Position numbers and translations under genes: made by a program
DNA from: Nautilia sp. PV-1
Lineage (GTDB): Bacteria; Campylobacterota; Campylobacteria; Campylobacterales; Nautiliaceae
Direction: 5' to 3'
DNA: 47,112 bases
Assembly: GCF_004006315.1 (NCBI RefSeq)
Contig: NZ_CP026530.1
Location: 617,889-665,000 of the forward strand
Notes under the pieces: model-generated
What the model saw: only the letters and a program-made list of their open reading frames with translations
Databases searched by the model: none
What the model was told of the DNA's origin: nothing
Shown: piece by piece, positions 1 to 47,112 of the stretch
How the letters are laid out: each line of letters opens with the position of its first letter
Numbering within the stretch: position 1 is the first letter of the stretch

Positions 1-180
1 CAGCCAAATCCTTATAATCCTATTGTAAGATTTTTATGGAATGTTACAGAGCCCGTTTACAGATGGATAAGACGCTATATTCCGACTACGTTCGGAGGGT
101 TTGACATAGCTCCGATTATACTTATTTTAGCTCTTCAGTTTCTCCAGATTTTGATTAATAATATAATTATGTCGTTATGA
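1..180 (+). CDS. YggT family membrane protein, C-terminal end (partial)
   Basis: The window opens inside this gene; 59 codons and a TGA stop remain. The visible part reads NPIVRFLWNVTEPVYRWIRR, then a GGFDIAPI segment and a hydrophobic C-terminal helix. This is the repeat signature of the YggT family: an amphipathic stretch ending in (R/K)R-(F/Y)IP, then a D-(I/L)-(S/A)-P membrane helix. These are small inner-membrane proteins of poorly defined role. The stop overlaps the start of the next gene (ATGA), so it is probably co-transcribed with slt. The family call is firm; nothing can be said of the N-terminus. Confidence 0.8.
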   Translation, partial: QPNPYNPIVRFLWNVTEPVYRWIRRYIPTTFGGFDIAPIILILALQFLQILINNIIMSL

Positions 181-1664
181 GGCTGATTTTTTTATTTTTT
201 CCTCTTTTTCTTTTTTCTTTAAATCTCTCAGAACTTCTTACCCATCCTAAAAGCTACGTAAGAGATTTCTATCTGACTCAGTTTATGAGGGAAACAAATT
301 CAACGGTACTGGCATTCAAAGCCTATAATTCAATGTACAAACAAAAACCTTTTAAACATCTGAAAATTTTGGCTCAAAAGTCTCCTTTATTTAAAAATAT
401 ATATCAGTGTGTGAATGTCAAGCCCGAATATGTGAAAGATGTTGATATATCTTGTGTTTTAAATAACGGCCTTTCCCTTAAAACAATGTCTAAACTTAAT
501 AAAAAAGATTTACAGTATCTTTATAATAAACTGCCTCCTAGCAAAGAAAAAGAGGCGGTTTACGCCTTTTTGCATAATGATTTCAGCAATGTATTTAAAA
601 GCAGGGATTTGGGATATTATTTCATAATAAATTATCCTGATAAAAAAATAGACCAGAAAATAACGGATTTTTCACTGTTTGAAGACAGATATTTTTATCT
701 GTTTGTAAAATATGCGGTGCTTAATAATCTCCCTGAAATAGAAAAATCACTTTTGAGCCTGAATTATAAAAATTTTGACGACAGGGTTAAATGGTGGCTT
801 TTTATTAATGCTTTAAAAAACAGTAAAGATAAGCTGGCGAAAAAAATACTTTATACGATAAATAGAAAAACTTCCAAAATATATTTTTGGATGTGGCAGC
901 TGGGCAATAAAGCGGCAAAAGAAAAACTGCTTGAAAATCCGAGAGTGAATTTTTACACTTTATATGCGTATGAAAGTGTTAATAAGAAGTTTTTTATTAA
1001 AAACAAAATAATTTACAATTCTGTAAAAAAACCTAAATACAATCAGTATAATCCTTGGGATGTGCTGAAATTCTGGGATGAACTGAAACGCAGAGAGAAT
1101 CTTTTCTCTTTTGCGAAAGAGCTTGACTCAAATAAAAGTATTGCTTTAAAAGCTATTGTTTTGGATAAAGCTTTTAAATATAAATACAATATATATATTA
1201 CGCCTAAAATGTATAATGACGAAAATGTCTCTTTTAAGGCTTTTGTATATGCCATTGCCAGACAGGAAAGCAGATTTATACCTGCAAGTGTAAGCAGAAG
1301 CTATGCTTTGGGAACGATGCAGCTGATGCCGTTTTTGGTCAGGGATTATCATTCCGACGTGTTTGAACAGTTTAATTATACTGAGAATGTGAAACTGGGA
1401 GCCAAGCATTTGAAATGGCTTTTTTCCAAGCTGCACGATCCTCTTATGGTGGCTTATGCATATAACGGAGGAATCGGGTTTTTAAAAAACAAAGTGCTTT
1501 CATATTTTAAATATAAAGGGAAATACCAGCCTTTTTTAAGTATGGAGCTTGTGCCTTATGATGAAAGCAGGGAGTACGGGAAAAAAGTAATTGCGAATTT
1601 TATAATATATTCACATATATTCGGAGATAATAATATTACACTTCATAAAGAACTTAAAAGGTGA
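177..1664 (+). CDS. slt: Soluble lytic murein transglycosylase (Slt type)
   Basis: Probable periplasmic enzyme that cleaves peptidoglycan glycan strands to 1,6-anhydromuropeptides. The 495-residue product begins with a signal peptide (MRLIFLFFPLFLFSLNLS). A helical region of about 320 residues resembles the superhelical U-domain of Slt70. The C-terminal lysozyme-like domain carries the family motifs: ARQESRF with catalytic Glu at about residue 364, then SRSYALGTMQLMP, then AYNGG. The ATG overlaps the YggT stop (ATGA), which fixes the start and suggests translational coupling. The last 11 bases overlap the 3' end of the converging lipoprotein gene. It is shorter than E. coli Slt70 but complete for the family in this phylum. 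Confidence 0.9.
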   Translation: MRLIFLFFPLFLFSLNLSELLTHPKSYVRDFYLTQFMRETNSTVLAFKAYNSMYKQKPFKHLKILAQKSPLFKNIYQCVNVKPEYVKDVDISCVLNNGLSLKTMSKLNKKDLQYLYNKLPPSKEKEAVYAFLHNDFSNVFKSRDLGYYFIINYPDKKIDQKITDFSLFEDRYFYLFVKYAVLNNLPEIEKSLLSLNYKNFDDRVKWWLFINALKNSKDKLAKKILYTINRKTSKIYFWMWQLGNKAAKEKLLENPRVNFYTLYAYESVNKKFFIKNKIIYNSVKKPKYNQYNPWDVLKFWDELKRRENLFSFAKELDSNKSIALKAIVLDKAFKYKYNIYITPKMYNDENVSFKAFVYAIARQESRFIPASVSRSYALGTMQLMPFLVRDYHSDVFEQFNYTENVKLGAKHLKWLFSKLHDPLMVAYAYNGGIGFLKNKVLSYFKYKGKYQPFLSMELVPYDESREYGKKVIANFIIYSHIFGDNNITLHKELKR

Positions 1665-2094
1665 ATTTTACTTCTCCCCAGTCTTTGCTTTTATATTCTA
1701 AAACATACGGTTTTTGTGTTTGGTTGAATTCTACGATATAATAGTTCATCCATTCGTTGTAAAACGGAAAATTTTTATATAATATAAAAGAAGGTATTTT
1801 TTTGGAGATTTTTACCGGTTCGGTATTGTTAAGGGTTAATTTAAACTCCTGGTTTTGAAGAGTGTTATGAAAATCGTTGTAAACTCCGATTAAAAAAGTC
1901 GGCTTAGTGAATTTTTCAGGATATAGAGGATTTAAATATACGGCGTCTATAAGCGCTTTTGTTTCAAGTGAATTTATTATTTGGCCTCTTTGTGTGTAGG
2001 TTAGTGTTTTTTCGTATAAAGGATCTTGTTTTATAGCCGTTTTGATGCTGCATCCTGTAAAAAACAGTAAAAATATAAGCAGAAATTTTTTCAT
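1654..2094 (-). CDS. Putative lipoprotein, unknown function
   Basis: A 146-residue protein with a lipoprotein signal: positive N-terminus, hydrophobic core and lipobox FTGC with the lipidated Cys at residue 15. The mature part (residues 16-146) is soluble and rich in aromatic residues, with no repeat or motif I recognise. It should sit on the outer face of the inner membrane or the inner face of the outer membrane. It converges on slt with an 11-base overlap and has its own promoter (TGtTATAAT) shortly upstream of its start. Function unknown. Confidence 0.7.
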   Translation of the reverse strand: MKKFLLIFLLFFTGCSIKTAIKQDPLYEKTLTYTQRGQIINSLETKALIDAVYLNPLYPEKFTKPTFLIGVYNDFHNTLQNQEFKLTLNNTEPVKISKKIPSFILYKNFPFYNEWMNYYIVEFNQTQKPYVLEYKSKDWGEVKFTF

Positions 2095-2115
2095 TTATTG
2101 ACCTTTTTTGCTTAA

Positions 2116-2121
2116 ATTATA
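2116..2121 (-). promoter_or_regulatory. Extended -10 promoter for the lipoprotein gene
   Basis: On the minus strand a run of seven T is followed by TGt and TATAAT. This is the extended -10 form with an upstream T-tract typical of sigma-70 promoters in Campylobacterota. The expected start of transcription lies about 15 bases before the ATG at 2094. On the plus strand the same gap holds TGcTTAAAT (TG at 2109), a weaker candidate promoter for the gene at 2136. Confidence 0.6.
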
Positions 2122-2135
2122 ACAAAAAAAGGATT

Positions 2136-2669
2136 ATGTTGAGATTTAATGTAATAGGAATAGGGGATTATATCGGCAAATGCGTTTACGACGAAGCCGA
2201 AGACGCTTTGCTGGTAGACGGCGAAATTGTTCTTGATTTTAAGAAAAAATATAAAGACTATCTGAAATATACGAAATTTATGATTCATACGTTAGACGGA
2301 AGAGAATGGATTTCTTTTCAGTTTCTTCCTCAAAACGGAGAGATCTTAAAAAGAAAATTCGCAATTATTACGGCATATAATCCAAAGGGCATGATTTATA
2401 ACGATTTTCTTAATTTTTTAAGAAATACTGAACTTGAAAGCGTAATAAAAGCTTTTGGCTATGAATCTTATTTAAGCATTGGAGAGCTGTTTGACTACAG
2501 TGAAAAGTCTTTTATTATTTATGACATAGAAAAAAAAGACGCAATAGAAATAGCCCGTAAATTTGACCAGTATTCAATATTTTACAACAGCGGAGATTAT
2601 ATTTCGGTTACGGAATGCGAAACAGAAAAAGATATATTAAAATACGAATATAAAAAGCATTATAAATAA
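2136..2669 (+). CDS. DUF3293 domain protein
   Basis: A 177-residue soluble protein. From about residue 86 the pattern matches DUF3293: a conserved FAIITAYNP strand, a short helix with an Asn (NDFLNFL), an acidic stretch, and the closing segment AIEIARKFDQYSIFYNSGD, which corresponds to the family's typical A..(L/I)A..F.Q.(A/S)(I/V)F ending. The first 80 residues are an extra N-terminal region I do not recognise. AAGGA lies a few bases before the ATG. A small membrane-protein gene and the comF-like gene follow closely. The biochemical role of DUF3293 is not known to me. Confidence 0.6.
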   Translation: MLRFNVIGIGDYIGKCVYDEAEDALLVDGEIVLDFKKKYKDYLKYTKFMIHTLDGREWISFQFLPQNGEILKRKFAIITAYNPKGMIYNDFLNFLRNTELESVIKAFGYESYLSIGELFDYSEKSFIIYDIEKKDAIEIARKFDQYSIFYNSGDYISVTECETEKDILKYEYKKHYK

Positions 2670-2678
2670 AGGAGCGAT

Positions 2679-2894
2679 ATGCAGGATTACAAAGACAGAA
2701 AATTTACTTTTCCGGAAATATTAGGCGTTACGGCGGCTTTTATTATGTTTATAGCAATAGGAATGATTATGGGCGGTACGGCAGCCGGAAATAACAAAGT
2801 TTTTTACGGGGGAGCGGGGTTGTTCAGCCTGGGTGCCGTTATTGCGGTTTATCTTCTTCTGAAATACGGCAAAAAAAAGGAAGACGATTTTTAA
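2679..2894 (+). CDS. Small two-helix membrane protein, unknown
   Basis: A 71-residue protein with a polar N-terminus (about 13 residues), two hydrophobic segments at roughly residues 14-34 and 43-62 joined by a Gly/Asn loop (GGTAAGNNK), and a basic-acidic tail KKKEDDF. The ATG is preceded by AAGGAG with good spacing, and the frame is closed by TAA. The probable start of the comF-like gene lies inside its last codons, so the two are likely coupled. I see no family signature; a general inner-membrane protein is all that can be supported. Confidence 0.6.
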   Translation: MQDYKDRKFTFPEILGVTAAFIMFIAIGMIMGGTAAGNNKVFYGGAGLFSLGAVIAVYLLLKYGKKKEDDF

Positions 2895-3441
2895 ATGTAT
2901 ATTATGCAGCGGTTTTTCGTTTGATGTAATTTGCAAAAAGTGTCAAAAAAGATATTTACGGCCGAAAATAAGAAAAAAAGACAATATAGTTTCTTTTTAC
3001 GACTATGAAACTATAGAGCATTTAATTAAATACAAATATCATAAATTCGGAAACAGGGTTTTTAAAATTTTGGCTCAAAACTCCTTAAAATATTTAGCAG
3101 GGGAAATAAAAGAGAGCTTTTATGTAATTCCCGTGGACGATAAAACAAAAAAAGGGTTTTCCCATACGGCCGTTTTGGCCCATGAAATGAAAACGGAGTT
3201 TATAAAACCTCTTTACCGCTCACTGCTCTCTTCAAGCAATGTACAATATGCGGGCAAATCTCTTGAATTCAGACTTAAAAATCCCAGAAATTTTATTTAT
3301 AAAGGCAAATCAGGTATCGATGTGATTTTGATTGACGATATTGCCACAACCGGACTGACGCTTAACGAAGCGAAAGAGTGTCTGCTTGAAAACGGCGTAA
3401 ATGTTGTATTAAGCGCAGTTTTGGCAAATTTAAAAAAATAA
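2887..3441 (+). CDS. ComF-family phosphoribosyltransferase-like protein, probable ATT start
   Basis: The ComF family has an N-terminal zinc ribbon and a phosphoribosyltransferase (PRTase) fold, and is linked to DNA uptake and recombination. The reading frame shows a four-Cys ribbon (CILC, then CKKC nine residues on), then the body, and near the C-terminus the PRPP loop VILIDDIATTGLT. A TTG at 3070 would give only the last 123 residues and lose the ribbon. The frame is open from 2863 to 3441, but no in-frame ATG, GTG or TTG precedes the first Cys at 2896. ATT at 2887 sits four bases after AAGGAA and is the best candidate, giving 184 residues. The nearby ATG at 2895 is in another frame and stops after nine codons. 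An indel is the alternative. Confidence 0.7.
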   Translation: MFKCILCSGFSFDVICKKCQKRYLRPKIRKKDNIVSFYDYETIEHLIKYKYHKFGNRVFKILAQNSLKYLAGEIKESFYVIPVDDKTKKGFSHTAVLAHEMKTEFIKPLYRSLLSSSNVQYAGKSLEFRLKNPRNFIYKGKSGIDVILIDDIATTGLTLNEAKECLLENGVNVVLSAVLANLKK

Positions 3442-3446
3442 TTTGG

Positions 3447-3452
3447 TATAAT
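3447..3452 (+). promoter_or_regulatory. Extended -10 promoter of gyrA
   Basis: TTTGGTATAAT lies 28 bases before the gyrA start, right after the comF-like stop. There is no clear -35. The same TTTGG-TATAAT block recurs before panB and ileS. An AAGGAT ribosome site precedes the ATG at 3480. Confidence 0.65.
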
Positions 3453-3479
3453 ATTGCTAAAAAGAAATAAAGGATATTA

Positions 3480-5927
3480 ATGCAAGTAATTCCTGTCAGT
3501 ATTGAAGATACACTTTCAAAAAGCTATTTAGAATATTCAATGAGCGTTATAGTAGGACGTGCTCTTCCGGACGTAAGAGACGGACTGAAGCCCGTTCACA
3601 GAAGAATTCTTTATGCTATGCACAAAATGGGTATTACAGCCGGAAGCGCATATAAAAAATCAGCAAGAATTGTAGGGGACGTTATCGGTAAATACCATCC
3701 TCACGGTGACAGTGCGGTTTATGAAGCACTTGTCAGAATGGCACAGCCGTTTTCTATGAGAATGCCTCTTATTGACGGTCAGGGGAACTTCGGTAGTATA
3801 GACGGTGACAATGCGGCCGCTATGAGATATACAGAGGCCAGACTTACTAAAATTGCCGAAGAGCTGTTAAAAGATATTGATAAAGATACAGTGGATTTCA
3901 TACCTAACTACGACGGGACTGAAAGAGAACCCGTAGTCCTGCCTGCAAGATTTCCAAATCTGCTTGTTAACGGAAGCAGTGGTATTGCCGTAGGTATGGC
4001 TACAAATATACCTCCTCATAACCTTGAAGAGCTGATTGACGCTCTTATTTATATGATTGACAATAAAGACGCAACACTTGAAGATATACTGCAGTTCGTA
4101 AAAGGACCTGATTTCCCTACAGGCGGTACTATTTTCGGTAAAAGCGGGATAATTGAAGCTTATAAAACCGGAAGAGGAAGTATTAAAATCAGAGCGAAAC
4201 ACCATATCGAACATAAAGGAAACAAAGAGGTAATCGTAATAGACGAGCTTCCTTTCCAGGTTAACAAAGCTAAACTGATTGAAAAAATAAGCGACCTTGT
4301 AAAAGATAAAATTGTCGAGGGTATCAGCGAAGTAAGAGACGAGAGCGACAGGGAAGGAATTAGGGTTGTAATTGAGCTTAAAAAAGACGCAATGAGCGAA
4401 ATCATACTGAACAATCTTTATAAACACACTCAAATGCAGGTAAGCTTCGGTATCAATATGCTCGGAATTTATGACAAACAGCCTAAACTTTTCAATCTTT
4501 TCGAGCTTCTTGACATATTCATCAAACATAGAAAAACAGTAGTTATCAGAAGAACGATTTATGAACTTGAAGAAGCAAAAAGAAGAGCCCATATTTTAGA
4601 AGGGTTGCTGATTGCGCTTGCAAATATTGACGAAGTTGTGGAAATAATTAAAAAATCTAACGACACAAAAGAAGCAAAAGAAAATTTAATCAGCAGATTT
4701 GAATTAAGCGACGTTCAGGCTCAGGCGATACTAGATATGAGACTTGCAAGACTGACATCTTTGGAAGTTGAAAAGCTAGAAAACGAATACAAAGAACTTA
4801 TGGAAAAAATCGAATATCTAAATTCAATACTTAAAGACGAAAATATCCTAAACGGAGTTATTAAAGACGAACTTATTGAAATTAAGAAAAAATATCCGAC
4901 TCCTAGGCTTACAAACATTGAAGAGGATTATGACGCAATCGATATAGAAGATCTAATTCCTAATGAAGAGATGGTTGTAACAATTACTCACAGAGGGTAC
5001 GTAAAAAGAGTGCCGCTAAAAGCTTACGAAAGACAAAACAGAGGCGGTAAAGGTAAAAAAGCCCTTACCATATATGAAGACGACTTTATTGAAGACTTTT
5101 ATGTAGCCAATTCACACGATACTCTGATGATTATAACAGACAGAGGTCAGCTGCACTGGCTTAAAGTTTACAGAATTCCGGAAGGAAGCAGAACTAGTAA
5201 AGGTAAAGCCATTGTAAATCTTATTAATCTTGATAAAGACGAAAAAATTCAGACAATTATCAAAACAGAAGATTTCGATGAAACCAAATCACTTGCATTC
5301 TTTACTAAAAACGGAATCGTAAAAAGAACGAATCTGAGCGAATTTAAAAATATCAGAAGTACCGGAGTCAGAGCTATCACTATTGATGAAGGCGATGAGC
5401 TTGTAACGGCAAAAATAGTTGAACCTAACGACAAACAGCTGTTTATCGTTACTAAAAAAGGTATGGCTATAAGATTCCCTGTGGATACTGTAAGGGAAAT
5501 GGGAAGAACTGCCAGAGGAGTTACAGGTATAAGGTTTAAAATAGACGGAGACGAGGTTGTAGGTGCGCTTGCTCTTGACGATGAAAATCAGGAAATTCTG
5601 ACACTCAGCGAAAAAGGTTTCGGTAAAAGAACTGAAGCAAATCTGTACAGACTGACAAACAGAGGCGGAAAAGGCGTAATCGCCATGAAACTTACAAATA
5701 AAACCGGTGATCTTGTAGGTGTCGTAGCCACTGAAAAAGACCATGATTTGATGGTGCTTACAAGCAGCGGTAAAATGATAAGAGTGTCTATTGACAGTAT
5801 TAGTAAAACAGGTAAAAACACTCAGGGTGTGAGAGTTGTTAAACTTGACAGCGGAGACAGAGTTGTAAGCCTTGCCAAAACACCTAGCGAAAAAGAAGAA
5901 AACACGCTTTTTGACGAGGAAGAGTAA
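3480..5927 (+). CDS. gyrA: DNA gyrase subunit A
   Basis: Breakage-reunion subunit of the A2B2 gyrase, which introduces negative supercoils using ATP. The 815 residues are full length. The N-terminal winged-helix and tower region holds the active Tyr at residue 117 ([11 protein letters not shown]) and the quinolone region [15 protein letters not shown], with Ser78 at the E. coli Ser83 position and Glu82 at the Asp87 position, so no classic resistance substitution at Ser. A coiled-coil follows (about 360-480). The C-terminal beta-pinwheel carries the GyrA-box, here QNRGGKG at about 518-524, and a second RGGKG blade near 727. Start fixed by the conserved N-terminus and AAGGAT upstream. It has its own promoter. 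Confidence 0.97.
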
Positions 5928-5973
5928 AATGTTTTTTAAAATTGCCGATATTGGAAATAAAAAAGGTATAAAA

Positions 5974-6564
5974 ATGAAAAAAATATTAATTGCGTCTTTT
6001 GCTCTTCTGAGTTTTGGATGTGCAGCCACTACAAGCGATATGCCCGCTCAGCAGCCAAAAGCGGAAACAAAGCCTTTTAATTCTCAGCAGGTTATTAAAA
6101 ACGAGGTAAATATAATTCCTCCTGTACAGCAGCAATCAAAAAACAGCGAAGAGAAAAAAACAGCTAAAAACGACACTGTAGATGTTAATTCAATAAATGT
6201 GGACACCACTATAGAAAATACTCCAGTTCTTAAAAAAAGTCCTATCGTTACGTTACAGGTTGAAGGGTTGGGAGTAGCTCCTGTAAATGCTCAGAGCGTT
6301 CCTCAGGCAAAAGTAATGGCTAGACGCGCGGCAATAGCGGATGCATACAGAGCGCTGGCTGAAAAAATGTACGGAATCAGAGTAAAAGGAAGTGAAACAG
6401 TTAAAGATTTAATGCTTAAAAACTCTGAAGTAAGAACAAACGTATACGGTTTAATAAGAGGAGCATGTATTCAGGAAGAAAGTTTTAAAAACGGTATTTA
6501 TAAAGTAGTTATGAGCGTTAAGCTTGATGTAAGGAGATGGAATAAATATATTAACGCTAATTAG
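5974..6564 (+). CDS. LPP20-family lipoprotein
   Basis: A 196-residue lipoprotein. Its signal ends in the lipobox SFGC (Cys about residue 15), followed by a low-complexity linker rich in Gln, Lys and Thr (about 20-85). The C-terminal LPP20-type domain (about 90-195) shows VEGLGVAP, AKVMARRAAIADAYRALAE, and closes with a V.LDVRRW strand. LPP20 of Helicobacter is an outer-membrane-associated lipoprotein and antigen. The open frame extends upstream into gyrA, but only the ATG at 5974 puts a proper signal peptide at the N-terminus; AAAAGG precedes it. The 3' end overlaps the apparent start of the next secreted protein. Confidence 0.85.
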   Translation: MKKILIASFALLSFGCAATTSDMPAQQPKAETKPFNSQQVIKNEVNIIPPVQQQSKNSEEKKTAKNDTVDVNSINVDTTIENTPVLKKSPIVTLQVEGLGVAPVNAQSVPQAKVMARRAAIADAYRALAEKMYGIRVKGSETVKDLMLKNSEVRTNVYGLIRGACIQEESFKNGIYKVVMSVKLDVRRWNKYINAN

Positions 6565-6901
6565 TCTTCCTCTTTTTCTCTTTGCAGATTATTTTATATC
6601 TTACAATGCGGTAATTGACAACTCCGTCATCATTTCTTCTCATCTTGAATGTTCTAAAGCTTTGACACTCAGTAATAAAAATAGTAAATTCCTTTTTGAA
6701 CTTAATGTAGACGGCGATAACCCTTTGCGTATATGTCAAAAATACAAAAATACCATTATCGACCGGCTTTTAAAATATCAGACGGTGGTAAACGCCCAGT
6801 ATAATAAAAACGACAGGGTAAAAATTGTGTTTTTGCCTCACAGATTTGATATTATTATAAAAAACGGAACAGCGTATTTTTATATAAAAGGTGATAATTA
6901 A
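6542..6901 (+). CDS. Small exported protein, unknown, apparent ATA start
   Basis: The first in-frame ATG-like start, TTG at 6662, would give a 79-residue protein without a signal peptide. Upstream the same frame is open back to 6533 and encodes an excellent signal sequence (INILTLISLPLFLFA, cleavage after Ala likely), then the body. No ATG, GTG or TTG lies before it, but AAGGAG at 6531-6536 stands five bases before an ATA codon at 6542, the normal spacing. I read 119 residues from ATA. The protein has two Cys in the mature part and may be a periplasmic domain. It overlaps the LPP20 stop and runs into the next gene by TAATG. No family recognised. Confidence 0.6.
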   Translation: MNILTLISLPLFLFADYFISYNAVIDNSVIISSHLECSKALTLSNKNSKFLFELNVDGDNPLRICQKYKNTIIDRLLKYQTVVNAQYNKNDRVKIVFLPHRFDIIIKNGTAYFYIKGDN

Positions 6902-8016
6902 TGAAAGTGGCCATTGTTGAAGACGATATTAATATGAGAAAATCTCTTTCACTTGCTTTAATAAGCGAAGGCTATGAAGTGGTTGAGTTCCGTCATGCTC
7001 TTGACGCTTTAAAAAAGCTGGATGAGAGTATAGATGTAATAGTCAGCGATATTACGATGCCGAAGATGGACGGTATTGAGTTCGTAAAAGAGCTCAACGG
7101 CAAATACGACGTAATTATGATAACGGGAAACGCAACGCTTAATAAAGCGATTGAAGCTTTAAGACTGGGAGTAAAAGATTTTTTAACAAAGCCTTTTGAA
7201 ATTGAAGAACTGATTGCGGCAATTGAGAGAAAAAGAAAAGTAAAAGAAAAAACAAAAGGTAAAAAAGCTGAATTTAAACCTGAATTTATCGCTGTGGACG
7301 AAAACACCAAAAAAATTTTGGAAATGGCTAAAAAGGTTGCTCCAACGACGGCTAATGTAATGCTGCTCGGTGAAAGCGGAGTCGGAAAGGAAGAGTTTGC
7401 GAAATTTATTCATAAAAGCTCCGGCAGAGGAGAATTTATAGCCGTAAATATGAGCGCTATTCCGGAAAACCTGATAGAAAGCGAACTTTTCGGATATGAA
7501 AAAGGCGCGTTTACAGACGCTGTTCAAAGTAAACCGGGACTGTTTGAACTTGCGCAGGGAGGTACGCTTTTTTTGGATGAAATCGGTGAAATGCCTTATA
7601 ATTTACAGGCTAAACTTTTAAGAGTGTTACAGGAGAGGGAGTTTTACCGTTTAGGCGGTACGAAACCGATTAAACTGGATGTAAGAATAATAAGCGCGAC
7701 TAATCAGAATATAGACGATATGATTAAAAACAACAAATTCAGAGAAGATCTGTATTACAGACTAAATACAATTCCTATAAAAATACCTCCTTTGAGAGAG
7801 AGAAAAAACGATATAATTCCAATTGCGGAAAATATTCTTAAAAAAACCGCTGCGGAATATAATTTTGATAATAAAACTTTAAGTGAAGAAGCAAAAAAAG
7901 TACTGCTTGAGTATGAATGGCCGGGAAATATAAGAGAACTGGTTAATGTTATTGAAAGAGCCGTTATTTTAAGCGATACGGATGTAATAGAAAAAAAAGA
8001 TTTGATTTTAATATAA
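6901..8016 (+). CDS. flgR: Sigma-54-dependent response regulator, FlgR-like
   Basis: Receiver plus AAA+ activator of sigma-54 RNA polymerase. Residues 1-115 are a receiver with the acidic pair Asp8/Asp9, phospho-acceptor Asp50, Thr75 and Lys97. Residues about 128-360 are the AAA+ domain with Walker A GESGVGK (157-163), the sigma-54 contact loop GAFTDA (202-207, not the usual GAFTGA), Walker B FLDE (224-227) and the arginine-rich REDLYYRLN. The protein ends after WPGNIREL with no Fis-type helix-turn-helix, as in H. pylori FlgR, which activates flagellar class II genes without a DNA-binding domain. No flagellar gene or partner kinase lies nearby, so the flagellar role is inferred. Confidence 0.8.
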   Translation: MKVAIVEDDINMRKSLSLALISEGYEVVEFRHALDALKKLDESIDVIVSDITMPKMDGIEFVKELNGKYDVIMITGNATLNKAIEALRLGVKDFLTKPFEIEELIAAIERKRKVKEKTKGKKAEFKPEFIAVDENTKKILEMAKKVAPTTANVMLLGESGVGKEEFAKFIHKSSGRGEFIAVNMSAIPENLIESELFGYEKGAFTDAVQSKPGLFELAQGGTLFLDEIGEMPYNLQAKLLRVLQEREFYRLGGTKPIKLDVRIISATNQNIDDMIKNNKFREDLYYRLNTIPIKIPPLRERKNDIIPIAENILKKTAAEYNFDNKTLSEEAKKVLLEYEWPGNIRELVNVIERAVILSDTDVIEKKDLILI

Positions 8017-8025
8017 GGAGAGTAA

Positions 8026-9057
8026 ATGTATAATGTTGCAATAGCCGGAGCTACAGGAGCGGTTGGAGAAGAGCTGTTAAGGGTAATAGAGGAATATGAA
8101 ATACCTGTTAAAAAACTTGTGCCTCTTGCAAGTGCCAGAAGCGTCGGAAGAGAAGTTGAGTTTAAAGGTGAAAGTATAAAAGTAAAAGAGCTTACCTGTG
8201 ATGTTTTTGAAGAAGAAGAAATTGATATAGCTTTTTTCAGCGCAGGAGGCAGTATAAGTGCAAAATTCGCACCGTGCGCAGCAAAAGCGGGAGCGGTTGT
8301 AATTGATAATACCAGTTATTTCAGAATGAATCCGGACGTTCCTTTGGTTGTGCCTGAAGTAAACCCGGAAGATATAGCCTTATGGAAAAAAACAGGAATA
8401 ATAGCCAATCCGAACTGTTCGACTATTCAAATGGTAATATCCCTTGCTCCGTTACATGAGGAATTCGGTATTAAAAGAGTAGACGTTGCCACTTATCAGG
8501 CGGTGAGCGGAGCTGGTAAAAAAGGTATGGAAGAGCTGTTTGAACAGATGAGGGCAGTGTTTAACTTTAAACTGGATAAAGCAGTGGAAGAAAGAGAAGT
8601 TTTCCAGCATCAAATCGCACTTAACGTAATTCCGCATATAGATAAGTTTATGGATAACGGATTTACAAAAGAAGAAATGAAAATGGTAAATGAAACCAAC
8701 AAAATTATGCACAGCAATATTCAGGTTGCTCCTACTTGTGTAAGAGTGCCTATTTTAAGAAGCCACAGTGAAGCGATTACTATTTACTGTGAAAAAGATG
8801 TTTCTGTGGAAAGAGCAAGAGAAGTTCTTGCGAATTTTGAAGATGTTAAAGTAATAGACAACCCTGAAAAAAACGAATATCCTATGCCTGTAATAGCTAC
8901 TGACACGGATTATGTTTATGTGGGTAGAATAAGAAAAGACCTGTATGATCCGAAAGTTCTGCATTTCTTTAACGTTGCGGATCAGATCAGGGTAGGGGCT
9001 GCTACCAACGCCGTAAGAATTGCTAAAAAATGGATAGAAATGGAGGGAGGAAAATGA
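8026..9057 (+). CDS. asd: Aspartate-semialdehyde dehydrogenase
   Basis: NADPH-dependent reduction of aspartyl phosphate to aspartate semialdehyde, the branch point to lysine/diaminopimelate, threonine and methionine. The 343 residues are normal length. The Rossmann motif GATGAVG is at 8-14, and catalytic Cys131 lies in NPNCSTIQ. A distal PTCVRVP and HSEAI region holds the active-site His. AAGGAG precedes the ATG. The stop overlaps the next start (ATGA), and the gene follows the FlgR-like gene by nine bases, so it belongs to the same transcription unit. Confidence 0.96.
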   Translation: MYNVAIAGATGAVGEELLRVIEEYEIPVKKLVPLASARSVGREVEFKGESIKVKELTCDVFEEEEIDIAFFSAGGSISAKFAPCAAKAGAVVIDNTSYFRMNPDVPLVVPEVNPEDIALWKKTGIIANPNCSTIQMVISLAPLHEEFGIKRVDVATYQAVSGAGKKGMEELFEQMRAVFNFKLDKAVEEREVFQHQIALNVIPHIDKFMDNGFTKEEMKMVNETNKIMHSNIQVAPTCVRVPILRSHSEAITIYCEKDVSVERAREVLANFEDVKVIDNPEKNEYPMPVIATDTDYVYVGRIRKDLYDPKVLHFFNVADQIRVGAATNAVRIAKKWIEMEGGK

Positions 9058-9599
9058 AACTGATTGAAGCGCTATTTGAGGGGGCTTTGTGGAAAAGCAG
9101 GTTTATTGTTATTTTAGCCGTGGTATTTGCGGTACTGGGTGCTATATCTTTATTTGCGGTTGCGAGTGCGGACATATGGAAAATGGTTGTTGTTACGTGG
9201 AATGTTTTTGTAAACAACGCCCATCCTGAAAATTTCCATGAAAACTTGATAGGTAAAATTATCGGGGCTATAGACCTTTATCTTATCGGAGTAGTTCTTT
9301 TAATTTTTGCTTTCGGTATTTATGAGCTTTTTATCAGTGAAATTGACGAAGCAAATAACAGCGAAGTGGGCGACAGTATTTTAGCGGTACACAGTCTTGA
9401 TGAACTTAAATCAAAACTCGGTAACGTTATTGTAATGGTTCTTATTGTTATTTTCTTTAAAAAAGTAATTCACATGCATTTTGAAACACCTCTTGATATG
9501 CTTTATTTGGCAGTCGGTATATTTGCTCTTGCACTTTCATTATACTTCATGCATAAATCGCATGCCGTACATGAAAAAGAAGCAGAGGAAGAAAATTAG
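9054..9599 (+). CDS. YqhA / UPF0114-type membrane protein
   Basis: A 181-residue integral membrane protein with hydrophobic segments near 17-40, 72-94, 121-140 and 146-163. The pattern ALWKSRF.V.LAV, then IDLYLIGVVLLIFAFGIYELFIS and SLDELKSKLG matches the YqhA (UPF0114) family, whose function is undefined. The in-frame codon at 9030 lies inside asd and gives an odd hydrophilic N-terminus. The ATG at 9054 is preceded by GGAGGGAGG and overlaps the asd stop, so I take it as the start. Confidence 0.8.
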   Translation: MKLIEALFEGALWKSRFIVILAVVFAVLGAISLFAVASADIWKMVVVTWNVFVNNAHPENFHENLIGKIIGAIDLYLIGVVLLIFAFGIYELFISEIDEANNSEVGDSILAVHSLDELKSKLGNVIVMVLIVIFFKKVIHMHFETPLDMLYLAVGIFALALSLYFMHKSHAVHEKEAEEEN

Positions 9600-9607
9600 G
9601 TGTTAAT

Positions 9608-10504
9608 ATGAAATATATTTTCGGCCCCGTGGCTTCAAGACGCTTCGGAATGAGTCTTGGAGTTGATCTTTCCCCTGATAAAAAAAGATGTAATTTCGAT
9701 TGTATTTACTGTGAGCTGGATCCTGCAAAACCCGTTAATATTTACGATAATGCTCCGAAACCTGATGAAATACTCAAAGAAATAAACCTGGCCGTCAAAA
9801 AATTCTCTTTTGATGTTTTAACACTTACCAGTAACGGAGAACCTACATTATATCCTTATCTTGAAGAACTGGTAAAAAACCTGTCTGAATATAAACTGCT
9901 TATTTTAAGCAACTCTTCCACAATAGACAATCCTGAAATTCAGAAAACTTTATGCAGGTTTGATATGGTAAAGCTTTCTTTAGATGCGGTAACTCCTCAG
10001 ATTTTTAAAAAAATAGACAGACCATATAAAGAAATTAAAATCGAAAATATTATCGCAGGAATGAAAAAGTTCAGAAAAATATATAAAGGCGAACTTATTA
10101 TCGAGATTCTGGTAGTAAAAGGAATTAACGACAAAGAAGAGGAATTTGAAAAAATAAATGAAGTTTTAAAAGATATCAAACCTGAAAGAGTGGATATTTC
10201 AACTATAGACAGGCCTCCTGCATATAAAGTCGAGGGAGTTGATACGAAAAGACTCTTTGAACTGTCAAGAAAAATAGAAAATCAGCATATTTTTATTCCG
10301 ACAAGAGACAAACTGGATTTTAAAGTAGAAAACCTTACAAAAGAAGAGCTGCTTACGACTTTGAAGAAAAGACCTTTCAGTCAAAGTGATATTGATAATA
10401 TATTCGATGAACATACGCTAAGAATTTTTAATGATTTAAAAAAAGAAAATCTGCTTGAAGAGATCTGGGTGGGCGGAATTAAATTTTATAAAGCTCTTGT
10501 TTAG
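9608..10504 (+). CDS. Radical SAM protein (COG0731-like)
   Basis: A 298-residue radical SAM enzyme. The [4Fe-4S] ligands are Cys28, Cys32 and Cys35 (CNFDCIYC), after the family's GPV.SRR(F/L)G.SLG(V/I) N-terminus. SNGEPTLYP corresponds to the second motif, where GEP contacts SAM. The last 65 residues look like a small winged-helix or helical add-on ending in GGIKFYKAL. COG0731 includes wyosine-type tRNA base enzymes and many uncharacterised bacterial members; the substrate here cannot be told. It follows the YqhA gene by eight bases and precedes a membrane protein in the same direction. Confidence 0.75.
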   Translation: MKYIFGPVASRRFGMSLGVDLSPDKKRCNFDCIYCELDPAKPVNIYDNAPKPDEILKEINLAVKKFSFDVLTLTSNGEPTLYPYLEELVKNLSEYKLLILSNSSTIDNPEIQKTLCRFDMVKLSLDAVTPQIFKKIDRPYKEIKIENIIAGMKKFRKIYKGELIIEILVVKGINDKEEEFEKINEVLKDIKPERVDISTIDRPPAYKVEGVDTKRLFELSRKIENQHIFIPTRDKLDFKVENLTKEELLTTLKKRPFSQSDIDNIFDEHTLRIFNDLKKENLLEEIWVGGIKFYKALV

Positions 10505-10529
10505 AATATACGGTTATAAAAGGAGATTA

Positions 10530-11033
10530 ATGCGTGAGTTTTTAAATATTTTAAGGGTGTTAATTGCAGTTGATGTAGGTATTGCTGTGTTTTGTTACTT
10601 GGAAGACAATACGATCTGGCTATACAATACACAAATAGCGTTTTTCAGTGTCAGTTTAATTATATTAGGTAGTTTTATCGGATATTCAAATATGGTTAAA
10701 GCCCATATTAAAAACGGAAATGTAGGAGAAGACATATTAAAAAAATATGAGGACCCTTATAATCTTGATGACGAAGAAGATGAAATTCAGGAAAAAGAGC
10801 TTGAAAAATATAAAAACAGAAAATTAAAATGGTACGAGGCTGTTTTGTTTTATTTTAAAGGCGGTTTTAATTTTTTAAGAATAGCCGGTTATGTTGCATT
10901 AATAGCTGGATTTATATGGCTGAGCAAAAATAATATTTTTGATTATTTAAGTTTTCTGTTTGGAGTAAGCGTAGTGCCTGCCGTTTCGATGATTTATCTT
11001 TTTGCTCTAAGGAGAAAAGCTCAAAAAAGTTGA
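10530..11033 (+). CDS. Membrane protein, unknown
   Basis: A 167-residue protein. Two hydrophobic helices lie near residues 7-23 and 34-52, then a charged stretch (about 60-105, Glu/Asp/Lys-rich, probably cytoplasmic), then two more helices near 116-132 and 137-160, and a basic tail RRKAQKS. The start is chosen at the ATG after AAAAGGAG; the longer in-frame extension lies inside the radical SAM gene and has no ribosome site. I do not recognise the family. It ends right where the next promoter begins. Confidence 0.65.
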   Translation: MREFLNILRVLIAVDVGIAVFCYLEDNTIWLYNTQIAFFSVSLIILGSFIGYSNMVKAHIKNGNVGEDILKKYEDPYNLDDEEDEIQEKELEKYKNRKLKWYEAVLFYFKGGFNFLRIAGYVALIAGFIWLSKNNIFDYLSFLFGVSVVPAVSMIYLFALRRKAQKS

Positions 11034-11063
11034 TTGACAAAAACTCAACTCCTGTGGTATAAT
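11034..11063 (+). promoter_or_regulatory. Consensus promoter with a flanking inverted repeat
   Basis: TTGACA (11034-11039) and TATAAT (11058-11063) are separated by 18 bases, a near-ideal sigma-70 promoter. A perfect 10-base inverted repeat brackets it: CTCAACTCCT at 11044-11053 in the spacer and AGGAGTTGAG at 11080-11089 covering the ribosome site of the next gene. With transcription starting near 11070, only the right arm is in the mRNA, so the dyad is better read as a DNA operator than as an RNA stem. Confidence 0.7.
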
Positions 11064-11089
11064 ATATAAAATCAACAAAAGGAGTTGAG

Positions 11090-12160
11090 ATGAGCAGAAT
11101 ATATGGAAAAGTAGAAAATATTGAAGATATAAGCAGAATAAACTGTCTTATACGTGATGAAATGTTAAATGTTACAACTCCTGCCGAACTTAGCGAATTA
11201 AAAAAGAGAAGCAATTATCTCTGTACACTCACTTATTCACCGTTCTGGAAGAAAAAATTTAATAATGAAATAGAAAAATTAAGAGATTTAGCTATAAAAG
11301 AGAACAGAGCCACCGTAAAAACTGCAAATTACATCGCAAAGTATAAAAACTTTGAAAAACAGTACGAACCCTGGAAAAAAGAGATAGATGTTGAAGAAGA
11401 ACTAAAACAGATACCTCAGTCAGTTGTAAAAGAGCTGACCGAATCTATTTTTGAGCTTCAAAACAGTGTTGAAATACTTGAAGATTTTAGAAAAAGTTTT
11501 TGTGAAATAAGAAAAGCCATGGTTTTATGTGAAAATGTCGAATGCCTTGATAAATTAAAAAGAGCGGTGGATATATTAACTGTATTGCCGTTTATCGAAA
11601 GTTTTGCACAGCACTTTGACGAAGGTATATTAGGAGCAGTAGATAACTTAATAAATAAAGAAAAAAACAGAAGTATAACTCTTGCAAATATAATTGCGGA
11701 AGTTAATGGATGGAACAGGTATTATGAAAGTGTTTCACAAAGCAGTTTTGAAACAACAGCTGAAGCATATCTTGATAAACTTCTAGAAGAGGAAAACAAA
11801 GCTGATACATATATTCCGACTGAAGCAAAATATAAAAAAGGCGCTAAAACATTATGGGTTGTGTATTATCACCCTGTAAAAAAAAGAGAATACGCAAAAA
11901 GAATTTATTTGCCTGCTGATGCAGAAGATATTGAGTTTGAAGGTCCCGGAAAATATAAAAACAGATTCGGCAACGAAGTATGGGGTATAAAAGTAAGCTA
12001 TGTAATTACAGTCGTTCCTACAACTATTCACGTAAGGGGCAGGGAAATAAAACTTCCGGAAAGAAAAATGAGAAAATCTAAAATTGTAGAATTGCCGGAA
12101 ATTGCACAAAATATAAAAATAACTTCAGAAAAACCGCAAAGTGCGATGGATATCGCTTAA
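11090..12160 (+). CDS. Hypothetical protein, 356 residues
   Basis: I do not recognise this protein. It is soluble and charged. Residues 1-130 are mostly helical with Lys/Glu heptad-like stretches, and 130-235 are helical with three Cys. Residues 245-345 switch to beta-rich sequence (TLWVVYYHPVKKREYAKRIY, then GPGKYKNRFGNEVWGIKVSY), ending in an Arg/Lys-rich strand. It has its own strong promoter inside a dyad, starts at ATG after AAAGGAG, and its last four bases overlap the converging membrane gene. A separately controlled, possibly accessory function is a guess only. The codon use looks like its neighbours. Confidence 0.6.
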   Translation: MSRIYGKVENIEDISRINCLIRDEMLNVTTPAELSELKKRSNYLCTLTYSPFWKKKFNNEIEKLRDLAIKENRATVKTANYIAKYKNFEKQYEPWKKEIDVEEELKQIPQSVVKELTESIFELQNSVEILEDFRKSFCEIRKAMVLCENVECLDKLKRAVDILTVLPFIESFAQHFDEGILGAVDNLINKEKNRSITLANIIAEVNGWNRYYESVSQSSFETTAEAYLDKLLEEENKADTYIPTEAKYKKGAKTLWVVYYHPVKKREYAKRIYLPADAEDIEFEGPGKYKNRFGNEVWGIKVSYVITVVPTTIHVRGREIKLPERKMRKSKIVELPEIAQNIKITSEKPQSAMDIA

Positions 12161-12942
12161 TCTTTTGCGGTCTGATAAGCGAAATAAGCACTAAAGAATG
12201 TGAAGTAGGTGATAATTGTCGTTATAGCTACCAGTAGAGGGATAATTATTAGAGTCATATTAGGATGGTTTAAAATCAGCGGGAAAATATAAAACAGATA
12301 CGCGAATGCTATAATGGAATATATTATGCTTACAATAACACTCCATACGAAATAGATAAGCATATATTTGAAATTAAACGTATTTACCCAGAATTTAAAA
12401 TCTATCAAAGAAGAAACCATGCTTAAAAAACTTTCTTTAAAAGTTTCTTTGCTTAACGCTTCTCCGAATTTTCCCAGGAATATATATGAATAAAACAAAA
12501 GATACACTGAATAAAATCCCAATAATATTTTGGCAATATATGTTGTTTTTGATAGGGCAAATAAGAAGTTATGCGGGTCTGCTAAAATAAAAATTGAATT
12601 GGTGAATTTAAGTATTATTATCATAAAAGCTCCGAAAAAAGTGACAATAATAAAAAGCCCCAGCATTATTCCCATTGCGCTTGGAAGAAAATGAAGTAAA
12701 AAAGTGCTAAAAGGCTGTTTTTCTAAAGTTGCAAAATATTCTTTATCGTTATCGGTGATTTTTAATATATAAATCAGCAATACTCCGATGCTTAAATAAA
12801 ACAGTTTTTCAAAAATAAATGAAACGATGCTTATTACCGGATATGCTTGTATAAGAGTCAAAATTGAAAACAGTATAATAACGAACAGAAATTTTTTAAT
12901 TTCGGCTATTGTCAAAAACGTATATTTAAAAACGTCTTTCAT
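12157..12942 (-). CDS. Polytopic membrane protein, unknown
   Basis: A 261-residue, very hydrophobic protein with about six membrane segments (near 17-33, 41-62, 90-116, 135-155, 190-225 and 232-256), few charged residues between them and no cofactor or transporter motif that I can name. It converges on the preceding gene with a four-base overlap. Its promoter is the minus-strand TGtTAAAAT block in the 41-base gap shared with asnB. A structural or transport role is possible but not supported by motif. Confidence 0.65.
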   Translation of the reverse strand: MKDVFKYTFLTIAEIKKFLFVIILFSILTLIQAYPVISIVSFIFEKLFYLSIGVLLIYILKITDNDKEYFATLEKQPFSTFLLHFLPSAMGIMLGLFIIVTFFGAFMIIILKFTNSIFILADPHNFLFALSKTTYIAKILLGFYSVYLLFYSYIFLGKFGEALSKETFKESFLSMVSSLIDFKFWVNTFNFKYMLIYFVWSVIVSIIYSIIAFAYLFYIFPLILNHPNMTLIIIPLLVAITTIITYFTFFSAYFAYQTAKD

Positions 12943-12957
12943 ATTTTTCCTTTTTGG

Positions 12958-12967
12958 TAGAATTTTA
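12958..12967. promoter_or_regulatory. Two overlapping divergent -10 elements
   Basis: On the plus strand TTTTTGG precedes TAGAAT (12958-12963), facing asnB. On the minus strand a T run and TGt precede TAAAAT (12962-12967 read in reverse), facing the membrane gene. The two hexamers share two bases, so the promoters can hardly be occupied at once. Confidence 0.55.
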
Positions 12968-12983
12968 ACAAAAAAGGTTTAAT

Positions 12984-14684
12984 TTGTGTGCAATATTTGG
13001 AATTATAGGGAAGATTGACATTAAAAAAATTGAATATTCATTAGATTTGATGCATAATAGGGGAAAGGATTTTGATTCAATAAAAAAAACTTCCAATGCG
13101 GTTTTCGGATTTAACAGGCTGGCCATAGAAAATATAGATACAAATATACAGCCTCTTGTTTTAGGTAAAAAAATGTTTGTATTTAACGGGGAAATATATA
13201 ACTATAAAAATCTTATTAAAGATTACAATTTAAAAGCACAGACAGAAATCGAAGTTATTGCGTCTTTATGGAATAAGTTCGGAGTGGAGTTTGTAAAAAA
13301 ACTCGACGGTATGTTTGCTATTGCAATATACGACAAAAAACTTTATCTTTTTAGAGACGAGTTCGGTAAAAAACCTCTTTATTTTACAAAAAACGGTATT
13401 TTTGCAAGTGAAATTAAAGCTATATTGCCTTTTTTTGAAAAAAAGCTGAATTTACAGGCTCTTAGTGAATATCTGGCATATAATTCTTCACTGGCTCCAA
13501 ACACCATATATGAAGGTATATATAAGCTGCCGGCAGGCTGCTATTTTGACGGAGAAATAAAAAGATGGCACGATTTTAATAGAATTGAGAATGGAGAATG
13601 GAAAATTGAGAATTGTATTATTGAGATTGAAAAACTTTTAACAAATTCTGTTGAAAAAAGGCTTATGGGTGAGGTTGAGGTCGGTTCACTTCTAAGCGGT
13701 GGGGTTGACAGCAGTCTGATTGCCGCGATAATGTCAAAACAAAGAAAAATAAAGACATTCAGTATCGGTTACGACGGATACGAAAACTATGACGAAAGAA
13801 GATATGCGAAATTAACAGCCGAACATATCGGAAGCGAACATTATGAGGTGAATTATACAAAACAGAACTTTTTTGATGAATTTGAAAACGTGCTTTTTTC
13901 CATGGACGAACCTATAGCCGACAGCAGTTTTTTCCCTGCTAATTTTTTAGCTAAACATATTCCTTTAAAAGTAGTATTAAGCGGAGAGGGGAGCGATGAA
14001 CTGTTTTTGGGATACAGAAGATATAATGAATATCTGGGTTTTTTCGATGCATATCTTCCGAATAAAAAATGGCTTAAAAAATATCTTGAAAGACATCCGG
14101 AAGATATCAAAGAATGGGAAATATTCAGGAGGTTTTTTGCCGATGAGGTTGTTTTCAGAGGGATTAACGAAACTTTTTATCAAAGACAGATAAACAGAGT
14201 TTTGAAAAAAAATGCGTATGAAGTTGATTATAAAAGATTTGTAAAGGGATGGGGGAGTTTTGATTTTACTTATTTCGATTTGAAAGTATGGATAGGCGAA
14301 GTGCTTTTAATGAAACTTGATAAAATGTTTATGGCTAATACAATTGAAGCCAGAAGTCCTTTTTTAGACAAAAATCTGGTAAACTTCGTTTTTTCTCTGC
14401 CGGAAAATATCAGAGGCAAAAATAAATGGATTGTTAAAGAAATAGCAAAAAAACATGTTCCTATAGAAATTGTAAACAGAAGGAAAAAAGGTTTTGCTTT
14501 TCCTTTTTTAGAATGGCTCAAAGAAGAAAACGAATTAAGAGTCATTATTGACGTAAACAGAGAAACTAAAATTTTTAATGAGGAATATCTTAAAGAAATA
14601 ATAAAAACAGGTCACAAAAGATACAAACAGCATCTTTGGACGCTGTATCTTTTCAGCCGTTTTGTAAAAAAGGAATTTTTATGA
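12984..14684 (+). CDS. asnB: Asparagine synthetase, glutamine-hydrolysing
   Basis: Makes asparagine from aspartate, glutamine and ATP. The N-terminal Ntn glutaminase begins CAIFGIIG after the start, so the TTG at 12984 is required to leave Cys2 as the nucleophile; it contains HNRGKDFD and FNGEIYN. The C-terminal domain carries the PP-loop SGGVDSS (about residue 239), LSGEGSDELFLGYRRY, and the closing RRKKGFAFPFLEWL. Length 566 is normal. Between the two domains, residues 200-212 (RIENGEWKIENC) are encoded by an AATTGAGAATGGAGAATGG-like repeat, probably a small in-frame insertion. The gene overlaps the corA-like gene by ATGA. Confidence 0.93.
   Translation: MCAIFGIIGKIDIKKIEYSLDLMHNRGKDFDSIKKTSNAVFGFNRLAIENIDTNIQPLVLGKKMFVFNGEIYNYKNLIKDYNLKAQTEIEVIASLWNKFGVEFVKKLDGMFAIAIYDKKLYLFRDEFGKKPLYFTKNGIFASEIKAILPFFEKKLNLQALSEYLAYNSSLAPNTIYEGIYKLPAGCYFDGEIKRWHDFNRIENGEWKIENCIIEIEKLLTNSVEKRLMGEVEVGSLLSGGVDSSLIAAIMSKQRKIKTFSIGYDGYENYDERRYAKLTAEHIGSEHYEVNYTKQNFFDEFENVLFSMDEPIADSSFFPANFLAKHIPLKVVLSGEGSDELFLGYRRYNEYLGFFDAYLPNKKWLKKYLERHPEDIKEWEIFRRFFADEVVFRGINETFYQRQINRVLKKNAYEVDYKRFVKGWGSFDFTYFDLKVWIGEVLLMKLDKMFMANTIEARSPFLDKNLVNFVFSLPENIRGKNKWIVKEIAKKHVPIEIVNRRKKGFAFPFLEWLKEENELRVIIDVNRETKIFNEEYLKEIIKTGHKRYKQHLWTLYLFSRFVKKEFL
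13583..13615 (+). repeat. Short GAGAAT-type tandem repeat inside asnB
   Basis: The bases AATTGAGAATGGAGAATGG and then AAAATTGAGAATTG contain three GAGAAT units 7 and 16 bases apart. They encode RIENGEWKIEN in the linker between glutaminase and synthetase domains, where other AsnB proteins have unrelated sequence. Similar GGAGAAT repeats occur in many bacteria, both between genes and as in-frame inserts. Confidence 0.5.
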
Positions 14685-15448
14685 AATTTAAAATAAACAA
14701 GTATTTAATAGATGATATTGAAAACAAAGACCATCCGAGCGATTTTGAAGTAGTGAGCGATTATTCCATACTGATATTAAGACTGCCTTTTATAGATAAA
14801 GAAGCTGTTGAAGTGGTTTCATATGCGTTTTTGATAAAAGACGGCAAGGTTTATAAATACGACAGAAAAACTAAAGAATTTGAAATGCTTGGCACATTCA
14901 GCGATCTTTATGATTATCTCGATACGAGAATAGATAAAATTTTGGCTAAAATCAGTAAACTGCACATAGCTATTGCAAAAATGGAAGATGAACTTTATGA
15001 AAATGATATGCCTGTTGATTTTTCAAATAACTGGCTTAAATTTAAAAAAGAGCTTGTATTGATAGAAAGGCTTATGGGACATTCATTAATAGCGTTTGAG
15101 AGATTTATAAAATATTACAAAAACAGTATTGACGAACTTGCATTTAAAGATTTAGCCGAGCATATCGACAGGGCTTTCAGGTTTTCGAAAAATGCAATTG
15201 AAAAACTGGATTATTTATATGAATTTTTTAAAGCAAAGCAGGATGAAAAGATGAATAATATAATGTTTATTTTAACGATTCTTTCGGCCATATTCTTACC
15301 GCTGACATTGATAACTGGATTTTTCGGGATGAATACGGGAGGGCTTCCTTTTACCCAGGATCCGAGCGGAACGCTTAAAGCCATAGGGATTTCCCTTCTT
15401 TTTGAAGTGCCTTTTGTGTTTTTTATATGGAAAATGATGAAAAGTTAA
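14681..15448 (+). CDS. CorA-family divalent cation transporter
   Basis: Inner-membrane channel-like transporter for Mg2+ or a related divalent ion. The 255-residue protein has a soluble N-terminal domain with a long coiled helix (about 95-205), then two C-terminal membrane helices. The first ends in the family signature GFFGMNTGG (the GMN filter motif), the second is the terminal VPFVFFIWKMM helix. It is shorter than E. coli CorA (316), with a reduced N-terminal domain, as in several small CorA/ZntB relatives. The start is the ATG overlapping the asnB stop (ATGA); the in-frame codons further upstream lie within asnB. Ion preference cannot be read from the sequence. Confidence 0.85.
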   Translation: MKFKINKYLIDDIENKDHPSDFEVVSDYSILILRLPFIDKEAVEVVSYAFLIKDGKVYKYDRKTKEFEMLGTFSDLYDYLDTRIDKILAKISKLHIAIAKMEDELYENDMPVDFSNNWLKFKKELVLIERLMGHSLIAFERFIKYYKNSIDELAFKDLAEHIDRAFRFSKNAIEKLDYLYEFFKAKQDEKMNNIMFILTILSAIFLPLTLITGFFGMNTGGLPFTQDPSGTLKAIGISLLFEVPFVFFIWKMMKS

Positions 15449-15456
15449 AGGGAAAT

Positions 15457-16215
15457 TTAAGACTCCCTGTACAGCATATACGGATTTCTCTGATTCGTAG
15501 GCATTATGTCGATATACTGAATGTTTACGTGAGGCGGAGTATTTAATGCACATATTATTGTATTTGCAATATCCTCAGCGCTTAAAGGCGTAAATCCTTC
15601 ATAAACTTTTTTTGCCTTTTTCTTGTCACCTTTAAATCTTACGTTTGAAAATTCAGTTTCAACTGCTCCGGGTGCAATGTTTGTGACTTTTATATTTGTT
15701 CCGTATGCATCGATATTCATACTGTCATTCAGAGAATGTAGTGCCGCTTTTGTAGCACAGTATACATTACCGCCTGTGTATGCAGTTTTACCCGCGACGG
15801 AGCCTAAATTTACTATATGCCCTTCATTTCTTTCTTTCATGTGTCTGAATATCGGTTTTGTTACGTAAAGGACCCCTTTGATGTTTGTGTCAATCATTAT
15901 GTCCCAGTCTTCGGGATTTCCTTCATCGATCGGTTCAAGTCCTAAAGCCAGCCCGGCGTTGTTAATAAGAATATCTATGTGTGTTATTTGTAAAATTTCT
16001 TTGATTGTCTGTGTTACGGCTTCTTTATCTCTCACGTCAAAAGTAAATGTAAGAGTCTGTACTTCAAGGGTGTTTTTTAGTTCATTGAGTTTTTTTTCAT
16101 CTCTTCCGGTTAAAATCAGATTTACACCCATGTTGTTTAACGCTTTTGCCGTTGCTTTGCCTATTCCCGAGGTGGCTCCCGTAATTAACGCAATTTTGCC
16201 TTCTATGAAATTCAT
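15457..16215 (-). CDS. Short-chain dehydrogenase/reductase, YdfG-like
   Basis: Classical SDR of 252 residues. The NAD(P) motif TGATSGIGKA is near residue 13, Arg in LTGRDEKK suggests NADP, NNAG is at about 87, and the catalytic Ser (NLGSVAG) and Tyr-Lys (YCATK) are present. The C-terminal part resembles YdfG-type L-allo-threonine/serine/3-hydroxypropionate dehydrogenases; the exact substrate is open. Two ATGs compete. The one at 16221 sits right on the ribosome site, while the one at 16215 has AAGGA six bases upstream and overlaps the preceding stop (TAATG), so I use 16215. Convergent with the corA-like gene eight bases away. Confidence 0.85.
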   Translation of the reverse strand: MNFIEGKIALITGATSGIGKATAKALNNMGVNLILTGRDEKKLNELKNTLEVQTLTFTFDVRDKEAVTQTIKEILQITHIDILINNAGLALGLEPIDEGNPEDWDIMIDTNIKGVLYVTKPIFRHMKERNEGHIVNLGSVAGKTAYTGGNVYCATKAALHSLNDSMNIDAYGTNIKVTNIAPGAVETEFSNVRFKGDKKKAKKVYEGFTPLSAEDIANTIICALNTPPHVNIQYIDIMPTNQRNPYMLYRES

Positions 16216-16673
16216 TACCATTCCTTTATATTTTTATTAGGTATTATTTGTACATAAAAAGAAAACGGTTTGTTTTCTTTTGCTTTTTTTTCTTCTGATG
16301 TGGTCATATATGTCTGATAGTATATCCAACCGGTTAAAGTTTTGTTTTTTTCATATATTCCGTAATCACTGCCTGTCCATAAAAATGTAGAAAAATTTTT
16401 ATTTAATACTTTTCCTGTAACTTTTGCTTTACACAGATATCTTCCGCTTTTATAATCCCAAATCACAATATTTTCCGGATCAATTTTCAATGGTGAAATA
16501 TCTTTGTTTTTGATGTCCTGATTCAATATGTCTTGATTTAAAATTTCTTCTGCCAATGTAATTGCGTCTTTGTCGTCACAAATTACTCCCGGTTTTTTAG
16601 AAGAATTAAAGTTTAAATTACAGCCGCTTAATAAGAATGCAATAATTAAAAATCCCCCGATTTTCTTTTTCAT
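16215..16673 (-). CDS. Putative lipoprotein, unknown
   Basis: A 152-residue protein with lipobox LLSGC (Cys18). Residues 44-59 contain a short repeat, ILNQDILNQDIKNKDI, from a partial 15-base duplication. The rest has WDYKSGRYLCKAKVTG and WIYYQTYMTT, which look like a beta-rich domain, but I cannot name the family. Two Cys besides the lipidated one could pair. It has its own promoter (TGtTATAAT), AAGGAG before the ATG, and is coupled to the dehydrogenase gene by TAATG. Confidence 0.65.
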   Translation of the reverse strand: MKKKIGGFLIIAFLLSGCNLNFNSSKKPGVICDDKDAITLAEEILNQDILNQDIKNKDISPLKIDPENIVIWDYKSGRYLCKAKVTGKVLNKNFSTFLWTGSDYGIYEKNKTLTGWIYYQTYMTTSEEKKAKENKPFSFYVQIIPNKNIKEW

Positions 16674-16694
16674 CCATTTCTCCTTTTTTAAAAA

Positions 16695-16700
16695 ATTATA
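16695..16700 (-). promoter_or_regulatory. Extended -10 promoter for the lipoprotein-dehydrogenase pair
   Basis: The minus strand reads TTTGTTATAAT, i.e. TGtTATAAT, about 22 bases before the lipoprotein start, followed by AAAAAAGGAG. No -35 is evident. Confidence 0.6.
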
Positions 16701-16742
16701 ACAAATAAGTAAATAAAAAATAGAAAGAAATTGCTTATATTT

Positions 16743-16759
16743 ATAGTGTCTGACACTAT
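16743..16759. repeat. Perfect palindrome ATAGTGTC-T-GACACTAT
   Basis: Eight-base arms around one central base, nine bases beyond the tmRNA 3' end. There is no T-tract, so it is not a standard terminator, though it could form a hairpin. A near copy (TAGCGTC-T-GACACTA, one mismatched pair) lies at 24947-24961 after dnaK. Confidence 0.65.
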
Positions 16760-16767
16760 TATTTGAA

Positions 16768-17145
16768 TGGTGGAGATGTGGGGAATCGAACCCCAGTCCA
16801 GAAGTAGAGTACCCTAAGCGTCTACACGCTTAGTCCGTTGATTATACTGCAACTCCAGGCTCAGCGGACAAAGCCTTGACGGAGTTGAGGGGTGTTATTG
16901 TTTCGGATGTTCTCCCACACCCGAAGGAGAACCTCCTATCCGCACTTTACTCTCTCTCCAAGGTGGCGGAAGGCCTTAGTGGAGAGAGGCGCCCGAAACT
17001 ACTTAATTAAGCAGCAGCTCTAGCTACTGCTGGGCTGTAATTTGTATTATTTGCTGCGTTTATTTTTTTTGGGCCGTTTTAGCGCTTACCCAGGCGCGCG
17101 TGCAGCTTAGGGCTTTCTACCCCTGTCGAAATCCATGTCATCCCC
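16768..17145 (-). ncRNA. ssrA: tmRNA (SsrA)
   Basis: Rescues stalled ribosomes by trans-translation. On the minus strand the 5' end GGGGATG (17145-17139) pairs with CATCTCC before the encoded ACCA 3' end (16768), with one G-U pair. The 5' part holds ACATGGATTTCGACAGGGG, the conserved tRNA-like segment, and the 3' end holds the T-arm TGGGG-TTCGATT-CCCCA. The tag frame at 17057-17007 reads AANNTNYSPAVARAAA then TAA. The first Ala may come from the tRNA or from the first GCA, so the resume codon is uncertain by one. It aligns with the H. pylori tag (NNTDYAPAYAKAA). The length of 378 is normal. Confidence 0.95.
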
Positions 17146-17186
17146 GGGAGATTCTCATTAAGAACCACCCGCGAATGACTGTTGTA

Positions 17187-17215
17187 ATAATATCAAATTT
17201 TCCTTAAAAAATCAA
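17187..17215 (-). promoter_or_regulatory. Promoter of ssrA
   Basis: On the minus strand TTGATT (17215-17210) and TATTAT (17192-17187) are spaced by 17 bases. Transcription would start near 17180, leaving a leader of about 35 bases to be removed at the mature 5' end at 17145. Confidence 0.65.
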
Positions 17216-17260
17216 GATTTGTTTAAGAAAACTTTAAGATATTAATATTGTATTATTTTA

Positions 17261-17950
17261 CTAATCTTTATTGACAAATTCCGGCGTTTTATAAAATTTA
17301 TGGACTATTTTGGCAATAATTAAAATTAAAAGCCAGGCAAACTCCATTGTTAAAATAGTATGGCTTAAAAAATGATCTCCGATTAACATTTTGTACAGTC
17401 CCATTGCCCATCCTACACTTAATCCCAGTATTAATGCTAAAAATTTGTTTCTTCTGTTTTCAAATAAAAAAAAGAGGCTAAGCAGTGCAAAGCCGCCACT
17501 TGCATGGCCTGCCGGCCAGCATTTGATTTTAGATTTATGAAAATTTTTGGGATAGTGTTGCCATACATATGTTTTTGGATATACTCCTCCGTATTCTATT
17601 CTGTTTTTAGGGCACGGCATATTAGTTTCTTTTTTTAAAAACCCAATAAATACAGGGACTATAATAGCGGATAAAATCACAATCAAAATGCCTTTTTTAT
17701 AAGGTTTGAATTTGGGGATGAAAAAGGCGACTAAAAATCCGATAGCAACAAGTATTAATAATTTTTTTATGCCATCGTAAAAAATAAACTTCCAAGGCTG
17801 TGCATCTCTGTTTAAAATCCATGAATGCGTATGAAAATTATAAAATATATTTTGGGTTTTTTCATCTACATTTGTAAATGCGAAAAACAGTATAGTAATG
17901 ATAATAATAATTACCGTAATCAAAATCTGTTTATTAATATCTGGTTTCAC
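17261..17950 (-). CDS. PAP2-family membrane phosphatase
   Basis: Lipid phosphatase-like protein of 229 residues with about six membrane helices. The three PAP2 blocks are present: KKETNMPCP (CP instead of the usual RP, as in a PAP2 subgroup), CWPAGHASGGFAL (PSGH-type motif with the catalytic His) and GDHFLSHTI (SR..H..D-type block, with His). It may act on isoprenoid pyrophosphate, lipid A or phospholipid; the sequence does not tell. The start is GTG at 17950 with only a weak ribosome site. It lies downstream of trpA on the same strand with 147 bases between; that gap shows only AT-rich DNA. Confidence 0.82.
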   Translation of the reverse strand: MKPDINKQILITVIIIIITILFFAFTNVDEKTQNIFYNFHTHSWILNRDAQPWKFIFYDGIKKLLILVAIGFLVAFFIPKFKPYKKGILIVILSAIIVPVFIGFLKKETNMPCPKNRIEYGGVYPKTYVWQHYPKNFHKSKIKCWPAGHASGGFALLSLFFLFENRRNKFLALILGLSVGWAMGLYKMLIGDHFLSHTILTMEFAWLLILIIAKIVHKFYKTPEFVNKD

Positions 17951-18097
17951 CGTAACACTTTCTTTTAAAATATTAAAAATCTATTAAAAATATTATTTTT
18001 TAGAAAATATTTGTTATTTAATAAAAACTAAGCAGAATTTTGCCAGATATTTATTAATTTTTAATTAAAATAAAGGAATAATAAAAAGAGGAGAAGA

Positions 18098-18820
18098 TTA
18101 AATATTGATTTCTTCTTTGATGATCTTTGCTATTGAGGATATTTTTTTTATTTTTTCGGAATTGCTGATATCTTCAAGCAGAACTTTTACAAATGCGCTT
18201 CCGACAATAACGCCGTCAACGCCTTGAGATTTTTCTCGTGCAGTTTTTTCGTTTACACCGAAACCGATATATAACGGCGTGTCTGTAATCTCTTTTATAG
18301 TTTTTATGATTTCGCTCAAATCTTCCTGTTTTTCCGCACCGGTTATACCGGCATAGGCTACCATATATATAAATTCTTTAGGGTTTTTTAAAATTTGTTT
18401 AATTCTTTCTTTGCTGTCTGTCGGGGCGACGAATGAGATTAAAGGGAATTTGTCTTCGTAAATTACTGCTTCTTCATAGGGTAAATCAGGAATTATAAAA
18501 CCTTTAACCCCGTATTCTTCTGCTTTTTGAGTCATAAAGTCATAGCCTTTGTGATAGAAGTTGTTAAAGTATCCCATCCAGTAGGTGTCAAGGTTTTTTG
18601 CTATTTGTTCAGTTACATAGAAGGTGTCTTGAATTTTGTAACCCTTTTCAAGAGCTCTTTTGTTTACTTCTTGAATAATAGGGCCGTCTGCAACGGGGTC
18701 AGAAAAAGGAAGCCCAAGTTCGATTCCGTCAACACCGTTTTCTTTTAATGAATAAATCAGATCAACGGTAAAATTTTTATCGGGATAGCCGGTTGTTATA
18801 TATGCAATTAATTTTTTCAT
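18098..18820 (-). CDS. trpA: Tryptophan synthase alpha chain
   Basis: Cleaves indole-3-glycerol phosphate to indole, which passes to TrpB. TIM-barrel protein of 240 residues, shorter than E. coli TrpA (268). The catalytic Glu34 (GIELGLPFSDP) and Asp45 (DPVADGP) match E. coli Glu49 and Asp60. The phosphate-binding GFGV and VDGVIVGSAFV strands are present. trpB and the rest of the pathway are not in the window, consistent with scattered trp genes. It diverges from panB; its TGcTATAAT promoter is interleaved with that of panB. Confidence 0.95.
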   Translation of the reverse strand: MKKLIAYITTGYPDKNFTVDLIYSLKENGVDGIELGLPFSDPVADGPIIQEVNKRALEKGYKIQDTFYVTEQIAKNLDTYWMGYFNNFYHKGYDFMTQKAEEYGVKGFIIPDLPYEEAVIYEDKFPLISFVAPTDSKERIKQILKNPKEFIYMVAYAGITGAEKQEDLSEIIKTIKEITDTPLYIGFGVNEKTAREKSQGVDGVIVGSAFVKVLLEDISNSEKIKKISSIAKIIKEEINI

Positions 18821-18833
18821 GCCAAACCTTTGG

Positions 18834-18857
18834 TATAATTAAGTTTATGAAATTATA
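18834..18857. promoter_or_regulatory. Interleaved divergent promoters of panB and trpA
   Basis: Plus strand: TTTGGTATAAT with TATAAT at 18834-18839 faces panB. Minus strand: TTTGCTATAAT with TATAAT at 18857-18852 faces trpA. Each -10 lies in the other gene's predicted leader, within a 50-base gap. Confidence 0.6.
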
Positions 18858-18870
18858 GCAAAGGAAGCGA

Positions 18871-19647
18871 ATGAAAAATACGCTAAACAAGCTTTATAAA
18901 AAAGAAAAACTTACAATGATTACGGCATATGATGCGTTATTTGCGAAAATTTTTGATGATATTGCTGATATTATTTTGGTAGGCGACAGTTTAAATATGA
19001 GCTTTTTAGGAGAAAGCGATACTTTAAATGCTACTGTAGACCAGATGATATATCATACCCGTGCCGTATGTAACGGAGCAAAAAAAGCGTATATCGTATG
19101 TGATATGCCGTTTGGCAGTTATATAACACCTCAAAAAGCTCTTGAAAACGCCGTAAGAATTTACAAAGAGACAAAAGCCGATGGCGTAAAGCTTGAAGGC
19201 GGTGCAGAAAAAGCCGAGCAAGTAAAGCTTTTAACTGACAACGCAATTGCGGTAGTGGGGCATATCGGGCTTATGCCGCAGTTTAGCCGAAGCGAAGGCG
19301 GATATATTGTAAAAGGAAAAGATGAAGATTCAAGAAAAAAACTCCTTGAAGATGCCAAAGCTATAGAAGAAGCCGGGGCGGTAATGCTGGTAATAGAAGG
19401 CGTAAAAGAAGACGTGGCGCGTGAGATTACCGAAAGCGTGAAAATACCTACTATAGGAATAGGTGCAGGAAGATATACAACCGGGCAGGTGCTGGTATGG
19501 AGTGATATGCTCGGGTTTTTTGAAGACTTTAAACCGAAATTCGTGCGCCGCTATCTAAACGGTGCGGAGCTTGTAAGAGATGCCGTAAAAAAATACGTAG
19601 ATGACGTAAACAACGGAAGATTTCCGGGCGAAGAGGAAATATATTAA
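18871..19647 (+). CDS. panB: 3-methyl-2-oxobutanoate hydroxymethyltransferase
   Basis: First committed step to pantothenate and CoA: transfers a hydroxymethyl group from methylene-THF to 2-oxoisovalerate. The 258-residue TIM barrel has [24 protein letters not shown] with the metal-binding Asp, [14 protein letters not shown] and the IPTIGIGAG strand, all diagnostic. AAGGAAG precedes the ATG. Its stop overlaps ruvB (TAATG), so the two are coupled, although they are unrelated in function. Confidence 0.96.
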
Positions 19648-20639
19648 TGAGAATTGTTGAAGTAGAAAAGGTCAGTTTCGACGAGGCTTATGAGAAATCT
19701 TTAAGGCCTCAGAATCTTGATGAATATATCGGTCAGGAGCAGATTAAAAAAAATCTTAAGGTTTTTATAGAAGCGGCAAAAAAAAGAGGCGATTCTTTGG
19801 ATCATATTCTGTTTTTCGGACCTCCGGGACTAGGTAAAACAACATTGGCAAACATAATAGCAAATGAAATGGGAAGCTCTCTTAAAACCATTTCGGCTCC
19901 TATGCTTGAAAAGTCCGGCGATTTGGCTGCGATTTTAACGAACCTGGAAGACGGGGATATTTTATTTATTGACGAAATACACAGATTAAAGGCGGCAATC
20001 GAAGAGGTGCTTTATTCCGCAATGGAGGATTTTAGGCTGGATATCGTAATCGGAAGCGGTCCTGCAGCCCAGACTATTAAACTCGATGTTGCGAAATTTA
20101 CCCTTATAGGTGCGACAACTAGAGCGGGAATGCTTTCTAATCCTCTTCGTGACAGGTTCGGAATGAGTTTCAGACTGAATTTTTACAATCATGAAGAACT
20201 GGCTGAAATTATACGGCTTGCAAGTCATAAATTAGATAAAGATATCGTACCCGATGCGGCTATCGAAATAGCAAAACGCTCAAGAGGGACTCCTAGAATT
20301 GCCCTAAGACTGCTTAAAAGGGTAAGGGATTTTTCTGAAATAAAAGATGAAAAAACAATTACGCATAATACAACCAAATACGCTCTTGATGAACTGGGAA
20401 TCAACGAACACGGTTTTGACGAACTTGATATTAAGTTTTTAACACTTCTTGCCGATGCGAAAAAACCTTTGGGACTTTCGACAATCGCAGCGGCATTAAG
20501 TGAAGACGAGGGAACTATTGAAGAGGTTATAGAACCGTTTTTGCTGGCTAACGGGTTTATAGAAAAAACACCCAAAGGCAGGATAGCAACAAGAAAAGCA
20601 TATGAAATATTAAGATTTCCTCCGGGGAGTCTTTTTTAA
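19647..20639 (+). CDS. ruvB: Holliday junction branch migration helicase RuvB
   Basis: AAA+ motor that, with RuvA, drives Holliday junction migration. The 330 residues are typical. It has the [11 protein letters not shown] start, Walker [12 protein letters not shown], Walker [10 protein letters not shown], sensor-1 GATTRAG, the arginine finger LRDRFG, and sensor-2 [18 protein letters not shown]. The C-terminal winged helix ends in [13 protein letters not shown]. The start overlaps the panB stop. The permease gene follows after nine bases. Confidence 0.97.
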
Positions 20640-20648
20640 GGAAAAAAA

Positions 20649-21647
20649 ATGAAATTTTTAACATTTCTGACTATAGTTGTAGGATATTTTGTGTATCTTA
20701 CATACAAGCCGTATCTTTTAGATATCGCTATAGCTTCATTGATGGCGATTGCTTTTGGTAAAGTGAGCGTTTTAATAAACAGCCGTATTAACAATAAATA
20801 TATTTCTTCAAGCATAGTTACATTAATATTCGCAGTTCTGATTTTCGGCCCGATATTATATTTTGTTGTAACTGCAGGGAAATTTATATCACATATTAAT
20901 ATTGAAGACGTAAAAAACATAATATTGAAAGCTCAGGATTTATTGAAATATTTTCCTGATTTTATTGCAAACAGGGTTCATGAATATATTAATCCTGACA
21001 ATATTGCACAATTATATAATACTATAGCGCCTATAGTGGGAACATTGACTGCGAAAAGCGCAGTGTTTATTAAAGACGCTTTTTTAATTGTAATCTTTTT
21101 CTTTTTTGCCACTTTATATGGAAAAGAGATTATGAATTTTTTTAAAAAAATAATCCCGCTTGAAGAAAATCAGCTGGAAAAACTATTTTTTGGTACCAGC
21201 GAAGTTATGAGTGTTGTTTTTTATTCTACCGTTTTTACTGCTATTTTAGAAGGGATATTATTTGGAATAATAGCCAAATTTTACGGGTTTAATTTCTTTT
21301 TCTTTACAATAATGTATGCATTTTCATCATTAATTCCCGTTATAGGGGGAGTTATTATGTGGGGACCGGTAAGTTTATATTTATATTCCGTAGGTAATAC
21401 CACAGGAGCTATAGTAGTTGCGTTATATTCAATTGTAGTTATTTCTATAGTAGCTGATACTTTTGTAAAACCGATGATTATAGAGTTTGTGAAAAAAACA
21501 TTTGAAGCTGATACGGAGCTTAATTCACTTCTGATATTCTTCTCAATTGTAGCGGGACTTTCATCTTTTGGGCTTTGGGGTATTATTATAGGACCTGCGG
21601 TAACAGCCATGTTTATCTCAATATTACGCTTTTATGAAAAGATTTAG
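20649..21647 (+). CDS. AI-2E family permease
   Basis: Polytopic inner-membrane protein of 332 residues with seven to eight helices in the layout of the AI-2E/PerM/YdiK family: an N-terminal helical pair, a soluble central region (about 85-145), and the C-terminal conserved stretch LIPVIGGVIMWGP..L, then VVISIVADTFVKPMI and GIIIGPAVTAMF. Members include autoinducer-2 exporters and Na+/H+ antiporters, so the name says little about the substrate. A ribosome site (AAGGAAAA) precedes the ATG. A 12-base inverted repeat after its stop may end the transcript. Confidence 0.85.
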   Translation: MKFLTFLTIVVGYFVYLTYKPYLLDIAIASLMAIAFGKVSVLINSRINNKYISSSIVTLIFAVLIFGPILYFVVTAGKFISHINIEDVKNIILKAQDLLKYFPDFIANRVHEYINPDNIAQLYNTIAPIVGTLTAKSAVFIKDAFLIVIFFFFATLYGKEIMNFFKKIIPLEENQLEKLFFGTSEVMSVVFYSTVFTAILEGILFGIIAKFYGFNFFFFTIMYAFSSLIPVIGGVIMWGPVSLYLYSVGNTTGAIVVALYSIVVISIVADTFVKPMIIEFVKKTFEADTELNSLLIFFSIVAGLSSFGLWGIIIGPAVTAMFISILRFYEKI

Positions 21648-21658
21648 TCATATACGCT

Positions 21659-21691
21659 CAAGTTTTTTAAAAAAAACAATTAAAAAACTTG
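21659..21691. repeat. 12-base inverted repeat overlapping the hrcA -35 box
   Basis: CAAGTTTTTTAA (21659-21670) and TTAAAAAACTTG (21680-21691) with a nine-base loop. It follows the permease stop and could serve as a weak terminator. The right arm also contains the first three bases of the hrcA -35 (TTGACA at 21689), so it may act as an operator. Confidence 0.6.
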
Positions 21692-21717
21692 ACATTTTAT
21701 TTTTAATGTTGTATAAT
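21689..21717 (+). promoter_or_regulatory. Perfect consensus promoter of hrcA-grpE-dnaK
   Basis: TTGACA (21689-21694), 17 bases, TATAAT (21712-21717). A promoter this strong normally needs repression. No complete CIRCE is present; only GAGTGCC at 21740-21746, just before the start codon, resembles one CIRCE arm. Confidence 0.8.
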
Positions 21718-21749
21718 CTCACTGTCAAAAATCAAAAAAGAGTGCCAAA

Positions 21750-22493
21750 ATGAACGAAAAAGTTGAGTTAGTTTTAAATCAGTTAATACAGGTTTACTTA
21801 AATAAAAGTGAGCCTCTTAGCTCAACTAAATTAAAAGAAATAGCGAATTTGCCTTTTTCGGCTTCGAGTATTAGAAGTTATCTGAAAAAACTCGAAGAAA
21901 ACGAACTGGTAAGAAAAGAGCATTTTTCGAGCGGTTCGTATCCGAGTATTAAGGCAATGAAAACATTTTGGCGTAAAAATTTAAAAGATCGTACAATTGA
22001 CACCAGTGATCTTGAGAATGTCTCTGAAGAATTAGATATATACGTTATGATTGAGATGTTTGAAAACCAGTTGCTTGTTGACGTATACAATCTTAATAAT
22101 AAATTTATAATTTTAGAATTTGAAAAAGATGAGGTTGTGTTTAAATTCGACAATAATTTATATACTTTTTTTCAGTCTGTAAAAGGTATGCTTTTAGATG
22201 AACTTAAAAAATATCTTTTACATTTAGGACTGGAAAAAGAATATACAAAATTAAAAAGCCTTTACAAATATCAGTCTTTTAATAAACAGTTTATATATAA
22301 AGAAAATATTGATTCCAGTATATTTGAAGGTTATAAATTCGACCTGTTTCCTAAAGGAATAAGTTTTATTAATGAATACCTTGTATTCAGAACTATTCAA
22401 AATGAACATAAACAGTATAAACATATACTGTTAATAGGAAATATCTATACGGATTTTTTCGAAGTAATCAAACCCGTGAAAGGAGGGGAATAA
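21750..22493 (+). CDS. hrcA: Heat-shock repressor HrcA (divergent, short)
   Basis: Represses chaperone operons and is kept active by GroE in model species. The 247-residue protein has an N-terminal winged helix (residues 5-60, with LVLNQLIQVYLNKSEPLSS and SASSIRSYLKKLEENELV, the HrcA recognition pattern), then a poorly conserved sensor domain. It is about 100 residues shorter than the B. subtilis protein. The identity rests on the winged helix and on the position directly before grpE and dnaK, the usual order. It abuts grpE, with AAAGGAGGGG before that gene's ATG. Confidence 0.85.
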   Translation: MNEKVELVLNQLIQVYLNKSEPLSSTKLKEIANLPFSASSIRSYLKKLEENELVRKEHFSSGSYPSIKAMKTFWRKNLKDRTIDTSDLENVSEELDIYVMIEMFENQLLVDVYNLNNKFIILEFEKDEVVFKFDNNLYTFFQSVKGMLLDELKKYLLHLGLEKEYTKLKSLYKYQSFNKQFIYKENIDSSIFEGYKFDLFPKGISFINEYLVFRTIQNEHKQYKHILLIGNIYTDFFEVIKPVKGGE

Positions 22494-23018
22494 ATGAGCA
22501 AAAAAAAGCACCATGATAAACATCATGAAAAACACGAAGAAAAAGAGACTCAGGTTGATGTAGAAGCTCTGCAAAAACAAAATGAAGAGCTTCAGGCTAA
22601 ACTTGACGAAGCCTTAAGGGCTTACGCAAAATGCGAAAACGACAAAAAACTTCTTCAAAAAGAAGCTGACAGCGCAATAGAATACGCATATGAAAAATTT
22701 GCAAAAGATCTGTTGCCGGTGGTTGATTCACTTGAGCTTGCAATAGCGCATTCAGGTGATATTGAAGATAAAGCCGAGGCGTTTGACAAACTTCTTGAAG
22801 GAGTTGAACTGACTCTTAAAAAACTGCTTGATACTTTCAAAAACCACGGTATCGAGCAGGTTGAACATGATGAGTTTAATCCTGAGTTTCATCAGGCAAT
22901 TCAACAGGTTCAAAGCGAAGAACATGAAGACGGTCAGATAGTTGATATCTATCAAAAAGGATATACTCTAAAAGGCAGAGTAATAAGACCGTCAATGGTA
23001 ACAATAAATAAAAAATAA
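22494..23018 (+). CDS. grpE: Nucleotide exchange factor GrpE
   Basis: Releases ADP from DnaK. The 174 residues show a His/Lys-rich N-terminal tail ([13 protein letters not shown]), a long coiled-coil (about 22-80), the conserved [13 protein letters not shown](L/R)A, and the C-terminal beta domain [12 protein letters not shown], then [16 protein letters not shown]. Length and ending are typical. The His-rich tail could bind metal but may be incidental. Sits between hrcA and dnaK in one operon. Confidence 0.97.
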
Positions 23019-23035
23019 ACTTTAAGGAGGAAATA

Positions 23036-24913
23036 ATGGGAAAAGTAATAGGAATTGACTTAGGAACAACAAACTCAGCAATGGCATACTATGATGGTAA
23101 AGATGCGAAAATCATTGCTAATAAAGAAGGTAGAAACACTACTCCATCAGTTGTGGCGTTCACTGACAAAGGTGAAGTGTTAGTGGGTGAACCTGCAAAA
23201 AGACAGGCGATTACAAACCCTGAAAGAACAATCTATTCTGTAAAAAGAATTATGGGTATGATGTGCAACGAGCCTAAAGCTCAGGAAGCTAAAAAACACG
23301 TACAGTATAAAATCGTTGACAAAAACGGAGCATGTGCGGTAGAAGTAGACGGAAAAGTATACACTCCGCAAGAAATCAGTGCAAAAATCTTAATGAAACT
23401 TAAAAAAGACGCTGAAGAGTTCTTTGGTGAAGAAGTAACTGAAGCAGTAATTACAGTACCTGCATATTTCAACGACAGCCAAAGAAAAGCGACTCAGGAA
23501 GCCGGTAAAATTGCAGGACTTAACGTACTAAGAATTATCAACGAACCGACAGCGGCGGCGCTTGCATACGGACTTGATAAAAAAGGTGAAGAAAAAATCC
23601 TAGTATACGACCTTGGTGGTGGTACATTCGACGTAACTGTGCTTGAAATCGGTGACGGTACATTCCAAGTACTTTCAACTGACGGTAACGCATTCCTTGG
23701 CGGGGACGACTTTGACAACAGAATCGTTGACTGGTTAATCAGTGAATTTAAAGCTGAAACAGGAATCGATTTAAGCCAAGACAAAATGGCGCTTCAAAGA
23801 TTAAAAGATGCAGCAGAGCAGGCTAAAAAAGAATTATCAACAAAAGAAGAGACTGAAATTAACCTGCCGTTCATTACAGCTGACGCAAGCGGACCAAAAC
23901 ACCTTGTTAAAAAATTAACAAGAGCAAAATTTGAAGCAATGATTGACGATTTATTACAAGAAACATTAAAACATATTGATACTGCATTAAACGATGCGGG
24001 ATTAAGCAAAGACGAAATCGATGAAATCGTAATGGTTGGTGGTTCAACAAGAATCCCTAAAGTACAAGAGCTTGTAAGCAATTACTTTAACGGTAAAAAA
24101 CTAAATAAATCAGTTAACCCTGACGAAGTTGTAGCACTTGGTGCGGCAATTCAGGCAGGTGTATTGAAAGGTGACGTTAAAGATGTATTATTACTTGACG
24201 TAACACCGCTTAGCCTTGGTATTGAAACACTCGGTGGGGTTATGACTAAAATTATCGAAAAAGGTACAACTATACCTGTTAAGAAATCACAGGTGTTCAG
24301 TACTGCTGAAGATAACCAGACAGCGGTTACAATTCACGTATTACAAGGTGAAGCGGAACTTGCAAAAGACAACAAATCGCTTGGACAGTTCAACCTTGAA
24401 GGAATTCCGCCGGCACCAAGAGGAGTACCTCAAATCGAAGTTACATTCGACATCGACGCAAACGGTGTGCTTAATGTAAGCGCTAAAGACAAAACAAGCG
24501 GTAAAGAGCAAAAAATTACAATTACAGGAAGTTCAACTCTAAGCGAAGAAGAAATCGAAAGAATGGTTAGAGAAGCTGAAGAAGCTAACAGAAAAGAAAA
24601 AGCTAGAATCGAAGCTATTAAAGCAAGAAATGAGCTTGACGCTGTAGCATATCAGGCTGAGAAATTTATTAACGACAATAAAGACAAATTAGGCGACGTA
24701 AGTGCACTTGAAGCTAAAATCAAAGAAGCTAAAGAGCTTATTGAGCAGCAAAGTGAAGATAAAGCTAAAATTGACAGCCTTAAAAATGAAATTACAGCTG
24801 AAATGCAAAAAGTTGCACAAAATATGCAACAAAATGCCGGAACACAGCAAAACACTCAAAACGATCAAAACAAAGGCGGTGACGACGACGTTATCGACGC
24901 TGAAGTGGAATAA
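23036..24913 (+). CDS. dnaK: Chaperone DnaK (Hsp70)
   Basis: ATP-driven protein-folding chaperone. The 625 residues hold the ATPase domain ([10 protein letters not shown] at the start, [10 protein letters not shown], the phosphate loop DLGGGTFDV, and [11 protein letters not shown]), the linker [13 protein letters not shown], the beta substrate domain and a helical lid, ending in the EEVD-like [17 protein letters not shown] precedes the ATG. The codon use is smoother than in its neighbours, as expected for high expression. The stop codon lies in the loop of the terminator hairpin. Confidence 0.98.
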
Positions 24914-24930
24914 TCCACTTCTTCTTTTTT
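24902..24930 (+). terminator. Intrinsic terminator overlapping the dnaK stop
   Basis: GAAGTGGA (24902-24909), loop ATAA, TCCACTTC (24914-24921), then TTCTTTTTT. The last codons of dnaK form the left arm and the TAA stop is in the loop, so a ribosome at the stop codon would cover the stem. Confidence 0.8.
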
Positions 24931-24946
24931 ATTTTATTTAACTAAT

Positions 24947-24961
24947 TAGCGTCTGACACTA
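24947..24961. repeat. Second, imperfect copy of the GTCTGACAC palindrome
   Basis: TAGCGTC-T-GACACTA lies in the gap between the dnaK terminator and the converging DUF2914 gene. It matches the perfect palindrome at 16743-16759 apart from one base in the left arm. Confidence 0.5.
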
Positions 24962-24994
24962 AATAAATATATATTTTAGTATAAAATAAGAAAA

Positions 24995-25393
24995 TCAATT
25001 AGAAGAGTTTGCGTCTTCTATGATTTTAAACTCTTTTGTATCAATAGTAGTATTGCCGTCAACAAGACTGACTCTCCACTCTCCTTTGAAAAAAGGTCTT
25101 ATTGTTATGTTTGAATATGTTCTCCATCTTACTCCCGCAAAAATAGGCAGTTGAATATCTGCATATAATTTCCATTTTCCGTCTACTTTTTTTTCCCATA
25201 CAAAATCAATAAGAGAATTTTTCTTAATATCCGTAAAATAAGCAAATGCGAAAACCTTTTTATCCTTTGTTGTAAATGTGTCAGTTTTGTTTATTGGAGT
25301 GAGGTCTTGTACGTCTTTACATGTTACGAATTCTTTTATGTTATATCCGAATAAAGATACGGCAAATAATATTGCAAAAAGAAATTTTTTCAT
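24995..25393 (-). CDS. Exported DUF2914 domain protein
   Basis: A 132-residue protein with a signal peptide (MKKFLFAILFAVSLFG), then a beta-rich domain. The C-terminal half matches DUF2914: F.WEKKVDGKWK, then VRWRTYSNITIRPFFKGEWRV, followed by VDGNTTIDTKEF. DUF2914 is found alone in small exported proteins and fused to other envelope proteins; I know of no defined function. Last gene of the minus-strand operon, one base after dtd; it converges on dnaK across a short gap. Confidence 0.75.
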   Translation of the reverse strand: MKKFLFAILFAVSLFGYNIKEFVTCKDVQDLTPINKTDTFTTKDKKVFAFAYFTDIKKNSLIDFVWEKKVDGKWKLYADIQLPIFAGVRWRTYSNITIRPFFKGEWRVSLVDGNTTIDTKEFKIIEDANSSN

Positions 25394-25394
25394 T

Positions 25395-25820
25395 TTATAC
25401 CTCCAAAATGATTGTCACAGGTCCGTCATTAATAATTTCGACTTTCATCATAGCACCGAATATACCAGGTTTTGTTGGGACTATGCAATTTAATTCTTTT
25501 ACCATTTTATCATAAAATTCTTTTGCCTGTGTGGGAGGCATTGAATTTTGAAAATTAGGTCTTGTGCCTTTTTTTGTAATGGCCGGTATGGTGAAGTTCG
25601 GGATTAAAAGGATTTCTCCTTTTATATCCGTTACGCTTTTTTCAAACCTCTCACCGAATATTCTTAAAGAGGCGATTTTTTTAGCCATTTTTTTAAGTTT
25701 TTCATCATTGTCGTCTTTTTCAAAACCTATAAGAACGTTTAAGCCTTCATTTATTTCATTTATAAGTTTCCCTTCAACGCTTACGCTCGAGTGTTTAACC
25801 CTCTGAAGTAATGCTTTCAT
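25395..25820 (-). CDS. dtd: D-aminoacyl-tRNA deacylase
   Basis: Hydrolyses D-amino acids and glycine wrongly attached to tRNA. The 141 residues begin MKALLQRVKHSSVSVEGK, the typical start, so I prefer the ATG at 25820 over the TTG two codons upstream; a GGAG ribosome site fits. The cross-subunit motif NDGPVTI (Gly-cisPro) is intact near the C-terminus. The usual SQFTL motif reads PNFTI here, a departure from most DTDs at the Ser-Gln pair. RPNFQNSMPP follows. Its start overlaps the end of hemH by 26 bases. Confidence 0.93.
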   Translation of the reverse strand: MKALLQRVKHSSVSVEGKLINEINEGLNVLIGFEKDDNDEKLKKMAKKIASLRIFGERFEKSVTDIKGEILLIPNFTIPAITKKGTRPNFQNSMPPTQAKEFYDKMVKELNCIVPTKPGIFGAMMKVEIINDGPVTIILEV

Positions 25821-26688
25821 TTGCAAGCTCCACTAAAAATTTTGCCACTTTTTCACTTTCATTCGGGCATTCTACGACTTTATACTCTTTTATTCCGATT
25901 TCATCGGCCAGATGTTTATATTCCACTTTCAGTTCCAGATCCGTTTCACTGTTGTCGATCATAAATGAAATAGGGTAGATTAAAACTTTTTCGTTTTTGT
26001 ATTTTTCAAGTTCTTCGTGAAGATAGGGTTTGAGCCACTCGGCAAATCCGAATCTTGACTGGTATGCGAGGTTTACTGATTTGAAATTTAGAAGTTTTTC
26101 TTTTAAAAGATTTACATGTTTTTCTATGTGAGACTGGTATTTGTCTCCTCTTTCAATCATCTTTTTCGGAAGACCGTGGGCGGAGAATATCAGGTGCCAT
26201 TCATCAGGATTTTTGACGGAATTTAGTATATTCTCAATTATGATTTCATTAAACCTTTCATCTTCAAAAAACGGTTTTACTATATTTACTTTGCCTGAAT
26301 AGTTTGTTTCTTTCAGTTCATCTAATGAGCTTTCGTATGTTGTAAAAGAGTAGTGCGGATAAAGCGGAATAAGAGTGACTTCATCGTATTTGCCGATAAC
26401 GTCTTTAAGATGGGGTTTTGTATAGCGCATTGCGTAAATTACGGCGGTATCGGTGTGTTTTTTCATATTTTCACACAGTTTCCCTGTCAGTTCATATATT
26501 CTGCTTCCTCCTATGCTTTCATAGTTTTCCCATACTTTTTTGTATCTGAGGTTAGAAATAAGAGGAGCCAATATATGTCTTATCGGAGAAGATATTATTC
26601 TTTTGTCTTTAAACATATTGTATAAAAACTCTTTAAGCTCCTCAGGGCTTCTTGCCCCTCCCATATTGAGTAATATTATTGCTTTCAT
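25795..26688 (-). CDS. hemH: Ferrochelatase
   Basis: Inserts Fe2+ into a porphyrin at the end of haem synthesis. The 297 residues include the metal-site His171 (FSAHGLP) and Glu248 (NSETDLELKVEY), plus the N-terminal LLNMGGARSPEE and YPHYSFTTYESS. Length is near the lower end of the family and there is no C-terminal [2Fe-2S] extension. Its start overlaps the ribB stop by TAATG, and dtd begins inside its 3' end. Confidence 0.95.
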   Translation of the reverse strand: MKAIILLNMGGARSPEELKEFLYNMFKDKRIISSPIRHILAPLISNLRYKKVWENYESIGGSRIYELTGKLCENMKKHTDTAVIYAMRYTKPHLKDVIGKYDEVTLIPLYPHYSFTTYESSLDELKETNYSGKVNIVKPFFEDERFNEIIIENILNSVKNPDEWHLIFSAHGLPKKMIERGDKYQSHIEKHVNLLKEKLLNFKSVNLAYQSRFGFAEWLKPYLHEELEKYKNEKVLIYPISFMIDNSETDLELKVEYKHLADEIGIKEYKVVECPNESEKVAKFLVELANESITSEG

Positions 26689-27704
26689 TAAACCTCCAGA
26701 TATTTGTTTATGTTTATTCCGAATCCCTTAAGGGCTTTAAATTCGTTTTTGTGTCTGCTGAAAAGATTAAGGTTTTCTATTCCGAGTGCCTTTAGAATCT
26801 GTGCTCCTATTCCGTATTCTTTATCCGCTTCTTTTGAGTTTGAATCTATGAATATAATCACCCCGCCGTTATATTTAATGTATTCAAGTACTTTTTCGTA
26901 TTCTTTCAAAATATCGCTGTTAAGCAGGAAATCCACGTTTTTGGTTACTTTGTAAAACTTAACGTTTGTAGTGTTTTTAGGGTTGTTTGCGAGTACGTAG
27001 TGTTCGTGACCCAAATGGTCTTTAAAAATAATTTTTTTAAATTTCACGCTGTCTATTTCAAGGGTTTGTTCTTTTTCTTTTGTTATAAGTGTTTCAAACT
27101 GGAGTCTGTATTCTACTATGTCTGAAATATATACGACTGCAAGGTTGTGTTTTTTAGCAAAATCGGCGAGGTCTTTTCTTCTTGCCATTGTGCCGTCTTC
27201 ATTCATTATTTCGCATATCACTGCACTCGGATATACTCCTGCGAGTTTACATATATCCACGCTTCCTTCGGTGTGACCGGTTCTGACAAGCACTCCCCCT
27301 TCTTTTGCAATAAGTGGAAAGATGTGTCCCGGTTTTACGAAATCATCCGGTCTGCTTGTAGGGGATGAAAGTTTTTTAATGGTAAGATCTCTTTCAAACG
27401 CACTGATTCCGGTTGTACATTCTTTAGCGTCCACACTGATTGTAAACGCCGTGGAAAAACTCTCCTTATTGGAATCCACCATAGGTTTAAGTTCAAGCGA
27501 ATTTGCAATTTCGTTCGTAATGCTGACACATATAAGCCCTCGTCCTTCTTTAGCCAGGAAATTTACTTTTTCAGGAGTAGAAAATACACCCGCATATACT
27601 AAATCTCCTTCGTTTTCCCTGTCTTCGTCGTCTATCATAATAATAATATTGCCTTTTTGAATTTCTTCAATTGCTTTTTTTACTCTCTCAATAGGATTTG
27701 GCAT
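26688..27704 (-). CDS. ribB: DHBP synthase fused to a degenerate GTP cyclohydrolase II-like domain (RibBX type)
   Basis: Residues 1-200 are 3,4-dihydroxy-2-butanone-4-phosphate synthase, which makes the four-carbon unit of riboflavin from ribulose 5-phosphate. The acidic loop DDEDRENEGDL and RTGHTEGSVD are intact. Residues 200-338 occupy the place of GTP cyclohydrolase II but have no Cys at all, so the Zn site of an active RibA is missing; only the general fold pattern (DHLGHEHYVL, YGIGAQILKALGI) remains. Such hybrids have been named RibBX. A separate ribA must exist elsewhere. It is 12 bases downstream of the cinA-like gene. Confidence 0.9.
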   Translation of the reverse strand: MPNPIERVKKAIEEIQKGNIIIMIDDEDRENEGDLVYAGVFSTPEKVNFLAKEGRGLICVSITNEIANSLELKPMVDSNKESFSTAFTISVDAKECTTGISAFERDLTIKKLSSPTSRPDDFVKPGHIFPLIAKEGGVLVRTGHTEGSVDICKLAGVYPSAVICEIMNEDGTMARRKDLADFAKKHNLAVVYISDIVEYRLQFETLITKEKEQTLEIDSVKFKKIIFKDHLGHEHYVLANNPKNTTNVKFYKVTKNVDFLLNSDILKEYEKVLEYIKYNGGVIIFIDSNSKEADKEYGIGAQILKALGIENLNLFSRHKNEFKALKGFGININKYLEV

Positions 27705-27716
27705 AAATTACCTTTT

Positions 27717-28727
27717 TTATGGAATTTTACTATATAAACCGCTGAAATTGATAAACATTCTGATTGCGTTCATCATTGCCTGGTACTGTACGTAGTTTCT
27801 CTCACCCTTAAAATGAAACTCTTCGACTTTTAACTGTTTATGATCCGCCACACCTATAAATACCGTTCCTACCGGTTTTGCCGGAGTTCCTCCTGTAGGT
27901 CCCGCTATGCCGCTGACAGCAAGTGCGTAGTCTGCTTTGCTGATTTCTATGGCTCCAAGGAGCATCTCTTTTACAGTCTGCTCACTTACCGCTCCGTATT
28001 TTTCAAGTGTCAATTCTTCGACTCCCAGCCATTCGTGTTTGATTCTGTTGGCGTATGTTACGACGCTTCCGTCAAAGCAGTTGCTTGATCCTGATATTTT
28101 AGTAAGATGGCTTGCAATCAGTCCACCCGTGCAGCTTTCGGCAAAGGTGATTTTTTTAGGCGGCAGGTTGTTTATTATGTGTTCGAAAATATTTCCAAAA
28201 ACAACACTCGGAAGAACGTTTAATATCTCTTTTTTTACAATATCTTCCAATGTTTCGGTTATGATTTCTACAAAACCGCCTTCGTTTTCAATAACAGTAT
28301 AGTTTAGTTTGTGAGCGTTGAAAATAGGATCCAGAAACATTATAGCCGTGTCTTTGTCGAATTTGAATATGTTAATGCTTTCATATTCCGGGGTGATGAT
28401 AAAAATTTCCGGAACTTTGTCTTCAAGCAGTATTACGTTTATAGGATAAAAATAATCAATTAAAAAGCTGTTTTTGGTGTATTTGGCGTGTTCGGGAATT
28501 AAAAAATCGTCTTTAACCACTAACTGCTGGTTTGTAAGGTTTGCGAGTATTCTTGCAACGAGAGGGTATGTTTTTTTATTAGCAACAATCAGCGTTTCCT
28601 GGGATGGTTTAAACTCTATATCAAATGTATCGATGTATTTTACCGAATTGTAATCTATGTGTTTAAACAGTTCATTTTTAAGAGCCTGTTTGTATTTCCA
28701 TTCTTTTCCGACAAATAAAACTTCCAT
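27717..28727 (-). CDS. CinA-like protein with NMN deamidase C-terminal domain
   Basis: The last 165 residues form the CinA C-terminal domain, which deamidates nicotinamide mononucleotide: ITFAESCTGGLIASHLT with the catalytic Ser, GSVVTYANRIKHEWLGV, YGAVSEQT and SGIAGPTGGTPAKPVGTV. The first 170 residues do not resemble the usual MoCF-like domain (no GDEL or TGGLG-type motifs in place) and look like a reduced or replaced mixed alpha/beta region. The total length of 336 is below the common 400-420. First gene of the five-gene minus-strand unit; promoter TGaTACAAT in the gap shared with ppk2. Confidence 0.8.
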   Translation of the reverse strand: MEVLFVGKEWKYKQALKNELFKHIDYNSVKYIDTFDIEFKPSQETLIVANKKTYPLVARILANLTNQQLVVKDDFLIPEHAKYTKNSFLIDYFYPINVILLEDKVPEIFIITPEYESINIFKFDKDTAIMFLDPIFNAHKLNYTVIENEGGFVEIITETLEDIVKKEILNVLPSVVFGNIFEHIINNLPPKKITFAESCTGGLIASHLTKISGSSNCFDGSVVTYANRIKHEWLGVEELTLEKYGAVSEQTVKEMLLGAIEISKADYALAVSGIAGPTGGTPAKPVGTVFIGVADHKQLKVEEFHFKGERNYVQYQAMMNAIRMFINFSGLYSKIP

Positions 28728-28742
28728 TTTGATCCTTTGTGA

Positions 28743-28760
28743 TATAATAAAGATATTGTA
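28743..28760. promoter_or_regulatory. Interleaved divergent promoters of ppk2 and the cinA-like operon
   Basis: Plus strand: TGaTATAAT (hexamer 28743-28748) faces ppk2. Minus strand: a T run, TGaTACAAT (hexamer 28760-28755) faces the cinA-like gene. Both lie in a 49-base gap. Confidence 0.6.
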
Positions 28761-28776
28761 TCAAAAAGGAGCTTTT

Positions 28777-29574
28777 ATGAAAAAAATAGATTTGCCCGAA
28801 TACCAGCTTCCAAAAGACAAAGTATTTAAAAAAAACGGAAAAATGAAAGACAAATTTTATGAAAAAGAGCTTTTAAAGCTTCAAATTGAACTGGTAAAAC
28901 TGCAGACGTGGCTGAAACTGCACAATAAAAGATTGTTGGTTGTTTTTGAAGGAGTTGATACCGCGGGAAAAGACGGTACCATTAAAAGAATTCTTGAATA
29001 TCTAAATCCGCGTTTTGCTAGAAGTGTAGCGCTTGATAAACCGAGTGATAAAGAAAAAACCCAGTGGTATTTTCAAAGATACGTGCCTCACTTTCCGGCC
29101 GGAGGGGAGATGGTGTTTTTTAACAGAAGCTGGTACAACCGTGCAGGGGTAGAAATAGTTATGGGATTTTGTACGCATGAGGAGTATCTTAAATTTATAA
29201 GGCAAGCTCCGAGATTTGAAGAGATGATAGTGGATGACGGAATTAAGTTTTTTAAATATTATCTTGATATTACGAAAGAAGAACAGTATAAAAGACTGAA
29301 AAAAAGAGAAACCGATCCGCTAAAAAAATGGAAGCTTTCAACGCTTGACTGGAAAAGCTATGAACATTATGACGATTATCAAAAATATAAAGAAGATATG
29401 TTTGCAGCTACGTCCACGCCTTACGCTCCGTGGGTGATTGTTGACGCAAACGACAAGAAAAGAGCAAGAATAAATGTAATAAGGGATCTTCTTTCCCAGT
29501 TTGACTATGATGAAAAAGAATATTTTTATCCGGCCGATCCGGAGATCGTAAAAGTTGTTTCACACATTGAGTAG
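28777..29574 (+). CDS. ppk2: Polyphosphate kinase 2 family protein
   Basis: Transfers phosphate between polyphosphate and nucleoside di- or monophosphates. The 265-residue single domain has Walker A FEGVDTAGKDGTIK, the lid region with RYVPHFPAGGEM, Walker B FFNRSWYNRAGVE, and DPLKKWKLSTLDW, all standard in PPK2. Class (ADP- or AMP-phosphorylating) cannot be told safely. The ATG at 28777 after AAAAGGAG gives the normal N-terminus; the longer in-frame stretch runs into the cinA-like gene. A 136-base gap follows before ileS. Confidence 0.93.
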   Translation: MKKIDLPEYQLPKDKVFKKNGKMKDKFYEKELLKLQIELVKLQTWLKLHNKRLLVVFEGVDTAGKDGTIKRILEYLNPRFARSVALDKPSDKEKTQWYFQRYVPHFPAGGEMVFFNRSWYNRAGVEIVMGFCTHEEYLKFIRQAPRFEEMIVDDGIKFFKYYLDITKEEQYKRLKKRETDPLKKWKLSTLDWKSYEHYDDYQKYKEDMFAATSTPYAPWVIVDANDKKRARINVIRDLLSQFDYDEKEYFYPADPEIVKVVSHIE

Positions 29575-29576
29575 AA

Positions 29577-29665
29577 GCTGTGAAGTGGATAAGCAGTTAA
29601 GTTGTGAAGGAAATTAGTGAAATTTGAAAATGTTTTTTCTTCACAACTTTACAACTACACAACTT
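29577..29665. repeat. Intergenic repeat cluster between ppk2 and ileS
   Basis: AGCTGTGAAG (29576-29585) and AGTTGTGAAG (29600-29609) are direct repeats. AAGTTGTGAAG (29599-29609) and CTTCACAACTT (29639-29649) form an 11-base inverted repeat with a 29-base loop. ACAACT then occurs three times every eight bases (29643, 29651, 29659). It may terminate ppk2; there is no T-tract directly after the stem. Confidence 0.6.
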
Positions 29666-29680
29666 GCCTACTTTTTTTGG

Positions 29681-29686
29681 TATAAT
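29681..29686 (+). promoter_or_regulatory. Promoter -10 of ileS
   Basis: A run of seven T, GG and TATAAT, 25 bases before the ileS ATG; the TTTGG-TATAAT block is the same as before gyrA and panB. No -35. Confidence 0.6.
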
Positions 29687-29710
29687 ACCTTGCAAAAAAG
29701 GAAAACCTCA

Positions 29711-32446
29711 ATGGATTACAAAGACACTCTTCTTTTGCCTAAAACCACCTTTCCGATGCGTGGTAATCTTCCTCAAAACGAGCCTAAAAAATACAAAAAA
29801 TGGTTCAGCGAACACGTATATGAAAGAATGAAACAAAACAGGGTCGGAAACGACAAATTTAACCTCCACGACGGACCTCCGTATGCAAACGGACATATTC
29901 ACATAGGACACGCACTTAATAAGATTTTAAAAGATATGATTGTTAAATATTACTATTTTCAGGGATTTGACGTAAGATACACTCCGGGATGGGACTGTCA
30001 CGGACTGCCTATTGAACAGCAGGTTGAGAAAAAAATAGGACGTGAAAAAAAAGAAAGTCTTCCTAAAAGCAAAATCAGAGAGTTATGCAGACAGCATGCA
30101 GCTAAATTTATAGAAATACAAAAAGAAGAGTTTCAAAACCTGGGAGTTATCGGAGATTGGGATAATCCGTATAAAACAATGGATTTTGAATTTGAAGCTA
30201 ATATTTATAAAGCACTTGCCGAGATCGCTAAAAAGGGTCTTTTGGTAGAGAGAAGCAAGCCGGTATTTTGGTGTATGCACGATAAAACGGCATTAGCAGA
30301 AGCAGAAGTAGAATATGAAGATAAAGAAGACTATTCAATTTACGTTGCGTTTCCTTTAAGCAATGAAGCTAAAAGCAAACTCGGAATCGATAACGCAAGT
30401 ATTGTTATCTGGACGACAACTCCTTGGACGCTACCTGCTAATATGGGAATTGCCCTAAATCCCGAAGAGAGATATGTATTAAGTGAAGACGGAAAAATCG
30501 TAGCAAAAGAACTGTATGAAAACTTAAAAGAAGCTGAGGTTGTAAGCGGCGAAATAGTTAAAGAATTTGACGCAAGCGAGCTTGAAAACCTAAAAGCAAT
30601 CAACCCTCTAAACGGAAGAGAGTCTGTAATAATACTCGGCGAACACGTTACAATGGACGGAGGAACGGGGTGTGTTCATACGGCTCCGGGACACGGTGAG
30701 GAAGACTACAGAGTATGGCTAAAATACGGATTTAGTGAAATAATTCAGCCCGTGGACGATGAAGGTAAATACTCAAACTTAATCGTAACTGAAAAGCTGT
30801 TGCCTGAAGAATTTAAAGGAATGCATATATTTGAAGCTAATCCTAAAATTTTAGATCTTTTAGGTGATAACCTTGTTAAAGTATCTAAATTTACGCACAG
30901 CTATCCGCACTGCTGGAGATGCCATAACCCTGTTATTTTCAGGGCTACTAAACAGTTTTTTATCGCAATGGATAAAGAAACAAACGGGGATACGTTAAGA
31001 AACAGAGCGCTTAATGAAATAGAAAAAGTGGAATTTACTCCAAAAACAGGTAAAAACAGGCTTCATACAATGGTCGCAAACAGACCTGACTGGTGTATAA
31101 GCCGCCAGAGAGACTGGGGTGTTCCTATTGCGTTTTTCAGAAACAAAGATACGGGCGAGCTTATTATCGATGATGAAATAATCGAAAACGTTTATGAAAT
31201 ATTTAAGGTAAAAGGCGCGGATGCGTGGTATGATTTAAGCATTGAAGAGCTGCTGCCTGAAAGCAAAAAAGATTTGGCTTCTAAATTAGAAAAAGTTAAC
31301 GATATTTTAGACGTATGGTTTGACAGCGGGTCAACATGGTTTGCCGTACTTAAAAACGGACCTTACGACGCCGGGGAATATCCTGCGAATATGTATCTTG
31401 AGGGAAGCGACCAGCACAGAGGATGGTTCCAAAGCTCACTTCTTGTATCAACTTCTATTGAGGAAAAAGCTCCTTATAAATCAATCCTTACTCACGGATT
31501 CACCGTAGACGAGAAGGGTGAAAAAATGAGTAAGTCTAAAGGAAACGTTGTAGCCCCTCAGGAAGTTTCTAAAAAATTCGGAACCGAAATCTTGAGATTA
31601 TGGGTTGCTACGAGTGATTACAGCGGGGATATCAAAATCAGTGACGGTATCTTAAAACAGGTTGCGGAGCAGTACAGAAAAATAAGAAACACTATCAGAT
31701 TCCTGCTTGCAAACGTAAACGATTTAGAAGAGATCAAGCTGACAAATCCTTCAATGATCGACAGATGGATTCTGGCAAGAAGCAAAGAAGTGTTTGACGA
31801 AGTGGTGGCACTTTTCGGAAAATACGACTTTTCTAAAGCGTTTAATATTTTAAACAACTTTATCGTAACCGAGCTTAGTGCGATTTATATGGACGTTTGT
31901 AAAGACAGACTCTATTGTGAACCTTTGAATTCTGAAAAAAGAAGAAATTCTCAAAGCACAATGGCTGTGATTGTGAAAGAGCTTATTTCACTGCTTGCAC
32001 CGGTACTTACATATACAATGGATGAAGCGGTTGAACACGCTCCAAAAGTTATAAAAGAAGACGCAAAAGACGTGTTTGATTTCGTATATACGCCGCTTAC
32101 CGCCGTGGAAAATCCTATTGATGAAGAGATTTTGGAAATTAGAAGAAGATTTTTTGAAATTGTAGACAGACTTAAAAAAGAAAAAGTTATAAAAGATACA
32201 CTTGAACTTGCGATTGAGACAAATTATGATAAATTACTGGTTGACGAAATGGCCGACTTTTTTGTCGTAAGTTTAATAAGCGATAATATTGAAGGCGAAA
32301 CACTTGAGGAGTTCCATATCGGGGATGAGCAGTTTGTTGTTAAAATCAAACGTTCACCTCTTCATAAATGTCCTAGATGCTGGAGATTTTTAGCCCAGGA
32401 AGAAGGCGCTTTATGCGAAAGATGCGAAAAGGCTATTAATGGATAA
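29711..32446 (+). CDS. ileS: Isoleucyl-tRNA synthetase
   Basis: Charges tRNA-Ile. The 911 residues are complete. The catalytic HIGH motif is [10 protein letters not shown] (class I signature [12 protein letters not shown]), and the KMSKS loop is EKMSKSKGN. The CP1 editing domain lies between (about 180-400, with [11 protein letters not shown] and the [16 protein letters not shown] editing pocket). The C-terminal Zn finger CPRCWR...CERCEKA is intact, the bacterial type. The ATG at 29711 gives the standard DYKDTL N-terminus; the extension upstream covers the promoter. Its end overlaps a micro-ORF. Confidence 0.97.
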
Positions 32447-32545
32447 ACCGGTTTCTTCTTGGTTTATTTTTTTAAATATTATAATTATAATAGGCGTTAG
32501 TTACGCAGTGTACAGATGGCTTAAAAGTATAAAAGGAGATTTTTA

Positions 32546-32546
<1 letters not shown>
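32439..32546 (+). CDS. 35-residue single-helix membrane peptide
   Basis: A small gene wedged between ileS and gatA. It encodes 35 residues: MDKPVSSWF, a hydrophobic helix (about residues 8-24, rich in Ile), then a basic tail [11 protein letters not shown]. The ATG overlaps the ileS stop by eight bases and has AAAAGG six bases upstream. Its TAA overlaps the gatA ATG (TAATG), and it carries the gatA ribosome site in its last codons. It therefore fits exactly between two genes and is probably translated and coupling them. Positive-inside rule suggests the C-terminus is cytoplasmic. No family recognised. Confidence 0.65.
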
Positions 32547-35346
<2,800 letters not shown>

Positions 35347-35434
35347 TTTTCTTCTTTTTTAATCTTTTTTTCCTTTATTTACTTTTTGTTAACTTTACTA
35401 TATTATTATTTTAGAAATAAAAAAAGGAGTGCCT

Positions 35435-35671
35435 ATGCTGCTAAATGAAATGATAATTGATGAAAACAATATGGCGTTTATACCGTCACTCGGAACATCC
35501 TATCAGCTTAATAAAACGGCAAAAGAAATTATTGACCTTCTTAAACAGGGCAAAAATAAAGACGAAATAGTAAAAATAATAGCGGAAAACACCGGAGCCA
35601 ATTGGCGAGACGTGTATGTTGATGTTGAAGATTTTTTCCAAAAACTTAAAATATACGGACTAATTCAATGA
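35435..35671 (+). CDS. PqqD-like protein
   Basis: A 78-residue protein of the PqqD fold. A short beta start (MLLNEMIIDENNMAFIPSLG), then SYQLNKTAKEIIDLLKQGK, the PqqD hallmark of an aromatic-x-Leu/Asn and a helix with an (I/L)(W/I)(D/E)L pattern, then KDEIVKIIAENTG and VDVEDFFQKLKIYGLI, the closing helix. PqqD and the related RRE domains bind peptide substrates for modifying enzymes. The ATG at 35435 has AAGGAG five bases upstream; the GTG two codons before lies on it. First gene of the seven-gene operon, overlapping the ATP-grasp gene by ATGA. Confidence 0.75.
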   Translation: MLLNEMIIDENNMAFIPSLGTSYQLNKTAKEIIDLLKQGKNKDEIVKIIAENTGANWRDVYVDVEDFFQKLKIYGLIQ

Positions 35672-36678
35672 AAATAGCTATCAGCGGACTAAATAACACT
35701 GACAATCCGGCTCCGGGAATACCAGTTGCCAAAAGTTTGATGGATGAGCATTCTTTAATAGGACTCAGTTATGACCCTAATGAACCGGGTGTTTATCAGG
35801 GACTGTTTGAAAAAATATATCTTATGCCTTATCCAAGTTTAGGATATGATGAGTTTAAAAAAAGAATTACCGATATTAAAGAAAAATCTGATATAGAAAT
35901 GGCGATACCAAATTTGGATGCGGAGCTTCCTCTGTACATTAAATATCAAAAAGAGATAGAAGAATTAGGTATAAAAACATATTTGCCGTCTCTTGAGTGT
36001 TTTGAAATGAGAGACAAAAGTAAACTGCCGGAATTCAGTAAAAAGCTGGGAGTAAAACATCCAAAGACTATAGAAGTCGTTTCGCTTGACGATTTAATAA
36101 AAGCAACTAAGGAGCTTGGATTCCCTGTAATGGTAAAAGGAAATTATTATAAAGCTTATAAAGCTTATAACCTTGATGAAGCTATTGAGTATTATTATAA
36201 AATTTCCAACGAGTGGGGATTTCCTCTGCTTGTTCAGGAAGTTATAAACGGTAATGAAATAAATTTTGTCGGAATCGGAAACGGTGAAAAACTAATAGCC
36301 GGGGTAGGTATGAAAAAACTGACTACAACGGAGCTTGGCAAGGTTTGGAGTGCCATAAGCATAAAAAATGAAAAGCTTTTTAATGCCAGTAAACAGTTCG
36401 TGGAAACTATCGGATGGAGAGGTGCATTTGAATTTGAAGCTATGAGCGACGGAAAAGACATATATTTAATAGAGATTAATCCAAGGTTTCCGGCATGGGT
36501 GTATTTTTCAACGATGTTGGGAATTAATCTTCCTAAAATTTTATTAAAACTTGCAAACGGGGAAAAAGTTCAAGAACAGTTTGATTATCCGTTGGAAAAA
36601 ATGTATGTCAGATATGTAGAAGAGACTATGGCTGATTTTAATAAATTTTCAGCATTAATATCAAAAAAAGAGATATAA
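35668..36678 (+). CDS. ATP-grasp family ligase
   Basis: A carboxylate-amine or thiol ligase-type ATP-grasp protein of 336 residues. An N-terminal pre-ATP-grasp domain (about 1-110, MKIAISGLNN.D.PAPGIPVAKSL) is followed by the ATP-grasp core: GFPVMVKGNYYKAY (ATP-binding Lys), LLVQEVINGNEINF (hinge), and the metal-binding EINPRFPAW at about 270. It resembles the carbamoyl-phosphate-synthase-like branch. Substrate unknown. A short internal duplication gives YKAYKAY. With the PqqD-like protein before it, peptide or amino-acid conjugation is a reasonable inference. It starts inside the pqqD-like stop, and the PLP gene follows after 15 bases. Confidence 0.8.
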   Translation: MKIAISGLNNTDNPAPGIPVAKSLMDEHSLIGLSYDPNEPGVYQGLFEKIYLMPYPSLGYDEFKKRITDIKEKSDIEMAIPNLDAELPLYIKYQKEIEELGIKTYLPSLECFEMRDKSKLPEFSKKLGVKHPKTIEVVSLDDLIKATKELGFPVMVKGNYYKAYKAYNLDEAIEYYYKISNEWGFPLLVQEVINGNEINFVGIGNGEKLIAGVGMKKLTTTELGKVWSAISIKNEKLFNASKQFVETIGWRGAFEFEAMSDGKDIYLIEINPRFPAWVYFSTMLGINLPKILLKLANGEKVQEQFDYPLEKMYVRYVEETMADFNKFSALISKKEI

Positions 36679-36693
36679 ATTAAGGAGTATAAA

Positions 36694-38028
36694 ATGTATG
36701 AAAAACCTACAATAAACAGAGTTGATTTCGCAATGGCCAGCAAATACGGCTCACCACTTAAAACACAGAAAATCAGAAGCGAAATTGACGGAGTAGGAGT
36801 TCATGAACTAGTAGAAAAGTACGGTTCTCCTCTGTTTGTATTCAGCGAAAGAGTAATAGAAGAAAAATATATGGAATTTAAAAACGCATTTACAAGCAGA
36901 TATCCGGAAGTAGAATTCTGGTGGAGTTATAAAACCAATTATCTGGATGCAATATGCAAAATATATCATAAACTCGGAAGTAAAGCCGAAGTTGTAAGCG
37001 AATTTGAATATGAAAAAGCCAGAAGACTCGGAATAGAAGGTAAAAATATTATTTTCAACGGTCCTTACAAACCGAAAGAAGCTCTTAAAAAAGCTGTAGA
37101 AGAAGGTGCAAAAATTCATATTGACCACTGGTATGAAATAAATGATCTTGAAGAAATAGCGGATGAACTCGGCATAGAAATTCCCGTAGCAATCAGATGT
37201 AATATGGATACGGGAGTATATCCGCAGTGGAGCAGATTCGGATTTAATATCGATAACGGTGAAGCTTATGATGCGATTAAAAGAATCTATGAAGGTAAAA
37301 AGTTATATTTAACAGGGCTTCATTCTCATATCGGAACGTTTATGCTAAGTGCTAACGCGTATGCAAACGAAACAAAAAAACTTATAGAACTTAAAAATAA
37401 AATTGAAAAAGATTTCGGTTATGAAATAGAATATATCGATATAGGAGGAGGGTTTGCCAGCAAAAACAGATTAAAAGGCGTATATCAGGCTCCTGAAGTT
37501 ATTGTTCCTAGTGCCGATGAATATGCTGAAGCCGTTACAAATGCGATATTTGAAACAAATAAAGGAAAACTTCCTAAACTTTTCCTTGAAACCGGAAGAG
37601 CGCTAATTGATGAAGCGGGTTATCTGCTTACAAGCGTGTTTGCCGCTAAAAGAATGCCTGACGGTAAAAAAAGTTATATTGTAGATGCGGGAGTGAATCT
37701 TTTATATACAGCATTTTGGTATAACTTTGAAATAGCTTTGGATAAAAGATATGAAGGATTAAACGAACCTTCTCAGATAAACGGACCTTTATGCATGAAT
37801 ATTGATGTTATTTCAGAGAATATAATGCTTCCTGCTTTGCAAAGAGGAAGTGTTTTAAGTATTTGGCCTGTCGGAGCATATAACGTGACTCAGGCTATGC
37901 AGTTTATCAGATACAGACCTAGAATTGTTTTGATCGATAAAAATTCAAATACTCATATTATCAAAGAAGCTGATGATTTGGATTACATTGTAGAAAAAGA
38001 ACATATTCCTGAATATTTAAAAGGTTAA
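36694..38028 (+). CDS. LysA-like fold-III PLP decarboxylase, altered substrate motif
   Basis: Family of diaminopimelate, arginine and related decarboxylases: alanine-racemase-type TIM barrel plus a beta domain, 444 residues. PLP-binding Lys80 (FWWSYKTNYLDA), HSHIGTF, the glycine loop YIDIGGGFASK and ETGRALIDEAG (Arg contacts) are present. The usual CESGD/CESTD motif at the dimer active site reads C367-MNID: Cys and Asp are kept, but the Glu and Ser that bind diaminopimelate are Met and Asn. GAYNVTQAMQF matches the LysA GAY block. So the fold is clear, but the substrate is probably not diaminopimelate. Confidence 0.85.
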   Translation: MYEKPTINRVDFAMASKYGSPLKTQKIRSEIDGVGVHELVEKYGSPLFVFSERVIEEKYMEFKNAFTSRYPEVEFWWSYKTNYLDAICKIYHKLGSKAEVVSEFEYEKARRLGIEGKNIIFNGPYKPKEALKKAVEEGAKIHIDHWYEINDLEEIADELGIEIPVAIRCNMDTGVYPQWSRFGFNIDNGEAYDAIKRIYEGKKLYLTGLHSHIGTFMLSANAYANETKKLIELKNKIEKDFGYEIEYIDIGGGFASKNRLKGVYQAPEVIVPSADEYAEAVTNAIFETNKGKLPKLFLETGRALIDEAGYLLTSVFAAKRMPDGKKSYIVDAGVNLLYTAFWYNFEIALDKRYEGLNEPSQINGPLCMNIDVISENIMLPALQRGSVLSIWPVGAYNVTQAMQFIRYRPRIVLIDKNSNTHIIKEADDLDYIVEKEHIPEYLKG

Positions 38029-38029
38029 A

Positions 38030-40054
38030 ATGTTGCATAAACTGAAGTTTGTTTTTAAACCGTATGTTTCCATACTTTTTTTAAGGGATGTTAAAGCGGG
38101 GGTAATACTTTTCCTTCTTTCTTTCTTACTTCCGAGTGTAGGGATATTAGGTATCGTTGCGATATTGGCAACAGTAATGTTTGCTGAATTTATAAATGTC
38201 AGGGATGAATATTTAAAATACGGATTTTATTTATATAATTCGTTGCTGGTCGGTATGGGGGTCGGATATTTTTTTGATGTTACTGTTGTGACCGTTCTTT
38301 TGACGGCTATGCTTTCTATACTTACTTTTTTGGTGTCTTTTAGTATAAATAAAGTGTTTATTAAATACTCTTTACCTCTTTTATCTCTGCCTTTTGCATT
38401 TGTAAGTATGATTTTTTATCTTGCAAGTTTAAAATATACTTCTCTTTTGAGTAATATTTTATATCGTAAAGCGCTTTTTGATATTAATTTCCCTTTTGAA
38501 CAGTTTTTTAAGTCTATGGGGACTATTTTCTTTCTTCCGTATGTTTTTGCAGGAGTTGTTATCTCTTTGATCATATTATTTTATTCAAGGATTTTGTTTT
38601 TGCTTGCTTTTACAGGATTTTGGGCCGGTGTATGGTTCCATTCGTTTTTTATACCTTTTTCAAAAGCGCTTAATTCTCCGTATAATTTTAATTTTATACT
38701 GATAGCCATGGCTCTTGGAGGAGTGTTTTTAATCCCTAATTTAAAAAATTTCTTTCTTGCATTTTTGGCAATATTTTTATCAATAGTTTTAATTGATGCG
38801 ATGGAAGTGTTTTTTAATATATACGCACTTCCGGTATATACGCTTCCTTTTAATATTATGACGCTTCTTTTTATTATGATTCTTTTTAGTATGGGATACG
38901 CTTATTTTAATTACAATATTAAAGGAACGCCCGAAAAATCACTTATTTCTTTTTTAAGCAATTATTACAGATTTGGCGGAAACGATATTAAAATAAATCT
39001 GCCTTTTACCGGAAAATGGACTGTTTATCAGGCTTTTGACGATGAATGGACTCATAAAGGAAACTGGAAATACGCTTATGATTTTGTAATCAAGAAAAAC
39101 GGTAAAAGTTATGAAAATGACGGACTGTTTTTGGAAGATTATTATGCATTCGGCAAACCTGTTACCGCTCCAGTAAACGGTTACGTTATCGCGTTAAGGG
39201 ATGATTTGGCTGATAACTTTATAGGCAATGTGGACAGAACCAATAACTGGGGGAATTATATTATTATAAAAAGCGATTACGGATATTTTGTAGAAATTTC
39301 GCATTTAATGCAAAATTCGATAAACGTAAAAGTAGGGGATTATGTAAAAGTTGGAGATATAATTGCGAAATGCGGTAACAGCGGTTATTCTCCGGAGCCT
39401 CATATTCATATCCAGGTTCAGAAATTTGGTGTTTTGGGAAGTGAGACTATTCCTTTTAAATTTATTGACTATATAAAAGACAATAGGCTTTATTTTTATG
39501 AGCTGCCTAAAAAAAATGAAACTGTTGAATCAACGACGGTGGATAAATCTATGAAACTGAGACTGACGTTTATTTTGGATGATTATTTTAAATATGAAAT
39601 TTATAAAAATAACAGTAAAATTAAAGAAACAGGATTTACTGTAAAAATGAACGATAAAGGGGAATTTTATTTTACAGACGGACAAAACAGACTCTATTTT
39701 TATACAGATGAGAAACTTTTTTATTTTTATGAATATGAAGGAAAAGACAGTTTGTTAAAAAGCCTGTTTAAGGTGGCTCCAAAAATACCGTTGATAAATA
39801 AAGAAGTGGAATATGAAGATGTTATTCCGCCTCAGTTTAAATACGGTTTATTTAAGAAAATTATAATTGAACTTGTTTTGCCTTTTAATTATAAAATGTT
39901 TGCAAAAAAAGTTTTATATTATAAAGAAATGCTGAAAATAAAATCAGAATACGGGGAAGTTACTTTTTCATTTTATGAAAAAGGGTTTGATAAAATAAGA
40001 TTTGAAAACACGGAATTAAGGAGAATATATGAAAAAGCTGATAATTCTGATTAG
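38030..40054 (+). CDS. Urea-transporter-like membrane domain fused to M23 peptidase-like domain
   Basis: A 674-residue fusion. Residues 1-300 hold about ten hydrophobic segments with the pattern of the urea transporter (UT) family, such as an FL..Y...NSLLVG(M/L) repeat half. Residues 325-500 are LytM/M23-like: PVTAPVNGYVIAL, NNWGNYIIIKS, VKVGDYVKVGDIIAKCGNSG and PHIHIQV (His458, His460), plus His425. The first zinc-ligand position (HxxxD) reads KYAYD351, so His is replaced and the Zn site may be altered. Residues 500-674 are a further soluble part I do not recognise. Peptidoglycan or peptide cleavage next to a small-solute channel is the inference. Confidence 0.75.
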   Translation: MLHKLKFVFKPYVSILFLRDVKAGVILFLLSFLLPSVGILGIVAILATVMFAEFINVRDEYLKYGFYLYNSLLVGMGVGYFFDVTVVTVLLTAMLSILTFLVSFSINKVFIKYSLPLLSLPFAFVSMIFYLASLKYTSLLSNILYRKALFDINFPFEQFFKSMGTIFFLPYVFAGVVISLIILFYSRILFLLAFTGFWAGVWFHSFFIPFSKALNSPYNFNFILIAMALGGVFLIPNLKNFFLAFLAIFLSIVLIDAMEVFFNIYALPVYTLPFNIMTLLFIMILFSMGYAYFNYNIKGTPEKSLISFLSNYYRFGGNDIKINLPFTGKWTVYQAFDDEWTHKGNWKYAYDFVIKKNGKSYENDGLFLEDYYAFGKPVTAPVNGYVIALRDDLADNFIGNVDRTNNWGNYIIIKSDYGYFVEISHLMQNSINVKVGDYVKVGDIIAKCGNSGYSPEPHIHIQVQKFGVLGSETIPFKFIDYIKDNRLYFYELPKKNETVESTTVDKSMKLRLTFILDDYFKYEIYKNNSKIKETGFTVKMNDKGEFYFTDGQNRLYFYTDEKLFYFYEYEGKDSLLKSLFKVAPKIPLINKEVEYEDVIPPQFKYGLFKKIIIELVLPFNYKMFAKKVLYYKEMLKIKSEYGEVTFSFYEKGFDKIRFENTELRRIYEKADNSD

Positions 40055-40619
40055 CATATGTGCGTCACTTTTTGCTCTTGATATAAAAAAAGCGTATTAT
40101 GAATCTTATAATTATGAAAAAATGGGTGATTATAAGGATGCGATTAAGGTTTTAATACCTGTATATAATAAATATCCTAACGGATATACGTTAAATTTAA
40201 GACTCGGATGGCTCTTTTATTTAAGCAAAAAATATCAAAATGCGCTTGACCATTATAAAAAAGCATCTTTAACGGCTCCTTATTCCATAGAGGCTAAGCT
40301 TGGTATTATGAGAACTTATTTGGCTGCAGGGGATTATGATAATGCTTTGAAAGTCGGAGATGTTGTTTTAAAAATAGACTATTATAACTATTACGGCAAT
40401 TATTATGAAGTTGTGGCTTTAATAGCTAAAAAGCAGTATGATACCGCACTTAAACTGACTGATAAGATGCTAAGTCTTTATCCGACAAGTGTTTTATTTT
40501 TGGTAGAGCTTGGAAAAATATATTATATAAAAGATAAAACAAAAGCAAAACAGATTTTTGAAGATGTATTAATTCTTGATCCGAATAACGTTATAGCAAA
40601 AGAGTATTTGAATAAATGA
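40029..40619 (+). CDS. Exported TPR-repeat protein
   Basis: A 196-residue protein with a signal peptide (MKKLIILISICASLFA) and about five tetratricopeptide-like repeats, for example YNYEKMGDYKDAIKVLIPVY, LGWLFYLSKKYQNALDHYKKA, LAAGDYDNALKVGD and YDTALKLTDKML. TPR domains bind partner proteins, so a scaffold in the periplasm is likely. The ATG at 40029 overlaps the end of the fusion gene by 26 bases, with AAGGAG upstream. It overlaps the regulator gene by ATGA. Confidence 0.8.
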   Translation: MKKLIILISICASLFALDIKKAYYESYNYEKMGDYKDAIKVLIPVYNKYPNGYTLNLRLGWLFYLSKKYQNALDHYKKASLTAPYSIEAKLGIMRTYLAAGDYDNALKVGDVVLKIDYYNYYGNYYEVVALIAKKQYDTALKLTDKMLSLYPTSVLFLVELGKIYYIKDKTKAKQIFEDVLILDPNNVIAKEYLNK

Positions 40620-41212
40620 AAATACTCTGTTTTACTCCTTTTGATTTAAAATTAAAAAAATTCGACTGTATGTATGCATTGGATGAAAATGATTTTTACG
40701 AAAAAATATTAAACAGAAAATATGACGTAATAATTGTATCTTTTGATTTTTATTCGGAATTTATAAATATTAAAGACTATGTTCATTCGACTGTTGTTTT
40801 TTTAAACAGTTACTGTGACAGTTTTATATATAAAAAGGTTCTGGAAGTAGGTGATTACTGCTATACATATGCAGAGTTTGATAAGTTTTTTTTGCGTTTG
40901 GAATATTTACAGAAAAAAATACTTAAATCAAAATCAACGGTATACAAAAGAGACAATCTTTTATATAATTTCAACACAAACGAACTGTATATTGATTCAA
41001 AGCCGGTTAAATTAAGCAGTGCAGAGAATGAACTTTTAAAAACACTGATAAAAAACAAAAATACATATCTTTCGAAAGAAGATATATTAATGGAGTGTGA
41101 CAGTATAGAAAGTATTGACTCTATTAAAGTTCTGATTTCTCATTTGAGAAAACTGGGGATAGAAATAGAAAATCAAAAAAATTTAGGATATAAAATAAAG
41201 GAGAAGGAATGA
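40616..41212 (+). CDS. Atypical winged-helix regulator with degenerate receiver
   Basis: A 198-residue protein. Residues 1-100 follow the receiver fold in outline (MKILCFTP, then YDVIIVSFDFY), but the acidic pair is absent and the phospho-acceptor position after DVIIV is Ser, so phosphorylation is unlikely. Residues 115-196 are an OmpR/PhoB-type winged helix: FNTNELYIDSKPVKLSSAENELLKTL, then SIKVLISHLRKLGIE and GYKI. No sensor kinase is nearby. Probably the local regulator of this operon, responding to a ligand or protein rather than to phosphorylation. Confidence 0.75.
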   Translation: MKILCFTPFDLKLKKFDCMYALDENDFYEKILNRKYDVIIVSFDFYSEFINIKDYVHSTVVFLNSYCDSFIYKKVLEVGDYCYTYAEFDKFFLRLEYLQKKILKSKSTVYKRDNLLYNFNTNELYIDSKPVKLSSAENELLKTLIKNKNTYLSKEDILMECDSIESIDSIKVLISHLRKLGIEIENQKNLGYKIKEKE

Positions 41213-42096
41213 AAAAACTGATTTTAAGCGCAATTGCGGTCTCAGCAGTGTTTGCAACTGAAATCATGCCATATACAAGTTTTATAAACTACAGTAAAGA
41301 CACCAGCAAAGATTATGCGAATGTTTTTGGTGTGTATCTGTCTCAATACAAAAGTCCTTATAAAATTGAATTGGACGGAGAATATATGAGACTGAAATAT
41401 AAAAATTCACCTGATTACAAGCAGTCTGATTTAACATTAATAATAAATTATTTTCAAGGCAGTAATTATAAATACAGAGTGGGTATTCATAATATTTTTG
41501 CCAGTAACCCGGAAACGGTTGTAAATTATCAGCCTCCTAGCATGAGAAATCCAAGTGGCACAACAACTACAACTACAAAATATGTCAATTCTTATGATTA
41601 TGTGCTGTTTGGAGGAGTTACATATTATCAGTATTTAAAATTTGATGCCGATTTAAATATTTACTATTCTAATTATGAAAATTTAAATGTAGTTCAGGTA
41701 TCTCCTTCTTATGGTTACAGTTTTGGAAATTACTATTCAACAATAGGGTCTTTTTATTTAAAAGGAACGTTAAATTATATTAATTTAAGCAATTCTGATG
41801 CGGCTCCAAAAGACAATTATTTTAATGTTGATTTAAAACTGGAAAATTATAAAGGTCCGTGGGTTACTACGTTAAATGCAAGTTTAGGAAAAACCGCATA
41901 TAAAGTAGCTAAAGACGGTTTTGTTGTTTATAACCTTGGTGAGGAGTATAAAAACAGTTATTCTGTAAGCGTTGGTAAAAAATTAAAAAACAACGATTAT
42001 GTTTCCGGTTCGGTAGAATACAGCACGTTTGAAGAAACTCCGGGATATGAAGCTTCCTCTACTACGTTTTTAATTAACTATATGCACAATTTTTAA
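41209..42096 (+). CDS. Putative outer-membrane beta-barrel protein
   Basis: A 295-residue exported protein: signal peptide MKKLILSAIAVSAVFATE, then alternating amphipathic strands rich in Tyr, Ser, Asn and Lys, and a C-terminal Phe (LINYMHNF), the usual sorting signal for outer-membrane barrels. About 12 strands are possible. A Thr-rich loop (SGTTTTTTK, near residue 120) is probably external. No porin family is recognised. The last gene of the seven-gene operon, joined to the regulator by ATGA. Its 3' end overlaps the converging metF gene by four bases. Confidence 0.7.
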   Translation: MKKLILSAIAVSAVFATEIMPYTSFINYSKDTSKDYANVFGVYLSQYKSPYKIELDGEYMRLKYKNSPDYKQSDLTLIINYFQGSNYKYRVGIHNIFASNPETVVNYQPPSMRNPSGTTTTTTKYVNSYDYVLFGGVTYYQYLKFDADLNIYYSNYENLNVVQVSPSYGYSFGNYYSTIGSFYLKGTLNYINLSNSDAAPKDNYFNVDLKLENYKGPWVTTLNASLGKTAYKVAKDGFVVYNLGEEYKNSYSVSVGKKLKNNDYVSGSVEYSTFEETPGYEASSTTFLINYMHNF

Positions 42097-42989
42097 AACA
42101 GCTCTTTAACCGTTTCAAAACGGTTTGCTGTCATTATATGAATTTTAGGATGCTTTTTTAAAAGTTTCTGGAACAAGTTTCTGCTTAATTCCATTCCGAC
42201 TTTATATTCTTCCTCTTCACTGATCTTATGTGCTTTTATTAGTTTTTCGATCCATTTTTCAGGCACATAGATTCCGGGAACGTGCGAGTGTAGAAACTGA
42301 GCCGTTTTTAGTTTTGTAATAGGGAAAAAGCCTAAAACAATTTCACTTTCTTTTCTTTCGTCCTGGAATTCTGAAACAATTTTATTTTTTATTTCTAATA
42401 GTTTGTCTACAATGTTTAAGTCGTAAACCGGCTGCGTTATAATTCCTACTGCATAATTTTGTATTTTTTTATACATTTTTCTTTCTATTGAAACAAAATT
42501 TTTAGCATACGAATTACTTACGACAAAAGGCGTTATAGGTTTAGGTTTTATTTTAAATTCTTTACCGCTGTAATCCATTCCGTTATTAAAAGCTCTAATT
42601 ATTTCCAGCAGTAAAATACTGCTGCCTTCTACTACGGCTTTGGCTTTCGGCTGGTCTGACATATTGGCCGGATCACCTGTTAATGCTAAAATATTTATTA
42701 CGTTTAAATCGTTTGCCCCCAGTAGATCGCTTTGAAGGGCTATTTTGTTTCTGTCTCTCATAGTCATGGTTGCAATAACCGGTTTTTTAAATTTTTCCTG
42801 TAATTTATATGCAGCGATAATAGAGTTATATTTCAATTTGCTTAAAGGACAGTCTGTTGTTGAAAATCCGTCAATATATTTTAATGCTCCGCTTTTTTCG
42901 ATTTTTTCTATCATTAAATCCACTGTAGGAAGTTTCGGAGGTGTGGTTTCAAGTGTAATATATTTGCCTTTTAGCTTTTCTTTTAACAT
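42093..42989 (-). CDS. metF: Methylenetetrahydrofolate reductase family protein
   Basis: FAD-dependent reduction of methylene-THF to methyl-THF for methionine synthesis. The 298-residue TIM barrel begins with ITLETTPPK (the Glu of the SFE.FPP-type start), and has the family block ILALTGDPAN, PVIATMTMRDRN, and GIITQPVYDL (catalytic Gln region). The N-terminal motif differs from E. coli MetF, as in a MetF-like group common in anaerobes, so electron donor and pathway could differ. AAGGAT precedes the ATG. It diverges from the modE-like gene. Confidence 0.85.
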   Translation of the reverse strand: MLKEKLKGKYITLETTPPKLPTVDLMIEKIEKSGALKYIDGFSTTDCPLSKLKYNSIIAAYKLQEKFKKPVIATMTMRDRNKIALQSDLLGANDLNVINILALTGDPANMSDQPKAKAVVEGSSILLLEIIRAFNNGMDYSGKEFKIKPKPITPFVVSNSYAKNFVSIERKMYKKIQNYAVGIITQPVYDLNIVDKLLEIKNKIVSEFQDERKESEIVLGFFPITKLKTAQFLHSHVPGIYVPEKWIEKLIKAHKISEEEEYKVGMELSRNLFQKLLKKHPKIHIMTANRFETVKELF

Positions 42990-43020
42990 TCAGATCCTTT
43001 GTCAATTTATTACGAAATGA

Positions 43021-43026
43021 TATAAT
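43021..43026 (+). promoter_or_regulatory. Extended -10 promoter of the modE-like gene
   Basis: TGaTATAAT, 24 bases before the ATG. In the same 60-base gap the minus strand has only T-rich TATTAT/TATCAT candidates for metF. Confidence 0.55.
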
Positions 43027-43049
43027 AAAAATAAAAAAATAGGAATATA

Positions 43050-43385
43050 ATGGATATTAAAGGGAATTTCTGGATAGAAAAAGAGGGTAAAAGTTTTTTG
43101 GGAAGAGGCAGAATTGAACTTTTGAAGAAAATAGACAAATACGGTTCTATTTCCAAAGCGGCAAAAGAAATGAAAATGAGCTATAAAGCTGCATGGGATG
43201 CGGTTGATATAATTAACAATCTGGCAAAAGAGCGTGTAGTTGAAAAAATAAGCGGCGGTAAAGGCGGCGGAGGAACCAGACTTACTGAGTACGGAAAAAA
43301 GCTTATTGATATGTTTGAAAGTGCCCAAAAAATATTTGAATCAGATTTGAAAGCATTGGAAGAATTTTTTAATAAAAAGATTTAA
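43050..43385 (+). CDS. ModE-type winged-helix regulator, DNA-binding domain only
   Basis: A 111-residue protein equivalent to the N-terminal domain of ModE: FWIEKEGKSFLGRGRIELLKKI, then GSISKAAKEMKMSYKAAWDAVD (helix-turn-helix, the ModE signature) and GGKGGGGTRLTEYGKKLI. The molybdate-binding MOP domains are absent, so it cannot sense molybdate in the usual way; stand-alone forms occur in many species. Likely targets are molybdate or tungstate uptake or molybdoenzymes, none of them nearby. Confidence 0.85.
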   Translation: MDIKGNFWIEKEGKSFLGRGRIELLKKIDKYGSISKAAKEMKMSYKAAWDAVDIINNLAKERVVEKISGGKGGGGTRLTEYGKKLIDMFESAQKIFESDLKALEEFFNKKI

Positions 43386-43390
43386 TTTGC

Positions 43391-43396
43391 TAAAAT
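43391..43396 (+). promoter_or_regulatory. Extended -10 promoter of pabA
   Basis: TTTGcTAAAAT, 19 bases before the pabA start at 43416, just after the modE-like stop. Confidence 0.5.
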
Positions 43397-43415
43397 TTCA
43401 ATAAAAAGGCGCTTA

Positions 43416-43979
43416 ATGATTTTAATGATAGACAATTATGACAGCTTTACATATAATATTGTTCAGTACTGCCTGGAACTCGGCGCTAATTTAAAAGTTA
43501 TCAGAAATGACGAAATGAGCGTTGAAGATGTTAAAAAACTAAATCCTGAAAAAATAATTATTTCCCCAGGCCCTTCCACTCCTAAAGAAGCAGGTATAAG
43601 TGTTGAAGTTATAAAAAATATTCAAAAACCGATTCTTGGAGTATGTTTAGGTCATCAGTCTATTGCTTACGCATTCGGCGGAGAAATAATAGAAGCCAAA
43701 AATTTGATGCACGGAAAAACATCCGATATTCAAATAACAATAAAAGACGATATTTTTAAAGACCTTCCGAATAAATTTAGAGTAACAAGATATCATTCGC
43801 TTGTTGCTAATCCTGATAAACTGCCTGAATGTATTATTCCTACTTCTTATTCATTAGACGATAATGAAATTATGTCTTTAAGGGTAAAAGACAGACCTAT
43901 TTACGGTGTTCAGTTTCATCCGGAATCAATTATGAGCGAATACGGAAAAGAAATTATTGATAACTTTTTAAAATTATGA
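43416..43979 (+). CDS. pabA: Anthranilate / aminodeoxychorismate synthase glutamine amidotransferase
   Basis: Glutaminase subunit giving ammonia to TrpE or PabB. The 187-residue class I GATase has the start MIDNYDSFTYNIVQY, the oxyanion PGPSTP, catalytic Cys near residue 79 (GVCLGHQS), and the His-Glu pair in GVQFHPES. The neighbours are not trp or folate genes, so it could serve tryptophan, folate or both; trpG would be an equal name. Overlaps the next gene by ATGA. Confidence 0.9.
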   Translation: MILMIDNYDSFTYNIVQYCLELGANLKVIRNDEMSVEDVKKLNPEKIIISPGPSTPKEAGISVEVIKNIQKPILGVCLGHQSIAYAFGGEIIEAKNLMHGKTSDIQITIKDDIFKDLPNKFRVTRYHSLVANPDKLPECIIPTSYSLDDNEIMSLRVKDRPIYGVQFHPESIMSEYGKEIIDNFLKL

Positions 43980-45130
43980 AAAAAATTATAGCCGTTTCAT
44001 TCCTTTTTTATTCATTTTTGTTATGGTACGGTGTCAGCTTTCTTTCTTTCTCAATAGTGGATGTTAGAAGCATTGATCATTTTCCTGTTTTAAACTATAT
44101 TCTCAATTTCAGTTTTTTTCTATTTGGAAAAAATGATTTTGCATTGCGCGTTCCTGAAATTATAGTCGGTTTTTGCAGTGTTTTACTTTTTTACAAACTT
44201 ACTGAATTTTATTTAAAAAAAGAAAAAGACAGGTTTTTTGCAACCATTATATTCATGCTGATACCGGGGATGATAATATCTTCTATTATTGTTAATAAAT
44301 CAGTTTATTTAATTTTTCTTACATTGCTGTTTGTATATTTATATAAGACAAACAAAATATATTCGTATATTTTGCTGGCATTATGTGTTTTTTTAGATTC
44401 AGGCTTTATTTCTCTGTTTTTTGCTTTGATATTTTATGCAATTTATAAAAAAGACAATGTGCTTCTTTTGTTGTCTCTTCTGTTTTTAGCCATTAATGCA
44501 AATTATTTCAATTATGATATCGGAGGCAAACCTAAAGGACATTTTTTAGATCTTTTTGGTACTTATTTTTTAATTTTTTCTCCTTTTGTTTTTATTTACT
44601 TTTTATTTTCCATATATAAAGGGTTTTTTGACAAAAAACGAGATATAGTTTTTTTTATTGCTTTTTTTACGTTTATTATTTCAATATTATTGTCATTTAG
44701 ACAAAGAATAAAAATAGACGACTATGCACCGTTTACTTTGGTATATGTAATTTATATGGTTAAATATTTTTTAAGTTCGTACAGAGTAAGACTTCCTCAG
44801 TTCAGAGGAACATACAAGACAGTTTTTATAGTTTTAATTACAACGTTGACTTTTTTTGATATTGCGCTTTTTTTAAACAGATATACGCCTGCAAGAAAGC
44901 TCAGCAGCAGTTATTATTTCATTAAACCTTTAGCGTCAGAATTGAAAAACAAAAATATTGATTTTATTAATTCAAAGAATAAAAGACTGCTTAGGGCGTT
45001 AAATTTTTATGGACTCAAAAAAGGTAATAAATATATGATTATTTATGAAAAAAGGGAAAATAAAGTTTCAATTTTTCACAAAAAGAGAAAAATTATGCAA
45101 ATCAATGTTTCGAAACTAAACACACTATAA
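43976..45130 (+). CDS. Membrane glycosyltransferase-like protein (ArnT/PMT fold)
   Basis: A 384-residue protein with about nine membrane helices and a short soluble C-terminus (about 320-384). The N-terminal first loop (VRSIDHFPVLNYILNFSFFLFGKNDFALRVPE) and the following L..YKLTEFYLKKEKDRFFATIIFMLIPG fit the C-type glycosyltransferase layout of ArnT/PMT (GT39/83), with the usual loop Asp and R(V/L)P motif. It would use a polyprenyl-linked sugar at the periplasmic side. The protein is shorter than typical ArnT. The call is by pattern only. Confidence 0.65.
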   Translation: MKKIIAVSFLFYSFLLWYGVSFLSFSIVDVRSIDHFPVLNYILNFSFFLFGKNDFALRVPEIIVGFCSVLLFYKLTEFYLKKEKDRFFATIIFMLIPGMIISSIIVNKSVYLIFLTLLFVYLYKTNKIYSYILLALCVFLDSGFISLFFALIFYAIYKKDNVLLLLSLLFLAINANYFNYDIGGKPKGHFLDLFGTYFLIFSPFVFIYFLFSIYKGFFDKKRDIVFFIAFFTFIISILLSFRQRIKIDDYAPFTLVYVIYMVKYFLSSYRVRLPQFRGTYKTVFIVLITTLTFFDIALFLNRYTPARKLSSSYYFIKPLASELKNKNIDFINSKNKRLLRALNFYGLKKGNKYMIIYEKRENKVSIFHKKRKIMQINVSKLNTL

Positions 45131-45181
45131 AAAATTTTTTTTCAATTAATAAAATAAGCTTATATCTTTTATGATTAATGC

Positions 45182-45187
45182 TACAAT
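45182..45187 (+). promoter_or_regulatory. Extended -10 promoter of aclBA
   Basis: TGcTACAAT, 27 bases before the aclB start, in an 84-base gap that is otherwise AT-rich. AAGGAGA precedes the ATG. Confidence 0.6.
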
Positions 45188-45214
45188 TTCTAAAATAAAA
45201 TTCAAGGAGAATTA

Positions 45215-46549
45215 ATGGCTCAAAAACCGATTCGTGAATATGACGGGAAAAAACTTTTTGCCCAAAACTGGGATAAATACTTCAGTGGACTAAATTATCC
45301 ATTTGAAAGTGTTTTAGTAACAAGTGGAGACGAGTTAAAAGCTAAAGCAAAAGAACCTGGATATGAATGGCTAAACGAAAAACCTTTAGTTGCCAAACCT
45401 GATATGCTTTTTGGTAAAAGAGGTAAAAACGGTTTAGTATTATTCAAAGTTAATAAACCTGGAGATGTAACTCTTGAAGACGCAGCTAAATGGATTGATG
45501 AAAAAAGAAGCGGAAAGGTTACACTTCTTAGCGGACAAAGCGGAGAGCTTACTCACTTTATTGTAGAGCCTTTCACACCTCATAGCGAAGATGAGGAATA
45601 TTATATTGCTGCTACGACTTTTGATGAAGTAAACGACGTACTTTATCTTTCAGCGCATGGTGGTATGGAAGTTGAAGAAAACTGGGATAAAGTTACTGAA
45701 GTAAAAATTCCTATCGATGCAAGTGACGAAAAAATCGAAAAACTTGTAAAAGAAAATATTCCTTCAGATATTCCGGCTGATAAAAAAGACGTATATGCAA
45801 ACTTTGCAATTAATTTCTACAAATTTTTTAGAGATCTAAACTTTGCATATCTTGAAATCAACCCTGTAGTTATCGTAGGAAACAATGTTTATCTGCTTGA
45901 CCTTGTTGCAAGATTAGACGATACTGCCGGGTTTATGATGAAAGACAAATGGGGTGATATTGAATTCCCGACACCATTCGGTATGCCTGAGAAATCACCT
46001 GAAGAAAAAGCTATTGCCGAAGCTGATGCAAAAAGCGGTGCTTCATTAAAATTAACAATTCTTAACCCTAAAGGAAGAATCTGGACACTTGTAGCTGGTG
46101 GTGGTGCTTCAGTTGTTTATGCTGACACTATTGCTGATATGGCTGGCGGGGTTGAAGATTTAGCAAACTACGGAGAATATTCCGGTGGTCCGACTACTGA
46201 TGAAACAAGATTTTATACTGAAACAGTACTTGATTTAATGACAAGAGAAAAAGATCCAAAAGGCAGAGATAAAATATTAATCATCGGTGGTGCTATTGCT
46301 AACTTCACAGACGTAGCAAAAACATTTACAGGTATTATTCAAGCATTTGAAAAATATGCAGATAAAATGAAAGACGTTGGAACAAGAATTTATGTAAGAA
46401 GAGGCGGGCCTAACTACGAAAAAGGTCTTAAAGATATTAAAGCGGCAGCAGAAAAACTTGGTCTTCCAATCGAAGTATACGGACCAGAAACTCATATTAC
46501 TGATATCGTAAGAATGGCACTTGAAGAAGATAAAAAAGGAGCGAACTAA
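45215..46549 (+). CDS. aclB: ATP-citrate lyase, beta subunit
   Basis: With AclA it splits citrate to acetyl-CoA and oxaloacetate using ATP and CoA, the key step that runs the TCA cycle in reverse for CO2 fixation. The 444 residues align end to end with the N-terminal part of eukaryotic ACLY: the ATP-grasp region (VAKPDMLFGKRGKNGLV, FIVEPFTPHSEDEEYYI, AYLEINPVV) and the citrate region (KSGASLKLTILNPKGRIWT, VAGGGASVVYADTI, GEYSGGPT). Its stop overlaps the aclA start (TAATG). The beta-then-alpha order is as in other rTCA bacteria. Confidence 0.96.
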   Translation: MAQKPIREYDGKKLFAQNWDKYFSGLNYPFESVLVTSGDELKAKAKEPGYEWLNEKPLVAKPDMLFGKRGKNGLVLFKVNKPGDVTLEDAAKWIDEKRSGKVTLLSGQSGELTHFIVEPFTPHSEDEEYYIAATTFDEVNDVLYLSAHGGMEVEENWDKVTEVKIPIDASDEKIEKLVKENIPSDIPADKKDVYANFAINFYKFFRDLNFAYLEINPVVIVGNNVYLLDLVARLDDTAGFMMKDKWGDIEFPTPFGMPEKSPEEKAIAEADAKSGASLKLTILNPKGRIWTLVAGGGASVVYADTIADMAGGVEDLANYGEYSGGPTTDETRFYTETVLDLMTREKDPKGRDKILIIGGAIANFTDVAKTFTGIIQAFEKYADKMKDVGTRIYVRRGGPNYEKGLKDIKAAAEKLGLPIEVYGPETHITDIVRMALEEDKKGAN

Positions 46550-47112
46550 TGGCTAACGAATTATTTACAAGGGATACACAGGCAATATTTTGGAACAATA
46601 ACAAATCTGCAATCCAAAGAATGCTTGATTATGACTATATTATTAAAAGAGAAAAACCGTCAGTAGCGGCAATCGTTGCTCCTACAAGCAGCAACAAATT
46701 CGAAAAATTCTTTTTCGGTACTGATGAAGTAATGATTCCGATTTACAGAACTACAGCCGATGCTGTTAAAAATCATCCTAATGCTGATGTACTATTAAAC
46801 TTTGCATCATTCAGAACGGCTTATGATGTAACTATGGACGCTCTTGCAATGGATCAGTTCAGAGTAATTATGATTACTGCTGAGGGTATTCCTGAAAGAA
46901 ATGCAAGAATTATGAATAAAACTGCAAGAGAAAAAGGTGTAACTATCATCGGACCTGCAACAGTTGGTGCTATTGCTCCGGGTGCGTTTAAAGTTGCAAA
47001 CATCGGTGGTACAATTGAAAATATCGTAAAATCAAAACTTCACAGAGCCGGAAGCGCTGGTCTTGTAACAAGAAGTGGTGGTTTATTTAATGAGCTTTCA
47101 AATATCATCGCT
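46549..47112 (+). CDS. aclA: ATP-citrate lyase, alpha subunit (partial, 5' end)
   Basis: The gene runs off the window after 188 codons. The visible part begins MANELFTRDTQAIFWNNN and contains SVAAIVAPTSSNKFEKFFFG, then VLLNFASFRTAYD and IIGPATVGAI.PGAFKV, matching the CoA-binding/succinyl-CoA-synthetase-like part of ACLY that follows the AclB-like half. The phosphorylated His and the citrate-synthase-like lid lie outside. Coupled to aclB by TAATG. Confidence 0.95.
   Translation, partial: MANELFTRDTQAIFWNNNKSAIQRMLDYDYIIKREKPSVAAIVAPTSSNKFEKFFFGTDEVMIPIYRTTADAVKNHPNADVLLNFASFRTAYDVTMDALAMDQFRVIMITAEGIPERNARIMNKTAREKGVTIIGPATVGAIAPGAFKVANIGGTIENIVKSKLHRAGSAGLVTRSGGLFNELSNIIA

Follow-up and report, generated by a model that had tools for sequence, protein, structure and literature searches.

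Do the seven consecutive genes carried by a 47,112-nucleotide stretch of the Nautilia sp. PV-1 chromosome (hereafter the window) belong together, and if they do, what could they make? The sequence-only reading had described them as chained in the order PqqD-like, ATP-grasp, LysA-like, UT-M23 fusion, TPR, regulator and barrel. This layout is recovered: all seven open reading frames lie on the plus strand between 35435 and 42096, each overlapping its neighbour or separated from it by at most 15 nt (Table 1). The family assignments also hold, through Pfam or NCBIfam matches and, for the barrel, which has no match in either collection, through an AlphaFold model.

Table 1. Features of the gene run and of the gap preceding it, in window coordinates
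Feature	Position	Strand	Length	Description
AT-rich upstream gap	35347-35434	+		promoter-like site and ribosome-binding site
PqqD-like protein	35435-35671	+	78 aa	RRE-type winged helix family
ATP-grasp ligase	35668-36678	+	336 aa	own family, PRK12767/CPSase-like; 4-nt overlap with PqqD-like gene
Fold-III PLP decarboxylase (LysA-like)	36694-38028	+	444 aa	conjugate-decarboxylase type; 15-nt gap after ATP-grasp gene
UT-M23 fusion	38030-40054	+	674 aa	UT, M23 and C-terminal beta domain; 1-nt gap
TPR protein, exported	40029-40619	+	196 aa	apparent signal peptide; 26-nt overlap with UT-M23 gene
OmpR-type winged-helix regulator	40616-41212	+		degenerate receiver domain; 4-nt overlap with TPR gene
Outer-membrane beta barrel	41209-42096	+	295 aa	14 strands, signal peptide; 4-nt overlap with regulator gene

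The run is bounded upstream by IMPDH, at a distance of 88 nt, and downstream by a convergent MTHFR-like gene (42093-42989, minus strand). The operon probably starts in the AT-rich gap, where a consensus-like TTTACT-17-TATTAT lies at 35378-35406, in a region where promoter-like sites occur at chance frequency; the ATG start codon of the PqqD-like gene is preceded by AAAAAAGGAG. The terminator-like matches in the run all fall within genes and none at a junction.

When co-occurrence and order were followed across genomes, the genes were found to stay together in two phyla. In the Campylobacterota sample the ATP-grasp and UT-M23 genes are carried by the identical 18 of 397 genomes; among 398 genomes of a second phylum 31 hold both, three UT-M23 alone and five ATP-grasp alone (34 and 36 carriers, respectively). 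Fisher tests of the association give 1.6e-31 and 1.5e-37, relatedness of the genomes being left uncorrected. We infer the second phylum to be Pseudomonadota, in line with the DnaK of one of its genomes, 66% identical to that of E. coli versus 57% to that of the window's host. The order PqqD—ATP-grasp—LysA-like—UT-M23 is fixed across loci: the last three follow one another in 47 of the 48 loci whose sequence extends 4 kb or more beyond the ATP-grasp gene on its downstream side, and in the sole exception the same MAG carries UT-M23 on a different contig. The TPR and 14-strand barrel genes adjoin this core in both phyla, in shuffled order, and the genes flanking the set vary between loci.

That the genes are merely chance neighbours with unrelated functions could be argued from the positions of the regulator and the barrel, which differ by lineage. 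However, the same genomes hold the set in two phyla, its order is kept and the trees of the ATP-grasp, LysA-like and UT-M23 families co-vary (r=0.98; 0.83-0.86 within Campylobacterota); this refutes the idea for the four to six genes of the core, and we give it practically no credit. The six-gene core is a conserved functional unit, far beyond chance. The joint retention in two phyla thus bears out the earlier claim of a functional unit, with the nuance that, of the seven members proposed, six families form the conserved core and the regulator stays outside. Some loci keep only parts of the set: L109 and L111 retain the ATP-grasp and decarboxylase genes with neither PqqD nor UT-M23 nearby, L110 retains PqqD and both enzymes without UT-M23, L097 and L114 retain UT-M23 with the enzymes not nearby, and PqqD is also absent from L093. 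Because its distribution is patchy and it is sometimes frameshifted (G052, G629), the cluster is dispensable. No PADLOC match was obtained for any of the seven genes (0/7), and a role in anti-phage defence was rejected.

The TPR protein (TPR_19, 1.8e-15) is encoded next to UT-M23, the barrel or both in the two phyla, and in L094, L096 and L097 TPR and barrel form a single fused protein, with a weak SlipAM match. The barrel model has 14 strands (pLDDT 90.8), FadL and OmpG being the nearest folds. These observations support the view that both proteins point to the envelope. The regulator (Trans_reg_C, 5.2e-7) has a receiver domain without phosphorylatable aspartate—a serine here, and serine, asparagine or histidine in most cluster-linked relatives. 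It is absent from the Pseudomonadota clusters and lineage-specific, so that the “dedicated regulator” initially proposed does not belong to the conserved core.

The decarboxylase (Orn_Arg_deC_N, 9.5e-31) is a fold-III PLP enzyme, with the PLP lysine K80, the stacking histidine H212 and the catalytic C367 present in 56/56 proteins. The label LysA-like does not describe its function. The specificity-helix arginine of DAPDC (R343 of MjDAPDC) is missing, T339 standing instead, and the acidic residue following the catalytic cysteine (C-E-S) is missing too, C-M-N-I-D standing instead, both in 56/56; its score is below the cut-off of TIGR01048 for DAP decarboxylase (230.6 bits vs 297.9) and also below that of NF041039 for N-citrylornithine decarboxylase (230 bits vs 500). 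The true lysA, which has the arginine and C-E-S, is encoded elsewhere in the host genome. A DAP decarboxylase function is thus ruled out in favour of a dedicated, conjugate-type enzyme, whose signature T339 W342 Y343 C367-M-N-I-D Y396 Q400 is invariant in 56/56 proteins of both phyla. This single signature suggests one dedicated substrate. The best PDB match is the N-citrylornithine decarboxylase 7kh2 (6.8e-57), and the clade comprising FigC, SbnH, AcsE, MccE and BtrK acts mostly on conjugated amino acids (PMC7857480). Since the DAPDC arginine, the acidic residue and the citrate contacts H357 and R387 of FigC are all missing, the predicted pocket would be fitting for a neutral amide-linked side chain.

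The nature of this closest solved homologue, together with an outer-membrane barrel and an export logic, might evoke a siderophore- or polyamine-type pathway, the decarboxylase yielding, as in the synthesis of rhizoferrin, a product of citryl or polyamine type. But the two citrate contacts of FigC are replaced by I370 and Q400 in 56/56, the aspartate used for basic substrates by ODC/ADC types is also missing, and the set has neither NIS synthetase nor TonB-dependent receptor. The citrate siderophore type is rejected on its missing contacts, and the broader reading appears highly improbable.

The ATP-grasp protein (ATPgrasp_Ter, 3.8e-11) keeps the ATP- and metal-binding residues K117, K157, E255, E269, N271 and R273 invariant (n=23). 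It constitutes a discrete family: all second-phylum matches have E<=7e-79, and none lies between there and 1e-40. Its pairing with the fold-III decarboxylase supports the earlier reading of an amino-acid-derived conjugate.

The fusion protein combines a UT fold of two five-helix repeats (PF03253, 4e-57; TMt 0.83 to dvUT in a model of pLDDT 89.2) with a Peptidase_M23 domain (1.1e-13), and its C-terminal beta domain (about 500-670) has no counterpart among the best 50 whole-model structure matches, which concern only the UT and M23 parts. The urea contacts Q24 and E187 of dvUT are lost, S/A14 and T/S/A165 being in their place, so that urea-like solutes may be unable to pass through this pore. 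The sequence-only reading had proposed envelope export or remodelling; in the case of remodelling, M23 would be a periplasmic peptidoglycan endopeptidase carried by the channel. M23 enzymes are usually peptidoglycan hydrolases, and all five active-site residues (H342, D351, H425, H458, H460) are invariant in 53/53 proteins. At the opposite, the UT topology sets both termini inside and the positive-inside rule gives the same answer in 53/53, with 12.5 K+R in inside versus 2.8 in outside loops for Campylobacterota and 10.1 versus 2.0 for the second phylum; C448 is a free cysteine, invariant in 53/53; and the nearest plasmid-borne M23 relatives include a haloarchaeal protein without signal peptide, from an organism without murein. 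Charge statistics and homology thus predict that the M23 domain is probably cytoplasmic rather than in the wall, which makes envelope remodelling by this peptidase improbable.

The PqqD-like protein belongs to the PqqD fold family (PF05402, 6.6e-10, above cut-off) and conserves D9, E10, N11, G20, D63, D66 and K70 in 23 relatives. As PqqD domains are peptide-binding recognition elements and graspetides are peptides modified by ATP-grasp ligases, it could present a precursor or a protein to the two enzymes, in a RiPP-like modification where M23 would be the leader peptidase; NF033530, the family of lasso-peptide PqqD chaperones, indeed gives a weak match (1.2e-7), below cut-off. Several observations go against it: gaps of at most 15 nt leave no space for a precursor gene in the run—it could lie elsewhere in the genome—and no short neighbour recurs next to the set among ORFs of at least 70 aa; three loci, as said, have no PqqD; the decarboxylase relatives work on small conjugates and not on peptides; and the ATP-grasp is CPSase-like, not of the graspetide type. 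We leave this reading a small chance. Ten Pseudomonadota loci encode the PqqD domain joined to a TetR-like DNA-binding domain (TetR_N), which suggests that it may act as a sensing or regulatory module, alongside or in place of a peptide chaperone role. A LysW-like amino-group carrier was also considered and dropped, the C-terminal residues not being conserved.

We tentatively favour, with somewhat less than an even chance, a self-contained pathway of ligation, decarboxylation, release and export leading to a small amino-acid-derived product. The cytoplasmic ATP-grasp would create an amide linkage between an amino acid and a second acid or a carrier, and the PLP enzyme, judging from its clade and pocket, would strip the alpha-carboxylate off the conjugate. 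The M23 domain, at the cytoplasmic mouth of the fused channel, might then cleave it, the small product leaving through the UT pore, and the periplasmic TPR protein and the barrel would carry it to the outside. The PqqD-like domain might bind the pathway peptide or product, and tie the pathway to transcription where it is fused to TetR or stands beside the OmpR-type protein. Certain features fit this scheme poorly: UT pores take only very small neutral solutes, so that a bulky product is hard to square with it; and since porins are normally enough for very small neutral solutes, the TPR protein and the barrel are left unexplained. The lost urea contacts of the pore, the loci that keep only parts of the set and the dispensability of the cluster also speak against it.

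The flow could run the other way: barrel, TPR and UT would import a small amide or peptide fragment, hydrolysed by M23 and converted by the two enzymes for nitrogen or carbon use. UT proteins are facilitated channels mainly for uptake, the barrel resembles the FadL and OmpG uptake pores, a cytoplasmic-side M23 is ideally positioned for an imported substrate, and the PqqD-TetR fusion could sense the ligand. On the other hand catabolic sets do not usually include a ligase that consumes ATP, both a periplasmic binding protein and an active transporter are missing, and no conserved catabolic neighbours were found. Such an uptake and breakdown module is unlikely.

Pushing the export pathway further, a cytoplasmic M23 metallo-amidase coupled to a urea-fold channel might achieve product release and membrane passage in one step, with PqqD as product sensor. 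Campylobacterota and Pseudomonadota might then have in common a novel type of pathway, for a natural product or for signalling; this is a speculative proposal, to which we give perhaps one chance among several. The gene combination is not described in the open literature searched, earlier mention in subscription papers being possible; the set thus stands there as uncharacterised, and it is maintained intact over a phylum-wide distance in vent-type bacteria of two phyla. As one active-site signature is invariant, a single biochemical identification would annotate the set everywhere. A cytoplasmic M23 on a urea-type channel would, if true, put both families to a novel use; it would also mean that many vent-bacterial proteins annotated as “urea transporter” or “M23 peptidase” are in fact neither.

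Several known systems resemble parts of the set and depart from it. FigC/FslC (7kh2) shares with the decarboxylase the GPxCM loop and the positions T327, Y331 and Y383, and decarboxylates an amide-linked amino acid supplied by an ATP-dependent ligase; its citrate contacts H357 and R387 are here invariant I and Q, its ligase is a NIS synthetase instead of an ATP-grasp, and the rhizoferrin pathway has no UT-M23, TPR or PqqD. In the butirosin side-chain pathway, BtrJ (ATP-grasp) and BtrK (decarboxylase) act on the carrier BtrI: likewise an ATP-grasp ligase is paired with a fold-III decarboxylase that falls in the same clade (BtrK, PDB 7ru7/2j66, is a distant match, 3.6e-26) and a small partner protein. 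However, BtrI is a phosphopantetheine carrier, whereas the PqqD-like protein has no conserved C-terminal attachment residue. With dvUT/SLC14 the fusion shares the fold, the ten TM helices and, mostly, N70/N221 and the phenylalanine slot, but it has lost Q24/E187 and gained the M23 and beta domains. Compared with M23/LytM enzymes the five active-site residues are retained, in a domain fused to a channel, predicted cytoplasmic, carrying the invariant C448 and with an H-to-D spacing of nine instead of four. Finally, Slam, AlgK/AlgE, BcsC and PgaA also associate periplasmic TPRs with an outer-membrane barrel, fused here in some loci; the present barrel is nearer to FadL/OmpG, and the set comes without polysaccharide synthase.

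The seven ORFs proposed by the sequence-only reading are all present at their places, joined by overlaps of 4-26 nt or by gaps of 1 and 15 nt, and Pfam and NCBIfam agree with the families it had named for all of them but one: the barrel is matched by no library. AlphaFold nevertheless gives this protein 14 strands (mean pLDDT 90.8), FadL and OmpG being its nearest folds by Foldseek. The host genome is a single contig of 1.79 Mb, whose relatives are Nautiliaceae and Campylobacterales.

Coordinates of the gene run, its neighbours and features of related loci (L-numbers) in other genomes
Location	Coordinates	Strand	Feature
Window	35435-42096	+	Seven-ORF run; the PqqD-like gene starts with ATG at 35435, a good ribosome-binding site ahead
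Window	42093-42989	-	MTHFR-like gene, convergent with the barrel gene, 4 nt overlap
Window	43050-43385	+	Short HTH protein, ModE/LysR-type, without ligand domain
L036, L037	13960-15926	-	Two adjacent barrel paralogues on the opposite strand, instead of a single in-line barrel
G629:C1	202583-204381		UT-M23 and/or decarboxylase broken by frameshifts or stops

With the ATP-grasp protein as query, 32 related loci were found, 31 of them from Nautiliaceae, Nitratifractor, Sulfurovum, Sulfurimonas or other Campylobacterota. The exception, L062, lies on a contig of a Mariprofundaceae MAG that is probably mis-binned; it is 99.8% identical over 3604 nt to the locus L050 of a Sulfurimonas MAG. Its genome was our entry to a second phylum, which we infer to be Pseudomonadota from the Mariprofundaceae assignment and a DnaK comparison. 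There, matches on the scale of UT-M23 (the urea-channel/M23 peptidase fusion) occur in 34/398 genomes and the ATP-grasp family in 36/398; both are present in 31 genomes, each time on one shared contig (31/31). This ATP-grasp family is discrete, since no match of the second phylum falls between 7e-79 and 1e-40. Among Campylobacterota the two proteins occupy the identical 18/397 genomes. Fisher tests of co-occurrence gave 1.6e-31 and 1.5e-37 uncorrected for relatedness, values that overstate independence as the sampled genomes are akin. The expectation that these genes stay together across genomes is thus borne out for ATP-grasp and UT-M23 in two phyla.

Of the 48 loci whose sequence continues downstream of ATP-grasp for 4 kb or more, 47 have the order ATP-grasp, LysA-like, UT-M23, with the PqqD domain ahead in nearly all; in the exception, L056, UT-M23 sits on a different contig of the same MAG. 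The TPR and barrel genes lie downstream in either order, upstream (L039, L045, L095, L099) or on the opposite strand (L036, L037), and L094, L096 and L097 have a TPR-barrel fusion protein near the set. The flanking genes vary from locus to locus. Family-tree distances of ATP-grasp, decarboxylase and UT-M23 correlate at 0.98 over both phyla and at 0.83-0.86 within Campylobacterota.

Reduced forms also exist: ATP-grasp and decarboxylase only in L109 and L111, the same pair with PqqD and without UT-M23 in L110. The surroundings of L109 and L111 include RND efflux genes, as well as a protein resembling formylglycine-generating enzyme. UT-M23 stands without adjoining biosynthetic genes in L097 and L114; in L097 it adjoins a TPR gene and the TPR-barrel fusion, and a large gene for a fold-I-like amino acid decarboxylase lies close by. 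In GC-rich second-phylum genomes (L094, L096, L116) an amidotransferase of the asparagine-synthase type follows UT-M23, along with a large TPR protein, and L094, like the L115 contig related to it, has a FecR protein upstream of PqqD; this arrangement is possibly an extended form of the pathway. In some Campylobacterota the genes for UT-M23 and/or the decarboxylase are broken by frameshifts or stops (L101 of G052, G629, the LysA-like gene of L055), reflecting either cluster loss in places or assembly errors.

Ten Pseudomonadota loci encode PqqD as the C-terminal part of a 265-280 aa protein with a TetR_N match (7 above the Pfam cut-off, 3 below), a link between this domain and the control of genes. 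The OmpR-like regulator is restricted to Campylobacterota clusters, and its receiver is devoid of the phospho-acceptor aspartate in most members.

The decarboxylase is distinct from the true LysA, encoded elsewhere in the genome, 28% identical to it and carrying the DAP decarboxylase (DAPDC) arginine and C-E-S motif. Among solved structures, the one most closely related to this decarboxylase is 7kh2, an N-citrylornithine decarboxylase (FigC). At the specificity positions, assigned after residues in PMC7857480, T339 (R in DAPDC), W342, Y343, C367-M-N-I-D, Y396 and Q400 are identical in 56/56 proteins of both phyla, and the substrate contacts of DAPDC and of FigC are kept in none of these 56. 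This invariant signature, together with the missing contacts, suggests a single dedicated substrate; its distal end would bear neither free amine, free carboxylate nor citrate, in keeping with an amide-linked conjugate.

The AlphaFold model of UT-M23 (pLDDT 89.2) shows a UT fold, an M23 domain and a C-terminal beta domain of no recognised family. Both termini of UT proteins are cytoplasmic. The N211 glycosylation site of UT-B, which lies between its two halves (PMC10541013), supports this placement. Lysines plus arginines are more numerous inside than outside in 53/53 proteins (12.5 vs 2.8 in Campylobacterota, 10.1 vs 2.0 in the second phylum), so that the M23 domain should be cytoplasmic. Its five active-site residues and cysteine C448 are invariant (53/53).

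Family chemistry and the pocket residues lead us to propose that ATP-grasp would form an amide conjugate, which the PLP enzyme would then decarboxylate. Because of its topology and intact active site, the cytoplasmic M23 domain might free a small product at the mouth of the channel; TPR and barrel might finish the export, a step suggested solely by their location. The strongest rival at this point is that transport is import, not export.

No description of this combination of parts was found in the openly accessible literature, subscription literature being outside the search. Plasmid-borne M23 relatives outside the family include a haloarchaeal protein that has no signal peptide and belongs to a murein-free group. 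The UT part matches the solved urea transporter dvUT with a TMt of 0.83; it has lost the urea contacts of dvUT and retains much of the slot.
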